From: Petrosia ficiformis
Lineage: Eukaryota > Porifera > Demospongiae > Haplosclerida > Petrosiidae
Direction of reading: 5' to 3'
DNA: 64,000 bases
NCBI GenBank assembly: GCA_947044365.1
Contig: OX345645.1
Span: 5,341,741 to 5,405,740, forward strand
Each line of letters starts with the position of its first letter. The stretch's first letter is position 1. Below the pieces are notes generated by a model. That model did not search any database. It worked only from the letters and a program-made list of their open reading frames with translations, and was not told the DNA's origin. Below are positions 1 through 64,000 of this stretch, piece by piece. The translations under genes and the position numbers were made by a program.

Positions 1-237
1 GTTTCAGTACATCTTGTATATCTACTTTTTCTGATACATTCATTATATTATCTAATTTGTCATGTAACATATTCCATGTTCTCTGCATCCATTCTTGTTT
101 AGAAAGACTTCCTCCATGTCCCTTAATGAGTCCAAGTTGTCCAAACTTACATTCATCAACATCATGTTTATAATAATCTCGTAACTCCTTGCTAAATCCA
201 ACACTTTCAGTTATATGTTCATCAGTTGGTGACAAAG
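1..237 (-). CDS. NLR gene, N-terminal part of a NACHT exon (truncated by window edge)
   Basis: Reverse-strand translation gives a stretch closely matching the region just before the NACHT P-loop in the two larger NLR genes of this window: FGQLGLIKGHGG, then WNMLHDKLDNIMNVSEK and IQDVLK. The rest (NACHT and LRRs) would lie left of position 1. The first residues (about TLSPTDEHITESVGFSKEL) differ from the SLDD opening of genes A and B. A usable AG acceptor in phase 1 is not visible upstream, and an in-frame stop lies just before residue 1, so the start of this exon is unresolved and the copy may be broken. It shows that the NLR array continues leftward in the same orientation. Confidence 0.75.
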
Positions 238-1049
238 TTAATTAATGATAATAATATTATTGACAAAAATAACAATCATTACATACAACACAATGAAGTA
301 TAAACTATAATCATTATGGTATAATAAATCAAACAGAGGCCATATTTTCACATTCATGGAAAAGATTATTTGTCTAGTTATTTGTCTGGTTATGGATGGT
401 GATATGTACTTCATGCTATGCATTTGTGTTCTAGCAATGATTTGCCTGTATATTCTGATAAAGGTACATGTGGCTCACATACATCAACTCACAATACTGC
501 ATGGTAACACTCATTTTTCTACTATAAACAAATCCAATTCCAGGTGGTTGGATGAATGGGAGAATGATGTTATATAAATTAACCTTCACACTCCTAACAA
601 ACCATAAACCCTCAATCAAGAAAGAAAGTCCCTTGGACTGGGGATAAATCCAGATGAACTGGATGAATACAGCTACTATAATATCATACAAGACTAAGTG
701 TACCTAAACCTATAATAAATAAATAAGTAGTCGGTAATTATCACTTAATTAACATAGAATACAGGCAGTTGAAACCATAGACAACAAGATCATTAATCAT
801 GCTGTCTTTGTTTGTCAATACATTCTCTTATTATACAAAACACACACACACAGACACATTCACAAACAGAATTATATCCCATGTTGTGTTCAAGTATACG
901 TAATGACATTTTTGTACCTACAACTGACAAAAATCCATTTCCTTTCTCTTATTGTTGGTGTAGAGATTCATGATGTAACAGTACATCTTTTCATTAAATT
1001 TTCAAATTTATAATAATGATGTCAATGTAAAAATATAGTTATTTTATTC
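238..1049. other. Intergenic DNA between NLR genes
   Basis: No gene supported. About 880-995 resembles the DNA beyond the 3' end of gene B (19,800-19,905) and of the NLR pseudogene (44,829-44,935), including the shared text gatgtagagattcatg. The tandem duplication unit therefore extends some 150 bp past the stop codon. A short CA run lies at 839-853. Confidence 0.5.
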
Positions 1050-4000
1050 CTATGCCTCCACTATTGGATGTGGACCAAGTTTCTTTTCTTTACGTTGAGC
1101 AATCAGTGTTTTCTTCATGTGTTTTAGTATATCAATCACAAAAGATGATTTCTGAATTGCAACATAACATAATGATGGATGCAGTAACACAGTTTCCCAG
1201 AATTGATGTATCATTGGTATCCAGTCTTCTTTATATGCATGTCTAGGTGGTAAAGATCGACCAAGTATAAATTTCAGAAACTTCATGTCTTCATTTCTCT
1301 TCAGCATATTTGTAACATGAGGAATTATCTCTTTATAATACAATGATGTCCATACCTGTTTTGAGATCCCTGAGCTGTAAAATTTCACTGCCAGTGATTT
1401 TAGATTACAAGTGGCTTCAAAGAAGTCCTTCAAATTAATATTTTCTGATAATTCAATGTCTACATTCAGTTCTTGTAGTGTGTTGTTTCCTCTCAAACCA
1501 GTAGTCAGGTATTTGATAAGTAATGTACAATTGGATGCTCGACTTTTGATCTCCAGACATAGTAGTGATTTGCTTGATGACAACATCAATTGAAGAGATT
1601 TTCCCACTTTATCATGAAACAAATCAATACCATCACAGTTTATTCTCAGAGCTACGACAGTTCTGTTACTGGAGAGAGTATTAAATAGCTCATTAAGATC
1701 TCCTTCTTTCTCTAATGCTATATCCAGATGTTGTAGAAAAGGGTTAGAATCTAAATAAATAATGAATGGCATCAATGGTTTATATAGGGATAGACTTTTC
1801 AAGTTAGTAGTATTTCTTCCAACATTTTCTAATCCAGGTGGCAAAGTTTCTGTTTTTTTTTACAGGATATGTTATGATATCATGTACTGTATAATTACTG
1901 ATATTTAGTGCTGTAAGACATTCATTAGCCGGTATGATATACAGAGATGGGAGTATTTCTTTAATAGGTATATTGAGTTTAACAGCTCGTAAGCTTTGGT
2001 TTTTTTTCATTAGCTCTTCAATTTGTAATGACTTGGTCTGAGTAGAGTCTGATGATAGTGAAAAGAACTGGATTGTATCATTTTTCTCTACTCCAATAAG
2101 CAAACTATTTATTAATGAGTTGAATTCCAAATGTGCAAACTTAATTAAAAGTTCTTTAATAGTACGATTTGTAGATAATACCTTCTCCATTTCCAGTAAT
2201 AATTCATTATCAATATGGTCTTCTGTACATGTTTGAACATATAACTTGTTAATGTGTACATGTAGGATACTCAAATGTGGCAGTTTAAATAGCTGTGTGA
2301 ACATGATCACAACTGAATCAAGATATATGTTACCAGATGTGTGGACAATTACATAACTTTCTTGAAGGTACTGACACAATGATGATTGGTATATCTTCAA
2401 TACTGATGTGATATCAAGAAATCTTGCTTTCATTACAATACAATTAGAATCTTCATTCAAAAGTTGCAGCTTGTCATGAAGATATGGATGATGGAGATAA
2501 TTCCAAGTTATCTTTGAGTTCTTCAGGAGAAACGACAAACACAATAAATCAAATTGTGATGAATAAACTCTATCCACACAAAGAGAGGAGTTTTTAATGG
2601 ATGAAACAAATATCTGACACAATACTTTGTTTTCAGACTCGTAAATTAGATGAAGCAATTGTATAGTATCTATATCATAATAGGGTTCATGAAGAGGATA
2701 CTTACTCGAGAATGAATAACGAATGTCATCACAAAGCAATTGTGGATTCTGATGAAACACAGAGCACTGATGAGATTCAAAACCAAACAATGGTTTCCTT
2801 ATGCACTGTAAGTCTACCTCTTTACTGAAATACTCTTGATAGCTGTCATCTTTAAGTTCAGTCAGACCTGCCATAAATCTTAGTGTCATGCGAAAGTGAG
2901 TTCCATGGAAATGTTCCCTAAATAGCATTTTTTGATCATCATGGTGAGTTATCCACCATGCTGCCAGGAACTCCTGAATGGTTAAATGAACAAACTGATG
3001 TTTAGTGGTGTCTGCTATCTTGTAACAGTTCATTAATCCAAAATGTTCACACTGCAATGATTGTGATAACTTTAGTATTTCTTTTCTGTTAAAGGTATTA
3101 TTTTGTGTTTGCAGCTTCTCATAAGCACAACAACAAAGTTCATCAAATGCTCTTTTTTGATCCTCTTCAAGTTCCTCAAGTGATTCAACTGTGTCTGGAT
3201 CAAATTTTTGTTTTTTCATTGATCTCTTTACAGCATAAAGAACATATTTCTTGTAAAACTTAGTCAAAGTGTTAGGAAGAATAAAGCCACTCAACTGATA
3301 AACTCTTACTAACATGGAACAAACAAATGGTATATAACATAATGACAAGACATCTTCCCTAATCTCCAATTCTTCTATTAATTGTTTAGCATTCTCTTTG
3401 GTCAGCTCATTTCTGATGCAAGAAAAAATCTCTTCCTTCTCAAAACCTAGTACTTCAACATGACGATTAACACTGTGTAGTTGAAGAAGTTTTGCTGAAG
3501 CATATGTACGTGAAGTAACTAGTACATTACATTTGTGTAGTTGTCTTCCTTGAATAATATCCAGTATGAATGATCTGTTTTGATCTCTTCCCTTAAACTC
3601 ATCCCATCCATCAAATATTAATAACATATTATTACCATCAGTCTCTATAATCCCAGAACTGACAGCTTCACATATTTTTGTACTACCATGAAATAAAGAA
3701 ACAAGATCAGATATGTTTTCAGCTAATGCTACTTCCTCATCTCTGAGAGAAATAAGAAACAAAAGATCAAAGGAACATTTCTTCAGTTTATTTTTAGCCC
3801 ACATGTTACATAGTTTTTGACAGAGTGTAGTTTTCCCTACACCTGGAGGTCCATCAACTACTACTTTAATTGGACTATTATCATCATTATGTTTCAGTAC
3901 ATCTTGTATGTCTATTTTTTCTGATACATTCATTATATTATCTAATTTCCCTCGTAACATATTCCACGATCTCTTCATTCCTTCTGGTTCAGAAAGACAT

Positions 4001-4169
4001 CCTCCATGTCCCTTAATGAGTCCTAGTTGTCCAAACTTGTCTCCACCAATACGTTGATCTAACAAGTCATTATATACTACAGGATTTTGAAGATATCGAT
4101 CAAGCAATCCTTGAACAAACTTGTCAATATCAGTGGGGACTTCAGATGATATGTCATCTAATGACACAC
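1050..4169 (-). CDS. NLR gene A, NACHT-LRR exon, one frameshift
   Basis: Large terminal exon of an NLR (NOD-like receptor), a predicted cytosolic ATP-binding sensor. The acceptor tag|GT at 4169 gives phase 1 and the first residues SLDD. Walker A is GPPGVGKTTL and Walker B is MLLIFDGWDEF; both are intact. A helical middle region follows (DELCCCAYEKL, HLTIQEFLAAWW), then degenerate leucine-rich repeats with ILxxNRTIKEL-type units. The reading frame breaks at a run of nine T on the plus strand (1853-1861). The equivalent run in gene B has eight bases and one C. Downstream of the run the frame continues to the stop at 1050 and matches gene B (GLENVGRN, then NLKSLSLYKPLMPF). One extra base thus truncates the protein by about 260 residues; it may be a real mutation or a homopolymer error. 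The exon belongs with those at 4231-4569, 5258-5542 and 5637-5913. Confidence 0.9.
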
Positions 4170-4230
4170 CTATGTGAATATAATATTAAAATCTGAAACA
4201 TTTATAAGAATTACTACTTTAATTCCTTAC

Positions 4231-4569
4231 CTAATTCTTTCATCATAGTTTTACATATCATAGACATCGCTGAGTTATTCTGATTGGTTAGCAATTTACA
4301 CAAAGCAATGAGTGTCTCTGGATTTTCATTGGCTTTAAGAGATCTCTGAACTTCATTTAGTAACTTACTGGCCTTCTCATAACGAGGAACACTTGCAGTA
4401 GTTATGATATTATCTTTAACAACATTAGATATTAGATCAACACCCCACAAATCATTAGCAAGTCTATTCGGTTCAGAGACCACATCAAGTATTTCAGAGA
4501 AATGTCTCTTCAGTATATTAAATGGTGTTAACTGATTTGGTTCACAAGATATCTGTGTACATGAATCAT
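4231..4569 (-). CDS. NLR gene A, CARD-like adaptor exon
   Basis: A 339-nt exon with acceptor tatag|AT at 4569 and donor G|GTAAGG at 4231, phase 1 at both ends. The open frame extends upstream to an ATG at 4753, but the acceptor gives a better join because the residues DDS that open it are matched by DDT in the equivalent exon of gene B. The sequence has the helical pattern of a CARD (death-fold) domain: LKRHFSEILDVV, LWGVDLISNVVKDNI, EKASKLLNEV, LIALCKLL, MICKTMMKELG. CARDs recruit downstream signalling partners by homotypic contact. A 61-bp intron separates it from the NACHT exon. Death-fold membership is confident; CARD rather than death or DED is moderate. Confidence 0.7.
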
Positions 4570-5257
4570 CTATAGATTGTGGTTTTCCAGAAATAGAGGC
4601 TAAATGGAGATCAATGTGGAGCATAGTATAACAATTATTTATAATAGAATTATTATGTATTGTAAAGGGAAACATTTCTCTTTCATGCAGAAATAATTTT
4701 ACACACAATGGTGAAATAAGTAATGAATAAGTAAAATGAAATGAACTATCCATAGCATAATGGAGATATTTTTATGGTCTGAAGAGCCTGATGTTTTTTT
4801 AGAGGCATTAGTCATTTATTATGCTTGTGTCACATAATGTTACATACATATTTAAAAATCCACCATTAATAAATTAATTGATGTAAAAGAATCAAGCTAC
4901 GATCAGCAGGAGAGAAGCAGCTAGTTGCAAGAAGTGCTTACACAGGATTTAGAGGTTTAGGCTTTATTATTTAGGGTGTAGGGATTAGTGTTTAGTGCTT
5001 ATTATTTAGGGACTATGGATAAGGTGTGAGAGTACAGGGTCTATGGTGTAGTCTATAGGGTTATGTAGGGTGCCGGGTCTTTGGCTGAAGCATTACTTGG
5101 GTAGTGGGTAGCTTGGGGGCCTGGGAAGTGGAAGTTTGTGGGAAAACTTTGCGAAAATGATAATGAAAAATTCTTGTTTCATTACAGTGTAATAAACACA
5201 TTTAGTCGTGATGTTCATCACATAGGTAGTAGCACTTTGTTTTCAGCTTACATTTAC
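4570..5257. other. Intron of NLR gene A with degenerate TTTAGGG-like text
   Basis: No exon found. Between about 4,945 and 5,110 the plus strand carries many loosely spaced ttaggg, tttaggg and gtaggg words (ttatttagggtgtaggg and similar), giving an unusually G-rich stretch. It is not a regular tandem array. Confidence 0.4.
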
Positions 5258-5542
5258 CTTCTTCACTCATTTTTTTGCTCATTGCATCTGCAGTATCTTT
5301 CTCTGCACACTCATCCACTGATGATATTAACTTTTTCCATGATGCTCCTGGTGCATTCTTAATCCACCAATCCAATGCTATTTCTATTGCATAATCATAT
5401 GTTTCATCTTCCTTTATTATAGCTCTCATCTTTTCCTTTAGATCTACTGGAACATTCAAGATACTTGTTAACAAACTCCACTTTGTCTTGAAATTAAATC
5501 CACATTTATACAACAGTGCTACTGCTTTGCCAGGAGTAATCT
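5258..5542 (-). CDS. NLR gene A, death-domain exon directly after the 2A leader
   Basis: A 285-nt symmetric phase-1 exon, acceptor aacag|AGATTACTCC and donor GAAG|GTAAATG. Joined to the leader exon it reads GP-VEITPGKAVALL, so it forms the first residues of the protein made after 2A skipping. The rest is death-domain-like: KWSLLTSILNVPVDLKEKM, IEIALDWWIKNAPGASWKKL, ISSVDECAEKDTADAM. The conserved tryptophan and the leucine pattern fit helices 1-6. It is homologous along its whole length to the exon at 33207-33491, which has exactly the same length. The domain is expected to mediate homotypic assembly in the cytosol. Confidence 0.8.
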
Positions 5543-5636
5543 CTGTTATTAATTAGAAAAATAGCAAATTATTACATTAAAAACAAATGAGAAAAACATT
5601 TATACAAATCTGCTTAGTATAATAGTAATAACTAAC

Positions 5637-5913
5637 CCACAGGTCCAGGATTTGATTCCACATCACCACAGAGTATAAGTTTTAGAAATATACATACAGT
5701 TAGTGTATACAACCACACACTACCATGACTGAGTAATGCTCTGAGTATATTTGTACACATTCCAACATTTTCAGTCTCCCAATGATAATCTTTTGTCCAC
5801 TGTACAACTACATGACTTTGCATGTTATTAATGAGTCTGCTTTTCCTCTTGACAGACTTCATATGACCACACCATATTCCAATACAAACTCTCCATTGTA
5901 TGAGATCAATCAT
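5637..5913 (-). CDS. NLR gene A, 2A leader exon (hydrophobic leader ending in GDVESNPGP)
   Basis: Starts at ATG 5911-5913 (MIDLIQWR) and ends in phase 1 at donor G|GTTAGT. A candidate acceptor catacag lies nine bases upstream of the ATG and is also present at gene B, so a 5' non-coding exon may precede. The leader is 92 residues. Near its end is a hydrophobic run, VWLYTLTVCIFLKLIL, followed by CGDVESNPGP-V. This is the D(V/I)ExNPGP consensus of 2A/CHYSEL peptides, which make the ribosome skip the bond between the last Gly and Pro. Predicted products are a 90-residue leader and a separate protein starting with Pro. If skipping fails, the hydrophobic run could act as a signal or membrane anchor. 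Most of the leader has no family I recognise. Confidence 0.85.
5641..5667 (-). other. 2A ribosome-skipping motif GDVESNPGP, copy A
   Basis: Nine codons read on the minus strand: Gly at 5665-5667, Asp 5662-5664, Val, Glu, Ser, Asn, Pro, Gly 5644-5646, Pro 5641-5643. All invariant residues of the D-x-E-x-N-P-G-P consensus are present. The predicted skip is between codons 5644-5646 and 5641-5643. Confidence 0.9.
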
Positions 5914-8189
5914 TATGAATATCTGTATGAAATAAAGTGCTTTCTTTACATTTGATGTATATCCACACAGTATAGTAGTTATTTAACCCTCGTTTGGTTA
6001 TCTGAGTTTGAATACAATATTAATAATATGCTCAGACTACATGTATATCTCTATATTGGCTAGTATTACAAAGTGCAAACATAATAAAGAGTCCAACACT
6101 AATCTACATACAATGGATAGTCTTTGTTATTAAAAGTACAAAATTGTGTACATAGTAATTCTGAAAGTAAGCAACATCTATTGTTTCACAGGTGATAGAA
6201 TGGGTATGATTATAACACACCATATGTTATACTTATAATATTATGCTATACACATGCTTTATTACAACATGTACTTTATACAGTAGTCGTGAAACTATCA
6301 CTTGTAAATATTACTTACCAGAAAAACAATCAAAAGAAGATATAATTGCATTGAAACTCTTGTAACCAAATGAAGGCTAAAATAACCTTTACTTTTGCAT
6401 TGTGAAATCCATTATTACTATATGATAGTGATTTACTAGTAGAGCTACACTACTTTATAATGGTATTATTACACATGTATAAATTACACAAACACTTAAT
6501 TGATTACACTAGTAGTGACATATTAATGTGTTACATGATAATTTCAATTGTCTTGCTATAATGTAGTGTGGAAACCATATTTTTACAATGTTTGGAAACA
6601 TAATTATTACCTTACACATTCCATAGTAATTATATATCATGTGCAGGAATTTTATACTTTGATATGGTGATTATAATTACATTCCCACAGGATGTACATA
6701 ATTACTACGGAAGTTACACTATACTTTGTTATCAGACTTTATTATGACATATACATTATATATACAAGTCAATATGGATCAGTACTTGTACATTTCACTG
6801 AATAGGAAAACAACACTCCAGATTGTAAAGCTGTTTCCAAATATTGTTTCCCAGTGTACCAATCATATCACAGTTGAACCAATGAGAATGTATAATATTG
6901 TTAGGAAAGATTACAAACTCAACAAGTAAATACAATATCCTAGCTCCAGTTTATGTGTATATACATCCTTAGCATTTTTAAATGACTTCCACCCTTATCA
7001 TTATTAATTTTATTATTTTTTGTGGGTGCAAAATTTACATAGTGCAGAGCCTCCAACCTCCTTCTCTTGACATCAATAAATGGTCACAAGGAAATAATGA
7101 TTTATTACAGTTTTAACAAAACTAAGGTTCCTTGTACACTTTTTAGCCTTTAGAAGCAAGTTATCACTGTTATTCTATTCTTACCTAAGTTAACTTCAGA
7201 GTAACATCAAAAGTTAAAAAAAACTTGTACAAGTATATTTTTATTAGCTGTTGTGAGATAGATATTAAGACTATTACTGAAAGGAAAAAGTATATTGTGC
7301 AGGAGCTGTTATGGAAAGTATGAATGCTTTCTCACTACACAACTCTGACTAATGGTGTGGAACAATTTCTGTCCATTTCAAGAAAGAAAGAGGTAGATAT
7401 CAGCTCCCAAGTTGCAGCAACTTGGGAGGATATCACTAATGATGATTCAAGAGCAGTGAAAAAGACACATTTTTGTAAATGAATGATGAAATGGTGTTTC
7501 CTGGTGTCTCAGTATGTTCACTATTAATATGAATTATTGAAGCAATCATAAAGTTTTTTTTTAATTTTAGATATCTATTGGATATAGCAGTAAGATGAGG
7601 ACTCAGCAAAGAAGTAAGGGAAATGTCTTGCATGAGGCAACTGAACTTCAGTAGTAATTGAGAGTATGAAGGATAAACAGCTGATTGAAAGAGGGACGGA
7701 GATTACTGGGCAACTGCTGAAGTTACCATAATTATTATTGCAATAACTATACGTAGATTATCATGTGACATTTTCATGTGTGTAAACGTGATTGTACTGC
7801 ATTACATTGTGCATGAGGTACAAGTTTTATAGCAATAGACCAGACCCTTCCTCCACTTACAGTAATGGGGCTGGCCTGTGAAACTAGGTATATCCTACAG
7901 TAATTTGGGGTATAGTGGGACTACATTCAAGCTAGACTCAGTGAATTGCTGTGAAATTTAGTACTTGGTAGTACTTCCTTACTGAGCTGGATGTTGTAAA
8001 ATTACAAGTTTATAAAACTCAAAGAGCTACAGTAACACCCACTATTTAGAGAAGTACCAACAAATTTAATGCTAACATGATATCAGTGTAATTCTATAAT
8101 TACCCACATCTGACAATAAATTATTATATAAAACTATACAAGCAACTTACAGAAAATTTTATCAGTAATACAGATCTTCCAGTAGTATA
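5914..8189. other. Region upstream of NLR gene A, no gene supported
   Basis: AT-rich DNA with only short chance ORFs that lack recognisable domains or codon bias. It presumably contains the promoter and any 5' non-coding exon of gene A, but no convincing core promoter motif can be picked. Confidence 0.4.
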
Positions 8190-10735
8190 TACTTCTAGCC
8201 AGCGGAGTGATCCTTCTCGGTAACCGCTGGAATGTGGGACGTAGCTGCACTGAGAAGGAATGTAATCGCCTCACGGCTCGACTAGCCTGGAGACCACGCC
8301 CTGTTCAGCTCGCAACGTGCAACGTGTGCAACATGGCCTATTTTGCAATTTGACGCTGGAATTGTTTTTGTGAGTCTCTCTACGGGCAGCTCAAAATCTC
8401 AGTTGTTTCAATTATAACTTTTTCAAAGAGAGGACCCAGCACGGTGACAGAACCATGATCGTGTTATTGCCAGTGAGTCCCCTCAGTTTTATTTGCATCT
8501 ACCAACAACTACTACTACTACTACTACTACTGACTGATCAATTCTTCCATTCCATTTATCACTTCTCTTCCTCTCTCTATTGGCAACCATTTTGGTGTCT
8601 GTCTGACTTTCTCTCTCTGTTTGTTTGTCTGTCTGTCATTTTGTTTTTGCCTGTCTATCAGCCGTTGATGACATCTCAATTCCCCAAGCTACATGATGTC
8701 CTCTACTAGCTGAATCCCAGTTTGATGTTGGGAGAGTGTTAACTAATACAACCAGATTCTTAATTTTTAATGATTGTGTGATGTCACTATTCTCTAGCAT
8801 TAATATAATTATACATGTATCTAGCTTTGTTAAATGTACATGTACATCTAAATTCTATACATGTACAGACACTTGTACATGTATATCTATTACATGTACA
8901 TACATGTACATAATACACTGATATATTATTATACCAGTTCATATATTGTATTTCATTCATTCTACTACAGGTGATGTTTTTGTGTCAAGATAAATGTGAC
9001 TCGATCCGCCCTCATTTAGCTCCGTAAAATTTCAAATTTATGAGTTGTTATAATGTATTTGGATTGGTTTATAAAATGTTTCTGGAGTTAGTTAACAATG
9101 TCCTTGTTAGTCTCAAATTAATCTCACCCTGAACTAGAATTATAATTATATAGCTGTGGTGCTCATTTTACAGGTTAGTCTGAAATTTTAGTTAGTTATG
9201 TTCTTGTTAAGTTTCCAAAGTATTTCTTGTTGAACATGCTGTGTCTGTGGTAATTGTAATCATCAGAATAGAGAACAGAGCATTTGAGAGAGACAGATAG
9301 ATAGAAAAAGATGGAGAGCAGAGCATAAGATACATAGATGGAGAAAAAGACAAATTATTTGGGTAGATATATGACTACTGAACTTCCATTTGTATATAGT
9401 GGATACACTATAATCATGTTTGATAAGTACAGTATTAACCTGGCTATTGAGTTAATGAAGACAGGCTGTAATGTAGTATTATCATTACTGTTATGCAATT
9501 GTCAATTTCTATCGAATTTAGTAAAGGTGATTTGTAATTAATTACTAATCTGTCATTTTGTACATGAAGTTAATAACATTTTGTGACAATAAAGAGCCAT
9601 CATTAAAATATACGAGCACACGTGTCAATTTGCAAGTACATGTACATGTGTACTTATGATCTTAGTAGACTCCTCAATATCATTATCAATTTACAAGTAC
9701 ACGTGTACATGTACTTATGATCCTAGTAGACTCCTCAATAGCATTATTAATTCACAAGTACACATAAAATTCAATGTAGTTTGTCGTACAGGTTGTTGTG
9801 GCTACATACATGATGTTACTATTACAATATGTGCACAAGTATAAAATGTATACTAGAATAAATTAAATTATGTCTTTGCAGGTTTCCAAACCCTTTTGTT
9901 GGCCAACACTGCTAGATACAATCACTTTAAATGATAAATTAAGTAAATACTTGGATGGTATGAAACATGAGTAGACAGCACCCTAAAATTATACTGCTTC
10001 ATATAATTGATTTATAATTAGTACAAAGTAGCTATGGCATACACATGTATGTACATGTATGTACATGTACATACATACATGTATGTACATGTATGTACAT
10101 GTATGTGTGAATCCATAACAATCTGAATAACTGACTAATTGTTAAATCCTTGCAACTGTACTAACTAATACAAATAGTAGTTTTGTTTTTGCTGTGTGTA
10201 GTCTACTGAACTCAAATACAAGACTATTATGATTTCAATTATACATACACTTTCTCCTCTGAATCTTTAGTTTAGCTATACACAGTTACTGGCTCATTAG
10301 AGTTACTTGTACTAATATAGTTGGTGGCTAGTTAGTTTTCTGTCGTGGTATAAATGTTTCTTTTAGCTGAAAGAAAGCACCAACAAACTCTCATCAATCT
10401 AAAAACATCCAACTACTTCTACTGGAAATCAATGATAGGACTCTGGAATAGGTTACTGCTATATACATATATAACACAAATATGGTATCCTGCAAAAATG
10501 CAAACACATAATTACTTTATTCTAGTGTACCTTTCAATACTTGGTGCACATTATGTCAAAATAATATCGTCCATGCACCCACAACATCTATGACAATTGA
10601 CAAACTAAATTTAATGTTATTTTATAACTGAATTCACTAACCAATAAAAATTACTGGTTATTTAACGATTTCATATTTTTATGATATGTGGATTGTGTGG
10701 ATGTATATTTGTATGTATCTATGTATGTAATCTGA
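8190..10735. other. Intergenic, no gene supported; GC-richer patch at its left end
   Basis: Positions about 8,195-8,350 are clearly richer in G+C than their surroundings (tagccagcggagtgatcc, cgcctcacggctcgacta) and end near a short ATG frame (ATGGCCTATTTTGCAATTTGA, 8333-8353). This could be a promoter or 5' UTR patch of an unseen gene or a repeat end. A CTA run lies at 8509-8530. TACATG words begin near 8,810 and recur at 9,640-9,720 and 10,040-10,110. Confidence 0.35.
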
Positions 10736-11450
10736 TAAAAGAAAAGACAATATAGATGATGATGAAGACTCTTTTCTGATACAGGCGTTGGAACAAAGAG
10801 TAAGTACTTCAGTTTTGTATTACAACTGCTTGTAGTTGTAATCTAACTTGATTCTGAAAGGTCTAATAGTACCTCTGATATTAGTAGCACCTCTTGAGAT
10901 ACTGAAGATACTAGACATGATACTATATTTTCATAATATAACATACAATATGTGTCATTCTGTACAATTAGGACTGGGATAGTTGATCAATTGATATTGA
11001 AAATTCTTTTGACTATATGGATTGCCAAAGACATTCTTTTCAAGCATGCTACAGCAAATAATGGGATTTGACAGGAAGCCTTTTTGATGGTCAAATGGGA
11101 GGCGGTTTCTGTACTAATTGACTTAAATGGCCAAATTATTTCCACTGATTTTAATCAATTATCAATAGATTTAAAATTAGTGATAATTAATGAAGGAATC
11201 TCGGTGTAATCCCAGCCCTGGTAATAATGTGTTGTATTGTGAATTTGGGATACACCACGCTGATGAGACCCAATAGGTCGAAACAATCTGATCAGATTAT
11301 CCATGGTTTACCCATCACAAATACAAAGTCAAGTCCACTCACTACCTACAACTGAAGATACAGATACTAGTAACTTCAATACTAGTAGAATATGTAAGTA
11401 GAATTATTCATAATATAATCTAGTATAATGATTAGTTGAATTACTCATAT
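10736..11450 (+). repeat. Direct duplication, left copy (with an insertion)
   Basis: Almost the same sequence occurs again at about 18,195-18,670 in the same orientation, for example gaaaagacaatatagatgat, ttgtattacaactgcttgta, gacccaataggtcgaaacaa and tagtaacttcaatactagta. The left copy is longer because it carries the TIR element at 10,969-11,222. Both copies contain exon-like text: DKRKDNIDDDE and SDTGVGTK before gtaagt, and RPNRSKQSDQ with VHSLPTTEDTDTSN before gtaagt. They may be cassettes of an unrecognised plus-strand gene. Confidence 0.7.
10969..11222. mobile_element. Small non-autonomous TIR element (MITE)
   Basis: Begins aggactgggat and ends atcccagccct, giving inverted termini of about 11 bp. 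It is absent from the equivalent place in the right copy of the duplication (about 18,442), which serves as an empty site. There is no coding capacity. The family is unknown, though termini of this kind are common in hAT-type MITEs. Confidence 0.65.
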
Positions 11451-11611
11451 TCTATTTACACTCATATGTACATACGCGCATAGTCGCATACATACATACA
11501 TACATACACACATAGTCATGTGTGTACATACATACAGTCATACACACATAGTCGCATATACATTATACTCGCTTACATACATACATACCTACACACCTAC
11601 ATACATACCAG

Positions 11612-12338
11612 GGCATAAACAAAGGTGGTAACATTTGAAGGTTCGTTATAATCCCTTACCTTCGAAGGTAGAATCCATTCTACAAAGGTTCGCAATTAGC
11701 ACGTGGTTAATTATTTGCTGCAATAATTATTTATAACTCTTGATTAATTATTACATTTGTCACGTGGAGATTGATAATGGCTGAGAGAGAAGAGACCATG
11801 GACGAGAGTGTGGACTTTCAAAACCAGAATGTACTTAATCTCATCTGCCATCTTCTGAATTAAGAGGTCTCCCATTAGATAAACACTTGTATAGGTACAA
11901 AGTTAACACACTCATAGTGTTACACCTTCGTGAACCTTCTTGTTCTAGTTGAAACAAACCTTCGAAGGTGAATTTTTCAGATACATCTCCGACCTGTGCT
12001 CCAAGTTGATGCAACTCTCTGACTACAGAGATCTTAAAATCTAAGGAATAGGTTCTGTAATGGCCACGTATCTTCTTAGCAGGTGGCGTGTGTGCATTTT
12101 CTTCTTCATAGTTTACTGAAGTATTAGTTACTGCTACACTGGCGCCGGTCACTGTAGAAGCTATAGACTTCTTAGGACGACCTACAGGCCTTTTCTTAAC
12201 AGAGGTACAAGGTTTGAAGCTTCGCAAAAAGTCTACGAATATAAATTTGTATATACAGTAATATAATATTTTACCTAGCCATTCAGCTCTCTTATATTGA
12301 CTGATCTTCCATTGCTCTTCTCTTACAGGTGTGAACAC
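11612..12338 (-). mobile_element. DNA transposon fragment with AT-hook and helix-turn-helix coding remnant
   Basis: The left end (11,612-11,783) is an inverted copy of 19,195-19,381; it is rich in ttcgaaggt palindromes and ends near ggcataaacaaaggtgg. Inside, the minus strand codes KKRPVGRPKKS, an AT-hook, and then RTYSLDFKISVVRELHQLGA, which looks like the first helices of a CENP-B/Psq-type helix-turn-helix. No catalytic region follows in frame. It is interpreted as the 5' part of a transposase gene in a truncated element. Confidence 0.5.
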
Positions 12339-13561
12339 GAAATTAGAGGTATATACCGAAATTAGAGTTAAATTATAAAATTTTTATTTCGGCAAATATT
12401 TAGAGTTAAATCCGGCAGATATCTTAAAATAATTATTTATTTTCAAAATTGGAGTAACGAATTTTTAGAATATCTACGGTAATACATGTATAAAATGTAG
12501 GTAAGGATTTTGACAATACAGGATTGTTCAAACTTCAAATGTAATTAGTATTTTCACCTACATGTACATGTACATGTATTTGATAATAATTATGAGTAAC
12601 ACGAGAATAGTGTTTAAATACATTAAATATACAGGTACATGTACAGTATCCATAGTAAATACAAGCTAAACAGTAACCATGGTAACATACTCTAAATACA
12701 TGTAGCTCTTATCAATGTATAAAGGTCGTATATACATGTACATGTAGTCAATATAATGTACTATTATCATAACTGTTAATAATATCTTTCATTATTCTAG
12801 TCTTCCTCCATACATTGTTGTCCCATATAACATCAGTGATGATACTTTAGAATATGCTGCTAGTGTTCACAAAGATAATAGATTACCTATGAATTAAATC
12901 CCAACTGAAGAAACTCTCATTTTTAATTTTTCCATTGCCTCAGGTGTCTTTCTTTCTTTCTACATCTCCTGTAACATCATGTATATGTATTATGTACATG
13001 TACATGTACATGTACTTATATACATGTATTAGTGTACATGTACATGTCTTTCTTTTCATAGTTATATGTACATGTATGCAGTATCAATGGCTAGAAATCT
13101 TGATGTACAAGTAGAGAATAAACAAGTAGTTCAGTTCAAGATTCCTGAATGGTGTTCATTTTCTGTTAGAGATATTCATATAGCTTATATCAGACTACAT
13201 TCATAATGTATATCAGGTATATATATTTAACATGTCGCTATTTATAGTATATTATGTATATGTAGGAACTACAGTACGTGTACATGTACAGGTACAATGT
13301 ACATGTACATGTATATGTACGCATACAATGTACATGTATACATGAATACATGTGTGTATAGTATATACTAATGCATTATTATTTATTCATAGCCAATCCT
13401 TTTGATTTGATGAAACAGGATCAATACTGGTTACCAGGATTAGATGGATCCAGATGGTTATATTATGTTAGGTACGTGTGTTTGTGTGTGTGTATGTGTG
13501 TGTGTTTGTGTGGGTGTGTATGTCTGTATGTCTGTATGTGTGTGTATGTGTGTACATGTAC

Positions 13562-13566
<5 letters not shown>

Positions 13567-13622
<56 letters not shown>
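13567..13622. repeat. (GT)n dinucleotide repeat
   Basis: An uninterrupted GT run of roughly 27 units, flanked by imperfect tgtatgtg text from about 13,480 to 13,660. Confidence 0.95.
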
Positions 13623-13626
<4 letters not shown>

Positions 13627-13828
13627 GTGTACATGTATGTCTGTGTGTATGTGTGTGTTTGTTGATATTATGTTGTTTTTGTTTTGTACATGTAGTGTTT
13701 ATATAATACGTACATGTACATGAATAACAAGATACATGAATATGTAAATGTATATGTATACATGTACATGTACATGTACATGTATATACATGTACATGTG
13801 TATATGTACAGTACATATACATGTACAT

Positions 13829-14310
13829 AAACATTCATGTGTGCCTAGCATGCTAGCAAAAGGCGTAGCAACAATTGACAAACAAACACAACAAACAAGC
13901 TTAGAAAAATAATCAGCCACCATGGCCTACAAAATGAGCAGCCACAATGGCTTAGAAAATGAGCAGCCACAATGGCTTAGAAAATAAGCAGCCACAATGG
14001 CTTAGAAAATGAGCACCCACAATGGCTTAGAAAATAAGCAGCCACAATGTCTTAGAAAATAAGCAGCCACAACGGCTTAGAAAATAATCAGCCACAATGT
14101 CTTAGAAAATAAGCAGCCACAATGGCTTAGAAAATAAGCAGCCTCAATGGCTTAGAAAATAAGCAGTCACAATGGCTTAGAAAATAAGCAGCCACAATGG
14201 CTTAGAAAATAAGCAGCGACAATGTCTTAGAAAATAAGCAATACTGTATGCCCAGTATTGAGAGCCAGGAATGGTGGGTTAAAGATCTTTGATGGCTAGC
14301 CAACTCTCCA
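13829..14310 (+). repeat. Repeat element with a 25-bp tandem array, plus-strand copy
   Basis: It starts with gcctagcatgctagcaa (13,842) and continues with a 25-bp unit containing cagccacaatggcttag and aaaataag, repeated about 12-13 times with point changes (13,918-14,240). It ends with ccaggaatggtgggttaaag. An inverted, much shorter copy lies at 16,310-16,510, with only about three diverged units. Confidence 0.8.
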
Positions 14311-15596
14311 CACTCATCCAGTGTCCGAATAATAATAATAATAATAAAATAGTATATTTATATAACAAGTATGTAACTATAATACATAATGCAACTCACA
14401 AAGAAAAAAGAGAAGCACAGAACTGCCATAAACTTTAAGTTGGTCACAAGGCTTGAGCTACACTAAGCACATGCTCTTATAAAACCAGCTGGTAATCATT
14501 AAATACACATGTACACATGTATTGTGTATGAGATACAAGCTCAAAATGGTTAGTACATGTAGCTATTTCTTGGCCTGTGTACTGTACATGTACAGTTCAT
14601 GTATTTGATAATTTATTGAATATTTCATATCATTATAGATCCTGTCTTCATTTGGCCAGTGAAATAGTGGATACAATGTTTAATAAGAGAACAAGTTGTC
14701 TACTTTTAGGTATGTACATTGTACATATACGTATACATGTACATGTACATCAGAGTTTTTGATAAGTTTTGAAGCTTGGGCTAAATTGGCTCAAAAATGA
14801 TTAGTGTGTGCGCCATTGAGAATACATTTTGAGCCAATTAACTAAGAGATAATGCTAATATAATCTATGCCACTGGCCCAAAGAGAGAACTGTACAGTGC
14901 CAAATAAAAAGCTCTTTGGGCCAATGGTGCTCCATATGAGCTTGTCAAAAACACTGATGTACATGTACATGTACATGTACATGTACATACATGTATATGT
15001 ACATGTACATACATGTATACATGTACATGTACATACATGTACATATACATGTACATATATAACTATGTCTGCTAATGTGGGTGTGTATGTGAAGTTTGAA
15101 AATGAAATTACATGTAGCATCGAATAGTTAATGATGAATCCTTTCCTAAACCTTAATACATGTCCATACAATGTACAATGTACATGTGTACATACAATGA
15201 ATAGTGTATAAATCCCAGGACACCTTCACCCACCAAGAAACTAAAATTTAGTAATAGTAATTGTATATGCATGACAGTATATGTCAATAAAATGTCACCA
15301 TACAGTAACAGTAATTACCTTAGTTCTACTGTCAGTATAGTATAGTAATTACAGTCTCACTACTGTGGTGTTCAATTGACATTATATTTAACATGTCGTA
15401 TATAATGTATATGTAGGAACTACAGTACGTGTACATGCACATATGTACATGTACATACATTTATGTACATGTACATGACATGTACATGTACATGTACATG
15501 TACACGTTTATATGTACATTTACGCATGTACATGTACATATGTGCATGTACATTGTACATTTACAATGTACATGTATGCATATACATGTATATATT

Positions 15597-15920
15597 AGGG
15601 TTGGGAAAAGGTTCGGATATTCGAACCTTCGTTCGTTTACTGCGCATTTGAAGCTAAATTTCTCCCTTCGAAGCTTTGCTGCCACGCCCACTGGGTGTGT
15701 CCAAGAAAAGTTGAGGCTGAGTTGTTGGCTGTTTCTGCCTAAATAGTGACAGGAACAAGACTAGTACTTATTATAAAGCAATAATCCAGTTTTGGAGGCA
15801 TTATATTGCCAAACAAGGTAAGAGCAACATTGATAATAACACGTGCGAACCTTCGAAGGTTCGTTCATTTTTGCTGACGAAGCTTCGAAGATTGTTTTTC
15901 TGCCTTCGTCCCATTTGGTA
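15597..15920 (+). mobile_element. TTCGAA-rich transposon end fragment
   Basis: It begins ttagggttgggaaaaggttc and contains several gaaccttcgaaggttcg palindromes. It shares this vocabulary with the fragments at 11,612 and 19,195, which suggests the same hAT-like family. It has no coding sequence. Confidence 0.45.
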
Positions 15921-16309
15921 AGTGATGTTCATTCATTAATAGAGTTAATAGACATGTATAATTATATACATATGTACATGTATGTAATTATATGTACTAT
16001 ACTGTGCATATACATGGAGAGGTACATGTACACACACAGTTTATGCACTTTGAGTATTTAGTAAGAACACACATTCATTGTATGATAAAAGGGAGGAAAG
16101 GATGAGGAATATGTTTACTACACACTTTTTTTAATTGAAGTCATCTTGTGACTTGTTTCATCTACTCCTGTTATGTATATACATGTACATGTATATGCAT
16201 ATGTACATGTACATATATGTACTTATATAACACATATACCATGGTTCATATACAAAAATGTACATGCACGTACATATATACAGTAACAGGCTTAGTGTAC
16301 ATGATCTTT

Positions 16310-16500
16310 TAACCCACCATTTCTGGTTCTCAAGACTGAGCATTCAGTGTTCCATTTTTCCAAGCCATTGTAGCTGCTTATTTTGTAAGCCAAAGTCGCT
16401 GCTCTAATGTTTAATGAAGCCGTTGTGGCTGCTTGTTTGTTTGTTGTGTGTGTTTGTCTATGCTTATTGCTAGCATGCTAGGCAGTAGGCACATGAATTT
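16310..16500 (-). repeat. Inverted copy of the 13,829-14,310 repeat element
   Basis: Read on the minus strand it gives attcatgtgcc, gcctagcatgctagcaat, the caaacacac text, gcagccacaacggctt and finally ccagaaatggtgggttaa, in the same order as the plus-strand copy. The two copies face each other about 2 kb apart around TACATG repeats. Confidence 0.75.
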
Positions 16501-16502
16501 TC

Positions 16503-16860
16503 ATGTATATGTCTTTATACAGCACCAGGGTTTGTGTACATGTATATGTCCTTATACAGTACCAGGGTGAATGTACATGTATATGTCCATATACAGTACC
16601 AGAGTTCAGGTACATGTATATGTCCTTATACAGTACCAGAGTTCAGGTACATGTATATGTCCATATACAGTACCAGAGTTCAGGTACATGTATATGTCCT
16701 TATACAGTACCAGAGTTCAGGTACATGTATATTTCCATATACAGTACCAGGGTTCAGGTACATGTATATGTCCTTATACAGTACCAGAGTTCAGGTACAT
16801 GTATATGTCCATATACAGTACCAGAATTCAGGTACATGTATATGTCGTACATGTATATGT
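16503..16860. repeat. 37-bp minisatellite
   Basis: About nine to ten units of 37 bp, each with gtacatgtatatgtcc, then ttatacagtaccag or atatacagtaccag, then agttcag. Alternate units differ at cctta and ccata, hinting at a 74-bp higher-order period. Because 37 is not a multiple of three, all three frames are open and produce false ORFs. Confidence 0.95.
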
Positions 16861-16863
16861 AAA

Positions 16864-17193
16864 TTAGGGATGGGCAATATTTTGATTATCATGATAGTCG
16901 TGATTAAAATTTCCTGTGATAATCCGCTCAGAATTGTATCGTCTAAATATTAATTGCCATATCGTGATCACAAAAATAATCATTATTGTGCCAAAACTTC
17001 AGGTTTTCAGTACTTTTACATCTAAAGCAGTTTTTCAACAGTGTTTACTCCACAAATAAAATAATATATCCATTTGATTGTGGAATGAAATGTATATGTA
17101 CATACATATGTAAGGTAGCCGATAATCGCAATGATCATGATACTTGCACAGACAATAATCATTGACACGTATTTTCATATTCACCCATCCCTA
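16864..17193. mobile_element. MITE with ATTAGGGATGGG termini
   Basis: Left end attagggatgggcaatat; right end tattcacccatccctaat. The interior repeats atcatgat-type palindromes. It is about 330 bp, non-coding, and hAT-like by its termini. I could not identify an exact target duplication because the flanks are TACATG repeats. Confidence 0.7.
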
Positions 17194-17387
17194 ATGTACA
17201 TGTGTATATACATGTACATGTATGTATGTATGAAGTACATGTATGCATGTACATTGTATGTACATGTACATTCACTACATTGTATATATGTACATTGTAC
17301 ATGTATGTATATATATATATATATATAGATACATGTATATACTGTACTATACGTATGTATGTTAGATTCTATTCTACTAGCAGCTCA

Positions 17388-18134
17388 TTACCCTCGCCGG
17401 GTAGCGTAGGCGGAAGGGCACGGTAATCGTTTTGTCTGTGTGTCTGTGTGTCTGTCTGTTAGCACTTTTTCTGGAAAAATAAAAACATTGACAATTCAAA
17501 TGGGGTACTGGTAGACTTCAAATTATACAAGGAAAAAAATAACGTAGGAATTCTTCTAAAACCTTTTGGTTCTAAAGTTATGACAATTTTTATAACTCAC
17601 AGTTACCGTTTCACAACTTTAAGATGAAACGAGGGGAATAACGAGAGTAAATATGGACACAAAAAACACAAGTGATCCTGTTTCATGGCTGTCGCTAGCC
17701 AAGAAACACTTCAAACCAAGAACAATCGAGGTAATGGTTGCTACTATACCACCATTGATGCAAGATAGAAAGCTACCTAGCTCCACCTACAGGTATGTGC
17801 ATGCGTCATGTACTAAACACGTGGTAGAGGCGATTCAATAGTCAATACGTTTTCACACGGAGACTTTAGAGGTAGACTTGAGAACTTCTTCATTGTTTGA
17901 GAATTAGATGTAAGATATAATTATATACAAATTATACATTTCATTGATATCCTTATTTTGTCTTTTAGAATATAAAGTTATAACAGTTTTAATTAATGCC
18001 CATAAATGTTTTTCAAATTTATATATCTATTCCATGCAACAAAAGTATTGTTGTTTGTTTCATACACAAACTTTATTATATTTTGAAAAAAATTGTAGTG
18101 CTTTGTATTACTTTGCCATGTAGGCGAGGGTCCC
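17388..18134. mobile_element. Probable non-autonomous element bounded by short inverted ends
   Basis: The left boundary has taccctcgccgggtagcgta, followed by ggcggaagggcacgg. The right boundary has gtaggcgagggtcccgtc. The words accctcgcc and ggcgagggt are inverse. The interior (17,653-17,838) has a 62-residue open frame starting MDTKNTSDPVSWLSLAKKHF with no recognised family. The region is GC-richer at its ends than its surroundings. Confidence 0.45.
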
Positions 18135-18182
18135 GTCCCGACGGCACTCGTATTTTAAAGGTATACTGATTTTACTAAAGAG

Positions 18183-18680
18183 ATAGAATGATGATAAAAG
18201 AAAAGACAATATAGATGATGATGAAAACAGTGCTATCTCTTCTGATACAGGTGTTGGAACAAAGAGTAAGTATTTCAGGTTTGTATTACAACTGCTTGTA
18301 GTTGTAATATAATTTGATTCTGAAAGGTCTAATAGTACCTCTGATATTAGTAATACCTCTTGAGATACTGAAGATACTAGACATGATACTAGATAATTAC
18401 TATATTTTCATAATATAACACATTATGTGTCATTATGTACAATGTAACAATGTATTGTATTGTGAATTTGGGATACACCATGCTGATGAGACCCAATAGG
18501 TCGAAACAATCTGATCAGATGGTTTACCCATCACAAATACAAAGTCAAGTCCACTCACTACCTACAACTGAAGATACAGATACTAGTAACTTCAATACTA
18601 GTAGAATATGTAAGTAGAATTATTCATAATAATTATAATCTAGTATAATGATTAGTTGAAATACTCATATTCTACTGTCA
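18183..18680 (+). repeat. Direct duplication, right copy (empty site)
   Basis: Partner of 10,736-11,450. It lacks the 250-bp TIR insertion. Exon-like frames: NDDKRKDNIDDDE with SAISSDTGVGTK before gtaagt at about 18,266, and RPNRSKQSDQMV with VHSLPTTEDTDTSNFN before gtaagt at about 18,609. These are low-complexity, charged segments resembling linkers. No recognised domain. Confidence 0.7.
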
Positions 18681-18702
18681 TTATATTAATTATTATACTC
18701 AT

Positions 18703-18958
18703 ATTAATTATTATACTCATATTAATTATTATACTCATATTCTACTGATAATTATACTCATATTCTAATTTCATATACCTGCTCTACTATTATTAAATAT
18801 TCTATCGTGGTTAGTTGTTAGAATACTGATATTAATTATTATACTCATATTAATTATTATACTCATATTCTACTGATAATTATACTCATATTCTAATTTC
18901 ATATACCTGCTCTACTATTATTAAATATTCTATCGTGGTTAGTTGTTAGAATACTGAT
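18703..18958. repeat. 128-bp tandem duplication
   Basis: Two adjacent copies (18,703-18,830 and 18,831-18,958) that read as identical, each ending ttagttgttagaatactgat. Inside each are shorter repeats of attaattattatactcat. Confidence 0.9.
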
Positions 18959-19194
18959 CATGTGACTTAGTTTAGAGTGTATTTAGTTTCTTATCTAATG
19001 GTAATAATATGATACATGTAGACAAGAATGGGCATAGAAATGTTACAATGCTGTGAGTGGAGGGGTGAGAGGCAGGCAATACAATGTGTGATCAAAGCTA
19101 TACATATATACATATTAGTGTTATTTTAGTGTGACAATAGCAACCACTTTTATTTATAGTTATAGTATGCCTGGTTTCCCAAGCGAAGGGTGTG

Positions 19195-19381
19195 GCTACG
19201 CCAGACTACTCTCAGCCATTATCAATCTCCTCGATTAATTAATTAAGAGTTATAAATATTTATTGCAGCAATTAATTAACCACGTGTTAATTGCGATCCT
19301 TTGTGAAATGGATTCTACCTTCGAAGGTAAGGAATTATAACGAAACTTCGAATGTTACCACCTTTGTTTATGCCCTGGTAC
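19195..19381 (-). mobile_element. Transposon end fragment, inverted relative to 11,612-11,783
   Basis: Ends in tgtttatgccctgg and carries accttcgaaggtaagg. On the minus strand it matches 11,612-11,783 nearly throughout. Both fragments abut ACATAC microsatellites (11,460-11,610 and 19,379-19,600). They may be two ends of one element family, or the boundaries of a rearranged block. Confidence 0.6.
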
Positions 19382-19873
19382 ATACGTACATACATACAAA
19401 CATACATACTCGTATACATACACTGTTACAGATATACATGTATATACATACATATGTCTACATGCATACATAGTTAACATGCATACATACATACATGCAT
19501 ACAAACCTACAGAGATACATACATACATACATATATACATACATGTACATGCATATGTACATACATACGTACATACACACACCTCACATATATATACACA
19601 TTCAAGCGTACACACATATACATGTACGCACACGCTATATAACACCCACACTCCCTTCACATATCACTGTTGAGGTGATGTCCTTTGTGTATCTAAAAGT
19701 AATTACTATTCACAATTATCACACATACTTTACAAATACACACATACCTCACATATATACAAATTCATACATACACACATACATCCATGTGCACATACAC
19801 ACTTTTCACACTTGTGTTCAGGTGATGTCCTTTATTTACAACTAATTACTCACAAAACTTAACTTTCTTCCTC

Positions 19874-19932
19874 TTATAGTTGATGTAGAGATTCATGATG
19901 TAACAGTAGAGTTGAGATCTCAGTTTAAATAA
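19874..19932 (+). other. Possible terminal exon on the plus strand, facing gene B
   Basis: After ctcttatag the frame reads VDVEIHDVTVELRSQFK followed by TAA (phase 1). Related text lies beyond gene A (about 965-1,000, where the acceptor is lost) and beyond the NLR pseudogene (about 44,909-44,950). Either this is the 3' end of a convergent gene carried in each duplicated unit, or it is conserved flanking DNA that happens to be open. Confidence 0.3.
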
Positions 19933-20037
19933 ACACCAACAAAATAATTATCATAAAAATACCTTATAATATTAATAATTATATGTAAACAGAAAAAATA
20001 TTATTATATTGTTTAGTACTACATATGTATTTTTTGT

Positions 20038-23000
20038 TTATAAAAACCTAACTTCTTCAAGTGACAGTATATTTGTCATTTCTACTATTGGATGTGGACC
20101 AAGTTTCTTTTCTTTACGTTGAGTAATCAGTGTTTTCTTCATATCATTTAGTATGTCTATCATAATAGATGATTTTTCAATCTTAATATAACGCAACGAT
20201 GGATGCAGTAACACAGTTTCCCAGAATTGATGTATCGTTGGTATCCATTCTTCTTTATATGTATCTTGAGATTGTAAACCGTGGAGGAACATAACTTTCA
20301 GGAACTTCATGTCTTCATTTTTCTTCAACATATCTGTAACATCAGGGATTATCTCTTCATAATACAATGATGTCAATTGTTCTGACATCCACCATATTCG
20401 AAACATCATTGTCAGTGATTTTAAACTATCAGTAGCTGCAAAACATTCCTTCAAATTAATATTTTCTAATAATTTAATATCTACATTCAGTTCTTGTAGT
20501 GTGTTGTTTCTTCTCAGACCAGTAGTCAAGTATTTTATAAGTAATGTACAATTGGATGCTCGGCTTTTGATCTCCAGACATTGTAGTGATTTGTTTGATG
20601 ACAACATCAATTGAAGAGATTTTCCAACTTCATCATGAAACAAAGCAATCCCTTGACAGTTTATTTTTAGGGCTATGACAGTTATATTATTGGAAAGAAT
20701 GTTAAACACTTCATCAAAACTTTCCTCTCTCTCTAGTACTATATCCAGATGTTGTAGAAAAGGGTTAGAATCTAAATAGATAATGAATGGCATCAATGGT
20801 TTATATAGGGATAGACTTTTCAAGTTAGTAATATTTCTTCCAACATTTTCTAATCCAGTTGACCAACTTTCTGTTTTCTTTACAGGATATGTTATGATAT
20901 CATGTACTGTATCATTACTGATATTTAGTGCTGTAAGAGATTCATTAACTGGTATGATACATAGAGATGGGAGTATTCCTTTAATAGGTATATTCAGTTT
21001 AACTGCTTGTAAGGTTTGGTTGTTTTTCAACAGCTCTTCAATTTGTAATGACTTAGTACGAGTAGAGTCTGATGATAGTGAAAAGAACTGTATTGTATCA
21101 TTTCTCTCTACTCCAGTAATCAAACTATTTATTAATGAGTTGAATACCAAATTTGACAGATTAATAAAAAATTCTTTAACAGTATGATTTGTAGACAATG
21201 CCATCTCCATTTCCAGTAGTAACTCATTATCAATATGATCTTCTGATTCAAAAAATGAGAAATTGTGAAAGTGGACACTTAGGATGTTCAGATGGAGCAG
21301 TTTAAACAGCTGTGTGAACATGATCACAACTGAGTCAAGATGTATGGGATCAATGTAGTAGAGATTAATATAACTTTCTCGCAGGTACTGACAAAATGAT
21401 GATTGGTGTATCCTGATTACTGATGTGATATCATCATATGCTGCTTTCATTACAATGCAATTAGTCATGTTTGAATCTTCATTGTAAAGTTGCAGAATTT
21501 CATGAACATATGTATGATGAAGATATTTCCAAGTGAACTTTGAGTTCTTCAGGAAAAAAGACAAACACAATAAATCAAATTGTGAAGAATACACTCTATA
21601 CACACAGAGAAAGGAGTTTTTAATGGATGAAACAAATGTCTGACACAATACTTTGTTTTCAGACTCATAAATTAGATGAAGCAATTGTATAGTATCTGTA
21701 TCATAATAGGATTCATGAAGGGGATATGTACTCAAGACCGAATCATTATTGTCATCACAAAACAATTGTGAATTTTGATGAAACACAGAGCATTGATGGG
21801 ATTCAAAACCAAACAATGGTTCCCTTATACACTGTAAGTCTACCTCTTTATTGAAATAATCTTGATAGCTGTCGTCATTGAGTTCAGTCAGACCTGCCAC
21901 AAATCTCAGTGTCATGCGAAAGTGAGTATCCTGGAAATGCTCTCTAAACAGCATTTTTTGATCATCATGGTGAGTTATCCACCATGCTGCCAGGAACTCC
22001 TGAATGGTTAGATGAAGAAACTGATGTTTAGTGGTGTCTGCTATCTTGTAACAGTTCATTAATCCAAAATGTTCACACTTCAATGAATGTGATAACTTTA
22101 GTATTTCATTTCTATTGAAAGTGGTATTTTGTGTCTTCAGCTTCTCATAAGCACAACAACAAAGTTCATCAAATGCTCTCTTTTGATCTTCTTGTAGTTC
22201 CTCAAGTGATTCAACTGTGTCTGGATCAAGTTCTTGTTTTTTCATTGATCTCTTTACAGCATAAAGAACATATTTCTTGTAAAACTTAGTCAAAGTGTTA
22301 GGAAGAATAAAGCCACTCAGCTGATAAACTCTCACTAACATGGAACATAAAAAAGGTATATAACATAATGACAAGACATCTTCTCTAATCTTCAATTCCT
22401 TTATTAATTGTTCAGCATTATTTTTAGTTAGTTCACTCCTGATGTATGAAAAAATCTCTTGTTTCTTAAAACCTAATACTTCAACATGACGATTAACACT
22501 GTGTAGTTGAAGAAGTTTTGCTGAAGCATATGTACGTGAAGTAACTAGTACATTACATTTGTGTAGTTGTCTTCCTTGAATAATATCCAGTATGAATGAT
22601 CTGTTTTGGTCTCTTCCCTTAAACTCATCCCATCCATCAAATATTAGTAACACATCTTCACCATTTGTCTCCATGATGTTTTTACTAATATTTTGACAAA
22701 CCTTTTTACTACTATGAAATGAAGAAACAAGATATGATATGTTGTCAGCTGATGATACTTCCGTATCTCTGAGAGAAATAAGAAACACAAAATCAAAGGA
22801 ACATTTCTGCAGTTCATTCTTAGCCCACATGTTGCATAGTTTATGACAAAGTGTAGTTTTTCCTACACCTGGAGGTCCATCAACTACTACTTTGATTGGA
22901 CAATTATCATTATTATGCTTCAGTACATCTTGTATGTCTATTTTCTCTGATACATTCATAATGTTATCTAATTTCCCTCGTAACATATTCCATGATCTCT

Positions 23001-23195
23001 TCATCCCTTCTGGTTCAGAAAGACATCCTCCATGTCCCTTAATGAGTCCTAGTTGTCCAAACCTGTCTCCACCAATACGTCGATCTAACAAATCATTGTA
23101 TACTACAGGATTTTGAAGATATTGATCATGCAATCCTTGAATAAACTTGTCAGTATCAGTGGTGACTTCAGATAATAAATCATCTAATGACACAC
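20038..23195 (-). CDS. NLR gene B, NACHT-LRR exon, intact
   Basis: Single open exon of about 1,052 codons. Acceptor cacag|GTGTGTCATTAG at 23195, phase 1, first residues SLDDLLSEV. Walker A GPPGVGKTTL and Walker B LLIFDGWDEF are complete. The STAND-type middle follows (VLGFKKQEIFSYI, then FYKKYVLYAVKRSMKK and HLTIQEFLAAWW). The last 500 residues hold degenerate leucine-rich repeats: MALSTNHTVKEF, ILSNNITVIALKINC, LMLSSNKSLQCLEI, GLRRNNTLQELNV. It ends LEEVRFL. It is highly similar to gene A, and at the place of gene A's frameshift it reads through cleanly. Predicted role: cytosolic sensor that oligomerises on ATP binding. The upstream exon of the gene is 24354-24704. Confidence 0.93.
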
Positions 23196-23447
23196 CTGTG
23201 TGAAGTTTTTAGTACATATTATGAGATCTCTCATTTGAACTGTGATTATAGCTTCCTAGAATGTTGCCTCACTCCTTTGTGATAAATATGAATTCTTTAC
23301 TGTAATCTTCTAGCAATGCTCATCCACTTGCAATCTATGAAAGTGGCTGGTGAATCTGCATGCCACTTCCATAGCAGACAAGCAATTGTTCAGTAATAGA
23401 GATTTAGAGCAATGAATTAAATAATTAATCACAAAGGAGCAATATAA

Positions 23448-24184
23448 TGTATACATTTATATATACAATATAATTATTGTATTACTTATCAAGAGACTTA
23501 TATGCATGACCCTAGAATTCTGTGATTGATCACTTCAGTCATCTTATAAGAAAACAAATATAACTTTTAACTCTTGAAGGCAAATGTTTGCATCACCCAT
23601 CACCCAGATACCAATTATGCTAATGTCTTGATGATAAACAGGCAGTTGATCTTAAGCATTTGGTAAAATTTGAAAATCAATTTCTCAAACAGTAAAATGA
23701 ATATGTGATATTTTAGTAGCCTATTGTACTGAATGATGCTTCAGATGTTCCGTGATTAAATTCTAGTAGTATCTCTCCTCGACTGTAATTAAAGTACTTT
23801 ACAAGCTTATATAGTTTTCTGTGTAGCGGTATCTCTGCCTGTATAAACGTTCAAATAAAATTGTACATCCAGATTTTTGTGATAATAATTTTTGTAGCTG
23901 TGTCTCAATCAAACTGCCTTGTTTTAAATTGAGTGAAATGTTATGGCTGTATTAATAACTGAGCCTATGACTCATGGATATCACATTTATTAACATTATT
24001 ATCTGGAGTAGCCAACAAGTAACTACCAAACGCAAATGATGCAAACATTTGCCTTCAAGAGTTAAAAGTTATATTTGTTTTCTTATAAGATGACTGAAGT
24101 GATCAATCACAGAATTCTAGGGTCATGCATATAAGTCTCTTGATAAGTAATACAATAATTATATTGTATATATAAATGTATACA
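23448..24184. mobile_element. Foldback element with perfect 148-bp inverted arms, in an NLR intron
   Basis: 23,448-23,595 and 24,037-24,184 are reverse complements. Reading them base by base I see no mismatch over 148 bp. The arms start tgtatacatttatatata and end aatgtttgcatca. The 441-bp spacer has no ORF. No clear target-site duplication is visible at the outer ends. It sits inside the 1,158-bp intron (23,196-24,353) between the death-domain and NACHT exons of gene B, so the pre-mRNA would contain a long perfect hairpin. Confidence 0.9.
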
Positions 24185-24353
24185 CAAGAACATGCACAGG
24201 TCACACATAATTTATACATACACTATACAAGAAAGCATAGCAAAGATTCTGTCACATACGTATTTTTTGTATAATTATAGATAACATGTTGTATTCATTA
24301 TTAAACACGTATCATCACGTATTTTCAAACACTATGTAGATTATTCCACTTAC

Positions 24354-24704
24354 CACATTCTTGTTTCAGTTGGTTTGCTAATACATTTTCTCCTACCATA
24401 TCAAGTGTAGTGGATAATTTCAGTAGCCCTTCTTCGTATGTAGAGAAACTTGTATCCATCTTCAACCATTTATTCAACATTTCTAACACACAGTTTGACA
24501 TTCTATCATGATTATTATATTCAATCTCTTCTACAACAGAACCCAATCCTAGTAATTGTCCAACACGTTTCCAATCCCTCAGGATAGTAATCTGGGCTAC
24601 ACGTATTTGTAATCTCTCTCTAACATTAGTACTTAATATTTTCTTTGTTACTGCTAGATTGTCATTCACTTCACATTCATTCATTGATGATACTGATGTG
24701 TCAT
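24354..24704 (-). CDS. NLR gene B, second death-domain exon
   Basis: A 351-nt symmetric phase-1 exon, acceptor tttgtag|ATGAC at 24704 and donor G|GTAAGT at 24354. After an acidic start (DDTSVSSMNECEVND) the sequence is a clear death domain: LRDWKRVGQLLGLGSVVEEI, then CVLEMLNKWLK, YEEGLLKLSTTLDMVGENVL, ANQLKQECG. It occupies the position that the CARD-like exon has in gene A, with the same splice phases and the same DD opening. So the two paralogues have different effector domains on nearly the same NACHT-LRR body. Confidence 0.88.
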
Positions 24705-25550
24705 CTACAAAATGTGATGATTGAATTAAACACAAAACAATTGGCTACAATCATGTATATAGCATCAATAACTGAATATAATTATAATAGCTTTCACATT
24801 ATATATAGTGCATGTACTGTAATAGTGTAAGGTTTTGAGTTTTCAAACATAGGTTAGTCATAATTTATTTTTGAGCTTCATTGATCGTAATATATTAATT
24901 CTTAAATAATAGCAGAACTGTGGTAATCTATTCTAGTTATGGACATTTTTTTTTTTACACTTATTTATTCTAATGTACACAGTCAATGTCAACCGTCCAC
25001 TGTATAATGTCCTGCTTTTTATTTATTGTTGTCCAGTTCTTTGTTACTTGTTATACTTGTCCTTTGCTTTGTATTTAATGGTGTATGTCCTCATCTTTGT
25101 AACTTTGTTTATGTAAGTGGCTCTGCTCTTTACATTTTAGTACTTAAGATTTGTGTTATGTATGCTATAAGCAATAGTGATTTTTATAATAAAGATTTTA
25201 CTCAAGTTATTACAAGAACATAGGCTAAAACAACTTGTTCTAGTTGAAGAAAGCCTACGACCAAAACTTTCTGTTATTATTTCAGAATTATCATACATAA
25301 TAAGTTCACTAAAGCTCTAAAATAACGAGGAAATTATGAAAATGGTAATAAAAATCCTCTAAAGTTATAGTCATGTTCAATCCTATAAGTTTAGCTATAA
25401 GCTACAATCCATTATCATTGGATTAATGTAAATCATGTAATTTGGAAATACAACAAACTACAACAGTCAGCTGATGTTTACAGCATTAATTTATCAATGG
25501 TTGACAAAATCATTTTGTTATAGGTTGGTCAACATAATAACTAGAATAAC

Positions 25551-25658
25551 CTTTGCTTGTCTTGCAATGTGATTCATCCTCTGATTCTAAATATTCTCCT
25601 TCTTTATCACATCTCTTCCTCTTAGTTGTATATTCAGATATTATAACATCATGATGTA
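25551..25658 (-). CDS. NLR gene B, linker exon with basic cluster
   Basis: A 108-nt exon with acceptor tatacag|TA and donor AAAG|GTTATT, phase 1 at both ends. It codes VHHDVIISEYTTKRKRC, then an acidic stretch EGEYLESEDE and SHCKTSK. There is no domain, but KRKR could be a nuclear localisation or RNA-binding patch. It fits between the exons at 32594-32692 and 24354-24704 in phase. It is too short for ORF callers, and its membership in the transcript is inferred from splice phase, exon symmetry and position only. Confidence 0.5.
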
Positions 25659-27129
25659 CTGTATACATGTAATAGATTATTGAGCATAAATAATAGAGTG
25701 AATATAAACAATTTAGTTATAATAGATGTAGTTATAGTTTCAATTATAAAGCTAAATCATTCACTAAACATCAATTTTCTTTCCATGCAAAGAACAAATT
25801 ATAAAGCAAATATAACCAATTAAGGTATAAAGCTACTATTTATACAAGGGTTAATTAATTCATGTTTTCTACACAGGATGGTATATTTATATCTACTATT
25901 CATGGTTAAGCTAGTCATATTTATTGCCCGGTTTACAACCAGTTTGTAAAACCATGCTTGAGTTTGTTTCCCTCACATGCTGATCAATAAAAATGTAATC
26001 AAACGCATATATAGTAACTAAAAGTATATATTATTCCAGTAGATTTAACGTTTCACCATTATACAAACAGTGTGCATAATTATACAAAAATACATCATTT
26101 TTTCGTAGTGTAGTAATTTCAATGTACCCACTAGATTTTGGTAGGGTAACTTGTTTAGTATTAATAATTTTTTAGTATATAATTGATCTAATGATAATTG
26201 GATTGGTAATTGGTATCGGTCATTATTGGATGATGTTTAACCCTGTTAAACAAAGACCAGACCACGGTTCGTTAGATTCTTGAATAGACACATATGTCTT
26301 GGACAAGTTTGCTCAATGTTGGCGGCGTGTACAGATTAATTTTCTTTTGTGCAATTTTTTTCCAACCTATATAGCAATACTAAAACAGAGCAGTCATGCT
26401 CACCGAACTTCTTATTAGGAGGGGTACTTGTCTTTTTGCGGTCATGCTATTTGGATAGCACCTCAACTTTCACCTTTGTGGAGAGGTTTGCTCAACATTA
26501 ATATTCCTAACTACTGGCATGTCTCTTTGTGGGTAGCTGCATTCTGCCACTCAGCAAGTCTTATAACATCCTGGATCATCTGGTATCATACTTCAAACTG
26601 AACCATAGTTAGAACATTGATTAAAAGGTTATGATGCATGATCTACTATATTATAATTACAAACCCAGATTACCAATTATTCAAAGTGTCATTTAGAAAC
26701 TGTATTTAAAGACTATTATCCAGTAAACTAAAATTAATATTACAATGATACACTATGACATTGGTAACTCATGGGTCAGGCCTAGTGGAACATTGAAACC
26801 ACTGACAGGTGCACACGTGCAAAGGCAAATCATACAGTTTATGTCTTTCTCTTTCTGTCACTAGGTCCCAGTGGATAAGCACAGGGATGCCAATGTCATG
26901 AAGAGCAAATACATATACCTGGTTGGGTGTGCAGGCCTGCAGACCACAGAAACAAACCATACTCCTTAGTTCAATTGTATCCCCTTGCACAATAAGCTAA
27001 ATTGATGGAGGACTGCCCTTAAAAATCACCCTGATCAGACTTTTGCACGCTACATCATAGACAGACTCTCAGTTGGTTTTCGAATTGGTTTTGCTTATAT
27101 AGGATTTCCACTTCCTTAGCACATGTGTA
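25659..27129. other. Long intron of gene B, left part: no gene supported
   Basis: AT-rich DNA. From about 26,290 to 26,600 the plus strand has longer coding-like text (for example FCGHAIWIAPQLSPLWRGLL near 26,434-26,490) interrupted by stops. This may be the decayed upstream part of the DIRS-like element that becomes recognisable from 27,130. Confidence 0.35.
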
Positions 27130-28790
27130 AGTTGATCAGATTGTGGACGCTGTCCTTCAGCCAGGTCAGGGATCCTAATTGTCAAAAATTGACATGAAGA
27201 ATGCATTCCAGATCATCCAAATGATCGACATCTGCTTGGGATGCAGTGATCAGGGAGAATCCTCATAGACTGTTCTCTTATGTTTTTACTTCAGATCTGC
27301 CCAAAAACATTTCAATAGTATTGCAGATGCCTTACAATGTTGTTTATGTCACAAAGGCATACAATTCATTTATCAATAACTAGATGATTTCATATGTATA
27401 GGCCCCCCAGGAAAGAAGAGTTGTGGTAGGAGACACAAGTGTGTGAAGAATAGAAGTGCCTCTTGCTTTAGAATAGGTGGAAAGACCTTGCCACATGTCT
27501 GGTATTCTTAGGAATTGAGCTCAATTCAAATGCTATGCAGATTCGTTTAAATATTGGTGAACATGAAGCTATTAGTCAGCCAGTGGCTTGCATGATAGAG
27601 AGCATACAGGAAGCGGGAGCTGCAATCCCTAGTTAGTTAGCACACACCAGCAAGGTTGTCTGCCAAGGTCGCACTTTTCTGAGATGCCTTAAACAAACTA
27701 TGGAGACGGCTAAACATTCGGATCATTAGGTGCACCTGATTTCTACCTTTCAATCCAATTTGATTTGGTCGCATACATACCTCGTAGACTGTAATGGGGT
27801 GTCAATGCTGTGGCCAAGAGCATACAATGTCCCCTTGTTTATTTTGACTAGTGATGCATTGGGCTCCTGGGGTTGTGGCACTTTACACAACACACTGTGT
27901 TTTTGTGTGTGGAAAACAGTTCCATCAGTTATTGCAGGCCTCCATGATACATTATGATAGTAAACACTTTTTTTTATATCCCTAGTATGTCTTAATGTAA
28001 TAATAATAATTTTTTAGAATGTTTTATAATTTCCAATGTTAATGCTGTTATTGGAATTGCATGATAATTATCCAAAGAAATCAAGGTAGTTGTTAATATA
28101 TCTAAAATATTGTATTCTAGTTCTGAACTCCGATCTCTAAATTGGTTTTACAGCTATATAATCATTCATGGCTACATCATACATTATGCCAACAGCTTCC
28201 CACCTGCTAAAAACATACTACATGGGAAATTTTTTGGGTCTTTATATGCATGCATTAACATGCTATGCACCAAAGCAATATGAAATAGTGTGCCTCTCAA
28301 CTATTAAAGGAATGATGCCCCACTGGCACACATTACTGTTTCTGGGAGTCAGATTCAATTTTTGGTTCACTGCAATTCACCTTCCAGGTGAAAAAAACAT
28401 AGCAGCAGATTTTATTTCCAGAAATTTGGAGAAATAAAATAATTAAATTACCTTTAGTTCCCCCCTATTTACCTTACCAACCCTATGTCATCCCACAGAA
28501 CATCCTGCATCTTCTCTACAACAGAGTACCAGATTGGACATTCAGAGTCTGGGAATCACAGTTCACCACTTGTTTAGGAATTTGTTAGCTCCTTTAACTA
28601 GACATACACGTTTGGCTTTCTGCCGAGCTATGAATCTTCACCATGCATTGTCCCATATTACACAGGGCACGTTATACTTATATGTTGCCCCCATATACCA
28701 GGAAGGGTTAGCCCACACCTCCATCAAATGTTACATGTCGATCCTAATTTGGAACTTTGTTAATGTACCCAAGTTTCTCGTTTGATGTTG
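27130..28790 (+). pseudogene. DIRS-like tyrosine-recombinase retroelement, decayed
   Basis: Fragments appear in the order RT, RNase H, recombinase. RT: a KxDMKNAFQI block near 27,185, DRHLLGMQ, a PKxFxSIADALQ block near 27,300-27,340, then FIYQ with LDDF and GPPG near 27,375-27,410. RNase H: SDALGSWGCGT at about 27,852-27,884, and near 28,290-28,430 IVCLSTIKG, FNFWFTAIHLPGEKNIAADF and SRNL. Recombinase N-terminus: ARHTRLAFCRAMN-like text near 28,580-28,640 and IYQEGLAHTSIKCYMSIL at about 28,694. There are many stops and frameshifts and an apparent insertion at 27,960-28,170. It lies in the 6.9-kb intron proposed for gene B and opposes its direction. Confidence 0.7.
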
Positions 28791-29035
28791 CATTCCAGCA
28801 CCACCTGAGATACACAAGAACAGGAAACACCTGTCAGCTGGCAGGATTGTATTTCCAGATCACTGTATGTAGTGCATCAGATATATATAGTTAAATCAAT
28901 GTCAGTAGGATCAGTAATTCCAGGTATCTCATGTTCATCTAAGAAAGTGATTACACAAGTTTTTGAAAATTTATATATATAATTTTATATATATATAATT
29001 ATAATTATATATATATATATAAATATATAATAGTT

Positions 29036-29800
29036 ATAACACCCCTGTATCTGATTTACAGTCACCGATCCCGAGGGCTCGAGGGGGAGGTGACTGTAAA
29101 TCAGATACTGCCCAACTAGGCGTGTTATAAGTAATTTGTGTCATTGTAATGATGCACATCAAAGATTTCCATTGAAACGAAGTGACGTCATTGAAGAAAC
29201 CAGTCAAACCACAAACTCGTGTTTCACTAATCCTGTGGTTTCAGGCAGCTGCGAATGTCTAGCCCTGTTCTCAAACGGCGAAATTTATCTCCCAAGAGAG
29301 TGAAAAGACGAAAGAACACTACAAAAGTTGATAAAAATGATGGCACGTTTGAAAAACTGTGTGAAACAGAAGAAGTCGATGATGACCTACCAGCGACTCA
29401 ACGATTTGTAAGCCCACCAACCTGACGAAGCATGCCCGGATGATGTTTTGTTCCTCTCATCCTTTGCTGTTTTATTGATTTTTGGTTACTTACACGGTTG
29501 TTGATTGTTTGTATCAAGTGATTTAGCTTCAATGCTGGTATGATTTTGGTTATTGTGTGTATGTATGTTTCTAAAACATTGCTACTTGTGTTCATTGTAA
29601 AATTTCATTGATTTCAAGAAATGAATGTTTTTTGATTGAAAAAATTGTAGCACGTTTGTGGGCGACTTCTATCACACTTGCGAGTGAGTTGTATCACACT
29701 TGTGGGTGGATTATAAAATGCTTGTGGGTGTAGGCATTTCTAGTGAATTTACATCCCGCACAGTGTCTTTGATGTGCGTCATTACTATGACACAAATACG
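29036..29800. mobile_element. TIR element with nested palindromes and a small basic ORF
   Basis: There are two inverted pairs. The first is ttataacacccctgtatctg (29,034 on) with atctgatttacagtcacc, facing ggtgactgtaaatcagat and gcgtgttataa near 29,090-29,130. The second is atttgtgtcattgtaatgat with gcacatcaaaga (29,130-29,165), facing tctttgatgtgcgtcatt and atgacacaaat (29,763-29,797). Between them, 29,256-29,426 codes a 56-residue frame, MSSPVLKRRNLSPKRVKRRK then acidic text, ending in a stop. Its function is unknown. AT dinucleotide repeats lie just left at 28,974-29,030. Confidence 0.6.
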
Positions 29801-32593
29801 TATATATAATTATAATCATTTTCAAAAATAAAAATCTGTTTATTTTACTTATTACTTATTAAGAACAATAACTTTGTTAAACATTTGCTCTTCTTTCTTT
29901 ACTGGGAAAGAAACTAGTGATAGCAGCACTATAGCTCTGCGCTGTAATTATAAATGCACGAGTAATGTTCACCACCCATGCCCACTTTAATTAATTAGGA
30001 AGTGTGGTGAAATAATTTGAAGAGGGAGTGCCTAGCGAAAAGCGAGGAGTCCTCTGCTTCAACGTAGTTACGCCCTATACAGTCTAATGAAAGCTCAGCA
30101 CCTTCGACTTGAAGGAAAAGTGCTAGATACAGAAGTCCTGTTTTGGAAATACTGGACTCTTGATTCTTCCAGTCCCAGTAAAGCTATTTGTGCTACATGT
30201 ACTTTATTTGTCATTGAAATTAATTTTGTTAATAATGTAATGTTCTTTTTATTTTTTTCAATCTTCTCTATTTAAAAAAGTACAAAAGTAATCAATACTG
30301 ACCAATACTTGCTCTTGCATACTCATTACTAGTATTGCGTGAGAATTCTCAGCATCGCCCATCCTTAGCTAAGATTAGAAGAGCAGTGTTAAAATGTAGC
30401 CTTGAAGAAATTAGAAAACAGTTTTGTGGCTTCAATACCATGGTGAAATGAATGAGTGAAGCTAAAATTGCTATATAGTCATTGCAAAAAGCTTACAGTC
30501 AGCTCGAAGTTGTAGCAGCCAATACTTCAATTGTACTTTATTTCAAGCTGTGATTCGACAGCGATAGGCTTCAAGCAAGACGAGCTGTGTTTCAGTGACT
30601 CTTTGTTACCAGACATCTTCTGATGATCGACAAAAGTCGGCATAACTTTATAACAGAATGGTTTAACTTTTAGCAAAAGACTATTGTTACTTTTGATCCT
30701 TGTATGATTTGATATCTGCTGGTAGTATTTTAAAAGTGCCAATGTTTGCAGGTTTGCTGGAAGTTTGCCTACAGACGGAACAGTTACAGTAACCCTCTGC
30801 TTCACCTACGAGAGTGAGGGTTAATAATATATGATATAGAATGAAACAAAATCAACAAGCAATTATACAGACACTGATTTACTACATACCAGTATTAAAA
30901 TTTCATTAAAGCCGGAGTTTACAGAGCGTTGCAACCAGTTTTATTTTGCATTCTTTTCTCAGACATCACTGAGTTTGAGTGACACGATTAGCATTAGCTG
31001 GGAAGTCGTACCCAGTAACATGTTCACCCAAGTCTGAATATTTGATGACCCCTGAGGCTAGAGCACTATTTGTGGTTAAGTAAGCACTCTTTGTACGAGG
31101 TTAGTCCAATGCGATTAGTTAGCTCAGAGGTCTAGTAGGCTAATGTGTTACCTTCTTAGGGTACCAGCACAGGTGCTCCACAGCTTTTTAAACAGCTCTA
31201 CCTCCCCTACATTAACCAGTACAGCAATGATAGTACATATGTAGTGTTTATGCCTATTGAGGGCAGTGAGAATGATAACCTTCATTTTCAGTATTGGTCA
31301 TTTCTGGAATATGTAACAAGGAGCTGTACTAACCATCTGTTGTCGAATCACAGTTTCAGCAAAACTCCAAATATGGTCAAAAGGATGGGTTTAAGATAAG
31401 TATTTCGAAGTGGATCTGCATGCAATAATTAGAATCTAGTCAATAAAACAATGTTGAACGAACTCGTGCAGAAAAACAGTAAAGCAACAGTCCTAACCAG
31501 ATTCGTTGTTTAGTAGAGACGAAATAGTGATCAAAAGAAGCAATGCACAGATTTCTGGGATGGATCATTTCATAATGGACACTTCAAACTAACTGGAAGC
31601 ATGAAACGCAATTCTACAATCCAAGAAGAAACTCGAAAAGAAAGCTTGAATACAAGGTGGTTTGAAATCCTGCTCCCAGTAAGAAAAAAAACGTCGTGCA
31701 CTTATTTCATTAGAGATATTGATTTTGCTCTTGTCTATTAGTAGTCCATTTGTATACCCTGTAGAATCAACACACTGACAGTATTTATAATAATTTTAAT
31801 ATCAATTTCAATACTAATTTAATTGTAATAAACACTTATCATGCTTACATAAATCCCTTATCCAGTTTACAGAGGTTTTCCATATAAGGCAATTTGCAAA
31901 GGTGTGATTCGACAACAGATAGTTTGCAAAACATACTGGATTTTGATGCTCCTTCGAACTGCTTTGTGAGGCTCGTAAGATCCTGATATTGCACTAATAA
32001 TGTCATTTCTTGTGGTTATAACATCATTAAACAATTTTATGATACTCATGATTATTGAGAATGAATCAGAAACCAGAAGGTAGGTATGTAATATCACATT
32101 GGTATACATTGGTACATATAATTTTTATCACAACAATTATCAGTTTATTGGTGATTCTCTTATCAGTGCAACATTAATTAATATAATTATTCATAGTGAC
32201 ACTATAATGATGGCTATAAGATTAGGTAGAGAATTAAATTTGGTGATTTGGTGGTTTGAACAAAGTACCAATAAGACTTTCCACAATTAAATCTTTGGCT
32301 TCTTGTGTCTTATGGTTGCAGTCGTGACTGTCTCACTTAAAGAAGTGCAAACTAAGACGATATAAGATGACTTTATCTGAGTATAATTCTTCCAAATTCT
32401 ATTTACATGCAGCGCTTGTTCTAATCTGTCAAAAATATAATTCCAGTCAAAGTTTTAAGCCATGCATGTGTTAGTTGTACCACAATAGCACACGTATATC
32501 CTAAATCTGATATAACAGTCAAGACTCCACACACAGGCAATAAATTTTATTTTTCACTTTGTGCTTTTTTTGAGTGAGACAATAAAGTTATAC
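29801..32593. other. Long intron of gene B, right part: no gene supported
   Basis: Only short frames without recognisable domains. A phrase gtgattcgac recurs near 30,549 and 31,903 and in inverse near 31,345, so part of this stretch may be a decayed repeat. Slightly GC-richer text at 30,005-30,080. Confidence 0.35.
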
Positions 32594-32692
32594 CTTTTTT
32601 GTTTGGAGGGTAATTGGAATATTCTTCATGCATGATGGAAGGATTTACTTCTTGTGTTTCCATTTCAACTCTTCTCTTCCTTTCAGTTACAC
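32594..32692 (-). CDS. NLR gene B, short linker exon
   Basis: A 99-nt exon, acceptor atatag|GTGTAACTG and donor AAAG|GTATAAC, phase 1 at both ends. It codes VTERKRRVEMETQEVNPSIM then HEEYSNYPPNKK. It has a basic cluster KRR like the other linker exon (KRKR at 25,551-25,658). No domain. Placed in gene B by phase, symmetry and position. Confidence 0.5.
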
Positions 32693-33206
32693 CTATATAA
32701 TTATATGCATTACATTTGGTTAACATTAAGTATGTTCCTCACTTCAACCATATAAAATTTAAAGAATCACAAGCATAATAAAAATGTTTTATGATAAGCA
32801 AACATGCTATTTTATATGTAGTCATCATGATATGACATAAATACTTACCAGACATGGCTCAAGTACACAATGTCGGTACTTACTCTGTATGTATACTCAA
32901 TAAATGACAAACTACTAACATAAAAGTGCAAGTATATATGAGTTTCATATGTACTTAAAGTATTTTAGATTAGTCAAGTATATGTACATACTATAAAGAT
33001 GCATATTCAGTATAAGTTTGTTTAATGTGGTAGTAAACGAATAATTATTCATCATAGTGTTACATGTACTATGCACTTTTATAATTAAGCATATTGCTAG
33101 CATAGCTGAAAATAAATAAAAATAAGTAAAAATCCTTTTACAATTTTTACTTAAGAGTATACACAAGTACAAGTACAAGAGTACTTGCCCCATGTCTGAT
33201 GCTTAC

Positions 33207-33491
33207 CTTCTTCACTTAGTGTTTTTCTCATTGCATGTGCAGTATTTTTGTCTCCACACCTGTCTACTGATGATATTAATTCTTTCCATGATGCTTCTGA
33301 TGTGTTCTTAATCCACCAGTCCAATGCTATTTCTATTGCATAATCATATGCTTCATCTTCCTTTATTATAGCTCTTATCTTTCCCTTTAGCTCTAGTGGA
33401 ACATTTAAGATACTTGTTAACCGATACCAATTGCTCTTAAATTTAAATCCACAATCACTGAGCAGAAGTACTGCTTTACCAGGAGTAATCT
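33207..33491 (-). CDS. NLR gene B, death-domain exon after the 2A leader
   Basis: A 285-nt symmetric phase-1 exon, acceptor aacag|AGATTACTCC and donor GAAG|GTAAGC. It lacks an ATG and is invisible to ORF callers. It codes ITPGKAVLLLSDCGFKFKSN, then WYRLTSILNVPLELKGKIRA, IEIALDWWIKNTSEASWKEL, SSVDRCGDKNTAHAM. It is homologous over its full length to 5258-5542. It is the first exon translated after the 2A skip site. Confidence 0.8.
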
Positions 33492-33601
33492 CTGTTAATG
33501 AATATAGAAATAGTAAGTGATTATATATACTGCATGAAAGAGATCATATTTTATTATATATACGTGTGTTTAACACAAAATTAGACATACTGATAACTAA
33601 C

Positions 33602-33860
33602 CCACAGGTCCAGGATTTGATTCAACGTCACCAGAGAGTATCAGAAGTAGAAATATACACACAGTTAGTGCATACAAACACACACTAGTATGAATGAGTA
33701 ATGTTCTAATACATACTCCAAAATTTTCACTCTCCCAATGATAATGTTTCACACTTGGATGATTTTGCATGTTATCAACAAGTCTGCATTTCATCTTTAA
33801 AGATTTCATACCACCACACCAAATTCCAATAGAAATTCTCCATTGTATAAGATCAATCAT
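33602..33860 (-). CDS. NLR gene B, 2A leader exon (hydrophobic leader ending in GDVESNPGP)
   Basis: Starts at ATG 33858-33860 (MIDLIQWRISIGIWCG), with the same upstream catacag|atattcata context as gene A, and ends G|GTTAGT in phase 1. It codes 86 residues, six fewer than copy A. The hydrophobic run is VCLYALTVCIFLLLIL, then SGDVESNPGP-V. Between the conserved start and the hydrophobic run the two leaders differ by substitutions and a gap, while the last nine residues are identical. Predicted products are an 84-residue leader and a death-domain-first NLR. An upstream in-frame ATG at 33,902 exists, but the conserved acceptor argues against its use. Confidence 0.85.
33606..33632 (-). other. 2A ribosome-skipping motif GDVESNPGP, copy B
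   Basis: Gly 33630-33632 through Pro 33606-33608 on the minus strand. The protein is identical to copy A, with synonymous differences at the Val (GTT versus GTG) and Asp (GAC versus GAT) codons. This fits selection on the peptide rather than a very recent copy. Confidence 0.9.
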
Positions 33861-33902
33861 TATGAATATCTGTATGAAAATTATATGATATATGTATGAC
33901 AA

Positions 33903-35397
33903 AGATCATGTCAAAGCCAAAAACATTACAACAAGCTTACAGGTGTTAGATCAGTGTAATTATATCAATAAAACAAATATAGTGATACATGTAGTTGATT
34001 CATTGGTATATATATTACTTGGCAATTATTATAATATTAATAAAAGAACCTAGAGACCAAAGGTTCTACATATTATCATTGTAATATCTATAATAGTAAA
34101 ATAAATTGTGATGTAATTTATTTGCTATTGGCATATATTATAGTCCAGCTATAACAGGTAAACATAAAAGATATCAAGTAGAAGTAGCTATATTGGTAGT
34201 ACAGAATATTGTGTTTCTTGATGAAAAAACAAACATGTATATAACTGTGTAAAAATTACCCATTGTGGTGTCCAACATTAACTAATCATGGCTGACTTTT
34301 TCATGCCAGAAGCACAACGGCTTATTATTTTCATTATCTACTCTCCCTACTTTTAAAGGATCTTGTAAAACTATAGGAATATATTTCAAACAAAGCAGCT
34401 ATTAGTTCCAGTTTCCATGTAAGCCATAAGCTGCTTTCTAATCTTAGCAACCAACTAGCAAGGGATACAAGTATTTACTATTATCTTTAGTTTGTGTATA
34501 TGGCAAAACCACTCTAAAGAGGACACCATTGGGGAAGGATTCATTATCTCAGGGTTAACACTTGTCATGCGCAAGTGCAGTTCACACTCACGTACTGTTG
34601 TTATGGCTAGTTGACCTACAGACGGACCTCAATAAACTGAGATGCTGGATGTGAATTCGTATATAAGAGAATACCTAGTTTACAAAGTAGTATGGGAAGC
34701 AACTTGTGGTGACATGCTATGTTTGAAGAGGGAACACAATAATAAATGAAGACAGCTTTGTTGTGGCCATTCTAAACAAGAGAGAGTTATTCGGTCATGA
34801 GCTCTTGCTTCACAAGTGTAAAAACATGGAATATATATATATATTTATATTACTGTTGCATGGTTACTTTATAACTTTCCAAAAAAAATTGTCTGTATTA
34901 TAGAAGTTATTTGTTAGTATTGTTGTATAAAGGGGGTGTGACTGGCATCTGTTGCACGGAATAGCAGAGTGTCTGTATGTGAGTTCAATGACTAACCAAT
35001 TGGGACTGTGGCAGCTGTCCGTTATATAGTGGATGTCAACAAGTCAGGGGTGTCTGTTAGGAGGGGTTTTTACTGTAAACTGATAACCTCTCATTTGGCT
35101 TGATGGAGATTGAATTACAACATGAAACAAGGATAGTGGATTTTGAATTTAGTGATGTACCGATAACCGAATGTGATATTACATATGACTATTTCAATAA
35201 AAATATGCGTTTCCTCAATAATTATCAGTATATACTAAATCTACTGATTACTGATCCAATTATACTTTTTAGAGGTTCATGTAGACCTTTAGAAATATAT
35301 TGTCATATGACAGCTATTAGTTCCCATCTCTACATAAAGCTACAAAAAGTTTTCTTCCTTCTGGTCTGTGGAGCTAGAGCAGAAGAGCGCATTCTAT
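33903..35397. other. Region upstream of NLR gene B, no gene supported
   Basis: AT-rich. A 104-codon frame at 35,103-35,414 (plus) runs into the 15-bp repeat array and shows no family resemblance; it is not called. This stretch presumably holds the promoter of gene B. Confidence 0.35.
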
Positions 35398-35857
35398 TAG
35401 ATGGCATTCAATAAGTTGGCATTCCATTAGTTGGCATCCATTAGTTAGCATCCATTAGTTGGCATTCTATTAGTTGGCATTCTATTAGTTGGCATTCCAT
35501 TAGTTGGCATTCCATTAGTTGGCATTCTATTAGTTAGCATTCCATTAGTTGGCATTCCGTTAGTTGGCATTCTATTAGTTGGCATTCCATTAATTGGCAT
35601 TCTATTAGTTAGCATCCATTAGTTGGCATTTTATTAGTTGGCATTCTATTAGTTAGCATTCCATTAGTTGGCATTCCATTAGTTGGCATTTCGTTAGTTG
35701 GCATTCTATTAGTTGGCATTCATTAGTTGGCATTCCATTAGTTGGCATTCTATTAGTTGGCATTCTATTAGTTGGCATTCCATTAGTTGGCATCATTAGT
35801 TGGCATTCTATTAGTTGGCATCCCATTAGTTGGCATTCTATTATATAGTTGGCAGAA
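35398..35857. repeat. 15-bp minisatellite (ttggcattccattag)
   Basis: About 30 tandem units, alternating ttggcattccattag and ttggcattctattag with occasional one- or two-base losses. The array starts inside the end of a weak frame and stops at tagttggcagaagccc. A unit of 15 bp keeps frame, but the units carry stops. Confidence 0.97.
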
Positions 35858-36966
35858 GCCCCCTGGAATGACGCAATTTTCCTAACTATAAATACAACGC
35901 ATACTCATATAAGTGACAAAAACATAAAAATTATATAAACATACATGGAATTCGTAACAAAGAGGGATGCTCTATGAACAACAATATAATTGTTCAAATA
36001 ACTAATCATTAGTGCTGGGAATTGCCTCAATATCAATTATCAGCATGGTAAAACCATTGATTAATCGATTAATCATAGGAAGTAATAAAGGGTAATTAAG
36101 ATAGGAAGCCACTCCCACCTCAATGATAATTATTAATAGCTACAATTATTGGTAAAATGGAATAACACAACATAACAAACAGGAAACAGTAGTAGCAAAT
36201 GTGAGTGTCAGAGATTTTGAGACAGAAAACACAGGTAGTCCACATTTTCTGGTTTCAGGCATGATCGCTTCTTGTTAACGATGTTTCCAGCTGAACTAAA
36301 AAGTCTTTCTGAAGGCACAGGGGTTGCTGGCAAACACAAAACCTTGCAAGCCAGTGAAGAAAGTATTTTATATTGATGCTGATTGTCTTCCAGTCTAGGG
36401 AATCAATGCCCTTGTCTGCTTCATCATCTAAACGATACTGACTGATTTCTTTTTCAACCAATGTCACAGTGTCAAGTGAGGGGGAGTAACTGTTGCTACT
36501 GTCAGAGTCACAATAGTCGGGATCACCTTGTCTCTTGTTTCCCCTTTTTGGTGGCAGGAGAATACTCTGGGATGTCTTCTTCCTCAGCAGCCTGTAGTCG
36601 AGCAGCAGCAGTGATCAGATCCTGGTATACTCCACTCCTCCTGGTTGATGACAAAAATTTAAGGGACTTGAACCGAGGATCCAGTACCGAACCAAGAAGC
36701 AGCAACTCCCTCTCTTCACTGCTGAAGTGCTTCTCTAGTTTGCCTCGGATAGCTGTTTTCATCTCCTGGACAAGATCAGGATCAGTATCTTTCGGCAAGA
36801 GGTGCTTCTTTTCCAGTGCTACTAGAATGGGCTGTACTAATGATATGGTCACATTCTTTTCCCCTGAAACCATAACAGTGGCTTCAATAATTGGCACCAA
36901 AACAGATGCAATATGCTCGAGGTTTGGGATCTTGCTTGCAGTCAAGACAAGTTCACGGTGTGATCC

Positions 36967-37214
36967 TGTTGTGACCGAACACGCGTTGCACTGTAAACAA
37001 CAACTGAACAGCAACCCGAACAGTATCACACAATCTCAGAACTATTATTGATCAACAGTAAAAGTGAATTACAGAACAGAACAGAATTTAACTGAACAGA
37101 AACTGACCATACAACTAACTATAATTAAAAATGACTGAACTATATATAACATAACACTTGTAAGGTTTACAGGAAATTAATAATAATAATGAAATAACAT
37201 ATACAATTATCACA
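36967..37214 (-). repeat. 3' LTR of the Ty3/gypsy element
   Basis: 248 bp, TG...CA. Compared with the other LTR it has attgatcaac where the other has attgagcaac; otherwise the two read the same. Confidence 0.97.
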
Positions 37215-37228
37215 CTCTCCCTCACCTA
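37215..37228 (-). other. Polypurine tract
   Basis: Minus strand aggtgagggagag directly abuts the 3' LTR; the expected place and composition for plus-strand DNA priming. Confidence 0.75.
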
Positions 37229-37229
37229 G

Positions 37230-37700
37230 CTAAGTAATATTAGAGACAAAGGGTCCATATTTATCCACAGGTCTACGTGGTCTAGTAGAACGACGTACTG
37301 TAATTACAGGATTAGGTGTAGGGTTGATTTGAGTAGTGCATGTTGAAGTATTAACAGTGTGACTATTAGTAGCAGTTGGAAAGTTCCAATTATCAATATT
37401 ATCAACATCTTGTTGAGTATCAGTAGTATTATCTTCACTGTGACGAACACGTAATTGATCAATGTGTCGGCGTAAAATTAAATTTGGTGCAATCTGTACT
37501 TTGTAGGAAACTGGTCCAATTATTTCAACTACTTGTGCTGGAATCCAAGTGGAAGTTCCTCTGTAATTACGAGCAAAAACTTTTTGTCCAATACTGAATT
37601 GACGTAGTGGTTTAGTAGACTTAAAATCAGTTTGTTTACTGGATACTTTACGAGACATATCAGGATGAATGAGGTCTAATGTGGTTCGTAATTTTCTTCC
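37230..37700 (-). CDS. Integrase C-terminal segment, frame-separated
   Basis: Continues integrase after a deletion: SPAELLIGRKL, then an open frame with FSIGQKVFARNYRGTSTWIP and RRHIDQLRVRH, the usual SH3-like C-terminal region of Ty3/gypsy integrases, and a Pro/Arg-rich tail. It is out of frame with the catalytic core at 37,703 because about a dozen codons around the AYR-TPH block are missing. Confidence 0.8.
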   Translation of the reverse strand, partial: GRKLRTTLDLIHPDMSRKVSSKQTDFKSTKPLRQFSIGQKVFARNYRGTSTWIPAQVVEIIGPVSYKVQIAPNLILRRHIDQLRVRHSEDNTTDTQQDVDNIDNWNFPTATNSHTVNTSTCTTQINPTPNPVITVRRSTRPRRPVDKYGPFVSNIT

Positions 37701-37702
37701 TA

Positions 37703-38717
37703 TTAGTAATTCAGCAGGTGATGCAAAAACTGTATCAAACGAGAGCTAACATTTCCTTCCAATTTCTTTAGTGCTGACTTAAATGTTTGGACAGCTCTTT
37801 CGGCAAGGCCATTTGAGCTGGGATGATAAGGTGAGGTACGAATATGTTGTATACCACATTGTTTCATAAATGATTGAAATTCGTGACTGGTAAATGCAGT
37901 ACCATTGTCAGAAACTAGTTGCTCTGGAAGTCCATGAGTTGAAAATATTTGCTGTAGTTTATGAATAGTAACTTCCGATGATGTTGAGTTAACAATGTGC
38001 ACTTCAAGCCATTTTGAATGAGCATCAATCAATACGAGGAACAATTTACCTAAAAATGGGCCTGCGTGATCTATGTGAACACGACTCCATGGCTTTCGTG
38101 GGAATTCCCAAAGGTGAAGAGGAGCTTTTGATGGAACAGAACGGTTTAGCTGGCAGGTGTTACAATGTTGTACTTTTCTTTGAATATCAGAATCAATACC
38201 TGGCCACCACACATATGAACGGGCTAACATTTTCATTTTCGTAATTCCAGGGTGAGTTTGGTGAAGTTGATCTAGAATAGTCTTACGAGCAACAGTGGGT
38301 ATAATGACTCGACAACCTAACAATAAACATCCGTCTAAAACACTAAGTTCAGTATGCCTGTTGTGAAAAGGAGTGAGGTCTGGTGTAGGTTCAGTAATAT
38401 TCCATCCATTTTCTACTAGTTTTCTTACACGAGATAAGAGAGGATCTTTGTCTGTCCAATCTTTTATTTGTGCAGCAGTAACAATGGACTCTTCTAAATG
38501 ATTTAGGAGGTGAATAAGATCGCCAGGCATTGGAACTTCAGAATCGGAAAAGGAATGTTTAAGTGGAAGTCTGCTGAGGGCATCTGCAGTTGACATATTT
38601 TTACCTGGCTTATATTTGATTGTGTACTGGTAAGCAGCTAATGTTAAGGCCCAGCGTTGAATTCTTGCTGAAGCCATAGATGGTGTTGCATGAGATTCAC
38701 TGAAAATACGTTCCAGG
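37703..38717 (-). CDS. End of RNase H and integrase zinc/catalytic core
   Basis: The frame begins right after the RNase H frameshift (ARIQRWALTLAAYQYTIKYK, ADALSRLPL). The integrase HHCC zinc finger follows (LHQTHPGITKM, VQHCNTCQ). The DDE core shows the acidic residues in DHAGPF, VSDNGTAF and SNGLAERAVQTF. It ends early at HHLLNY because of the deletion near 37,735. Confidence 0.88.
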
Positions 38718-40322
38718 GCTTATGATCTGAATAAAGAGTAAAATGAGTACCATATAAATATTGGTGGAAACGTTTGACACCGAAAATGATTGCTAGTGCT
38801 TCTTTTTCTAACTGAGAGTAATTACGTTCTGCTGGTGAGAGGGTACGAGAGGCAAAAGTTATTGGTTTTTCTGTGTTGTATGGCATTTTGTGAGTTAAAA
38901 CGGCTCCAACTCCGTATGGAGAGGCGTCACAATATAAAAAGAGGGGTTTCTCACTGTCGTAATGTACTAATAGTGAAGATGATTGCAACAGTTGTTTAAC
39001 TTCATCAAAGGCAGTTTGTTGTGGATCTGTCCATGTCCACTTTATACCTTTACATAACAATGAATGAAGAGGAGCCAAAACATCTGACACATTTGGCAGG
39101 AATTTGTGGTAGTAGTTAACAAGTCCTAAAAATGCTCTTAGTTCCGTTACATTTGTAGGAGCGGGTGCTTCTTGAATAGCTTGTACTTTTGTTGGTGATG
39201 GATGAAGTCCATTACTGTCGATTATGTGCCCTAGGTATTCCACTGAAGTTGTGGCAAAAATGCATTTTGAATGCTTTAGGGTGATACCAGCTGATGTCAG
39301 GCGTGCTAAAACTTGTTCTAGGTTATGTAGATGATCTGCTTCATTCTTGCCTGAGACTAAGATGTCATCTATGTAGACACATACATTTGGTAGGTCACGC
39401 AACAAGTTTTCCATAAGTCTTTGAAATATGCTTGGGGCAGTGGAAATACCAAATGGTAGACGGTTGTACTGAAATAGTCCTTTGTGTGTATTGATTGTTG
39501 TGAATTTCTTTGAATCTTCATCTAAGGGTAACTGCTGGTATGCTTGACTTAGGTCCAGTTTAGTAAACAATTTACCATTTTGTAATGCAGCAAAAATATC
39601 TTCTAAGCGAGGAAGTGGGTAACTATCTGGAGTGAGGGATTGGTTAACTGTAACTTTATAATCGCCACAGAGGCGTATGTTGCCATCTCTTTTCATAATA
39701 GGAACAATTGGAGTAGCCCACTCAGCGTGTTGAACAGGAGAAATGATACCTAAATTTTGTAGTCGATCAAGTTCGATTTCTACTTTTTCTTTGAGACGAT
39801 ATGGTACTGGTCTAGCTCTGAAATATTTGGGAGTAGCTTGAGGGTCAACGTATAACTTAGCAGTGGCACTTCGAAGTAATCCCAATTTGTCAGCAAACAA
39901 AGGTGCATATTTATCCAATAATGGTGATACTGATATGTTCTGAAGGGTGTGAATTGAGTTCCAATCTAGTTTGATCTTTTCCAGCCAATTTCTACCAAAT
40001 AAGCTTGGACCTTGACCTTGCACTACGACTAATGGCAGGGTGTGTACTTGGGACTGGTAGCACACTTGTACATCATAAGTACCTAGAATACTGAGACTTT
40101 GACCAGTGTAAGTAGTAAGTGTAATATCAGTTGGTTGTAACTTATCTGTTGGACTTGCAATAGACTGGAAGGTTTGCTCACTTATAACTGATAATGATGC
40201 TCCCGTGTCCAACTCCATTGAAATATCAGTTCCATTCACATTAACTGTAATAATTAAAGATTTGGGTTTTCCAGGAAGAGTAAACAGGGTATAATTATTA
40301 TCCAGCCCTTTGGGAGGGGGTG
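38644..40322 (-). CDS. Pol: protease, reverse transcriptase, RNase H (first part)
   Basis: Protease site LDTGASLSVI; RT with CGDYKVTVNQ, LPFGISTAPSIFQ and the catalytic YIDDILVSG; RNase H FLYCDASPYGVGAVL and YSDHKP. The frame is open from just after the gag stop, in the -1 frame relative to gag and with no early ATG, so expression probably uses frameshifting or reinitiation. After DHKP the frame is lost: a run of three G on the plus strand near 38,715 appears one base short. The downstream residues resume in the frame of 37,703-38,717. Confidence 0.93.
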
Positions 40323-40334
40323 AGGGTACAGAGG

Positions 40335-41126
40335 TTAATTAGAGGTGGGTTTTGAGGTCAGTGCGTATACACTAGGCTTCTTTGATGATTTTAGAGTTCC
40401 ACCTTGTGGTTGTCTGGTGGGCTGTTTGCTTTTACAAACTTTGGCTATGTGACCAATTTTGCCACAAGCTCTGCACTCTGCTTTTTGAAAACTGCAAGAG
40501 TTTGCAAGGTGATTACCACCGCATCTATAACATGTGAAAGTGAAACGTTTTGGACGTGCCTTTAACTGTTGTATTGGTAATGCAGGTACAGGAATTTGTC
40601 TGTGAAGAGCTGCAGCATCCTTAGCAGCCAATTCTATCGATTGAGAAATCTCAAATGCCTTTTCATAGGTTAAACTCGATGATTCTTGCAATAAGCGGTT
40701 TTGAATACGAATATCATTCACCCCACATACGAGACGATCCCTAACCACTTCGTGTAACTTGTCTCCGAATTGACAATGTTCACCCAAACGTTTGAGTTCT
40801 GCTACGTAAGTAGCTACTGATTCACTGTCTTTCCTCGTACGGGTATTGAACTTGTAACGTTGCATTATCACTGAAGGAGCAGGACTGAAGTGATCACTGA
40901 GTACTTTTATAATTTCTGAGTAAGTCTTGTCATTTGTGGTGCTCGGTTGTAGCAAACTTTTTAGCAGTTCAAATGTTGCAGGACCGCACACAGTTAATAG
41001 GATTGCTTTCTTCTTATCATCGTCTTGGACATCATTTGCAGTAAAGTAGTAACCTAATCGTTCTGTATAGGAGGACCATGACTCTTGGTTTGAATTAAAG
41101 TAAGAAATCTTCCCGTGGACTGCCAT
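40335..41126 (-). CDS. Gag with two zinc knuckles
   Basis: Start chosen at MAVHGKISYF (41,124-41,126), 20 bases inside the LTR boundary, not at the longer frame that begins in the LTR. The capsid-like region has the gag pattern ESVATYVAELKRLGEHCQFG and VVRDRLVCGV. Two CCHC knuckles follow: CYRCGGNHLANSC and CRACGKIGHIAKVC. It ends in a Pro/Lys-rich tail. 263 residues, intact. Confidence 0.93.
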   Translation of the reverse strand: MAVHGKISYFNSNQESWSSYTERLGYYFTANDVQDDDKKKAILLTVCGPATFELLKSLLQPSTTNDKTYSEIIKVLSDHFSPAPSVIMQRYKFNTRTRKDSESVATYVAELKRLGEHCQFGDKLHEVVRDRLVCGVNDIRIQNRLLQESSSLTYEKAFEISQSIELAAKDAAALHRQIPVPALPIQQLKARPKRFTFTCYRCGGNHLANSCSFQKAECRACGKIGHIAKVCKSKQPTRQPQGGTLKSSKKPSVYALTSKPTSN

Positions 41127-41128
41127 GA

Positions 41129-41146
41129 CTTTATCCTCGTCGCCAA
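41129..41146 (-). other. Primer binding site
   Basis: TTGGCGACGAGGATAAAG directly follows the 5' LTR on the minus strand. TGG at the LTR edge pairs with a tRNA CCA end. The tRNA identity is not determined. Confidence 0.7.
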
Positions 41147-41394
41147 TGTTGTGACCGAACACGCGTTGCACTGTAAACAACAACTGAACAGCAACCCGAA
41201 CAGTATCACACAATCTCAGAACTATTATTGAGCAACAGTAAAAGTGAATTACAGAACAGAACAGAATTTAACTGAACAGAAACTGACCATACAACTAACT
41301 ATAATTAAAAATGACTGAACTATATATAACATAACACTTGTAAGGTTTACAGGAAATTAATAATAATAATGAAATAACATATACAATTATCACA
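41147..41394 (-). repeat. 5' LTR of the Ty3/gypsy element
   Basis: 248 bp, TG...CA, one base different from the 3' LTR. The long gag frame that starts inside it at 41,213 is incidental. Confidence 0.97.
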
Positions 41395-42570
41395 GATCCC
41401 TTCTTACTCTCCATGAGTACAGCTGATACAGCTGAGTGCTGTTCCAAAAGGCGGTTTATCAGCTCAGTACTATTCCACCGGGTACTTACATCTTGTGAGG
41501 TGGCAACTCCAATCTTGCTTGTTTCACTTCCAAGGCATGCCATGTAGCTGTGTCAAAAGTGCCCCACAATGTTTTGGCACCGAGCTAAAACATCTTGAGT
41601 AGCTTCCACCTGAAGCCCAGCTTTTACAGCAATCTGGAATGTGTGCCCAATGCAAGGTATGTGAGGCTACTTTAGCCGGTTCAGTGCTGCCACGAGATTT
41701 CGACCATTATCATGTATGAAGCTAGCCAACTTTGCAGTGATTCCCCATTCAACGGTCACTGACTGTAGACTCTCGGCCACTTGTTCTGCTGTATGGGATT
41801 CCTCCATTTCCCTCATTTGCAGTACACAGGTTACAAGCTTCCATTCTGGACTAATGATGTGTGCAGTAACACCCAAATATGAAACAACACCAGTGGATGT
41901 CCAGAAGTCACCTGTCAAGGCTATCCATCTAGCCTGACTAATCTCTGTCATGAGACAGCCTTTCACCTTCAGGTACATATCTTGCAGGAGATTCATCATG
42001 GTTTTTCTGGAGGGTACTTGGTACGCAGGATCCATAGTTGACATCAACTTGAGGAAACCTCACCTTCGACAACCCAAACTGGACGCATGTCCTTGGCAAT
42101 GAATTCACCCAGTGACCTTGATATGGTCTGGGCACGCTTACTTGTTGAGGCAAGTTTTGGAGTGGGCTTCACTGAGAAATCAGTCGTAGTGGTCTGCTTT
42201 GGTGATGCAGACGTTGACTGACCTGCTAAAGTACCTGGATGCTATTTGTTCAAGTGCTGCCTCAGATTTGTGGTATTGCTGGAGTAGGCAATATCTTTCC
42301 AGCAGTGCTTGCAACAAACAGTCGTCTCGTTCACCTTCTTTCCGGATCTGTCCACTTCAAATCCAAAATGAGCCCACAGAGGGCTTTTCTCTCCCTTTGG
42401 AGTTACTAAATGTGGTGATTCGTCCCTTGAGGGACCAGGTTCAGTCAGATTTCCTTCAGCAACTTCCTCCATTTTACATGGCAGCCATGCACATCAAGCT
42501 TCAACTCTGCGCATGCGTAATTTTAGTTATTTTAATATTTTGACCTTTGAACCGATATATCGATTTGCTG

Positions 42571-44828
42571 TCAGGATGATGCACATATAACCATTTATGC
42601 ATGTATTAAGGGTGTGAACTCACTGTGGAATTATAATGAATAGAGGTTTTGGTATATTATAATTAATGACACTTCTTCAATATTTATACGTTTTGGTAGC
42701 TCCAATGTAGTCAATGAACTTCATTAAGGTTATAGTATATGATGATAGTAAGGCATTGGAGTAATCAGAGTATGCAGAGGTATGCGAAGGTGGGTAAACA
42801 TATGCCTAATCCTATAAGCCACATGCAACAGGATATCAGTATTTGTACTTACATATTTAGTTTGCGAAATAATGTCTGATTTGGTTTCATGGAGACTGAA
42901 TTACCACTTAAATTCTACAGATATACCAATATTAATTAATTTAGATATGTACCAATAATCTATACTCACCTTACATCTACCTTCTGGTTTCTGGTTCTTT
43001 AATATAAACTCAATAATTAGAGTTTACTAACACTATTTACAGATACCAATCATCAATCCAATTAATGGTGCATAAATAATTTTGATTCACTCACCTCAAG
43101 AAGTGTTTGTTACGATGTATTACAATGTATAACTGACAAAAAAGAAATTGTGTTTCAGGTTCCAAAGAGTGAATCTAAGACAGTATACCACTGCAAAAAT
43201 AAAATTGTTAAAAAATCTAATATATTGGTTAGTATAGTTTGTAAGGAATAGTGGGAATTGTATTTTAATTAGTCATGTAGGTTGTTATGGATATACATGT
43301 AATTACAATCCAATAATTTTAATTGGAATTTCCTTATCCTGTCTATTAGATGTACAAAGAAGCATAATAAATATTTTAATTAAGATACTGTAGATTTCTT
43401 TGTGCGACTAATATGAAATATTAGCCATGATAATTGATTGTAAATGGTACATATCTCTTTTATGTATTTTAATTTAATTAGTACAAAGTAGCTATGGCGT
43501 TAGATGTATGTATTCTGAACAAACAAATAAATCCTTTTGTTGTCTATTATTGTAGTATGAATGACAAAACAAGAATTTGACTATACTAAGCATAACACAG
43601 TAGTAGTAACTATGGAGGAACTTATATAGCAACATACCAAATCAGTTTCTCCTCAAGATATTCTGTTTTGACGAGCCACGCTCTTCTTCTTTGTTGCGCA
43701 GACTCAGACACACCCTTTCTCTTTACAGAAAATATGTAAGTTGTATATTGTGCACTTCCTGCAATACAATTAGTTAAGTACTAATAACAATCTAGTTAGA
43801 TAAGCAGGAGCAGTATGTATATAGTAATAAGCCAAATCAATTTTCTTCACAGCACTGAGGTCCTATATTTGATGAACCACACCCTTTTCTCTGTTTACAC
43901 TTCTGTTTTGATGACACACGCTTTTTTTCTCTTTTTTTTTTTTTTGCACGGACTGCAACACACTTTCTGTTCACCAAAATAAGTAGTTTGTATATTGTGT
44001 ACTTCCTATAACAAAATTAGTTAATACATAGTTATGTAAGCAGCATAAATATGTATATAGTAACATACTAAATCAATTTCCTTCCAAGCGGTCAATTTTC
44101 TTTCTTGGTTGTAATTTCATGGACTGGAACTGGCCCTTTTTTTTTTATAATTTTTAATAATAACTTTCTAAAATAAAAATATATATAATTATATATAATT
44201 ATATTTTATATTTATATGTAGTAACATACCAAATCAGCTCTCTTCCTAGTTGTCAGCTAGCTAGATGATTGTTTTGACGAGCCACACTCTTCTGTTGTAT
44301 GAAAATGCGTAACGAATCACGTGCGCACAGAATTCTCGGAGTATGGCAGCGAAAAAATAACGTATACGCCCAATTTGCAACTTCTCGAACCACTGGAGAA
44401 ACCCAACACTCGCCTCAACCTTGCTCTCCAATTACAGCGAACATAGCATTAACCCAAGAGTGCGAGTGAACGCTTTTGTTCATTCATTCTCCCAACATCG
44501 ATCCATTTGTCTGTTATTAGACTATAAACCAAGTATATATATATATCACACGTGCATCAGCATTTCCTAGACATCTACATCTCACGTGTATATGTATGTA
44601 TTATATTAGTGTTGTTTTAGTTGACTATAACTACAACTAATATCACTTTTAGTAAAGCATTGTGACTTTAATTAAACTGTAACTAAATTACAAGTCTACT
44701 GCAGTGACTATAACTAACTGAAATATCAAAGTCTATGGAGGAAAATATTCCTTCTATCACATTTGCAAGCAGCTATAGAGTGGTTGGCTGTCTGTCAGTC
44801 AAAACACCACAAAAATAGAATTATAATC
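42571..44828. repeat. Gene-poor DNA with three to four diverged ~200-bp tandem units
   Basis: From about 43,620 to 44,290 the phrases tatatagtaacataccaaat, cagatcaattttctt-like text, tgttttgacgagccac and gtatattgtg recur at roughly 200-bp spacing (near 43,630, 43,830, 44,060 and 44,220). A GC-richer patch follows (44,300-44,480). No gene is supported. 44,620-44,720 has repeated taactataac-like text typical of a MITE end. Confidence 0.5.
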
Positions 44829-46280
44829 CATATTGTGTTCAGGTGATGACCTTTTTGTGCCTACTACTAATTACTATTCACAAAACTTCCTTTTCTTACT
44901 CTTATAGCTAGTCGATGTAGAGATTCATGCTGAAACAGAAAAGTTAGTTCTCATTAATACATTTCATTTCAAATTGATACTAATTAGTTAATGTAATTAT
45001 TTATTGCTAAGCCTCTACTACTGGATTTAGACCACATTTCTTTTTTGAGATGCCCCCTCTGTAAAATTTCACTGTCTGATTACCATGCAGTGGCTTCAAA
45101 ATTCAATAATTCCTTAAAATTAATATTTCTGATAATTCAATGTCTACATTATGTTCTTGTAGTGTGTTGTTTCTTCTCAGACTAGAAGTCAAGTATTTGA
45201 TAAGCAATATACAATTGAATGCTCCGCTTTTGATCTACAATTGGATACAGCACTAGAGAGAGAAGAAATTATTAATGAACTATTTTACATTCTTTCCAAT
45301 AAGGAAACTGTCATAGCTCTAACAACAAACTGTGACAACATTGGTTTATTTCATGATGAAGTGGGACAATCTCTTTAATTGATGTTGTCATCAAACAAAT
45401 CATTACTTGTAGAAAAGGGTTAGAATATAAATAGATAATGAATGACATCAATGTTTTATATAAAAATAGACTTTTCAACTTGGTAATAAGCACTGATGAG
45501 ATTTAAAACCAAACAGTGGTTCCCTGATACACTCTAAGTCTACCACTTTACTGAATTAATCTTGATAGCTGTCATCTTTAAGTTCAGTCAAAAATGCTAC
45601 GATCTTGTAACTGTTCATTCATCCAAAATGTTCACACCCATATGAATACGAAAACTTAAGCATTTCATTTCTTTTGAAACTGGCATTTTGTGTCTTCAGC
45701 TTCTCATAAGCACAACAAAATTTGATCTTTTGATCTTCTTGTATTTCTTCAAGGGATTCAACTGTGTATGGATCATTTTTTTTTGTTTTTCATTGATCTT
45801 TTTACAGAATAAAGAACATATTTTTTGTAGAACTTAGTCAATGTGTTAAGAATAATAAAGCCACTAGCATAGGTGATAAACTCTAACTAACATGGAACAT
45901 TCAAAAGGTATATAACATAATGACAAGACATCTTCCCTAATTTCCCATTCTTTTATTGATTGTTTACCATTCTATTCAGTTTGCTCTTTTCTGATACATG
46001 ATAAACTAACTTTTTTCAAAACTTAATACTTCAAAAATCTCTTCTTCCTCAAAGCCTAATACATCAACATGATGATTAACACTCTGTAGTTAAAGAAGTT
46101 TGGCTGAAGCATATGTACATGAAGTAACTAGTACATTACATTCGTGTAGTTCTCTTCCTTGACCTATATGAATGATTTATTCTGGTCTCTTCCCTTAAAC
46201 TCAACCCATATATCAAATATTTGTAAAATATCTTTAACATCAGTCTCTATAATCCCATAACTAAAAGCTTCACATATAAT
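44829..46280 (-). pseudogene. NLR pseudogene with deletions and a 170-bp internal inversion
   Basis: Minus-strand pieces match genes A and B in order but with stops, frameshifts and gaps. The 3' flank and C-terminal LRR are at 44,829-45,235. A segment at about 45,238-45,407 reads on the opposite (plus) strand as LSNKETVIALTTNCDN and GLFHDEVGQSL. Then the LRR block LKSLFLYKTLMSFIIYL (45,420-45,490) follows. A jump of about 900 bp in the parent leads to the mid-region (45,490-45,760) and the region downstream of the P-loop (45,780-46,250), where the Walker B area is degraded (FKGRDQN-like text remains). The Walker A region is absent. A gtactaatagat repeat replaces the next part. Confidence 0.88.
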
Positions 46281-47060
46281 AGATTTGTGTCAATATATGT
46301 ACTAATAGATGTACTAATAGACGTGCTAATGGATGTTATCACAACATAATCAACTTGGTGCTGAACTGTATTTTCATCCAGTGAGTGAGGTAAGGTAGGA
46401 ACCCTACTGAATAAAAACCATTCAATACAAGAATTAACTAAAAACATTACAACAGATTCATCCCAATCCTGTATTAGAATAAGTCTCACCTTTGATTCAA
46501 TTTGATCTTTGTGAACACAAGTCATATAACATACATATAAAAAACAACAGCTTCTAATATATTGGACAACTTGTTCAATGGACTAATGGCTAATGGATTA
46601 ATGGTTGAATAGACTAGTGGATGAATGGACAATATTTTATCACAACCACAATGAAACCATCACAAAGTACAATCAATTACACTTCTTTAACAAAACTCTT
46701 TTATGTTCTGCTCAGCAATCCTTGGCATTACAACCACTGTAATTTCAACCCCGGTAAAAGTTATCAACCTACAACATATATAAATATATTTGTAATCAAA
46801 CTGATACATCAAAGCAATGATTCATGCAAAACAAAACAAAATTCACACTGTTGAGTAAAACTAAAAATATTGTTTCTACAAATATTGTTTATCAACGAAA
46901 CTTGAAACTACTAGTTTCAAGGAATCACATACAAACAACTACAAAAGAAGTATATTATATAGCTACTGCCTGTATCAATTGACATTAGCTATAGGTTGGT
47001 TAGATGTATCACCACCATTCAATTCCTGCAGTACATAATGTGCACATTTTACATTTTGAA
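46281..47060. other. Intergenic between NLR pseudogene and receptor gene
   Basis: Short taatagatgtac repeats at 46,290-46,330. A 92-codon minus frame at 46,247-46,525 (CVHKDQIESKVRLILIQDWD and on) is not recognised; it overlaps the pseudogene edge and the repeat, so it is not called. The rest is without features. Confidence 0.4.
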
Positions 47061-47712
47061 TTATATTCTGCCATAAATGTAACAGCATAACCTATACAGA
47101 ATCATGTCATACCTTCCTTTCTTTGACTTAAGACGAAAGTACAGCATTACTATTATAATTAGTACAATACATATCAACATGATAAATGCCACAGCTAATG
47201 CACTTCCTGCTATCACTCCCACTGAAGAAGTGGATTGTGTTGTCACTATTGTTGGTGCTGATGTGGACATAGTTCCTGGTGGTTCACAGATTCCATTATT
47301 AATACTGTTCAAAGGAACAGGGCAGGTTGGATCAAATGTCACTAGAACAAGTCCACTTGTTACACTAACTCCATTTAATACACAATTTTCAATCCATGAT
47401 ACTATCTGAGTAGAGGAAATAGAACCAAAATTAAATACTTCACCTCTATAAACAGCTTGTATAGGATTTTGTATATCACAAAATAGTGTTTCATTAGTAA
47501 TAAAGCTGTCCAGAAATCCACAATTACAATAATCTTGTATAGTATCAACCACTGCTGAACGAATGAATGACTTAATAGAATTCTCTGTTGATATCTGTAG
47601 AAACATTATAATTTAATAATAATTATGAAGAATAATACTTTTTACTTACTGTCCATTCTTCACATGATGTGAAAGGTTCGGCTCTTAATTGAAACAAAGA
47701 ACTCATTGATTC
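47061..47712 (-). CDS. Ig/FN3 receptor gene: membrane-proximal, transmembrane and tail exons
   Basis: A short exon at 47,652-47,712 (ESMSSLFQLRAEPFTSCEEW) leads into 47,061-47,606. That exon starts ISTENSIKSFIRSAV, contains a Cys-bearing region (DYCNCGFLDSF, TLFCDI, WIENCVLNG, DPTCPV) and a Ser/Thr stalk. The membrane span is VIAGSALAVAFIMLICIVLI with IIVMLYF, followed by RLKSKKGR. The frame then gives a short tail (about 25 residues) and a stop. A possible donor AG|GTATGA after KKGR would allow a longer tail, but no phase-matching exon was found downstream. Type I single-pass receptor. The membrane-proximal module is not a family I recognise. Confidence 0.8.
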
Positions 47713-47757
47713 TATAAATAGAAAAATTTTATTGAAAGTCATGTAACCGCAGCTTGC

Positions 47758-49481
47758 CTTCAACAACTACTTCACTAGTAAATGCTCCTTGGCCAGCATT
47801 ACTGCTTGCTGATATAAGCACACTATAAGATTTACCTGGATCTAGTCCACCTATAACTACATTACTATCAGTAGCTGTTAAAGATACGCTTAATGTTTTT
47901 CTCTTCCTGTTGTCAATTTGTCGATAAAGTATGAAATATGATTGAATGAATCCCCTCACTTTAGTGATTGGTATAAGAGACCAACTGCTATTCATATGAG
48001 TACCATTCAGTCTTAAGACACTGGTGTTAGTTGGAGCAGGAGGAACTGAAATGTTTTGTAATTGCAAAATTTATATTAATCATTGAAACTGTGAACAGAA
48101 TTATATTTACCGTTTTCTCTTGTGAAAAACACTTTTGTGTTAGATTGTCCTTCTTGTCCAATATCATTGACTGCTTTTACAGTTACTTCATAAGGAATAT
48201 CTCCAGCTTTAAAAATAATTGTAGTTTATTACAAGAGAAACGTAATGAAGAGCATAGGACTCACTCAACCATTAACTATCACTTGTAAGTCACTGGATAC
48301 ACTGATGTCTAATTCTCTTCCTTCATATAAACTAACAGACACAATATAATGTGTAATATTACCATTAGTTTCTTCTTGTGCTACAGGTGACCATGTGATT
48401 TGTATAGTACATATATTCATTACATTTACATTAATTGTTGATACTGCTCCAGGTACTGTAATAAGAATTGTAAGTATCATTAATATCATTTCTTCCACTC
48501 ACTATCAGGCTCAGTTCTTCCAGACACATAATTATGCAGGAGGTCCATATCCAGCCACTGTACCAGCAGATAAAGATCCACTATATCTTTGATAAGGTTT
48601 AAAATCTCCAACAGTGTAGTTATCATGTGTACTATTAATAACATGTGTCATAGCAGTACCAGTATTGATATTATTAAGAGTTAGATTGTATTGTATGATG
48701 ATGCCATTTGGAATTGAAGGAGATAACCAGGTAAATGTAATATTAACTGTTGATGGAGTTGAGGAGAAGATTTCTGGAGCATTTTCAGGTTCTATTATAA
48801 TTATATGAACGGATAATGACAATTGAATATTAAATACATGTACTAAAAGTTGTTACATGCAGTGTCTATAATAGTACTATTCTACTTTTCTTCTTATCAT
48901 GTATTCTATGCATAAACCTTTCTACAAAATTACTTTAAAATAATTCTGTTATCTACGTACTGACTACATTGGTACATCTGTTAGATTTTAATGGTTTCAA
49001 AGGTAAAGAATTCTCTTCAATTACTAACTGCACCACCCCATCAGATATCAGACTTGGACAAATAAGGTGGCTTAATGTACTACCTCTAAATAAAAGTTTA
49101 ATGTAGGTAAGTAGGAAGAAACGTAAACAAGGGCAATGCCTTTACATTATAAATATCATATCACTTTTGTACTTACTGTCTTGTGCTATTGTAAATACAC
49201 ACATAGTAGGAGGTCCTTGCTCAAATTGATTAATGGCAGCCAATAAACATCTATATGATGTGAATGGTAACAATACTGGAATGGTATAATTTGTATCTGG
49301 AATGTCTTGTGTGTCATTCACATCTGGTATTTGGGACTCAGAACCATCAATCCGACATTGCAGATAGTAACCTGGTATTTCTTCATTTTTAAAAGCTCCT
49401 TCTGGTTCAGTCCAGACCAAGGTAACAGTACGTGGTAGGAAAGTTGTATTTGTACAGTTTATAGGTGAACCAAGAGGCACT
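47758..49481 (-). CDS. Ig/FN3 receptor gene: fibronectin type III block
   Basis: Four FN3 domains in five exons. 49,181-49,481: CTNTTFLPRTVTLVWTEPEG to YRCLLAAINQFEQGPPT. About 48,503-48,793: STPSTVNITFTWLSPSIPNG to YSGSLSAGTVAGYGPP. About 48,250-48,457 plus 48,112-48,209, one domain split by an intron: TIQITWSPVAQEETNGNITH, then IPYEVTVKAVNDIGQEG. 47,758-48,045: MNSSWSLIPITKVRGFIQSY to YSVLISASSNAGQG. Another exon at about 48,958-49,084 codes extracellular sequence without clear domain (SHLICPSLISDGVVQLVIEE). The exon at 47,758 ends with a GC donor (GAAG|GCAAGC) in phase 1. A one-base excess near 48,534 shifts the end of the second FN3 exon. Confidence 0.82.
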
Positions 49482-49529
49482 ATATGAAGAGAATAAAAAG
49501 ATATGATTGGATTTAAAGTAAATGTAGTA

Positions 49530-49560
49530 TTTATATATCGTATATATATTATATATATAT

Positions 49561-49594
<34 letters not shown>

Positions 49595-49630
49595 ATTATA
49601 TATATATATATATGTATATATATAAATTAA
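49530..49630. repeat. (AT)n repeat in a receptor intron
   Basis: Almost pure alternating A and T, roughly 90 bp, inside the intron between the FN3 and Ig blocks. 49,630-50,340 holds no supported exon. Confidence 0.95.
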
Positions 49631-50341
49631 AAGGATTGGAAATGGGCGTTTGCCGGTGAAATATGCTACTTGGGCAAGTTGGGGCAATATTACATGTATT
49701 AACACATAATTAGAAAATTATTTTGAAATGTTATTGAAAATGGCTAGTGTAAGTTTACGTCGTGGTTTATCTCATGACCCAATCATTCTGCTATTATGTA
49801 TATAAATCGTCTAAATCACCATTTACGCTATTGCTGTGAAAATTACAAGTACAGCCGATCTAGGTACCATTCGAGCAGATTTTGAAATTTAGAAAGGTTA
49901 TTATTTGTACTAGAAGTTCCATATTTAGTTCATTTCATTACCCATGTATAGTACTATAACATGCTTGACTTTAAGTATTTCATTTATTAGTTTTCAAATA
50001 ACAGTTGCAGCAAAAAAATTGTTAAAAATTGCAGGGTAAAACAGGAGTGTATGAACGTTATAGTACAATATTTCAGTGAATATTCGATATTATTGGATGA
50101 GAGCAGCTGTGCACACTTTCAAAATCTGCCACTGAATTCTATGCCTACCGTATGTAGAAATAGTCTTTTTAGTGTAAGCTTCTTCTTTTTGACTGTGTTT
50201 ACAAAGACTTGTTGAGAGGTCTGCAGCGCACCAAATAACAAAATTAATACGTATGCTGCCTCTCTCCACATAATTCCCAAAGGAAAGGTGTACATTTTAA
50301 ATTTATGCAATATAAATGACTCTGTACTGTGACACTCACTT

Positions 50342-53322
50342 TTCACATTTACTGTTATAGAGTCCTCAACAACATCACTTGGAATGATAAATGATGAATT
50401 AATATCATCATCAACAATACCTTCACATTTATATATTTGAGAATCAGATAAGTTGATATTGCTGAAATGAAAGTCAGCATGGTAAGTAACATTCGCTCCC
50501 TCTGTAATTCCTGGAATCATTCTTGTTTCTTGTAAGACGTCCTTTTTATACAATTTAATATTGGCCATTGTATTTACATCAATATTCTCTCTTCTTTGTA
50601 TTATTTTACAATTCAAGTTCAAGAGAGTTCCAGCATTATAGAGAGTACCAGTGGTATCGAGAATGATATCAGGTGTGCGAACTAAGCAATGAGAAGTAAA
50701 TAATTGTTAACATAATACATACATAATCATGGTTTCCTCATCAGTTCTTTATCATTTTACCAAATATTGCAATAGCTAACTATCAAAGGAAGGAAACCTG
50801 ATTATTTGCTCATTTACAGTGTAACAGATAAAAATTATATTAAATATAAAATTATTAATTTACTTAATTTTAATTATTATATTTTCATAATGTACTGTTT
50901 CATTGCTCTGTAGAACAAATGATGAATTCACAGCATCATCAATGATACCTGTACATGTATATTCTCCTGCTGCTGATAGTTTAAGAGCTGAAAAGTTAAA
51001 AAAGGCAGTGTAAATAAATTTTGTTTCATTTATGATTTCAGGAGCACTCATATCACTAATCAGAACAGCATCATGAAAATTATTCTTGATTTTGAAAACT
51101 GCTACAGTGTTGATATCAACGTTCCCAGACAGTAGTATCAATTGACAACTTAGAACAAGCGAGCTTCCAGCAATATGATGTACATCATTTGTGTAGAGAT
51201 TAATTTCAGGTGTAGGTACTGATAATCATTGTGGAATATGCAGAAATGAATATACCTAATCACTAATGTAATGAACAGCATAATATATAGTACATAATAT
51301 CTAAACATATCTACATACAGTTTATACTAATTATAAATTATTAGTGTACCTATTACAAAATTTAATATCAGTTAATCAAGTGATAATAATAATTACATCA
51401 TTTGCCGATCCCTGAATCAAAGAAGCTATCAAACCTATTCCAAATGCCACTTAATTTTATAGAACCTCGCATATCATGATTGTTAACATTGCATGTATAC
51501 TGTATCCTGTGACGTATAGACCTCAGGTATTGTTTAAATCAAATATTAACCAGCCTAGCATGTGCTATGGGCTTATAACACCCATGAGAATAAAGTTCTT
51601 TGGGGTCACCATTGATTGCTTTTCCCACAGGTGCTATGAGCATTGCCTTTAAACAGAATATAAAATAAGTCATTAATTTTAATATTTATGATGAAATGGA
51701 AAGTTATTTATTTATCCACTTACATACTTTTAACAGCAACAATTCCAGAATCTATTGTCTCATTACTCTGTATTATATATGATGAATTGACATTATTATT
51801 GATGTATCCTGTACATATATATTCTCCTGCATCTGACAATTTCAGAATATTGAAATTAAAAAAGACTTTCGTATTGCTTATGACTTCAGGCATACTTCTA
51901 ACATTAAACAGAACAGTATCATCAAAATAACTCGAAAAACTGCTACTGTATCATTATCAATGTTCCCAGATAATAGCATCAGTTGACATCTTAGAACTAG
52001 TGAACTTCCAGTCACATATAGTATAACCCACTAGTGTTGAAATTAATTTTAGGACTAGGTACTAAAATTTTATGTGGAATAGAAAAAATTGTATATTATA
52101 TCAAAGTTAAAAACAAAAAGTAAATGTGCACTTGTGAACATTAAAATTATTCATTTACTTACTTTCAATAAATACACTTCCAGAACCTGCTGTTTCATTA
52201 CTCTGTATGATAAATGATGAATTCATAGCATCATCAATGATACCTGTACATGTATATTCCCCTGCATCTGATACTTTAAGATCTGAATAATTGAAAATGG
52301 CAGTGTAAATGAATTTTGTTTCATCCATGACTTTAGATACATCTGTATAATTAATCAAAGCATCATCAAATTTTCTCTTCAGTATGAAAGCTGCTACTGT
52401 GTCATTATCAATATTCTCAGACAAAAGCATCATTTGACAACTTAGAACTAGTGAACTTCCAGCAATATAGTAGACATCAGTAGTGTTGAGATTAATTTCA
52501 GGTGTAGGTACTAAAAATTGGTGTGTAAAAAACAACAATTAAATACTCATTATTATCATAATGCAACACTCACTTTTCACATTTACTGTTACATGGTCCA
52601 CAACAACATCACTTGGAATGATAAAAAGAGAATTAATATCATCATTAACAATACCTTCACTTTTATATATTCCCGAATCAGATAATTTGATATTACTAAA
52701 ATGGAATTGAACAAATGAAACAAGATTCTCTCCCTTTGTAACTACTGGAATCATTCTTGTTTCATTTAAAATGTCCTTGTTATATAATTTAATAGTGGCT
52801 ACCATGTTTACGTCAATATTCTCTCTCATTAGTATTATTTTACAACTCAAGTTCAAGGGAGTTCCAACATTATAGAGAGCACTAGTATTGCAGAAAATGA
52901 TATCAGGAGTGGGAACTAAAAAATCAGTCAGAAGTAAACTATTATAATTATAAATACATAAATGTAACATTACCATTAATTTTAATAGTGATATTATCTG
53001 ATTGATTTGTACTGTTCTTGACAAATGAGAAATTACTATACAGATACACATCACATGTATACTCTCCAGCAGATGATAAATTCATATTATGAAGTAATAA
53101 TGATGATGTGTACATTTTCAAACCATTCTTAGAATATTCCAATATCTCAGAAAACTCATTCCCTCCTCTAATATAGCTCCATTTGAATACAGCACTTGTA
53201 AATACATCTACATAAAGAGACTGTGAAGAAGCTATATTTGCAGCACACATGAAGTCTACACTAGTAGAAGTATTGTAAGCTTGAAGATTTTGAGAATCAA
53301 TAATAACAATGGGGGGAGGTAC
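50342..53322 (-). CDS. Ig/FN3 receptor gene: membrane-side Ig block
   Basis: Five Ig-like exons and one broken one. In transcript order: 53,322-52,975 (VDFMCAANIASSQSLY, SAGEYTCDVYLYSN); 52,916-52,571 (LNLSCKIILMRENIDVN; here the second Cys region reads GIYKSEG, with Cys replaced by Ser); 52,512-52,165 (LVLSCQMMLLSENIDND, DAGEYTCTGIIDDAMNSSF); the broken exon at about 52,050-51,728; 51,217-50,868 (SGNVDINTVAVFK, AAGEYTCTGIIDDAVNSSF); 50,684-50,342 (LNLNCKIIQRRENIDVN, IYKCEGIVDDD). Exons 2 and 6 and exons 3, 4 and 5 are clear duplicates of each other. N-glycosylation sequons are frequent. Ligand unknown; predicted extracellular recognition or adhesion. Confidence 0.8.
51728..52050 (-). pseudogene. 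Broken duplicate Ig exon inside the receptor gene
   Basis: Matches the exons at 52,165-52,512 and 50,868-51,217 but has stops and shifts. At the equivalent of YYIAGSSLVLSC the frame is interrupted (TAC TAT ATG TGA), and later CTTAAGA-like codons continue in another frame. It is probably skipped in the mature mRNA. Confidence 0.75.
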
Positions 53323-53962
53323 TGCAAAACAATGAGTAAAAGATGATAAACAATAATATTATCATGTAGTTACATTCAGGCCACAGTGCCTTGTAAATGT
53401 TACAACTTTGCAGAACTACCAACAGCGTGTTAAAAACTAATACTTGGAATCATTAATTTTTATTCCATCAATGTGAATAATTTATGTTTTGAGAGATATT
53501 GTATCAATTGGAAAAACTTTCTAAGGCGTTTAGAAATAATTTTACTGTTAAATCTCAACTAATACATTTTGTGTCATTGTTCACTTTTATTAAGTGTGTG
53601 TACAATCTAGTGCACACCAAAATATGAAATTACTGTGATTTCAACTGTGAAGATGTTATCATTATAATAATAATAATAACAAAATTATATCAGTCTAGGT
53701 ATGCATCCCTACTTAAAGAATGCAACAGGTCCATTCAAAGTTGAGACAAAAATGCTCCAAGAAGAATGCACTAGTTACTGTATCTATTATTAAATGATCT
53801 CTCTTGATATTGACCTGTATATTACAGTTTGTATTAGCAGTATATTAAGGGAAATTAAGGGTGGACATTGCTTCCATGGACTCTACATACATTGAATGAT
53901 AGAAGATTAATTATATCTTGCCATCTTAAAACAGTTACTATTATAATTATATAATACTCACA

Positions 53963-56488
53963 GTTTACATATAAGAGAATGTTATCAGATACATTTCTCA
54001 AAGTCCTATCATCAATCCATGCCAAACATTCATAATACCCAGCAAGAGAAGTTTTTACTTTCTGCAGTCGAAGTTGTAGATTATCACCACGATTTTCTGT
54101 ATCAGTGGTAATGATTTCATTACTGTGATACCATTCTTTATGAAGAGATGATGAATCAGGACCAATATCGGTATTCAGAACAGCCATACAGTTTACAGTA
54201 GTGGATTGACCAACATGTAAATTGTCTGTTTCAGTGCCCGTAGCAGTAGTAATTATTACATGTGTCACATATGTATCTGTGACATTATTGATGATAATAC
54301 TAAAACATTTACACTAGTTCAACTAACCTTTGATGGTAATATTGATATCTTGTGTATTATTTTCACATGAACTTGGGTTTTTATGAATTCTAACATTACA
54401 TGTATAGTTGGTATTATTATGACTTACAGATACTGATGATAACATTAATGGATTATGAAGTGTGTGGTTATTAGGATCAATCCAGGTAACTGTTGCAGAA
54501 GATTCTTTAAATTCTTCTGGAGCACATACTATGTTAACACTATCTCCAAGCTTTAATCCAGTGTAGCTTGATGATGGAACCAACGGTTGTTGATCTATAC
54601 ATGCAGAAAAATGTGAGACAAAGACTAATTGATAAACTTGAGCAATTAACACAGATATCTTCTGATGATATCTTTTGATTTTCTTCACCAATACTTGCAA
54701 CACATGTGTATTTTCCTGAATGCCTAGCCTCAACTTGCGATATTTCAAGTATTCTACTGAACTGTTTTGTAAAATTGCTTGCTAATGACAAAACAGTGTA
54801 ACTCAATGTATTGTTACTAATACTGTTGTTATTATGATACCATTCCACTAATAATGATGATATGCCTGGACCAATTTCTGTATTCAAATTTATTTCACAT
54901 GCAATCATTCCAGGTGTTCCAATAATGAATATTGTTGGAAATATTGTTATCGTATCAACAAATGTATCCGAAGGAAAAGCAAATTGAACAATCACTATTC
55001 AATGAAAACATATCCATATATTCATTACTTTGAATTGTAATTGTGATACTCTTGTTTTGTTGAATACAACTATAAGGATTCTGATGAATACGAATGAAAC
55101 AGGTATATCCGGTATTATTATCACTGAGAGCTACTGGGAATAAATATAATGGATTGTGTTCATTCGTGTTATTTGAATCAATCCAGTACACTGAAATGTC
55201 AGATACATTTGAATCCATTGCTCTACAGTTGATAGTTGTAGTAGATCCAAGTGTCAGGTTAGTATAAGGATTAACAAGAAGATTATGATCTATAATAATT
55301 CAATGGTTTACATAATATCATATAATACATATGTACATCTGATAATTAAAATACTTACAGTTAACACACACATCTTCAGTAGAGTTCACTCTGTTGCCTC
55401 CTGTTATTACAGCACTACATGTGTATGTACCAGCATTACTAGACTGAACATTTGTTATTATTACTTCCGAAACGATAGTTAATTTTGAGATGTTGTATTG
55501 TGATGCTATATATATACCATTATGATACCATTTCACTGACAGTGAGGAACTGTCTGGTCCAATTTCAGCACTTAAAATTACCACACAAGTGATTGCTCCA
55601 GTATTTCCAGCAATTAATGTAGTTGTTGTTATAGTTACATTTTTAACAAATGTATCTAAATCAAATAAAGATGAAAAGTACTAACTATAACACTAAACAC
55701 AACACAAACTAAAGAATGCTTTGAAACATATAACACAGAGACTGTATGTATTGCAGCTTATACTGAGTTGACAAAAACAAATCAGCTCAGAAGGTATACA
55801 TCATTAAAACACAAGACATTGATTGATATTTCAGAATCGAACGTATGTAATTATTACTAGACAATAAATGCAAGCTTCATGTTTACCTATGACATTTAAA
55901 GCAATACTTTCTACTTCAGTTTGACAATCCATTGGGTTTGAAGGTATATTAGCTGTACATGGATAATTGGATTGATTATCAGAAACAGAAACCGGTGATA
56001 TAGTGAGTGGATCAGTAAGAATTTCATTAGTAGCTCCACTCCATGTGTAATTCACTCCTGTTACAATTCCACACTGTATTTCAGCTCTTGATCCAATCAT
56101 TAGGTCAGTATATGAGGATAGGTCAATGGAGAAGATACCTTTCAGATCAAAATAATTGGATATTTACAAAAGGTATTGAACTTACCAAAAACACAAAACG
56201 ATTGTGTTTCATTCACATAATCATCATTTGATACATTGCAAGTATAAGTCTCCAGCATCTTCCAGTTGAATATTGCTCAATGCTATGTTGCTCTCAATAT
56301 ATGTAGCATTAAGTTGTTGTAAATCCATACTACTATTTAATTGTTCATTATTGTGATACCACTTCACTGTTAGGACTGATGTGTCCGGACCAATGGCAGT
56401 GTTTAGTGAAATAAAGCAACTAATCATTCCATCACTACAATACTTTAACTGTTGGGATTGCACTTGCACTTTCACTACATTTGTTTCT
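53963..56488 (-). CDS. Ig/FN3 receptor gene: outer Ig block
   Basis: Seven Ig-like exons alternate between two types. Type 1 has INLNTEIGPG- or IGPDSSSL-like text, then WYHN, and a late YTC or YECL: about 56,190-56,488, 55,359-55,656, 54,652-54,990 and 53,963-54,273. Type 2 has VxWxDxNN, NPLxLxxVxxSxNNTxYTC, then IHxNPxSC: 55,887-56,141, 54,993-55,290 and 54,329-54,597. Introns are 30-250 bp. The pattern shows growth by duplication of a two-exon unit. In the outermost exon a single extra base near 56,250 shifts the frame just before TYTCNVSNDD. No signal peptide exon was found upstream; the MULE gene begins 640 bp away, so the 5' end may be lost or lie beyond it. Confidence 0.8.
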
Positions 56489-57127
56489 GAAATAGAAAAG
56501 AAATAATTTTATCTTGAGCAACTGCCAAATTGTAATTCAAAATATTTATAAAGTATGAGTTTTCAACGCAATTATTCAACTCCTTAAATTTAATATATGT
56601 CATGGTCTACATAATTATTTTACAAAATAGCTAGCCATCTAAGCTGCCACACTAAAAATCAATGTCAGTTATTTTACACACATTTGGATTCAATGCAATT
56701 TCAAAAATACACTGTGGAGATAAGGGTGTCTCCATTCACTGGACTGGACCACTGGACTGGACTACTGGACTGGATTACTGGACTTTAAATACGAGGGCGT
56801 TGTAATAAACACGCCTACTAATTTATAATTATATAATTAATTTATAAATTATTTTTAATTAATGTGTAAATTTATGTGTGGGGGTTCATAAGCAGAACTC
56901 TCAAAATGTACACGACCGACTTGTTTTGCCGGGAAGAAAAGTTGTTAATGATAAAAAAATATCATGCTTCGTTAAATGCAGGAAGACAGCAAGGCGAGTG
57001 TATGGCATTCACATGCGGGCAACGCCCGCATTTTTTTAAGTATTCGCGCTCAACGTATGTATAACTCACCTTGGCGACACTAGTTAATTATCGATTATTC
57101 TGGTTCTGCGCACACTTCTCGTTCGTG
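56489..57127. other. Gap between receptor and MULE gene, with CTGGACTGGA repeat and a strong hairpin
   Basis: Positions 56,735-56,786 repeat ctggactgga(c/t)(c/t)a. At 57,014-57,030 tgcgggc-aac-gcccgca forms a 7-bp GC-rich stem followed at once by seven T. The 57,000-57,127 stretch is GC-richer and precedes the ATG of the MULE gene, so it may be its promoter. Confidence 0.5.
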
Positions 57128-60100
57128 ATGGCAGAGGTTAGTGTTGTGCTTTGCTTACTAATATTTTATAATTGCAATACCTTTTCAGAGATCATTTGCT
57201 ATAGAGCTATCAGACTCAGAACATAATTCTGACATTGATTCTGATGTTTCGCCAGATTCGAGATAATAGAAATAGAAGAGTCCCCTCTTAAGTCCATGGA
57301 AGCACCCAAATATAAGTAAGTTTACAGTTTTGTAGTGACTTTGACATTAATATAATTATAAATCTGATTGTTATATCCACAGAGATGTAATAGAAATTGT
57401 AGACAGTCCTTTCAGTAGTAAGGATACACCTGATACACCTGGACATTACAGTGAGTTGTTTATGTTGATTTTATAAGTTTGTCAAATGCATCAAGAGAGC
57501 AAATGATCGATAATACATGTGGAAGTATGCAAGCATGTTACAGTGTACAAAGAGACATGACATGGACAGATTATATATACATAATTATATACAATATCAT
57601 ATATATAACATACACAGAAATGTATGACATGAATAAAGAGAATACATTAAGGTTATGCATGAGCAGGAAAGGTCACATGAATAGTTAAAGTCATGAATGC
57701 TTTGTTACAGTCCTACACAGTGCCTAAAATAACTTTATTTTTAGTACTAGTCATACATGCTAGGCGTACATGTCAGTCAGTCAGTGATAAGATAGTAGCC
57801 ACTCTAAAGATACCATAGCGAAAATATGCTTTTGTGTATTAACATCCTATTTTAGGTATAGACCACAATTCACACACAGCACCATGCATGCATGACATAT
57901 TTTTATTACTATTATAGGTGTTGATTGTAGTGCCAAGAAAAAATTGAAATTTGATGATGATGATGATTCTGCTCAGCCTATTTATGAACATCCTCCAGAT
58001 AAGTATTCTGCTGAAGAAATAATCAAGATTCTTCTAGATCCTCCTAAAGATAAGATCTGTTACGTAAAGCCAACATTAGTTACTAAAAGTGCAGCATACA
58101 TTGTAGACACTAGTAGTCTTCATAACCTTGAGGATATTAAAAAGGACAGCTATGGGATTTGGAAATACTCTGGCTCACATCCACAGACATTTAAAGTGTA
58201 CACTGAAGATGATGGCTACAAAGTGATAGAGAAGTGTAGCAAGGGTGCATCAGGAAGCAATGTTGTATACTTATGTCGCTTGCATTGTACTCACCCCTCA
58301 AACAGTGATTTCAAAAGACTCATTTGTTTTCTCTCAGGTAGGTCAAACAAATTCAAGTTTTCCGTACTGACTATCTTTCACATATTTGTTATTCTTCACT
58401 GTAGATGCTGCAAATCATCCACATCACTGTTGTCTAGTTGTATATCGCTTACCATCAGGCTTTGTACCCACTATTTCCAGTCATGGAAACTCAAAGGATA
58501 AAAAACCATTTTTTCCTACATGGCCAAGCACACGCAAGTTAATTGAGAACCAGTGCTTGAAGAATGGTCCTAAAGCTACAATAGAGCATGTTTCATCTAA
58601 AGTTGGAGGAATGCTAGAATCAGTTGCTCCAGGGCAACTTCCTAGAAGTGAAAAACAGGTGACAAATATCCGGAAAAGGGAGAAGATGAAAGGAAGATGT
58701 AATCATGGCAGTGGAAATGGTGCAGATGATCTATTTCTCATCATGCAAAAGGCCCATACAGAAGATCCATCATCACAGTTTATACGTGCAATCAGAACTC
58801 CTCCAGATCCAGCCATTGTGCTCTCAAGTGATTATCAAATAAATGATATGGTTCGTTTTTGTACTTCAACTGCAGACATTAGCATTCTAACAGTTGATCC
58901 AACATTTTCGCTTGGTGATTTTGACGTTACCCCAATGACATATCGACATCTGCTACTAGAGACAAAGCGAAGTAAAAAACATCCAATCTTCCTAGGTCCA
59001 ACATTAATCCACTATAGGAAAACCTTCGGTGCCTATTTATTTTTTGCGTCAACATTGGTTGGAATGTCCCCAGAGCTACAAGGAGTCAGAGCATTTGGTA
59101 CAGATGGAGAACAGGCTCTAGCACAAGCATTAGGACATGCTTTTCCCTTTTCAGAAAGATTATTGTGTTTCATTCATGCTAGACGGAACATAAAGGAGAG
59201 GTGTCGGGAGTTCTTTATTCCAACTGACTTAGAACAGAAGATAATGAATGATGTATTTGGTTCTAAAGTCAACGATACATACATTGAAGGGCTAGTTGAC
59301 GCTCAAGATGATGATGAGTTCCAGAGAAAACTTGAGGCTGTAATGGAGTCATGGCAAGGCAAACCAGTTTCAAGTACTACTAAACTGGACAGCTTCATCA
59401 ATTGGTTCAATGTGAACAAGTCCAGTGCAATTCGTAATTACATGTTGCGGCCCATTCGAGAGGAGTGTGGTTTAGGCTGTCGGCCTGAACCATTCACTAC
59501 AAATGCAAGTGAGAGTATCAATGCTGTTCTTAAGAACAAACTTGATTACCAAAGAAGTGAGCTCCCCAATTTTGTTGAGAAAATAAGGGAAGTAGTGAAC
59601 GAACAGCAAAGGGAACTTGAACGTGCTGTTATAGGTAGGGGCAAGTACCAGTTACAGCAGCAGTACAAGTTTCTTGAAGTGCCTGAAAATAAATGGTTCC
59701 GAATGAGTCAGCAACAAAGGAAGGATCATCTTTCAAAATTGCAGTCTGTCACCATTATAGATATAAATGGAATGGGAGAACTAGAATCTGCGACTAGTGC
59801 AGCAACCCCTTATGAAACAATTCCTTCAAAGTGCTCAATGTCAGACCTATCTGTTTATGTTGAGGTTGCAGCAGCACAAGTAAATATTCCTTCACCAATT
59901 GTTCAAGTAATATGGGCTAAAGCTAGGACACTTCTTTCTACAGATGGAGCAATTGCTTCAGCTCCTGGACAGTCTCCAGAAGCAAGGATGGTTCTCAGTT
60001 ATAGTAGAAAGGTACCCCACATGGTAACACCAAGGAAGGGCAGTGAATTTAGCTTTGACTCAAGTTGTCTTTCTGGAAGTCATTGGGACTCTGCTCTCAC

Positions 60101-60623
60101 TCCATTGCTGTAGCTGAACTGAATGGTAAACTTTTGGAATTTATTTCTGAAGAAAAAGAAGAGATTTCCTAATATCACCAGTCTTGTCACAACAGGCATG
60201 CCAAAAGGTCGAGGTCGTAAAGGTGGAGTTGCTCCACGTGTGCGTAAACCATCTCGTGCTGTCACTACAAGGATTGAAATGAACATTCCTGAAACTTCTA
60301 GTACTAATCATATTGCTTCAGCACCAATGTCAAATATACATACTGTGCCACCACCACAGTTCTCGACTACACCCCAATTCTGTTCTTCCCCAGATAATTT
60401 CTATAGCAGTCATGGTTATTATAATTGGGGAATGAGAAACAATGTGTTTCCGCAGTCCTCTTTCCAAATTCAACCTTCTTATGAACAACTGCAACCTCCT
60501 ATTCCAGGATATTATACTGTCCCATTGGCTAGAATGATTGATTTCCTAGAAAGAGGGAAACTCCCTGAAGATGAAAAATATTGCATCTCAAGCCTCTCTA
60601 TAATTTATATTCATATTAATTGA
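57128..60623 (+). CDS. MULE-type transposase gene, multi-exon, two frameshifts
   Basis: Exon model from splice signals: 57,128-57,136 (MAE); 57,189-57,315; 57,383-57,450; 57,918-58,337; 58,405-60,125; 60,196-60,623. All joins keep frame (YKDVIEIV; HYSVDCSAKKK; LSDAANHPHHCC; ELNGMPKGRG). The long exon has the MULE transposase core: LTVDPTFSLGDFDVT, FGTDGEQALAQALGHAF, CFIHARRNIKERC, TNASESINAVLK. A SWIM-type zinc finger remnant (SFDSSCLS, then SLGLCSHSIAVAE) is split by a one-base shift near 60,075. A second one-base shift lies near 57,262 (SDVSPDS then EIIEIEE). The last exon is a basic/Pro-rich tail (GRGRKGGVAPRVRK). It is an autonomous-type element gene or a relic; terminal inverted repeats were not found. 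Confidence 0.8.
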
Positions 60624-60639
60624 TGATATACTCTATTTC

Positions 60640-61500
60640 TTAGATCCCAAACACAGAGCTTGTAAACAAATACCTCTTCCTCAGCACCTGCAACAAACTA
60701 TATATTTTAGAAGAATCTCATTGAGGATGTACATTTTCAGCTATAGACAAGCTAGCCCAAGAATGAAGTGGATATATTTTGATGTGGTCAACCACTGCAA
60801 GAACTGTACACAGTGTGTTGTTGTATCTGGAATTGGTTGAGTACAATGACCACCACTCAAACCCATTCCAGTACAGCATGCCTTCCAACTTGTATGAGTA
60901 GATATCATGGAACTACCCCTAACTACGCAAGAAAACAAATTATTCAGAGTTTTCTTACAAAATGGCCAATGGTCTACTCTACTCCAGATCAGAAGTCAAT
61001 CCAAATTGTCCAACTACTCATGGAAGAACTTGTGGAGTTCCTGAAGTGTTACTTTCAGATAGAGGATCAAACTTGCTGCCCATTTTATGCAAAACACCTG
61101 TAAACTGTTAGAGCTTAGTACTACAGCTTATCATCCACAATACTATGGCGAAGAGATTTAATTGCACCCTCAAAAGCAAACATTCAGCAAAATTTGGGAC
61201 AAGATTTATAATTGGGTTCTACTGTGGTTCCCCTCAAGAGGAAACTGCAGCTTGTCGGAACCTCTCTCAACCATGGCATGGTCTTTATCAAGTCAAGAAC
61301 CAGATATCACTGTGGTGAAGGTGTACTATCCACAGGATGGACAACTCAAAATACACAATATATCTTGTTCTCAACCCTTTCCTTTTAACTTTCCTGCTAG
61401 TTATTACTTGTGTGGACTCAAAAGACATGGTCCTGGCTGACCACCAAAGTGGCTTGAGAAGCTGCTCTCTGAAACACCAAAATAAAAGTAAGACGTGACT
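60640..61500 (+). pseudogene. Ty3/gypsy-like integrase relic
   Basis: Decayed plus-strand pieces in several frames: FDVVNHCKNCTQC (zinc finger end, about 60,780-60,820), VWVDIMELPL-like text near 60,890-60,920, GVPEVLLSDRGSN (about 61,036-61,075), STTAYHPQ (about 61,118-61,142) and a C-terminal part to about 61,440. Multiple stops. Not related in sequence to the young element at 36,967-41,394 as far as can be judged. Confidence 0.7.
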
Positions 61501-61874
61501 ACGATTGTTACCCGGTCGAAAGATATTGATTATTTCATCCAACTCATAGTTATCCACTATGTAACATCAAAGACTCCATTCAACTGCTTGGGTTGAGCTC
61601 CTCAAGGGATGGGAGAAATTGTAACATTGTAAGACCTGTGTCTACCTACTCTAGACTATTAGGCTCTCATTATTATAACTACGTCATTTCTATTTGTATT
61701 GGTCACATAGTCTAGTTGTTTACAGTTCAGTTTCATAGCTAAAGCTGATAATACATTTTAATTCCTTTTATCTAAATAAGAGAAATTAGTTCAACTGTTA
61801 CATAATGATAATTAATTATTATGAACAGAAAAATGTAATTAATAATAATATAGAAAATGAAGACGTCAAGGGAT
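61501..61874. other. Intergenic, nothing seen
   Basis: Short AT-rich gap between the integrase relic and the end of the kinase gene. Confidence 0.5.
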
Positions 61875-63090
61875 TTAGTCACCCTCAGGAAGAGAAGAAT
61901 CCTTGGCCACTATTGAACTATACCAGGCAGTAGTATTAACCAATTCACCCTCCATTCTTTTAATAAGCTCATGAGTCTATAAAATAAATATATATTATAA
62001 CAAATATAATAATATATTTTAACTCACAATAAGATGTTCATATCGTGGTCTCTCGTCACGCTCTTTGGTCAAACTATGAATTAAATATTATGATATTATC
62101 ATAACATTATAACATACCATCTTGCAACGAAATCTTTCAGATCTTCAGAGAAGGTGAGGTCTTCAGGTAGTCTGGGTGGAGCACCATCAGTAACACGTTT
62201 CAATTGTTGTAACACATTTCTATATGGAGGATAAGGGAACTTCCCAACAGCCAATTCATACTGTATAAAGATATTATATCACATGTTTAGATTATAGTTA
62301 TCACATGACTAACTATAGTGATTCCTAAACTCCAAACATCATACCTATGATCATAAGGAAGAGACCCATTGCAAATTCGTTCAGGCTAATGTAAAGATGA
62401 GGTATATAAAGTAAAAATAACAATATTGTACATTCTTACAGCAAGATATGGCCGACATCCTATATCAGTTTTAGCTAAAGAATTCACAAGTTCTCCAAAA
62501 ATCCCAAAATCACACAATTTAATTTCACCCTTTCGATTCATAAGTATGTTAGATGGTTTCACATCTGAAAAAAAACAATTGATTATAATTAATTATAAAT
62601 ATAACTTACCTCTGTGCATTATATTTAATTCATCATAAAGATATTTAAGAGCTTTAAGTGTCTATAAAAATTAATTTACCACACAAGCTAATTAAACTCT
62701 TCCCACTCACTGCTTCTGCCATTTTTCCAACAATTAGTTCTGGAATTACTTTACCTAATCTATTATACACAAGATGACATAACTTCTCTAGTGATTTATC
62801 CATTAACTCCATACATATCCATACGTCACCATTTAAAGATGTTATATTGGATTTTTCAGTGTAAAGGGATATCATTGGGGAATTCCCCGTATATATTACA
62901 TTACATGTATATTACAAACTGTTGGATAATGAATATTTTATTGTTCACCTCTCTAAATAAGGCTGCATAAAAAGTGATAGTATATGGACAGGCTAAACTC
63001 CTCATTGGAACATTATATTCCATAAATATTCTTTTATTCTCAACTTGATCTGGAGTGGTCTCTGTATTAAATTTATCCTGTTGTATCTTT
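61875..63090 (-). CDS. MAP kinase kinase, MKK3/6-like, 5' part not seen
   Basis: Dual-specificity kinase. Exons in transcript order: about 63,090-62,949 ([26 protein letters not shown]); about 62,830-62,711 ([17 protein letters not shown]); 62,661-62,610 ([16 protein letters not shown]); 62,564-62,440 ([32 protein letters not shown]); 62,385-62,314 ([20 protein letters not shown]); 62,260-62,118; 62,073-62,028; 61,976-61,875 (ending LPEGD). Catalytic HRDVKPSN and DFG are present. The activation loop SLAKT has the Ser and Thr spacing of MKKs, and the closest family by recall is MKK3/6, which activates p38. The Gly loop and catalytic Lys exons are not found in the window. The expected AG before GDVW is missing (text is tctttaaat|GGTGAC). 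Confidence 0.85.
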
Positions 63091-64000
63091 GGATAATTCA
63101 ATATTTTTGATCAAAGAAACAAAGATCTCACATTATCAGACAACAAAAAACTAGTACAAAAATTAGACATTTATACAGAAAACAATATCAGTTCTGGAAG
63201 GTTCCGGAGTCACTAAGTGTAAATGTTGTAACTGCATTGTATTTATTTCAGACAGGTTGACTGGTAAGACTACATCATAATACATCAAATAAATAATCAA
63301 TAACAGGGATTTTTTTAACTGGAGACTTGCACTAGCATGCTCTCTGATGTACGTGTTTATTATAATATATAGTTAGTGTATTATAAATAATACTATATAC
63401 AGTTAATCATATAACATCCCATAGTGTATGTAAAATATAGAACATGACTACTAGGGATATACCAGATAGCTACACACGAAAATGATTCATAATTCTGAGG
63501 ATGTAGTCTAAGGAATTATGAGTATCATTTGAGTCAGGGTCATGTTTTATATGACTTGTATCCATAGAAGCCAGAATATAAAACGCTTATAATAACCTAG
63601 TAATGCTTATTGCGTCATTTGGTAACCTGGTAACTGTTTTCGTCATTAAAGACAGAAAATTTTATCAGGTGAATCTTATTAATATCTTTGGAGGCCCTAG
63701 CACATAAAATGTACTGTACATGAAGACTTTATGTAATATATTACATAAATACATTCCTTATATGTACATGTGCTAAAAAATAACTGCAATAAATTAGTAA
63801 GCACTGATGTGTGACTTTATCCTTATTATGATAAAATGATAATGCTACTGATAACTGATACATGTATGTATATACAGTACTAGAAATAATGGAAGTATAC
63901 ATTTTGTAATAGTAGAACTATCATTTTACACTTCCATTTGTTCCTGATTACAATTGCAATCGTTTTGTTATGAAAATGATGATGATTGTGTACATGTATG
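63091..64000. other. Upstream of the kinase, no exon supported
   Basis: AT-rich sequence. The kinase N-terminus should lie here or beyond the window edge, but no frame with a Gly-rich loop or VAxK motif was found. A short minus frame near 63,170-63,240 (MQLQHLHLVTPEPSRTDI) is unrecognised. Confidence 0.35.

Follow-up and report, generated by a model that had tools for sequence, protein, structure and literature searches.

In the text available from PMC12846837, StopGo (2A) sequences are presented as mostly viral and seldom met in cellular genes, and the four motif classes tested there, the L-rich motif 6 among them, were all active in reticulocyte lysate; the L-rich motifs end in (A/S/C)G before D and carry S in the x position. 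The same source relates that Rao et al. (Cell Rep 2025) searched viral and cellular proteomes with a 2A profile, and that their class A resembles L-rich motifs. On the cellular side, the accessible part of Roulston et al. 2016 (PMC4981915) reports a 26-residue 2A sequence on sea-urchin NLRs (SpNLR2A) with about 80% skipping in vitro, a Golgi location of the protein once skipping is abolished, and a 2A leader on 14 of 87 NLR entries, or on 85 of 241 in another count; it upholds the parallel with sea-urchin NLRs that a first-pass annotation of the present DNA had drawn. For sponges, the portion at hand of PMC12909245 describes Death/NACHT/LRR receptors and transmembrane domains in NLR architectures.

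Here, we analyzed a window of 64,000 nucleotides from the sponge Petrosia ficiformis (by window we mean this whole stretch of DNA), in which two genes, A and B, begin with an exon that encodes a leader closing on a 2A motif. N-terminal 2A sequences on NLRs are already known from sea urchin, and it is in their length, in their QWR head, and in the position of their hydrophobic run that the leaders described here differ. The sequences compared below suggest that such a leader may be a portable device yielding two proteins from one message.

The leader exon and the two NLR-like genes of the window

The first coding exon of gene A (table 1) reads, in a frame running from 5913 to 5637 on the minus strand, MIDLIQW...VWLYTLTVCIFLKLIL-C-GDVESNPGP-V, which confirms the earlier reading of a first exon that ends in GDVESNPGP-V. 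The DVExNPGP DNA pattern occurs twice in the window, against 0 occurrences expected from 100 shuffles, and 139 times in the window's genome, against 0 for the reversed pattern, counts that rule out a chance origin of the motif. The leader consists of the head MIDLIQWRVCIGIW, a variable basic middle, a hydrophobic run at residues 65-82, and GDVESNPGP-V. Gene A had previously been described as opening with a hydrophobic stretch; the leader has 90 residues, and the run sits at their C-terminal end instead. The exon closes after phase 1 on the donor G/GTTAGT (the slash marks the splice site), and the following exon (5542-5258, 285 nt, phase 1-1) begins at the acceptor AACAG/AGATTACT, the exon borders of both genes being drawn from DNA sequence alone.

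Table 1. Features of genes A and B, with positions numbered from the first letter of the window
Feature	Position	Strand	Remarks
Gene A exon 1, leader + 2A	5637..5913	minus	277 nt, phase 0 to 1; 83 genome matches
Gene A conserved head MIDLIQWRVCIGIW (QWR motif)	5872..5913	minus	dN/dS 0.22 over 53 reduced leaders; 14-residue profile
Gene A hydrophobic run SVWLYTLTVCIFLKLILC	5668..5721	minus	hydrophobicity above simulation; L-rich (S/C)G context
Gene A 2A/StopGo octapeptide DVESNPGP	5641..5664	minus	predicted skip between Gly90 and Pro91
Gene A exon 2, Death-like domain	5258..5542	minus	symmetric phase 1-1; 128 genome matches; family weakly matches Pfam Death
Gene A exon 3	4231..4599	minus	phase 1-1; no Pfam match
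Gene A exon 4, NACHT + C-terminal region	1804..4169	minus	NACHT E 1.1e-23; stop at 1804
Gene B exon 1, leader + 2A (GDVESNPGP)	33602..33860	minus	
Gene B exon 2, Death-like domain	33207..33491	minus	73% identity to gene A exon 2
Gene B exon 4, second Death-like domain	24354..24704	minus	Pfam Death E 2.7e-4, 21.4 bits, cut-off 22.6
Gene B last exon, NACHT + C-terminal region, intact	20038..23195	minus	NACHT E 2.2e-26

The phase-1 join of the leader to a death-domain exon, as first proposed, stands as far as the predicted junction is concerned, with splice sites and phases conserved. The second exon is termed Death-like here: Pfam Death has no match in gene A exon 2 itself, and matches 6 of 10 members of its family, weakly (best E 1.2e-4). 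A PDB sequence profile of the Death-like exon returned just two unrelated matches (E 0.77 and 0.98). Gene B apparently has two Death-like domains (33207-33491 and 24354-24704), and exon 3 of gene A is without a Pfam match. The NACHT exon of gene B, compared with PDB sequences, has NLRP3 as its closest solved structure (E 1.8e-17). When the C-terminal stretches of the two genes (550 and 300 aa from gene B, 198 aa from gene A) were compared with Pfam up to E 10, no family matched, LRR included. We call these proteins NLR-like because they combine a clear NACHT and weak Death matches with no Pfam LRR.

Gene B (33860-20038), as spliced here, is intact over 1384 codons including the stop. Gene A had been traced down to position 1,050, a course that its frame does not follow, being broken near an A-run at about 1855, with a stop at 1804. 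Three copies of its NACHT exon at 98-99% identity comprise two uninterrupted ones (1044 aa) and one with an internal TAG, and the break may reflect an allele, a gene in decay, or a fault of the assembly, which look alike in sequence. A search with 746 residues of gene B gave no homologue of its region 1-200 at E 0.01 among 2130 candidates. Elsewhere on the minus strand of the window, an LTR retrotransposon with weak gag-like, protease/reverse transcriptase/RNase H, and integrase frames lies upstream of gene B (37706-41267), and a further NACHT exon fragment, read by eye, is cut by the window edge (1-240).

Spread of the leader with Death-like/NACHT genes and selection on its parts

The 83 matches to the gene A leader in the window's genome merged to 81 places, 78 of which are followed on their own strand, at most 8 kb away, by a Death-like exon, the gap being 61-138 nt in 70 of the 78 pairs. 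Conversely, 55 of the 57 NACHT exons of the gene A/B family (59 rows with two fragments merged; 57 scored of 290 candidates) have a leader within 20 kb upstream and no other NACHT in between. When all Pfam NACHT matches are considered (103 scored of 249 candidates), 74 have an upstream leader of either NACHT-gene type and 29 have none, six of these 29 lying at C10:1.63-1.67 Mb and another eleven at C1:53.7-54.7 Mb; likewise, 32 of the 128 rows of the Death-like exon are still unpaired with a leader. These family counts, in which the best candidates alone were scored, are lower bounds of large families.

Out of the 81 leader places, 79 were read and 75 could be parsed from ATG to NPG(P/L); the four unparsed ones, L008, L013 (in-frame TAG), L079, and L091, all show NPGP. 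A crude parser that accepted phase-1 donors only found a joined open frame of leader and Death-like exon in 48 of the 75 copies; in 8 of the 48, the acceptor that it chose lies before the one equivalent to that of gene A, and the 27 copies left comprise 17 leader-only fetches and 10 that the parser did not resolve. Of 48 Death-like exons, 37 have no in-frame upstream Met unless the leader is joined, and 11 have one, from which we infer that the leader would provide the start codon of the Death-like/NACHT gene, other 5' exons being possible. The 2A of these genes is predicted to lie toward the N-terminus of an NLR-type protein.

Under a parser that demanded NPG followed by P or L, GD(V/I)ExNPGP is kept in 74 of the 75 parsed leaders, the exception being NPGL in L092, and the leaders match the StopGo/2A core (D/G/C/N)(V/I)ExNPGP. 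They run over 75-96 residues up to the skip Gly with their hydrophobic run C-terminal, in disagreement with the notion of a short, signal-peptide-like leader of the SpNLR2A type (26 aa). The hexapeptides before the 2A core are LLILSG (29 of 75), LLLLCG (19), and QLILSG (18), plus close variants, and they fit the L-rich (A/S/C)G StopGo class as given in the available text of PMC12846837.

The Nei-Gojobori dN/dS of 53 reduced leaders was 0.68 as a whole; by part, it was lowest in NPGP (0.03), followed by residues 1-14 (0.22) and GDVExNPGP (0.24), and higher in the hydrophobic part (0.72) and the middle (0.82). Taken by itself, the commonest leader group (30 reduced rows) had an unchanged NPGP and a dN/dS of 0.11 over GDVExNPGP, with 1.15 in the hydrophobic part and 1.27 in the head, where both kinds of change are few. 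In two further groups, of 9 and 10 reduced rows, the head stood at 0.16 and 0.13 and the hydrophobic part at 0.55 and 0.57. Because the commonest group alone gives 1.27, selection on the head is to be read as seen across groups and in two of the three. On the sequences compared, these rates show that the 2A core is under strong purifying selection and the QWR head likewise across leader groups, and that the middle drifts. In the hydrophobic run, mean hydropathy reaches 2.2-2.4, against 1.3-1.4 under simulated drift with equal amino-acid changes, and a charged residue is found in 17-34% of leaders, against 72-92% in the simulations. The conservation of this L-rich run may, for its part, serve StopGo alone and not membranes.

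Beyond this genome, a profile of nine leaders retrieved, from 2873 candidates, 836 short frames of public sequences with E values of 0.01 or less. In the best 120 of these 836, a set in which the profile search favors motif-bearing relatives and some contigs are possibly of the same species, GD(V/I)ExNPGP is found in 119 and NHGP in one, and QWR..(I/V)G.W in all 120.

Related leaders on other host genes and on Helitrons

From a host–transposon perspective, leaders related to that of gene A are not confined to its family. At a different 2A locus, the leader L049 (MIDLCQWRASVGLW...GDVELNPGPVTG) lies directly upstream of ankyrin-repeat frames; these repeats were found at L049, the one locus of the three fetched (L049, L050, and L054) whose downstream long frames were scanned. 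As a query, L049 gave 72 matches, namely 14 of its own type (C11, C2, C12, and C1), one fragment, 32 on C3 and C9, and 25 cross-hits to C10-type and transposon-type leaders. The C3/C9 leaders, which have the QWR head and GDIELNPGP in 10 of the 10 read, were missed by the DVE pattern because of that motif, and they pair with 16 Death-like exons and 20 NACHT matches, a second NACHT-gene group.

The leader L001 (MISLQQWRMTIGCF...GDVERNPGP) gave 59 matches, 52 of them after removal of ankyrin-type cross-hits. At most 5 kb downstream of these 52 Helitron-type leaders, on the same strand, Helitron_like_N is present for 13, DUF6570 for 13, either for 16, and neither for 36. By way of control, 0 of the 81 NACHT-gene leaders lie upstream of Helitron domains, and flipping the leader strand left 0 upstream of Helitron_like_N, the one domain used for that control. 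Three single open frames unite the leader, Helitron_like_N, and DUF6570 (C2:14088886, 2246 aa; C5:6996248, 2352 aa; C1:55799330, 2232 aa). With regard to public sequences, the Helitron-type leader L051 retrieved 7 frames (20 candidates), all 7 with GDVETNPGP and with heads that read QWR in 4, QYR in 2, and neither in 1; DUF6570 is present in 2 of the 7, and one of these two, P0124 (632 aa), joins head, 2A, and DUF6570. In the public Helitron-type frames P0124-P0128, the leader is longer between the QWR/QYR head and the 2A, counting 114-202 residues up to the last residue of NPGP.

A 14-residue profile built from 19 distinct NACHT-gene heads scored the Met-started leader heads of the loci analyzed at 15.3 or more, against 7.5 for the best other 14-mer, among 6276 Met-started 14-mers examined in all, and M1, Q6, W7, R8, I11, G12, L79, G83, D84, E86, and NPGP are invariant in nine aligned leader types, two of them from Helitrons. 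A leader tree (43 rows, 91 columns, unrooted, bootstrap not settled, three Helitron rows on long branches) places the Helitron leaders on one side (90/94) and does not give the direction of exchange.

A non-LTR retrotransposon was discarded as the source of the leader: L052 carries a 2A, but no QWR head was seen on its strand. This element has endonuclease and reverse transcriptase frames and GDVESNPGP before a Cys-rich stretch, and its opposite strand holds a decayed QWR leader with GNVELNPGP. Separately, L039-L044 (C3:2.02-2.31 Mb and C4:1.37 Mb) share GDVESNPGP and a run rich in L (for instance, LLLLLLFVLCGDVESNPGPGEYN), but the QWR head was not seen in them; scanning four of their frames for a host gene gave no convincing match.

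A broader proposal, possible though short of probable in our estimate, is that the leader is one homologous, portable translational module of Helitron replicase/helicase proteins and of at least three host groups (two NACHT and one ankyrin-type), moved between element and host as a phase-1 exon that Helitrons either captured or donated, and that the released tail-anchored peptide, made one-to-one with the sensor or replicase, would itself be selected, and not only the skip.

Predicted action of the leader, rival readings, and comparison with known systems

The reading that we favor, and hold to be fairly probable, is that the first exon is a portable StopGo leader, at which skipping would free a tail-anchored-like leader and then a cytosolic Death-like/NACHT protein, the leader probably being a product of its own. 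Ribosome skipping at the Gly-Pro of the leader appears likely, because the core and its upstream context match tested elements. Ribosomes translating ...LILCGDVESNPG/P (the slash marking the bond) would mostly skip the Gly-Pro bond and free a leader of about 75-96 residues made of the QWR head, the basic middle, and the C-terminal hydrophobic run, after which translation would go on to a cytosolic Death-like/NACHT protein starting with Pro. Given the length of the ribosomal exit tunnel, the hydrophobic run, 9-26 residues from the skip Gly, would lie within the tunnel at the time of the skip decision, so that signal recognition could not act before that decision and the freed leader would be expected to behave like a tail-anchored membrane peptide. 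The unskipped minority of chains would hold the run internally and go to the ER. The head of the leader, conserved and outside the 2A, suggests that the freed peptide probably is itself a product.

An alternative, which we consider rather improbable, is a dual-targeting switch in the sea-urchin style, in which the balance of skipped and unskipped chains would be regulated and the unskipped Death-like/NACHT protein would be a working membrane or secretory sensor. It draws on the sea-urchin precedent, where the available text of PMC4981915 reports both activities, on the conservation of the hydrophobic run as a class, and on the transmembrane segments given for sponge NLR architectures in the text available of PMC12909245. 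However, the run is not N-terminal, since 49-70 residues, with a middle that is net positive on average, precede the last-27 segment of the leader, and an internal Met able to start a short, simple signal peptide is found in just 37 of the 75 leaders. Besides, Helitron proteins have the same layout and are expected in the nucleus.

According to a second alternative, the leader would be a mere cassette of start codon and StopGo that gives a protein starting with Pro, and the freed peptide would be waste. We judge this improbable: its head residues M, QWR, and IG, outside the 2A core, are invariant in 9 of 9 aligned leader types, even if the leader holds the sole upstream in-frame Met in 37 of 48 copies and its middle evolves nearly freely (dN/dS 0.82). 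Lastly, that the 2A similarity is a relic, in transposon-derived leaders that no longer skip, is very improbable, as 2A-bearing transposon-type leaders are abundant in the genome but NPGP is near-invariant with synonymous change between leader groups, and the motif is kept in 119 of the best 120 of 836 public relatives.

Our search found no prior report of 2A in Helitrons, the 2025 eukaryotic 2A survey (Rao et al.), which may already contain leaders of this type, lying outside it. Nor did it find an earlier report of NPGP on sponge NLRs, the likeliest places for one, Rao et al. 2025 and Odon et al. 2013, being outside the search; in a sponge paper naming "2a-like," the term is part of a gene name only.

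If skipping at a portable leader is the correct reading, StopGo would be fixed at the start of an entire, growing family of immune sensors and would be common to these and a DNA transposon. The sharing between Helitrons and host genes would offer a testable route for the entry of a translational recoding device into host genes, and transmembrane segments annotated on invertebrate NACHT/LRR proteins may sometimes be skipped-off leaders. The roughly 80 natural leaders of this one genome also provide material for measuring the effect of upstream sequence on skipping efficiency.

With regard to mobile elements, Odon et al. 2013 reportedly found 2A sequences in APE-type non-LTR retrotransposons, which would resemble the present case in that a mobile-element protein carries a 2A; here, in contrast, the frame is that of a Helitron (DUF6570, Helitron_like_N), with a QWR head common to host genes. 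The leaders share the D(V/I)ExNPGP core and the L-rich (A/S/C)G hexapeptide with the viral L-rich StopGo/2A class, as presented in the available text of PMC12846837, but they stand N-terminally on a Death-like/NACHT protein whose gene is cellular and spliced, whereas the viral sequences lie within a polyprotein. The genes themselves resemble the sponge receptors in the portion at hand of PMC12909245 in a domain before NACHT, Death-type there and Death-like here, and in large, partly clustered families. As for SpNLR2A, in the accessible part of its description, the likeness lies in a 2A that precedes an NLR-type protein and directly follows a hydrophobic stretch, in a sea-urchin genome where non-LTR retrotransposons also carry 2A. 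Yet the SpNLR2A leader has 26 residues at the extreme N-terminus; the present one has 75-96 and a conserved QWR head, accompanies 55 of the 57 NACHT exons in a single family, and recurs on a mobile element of another kind, the Helitron.
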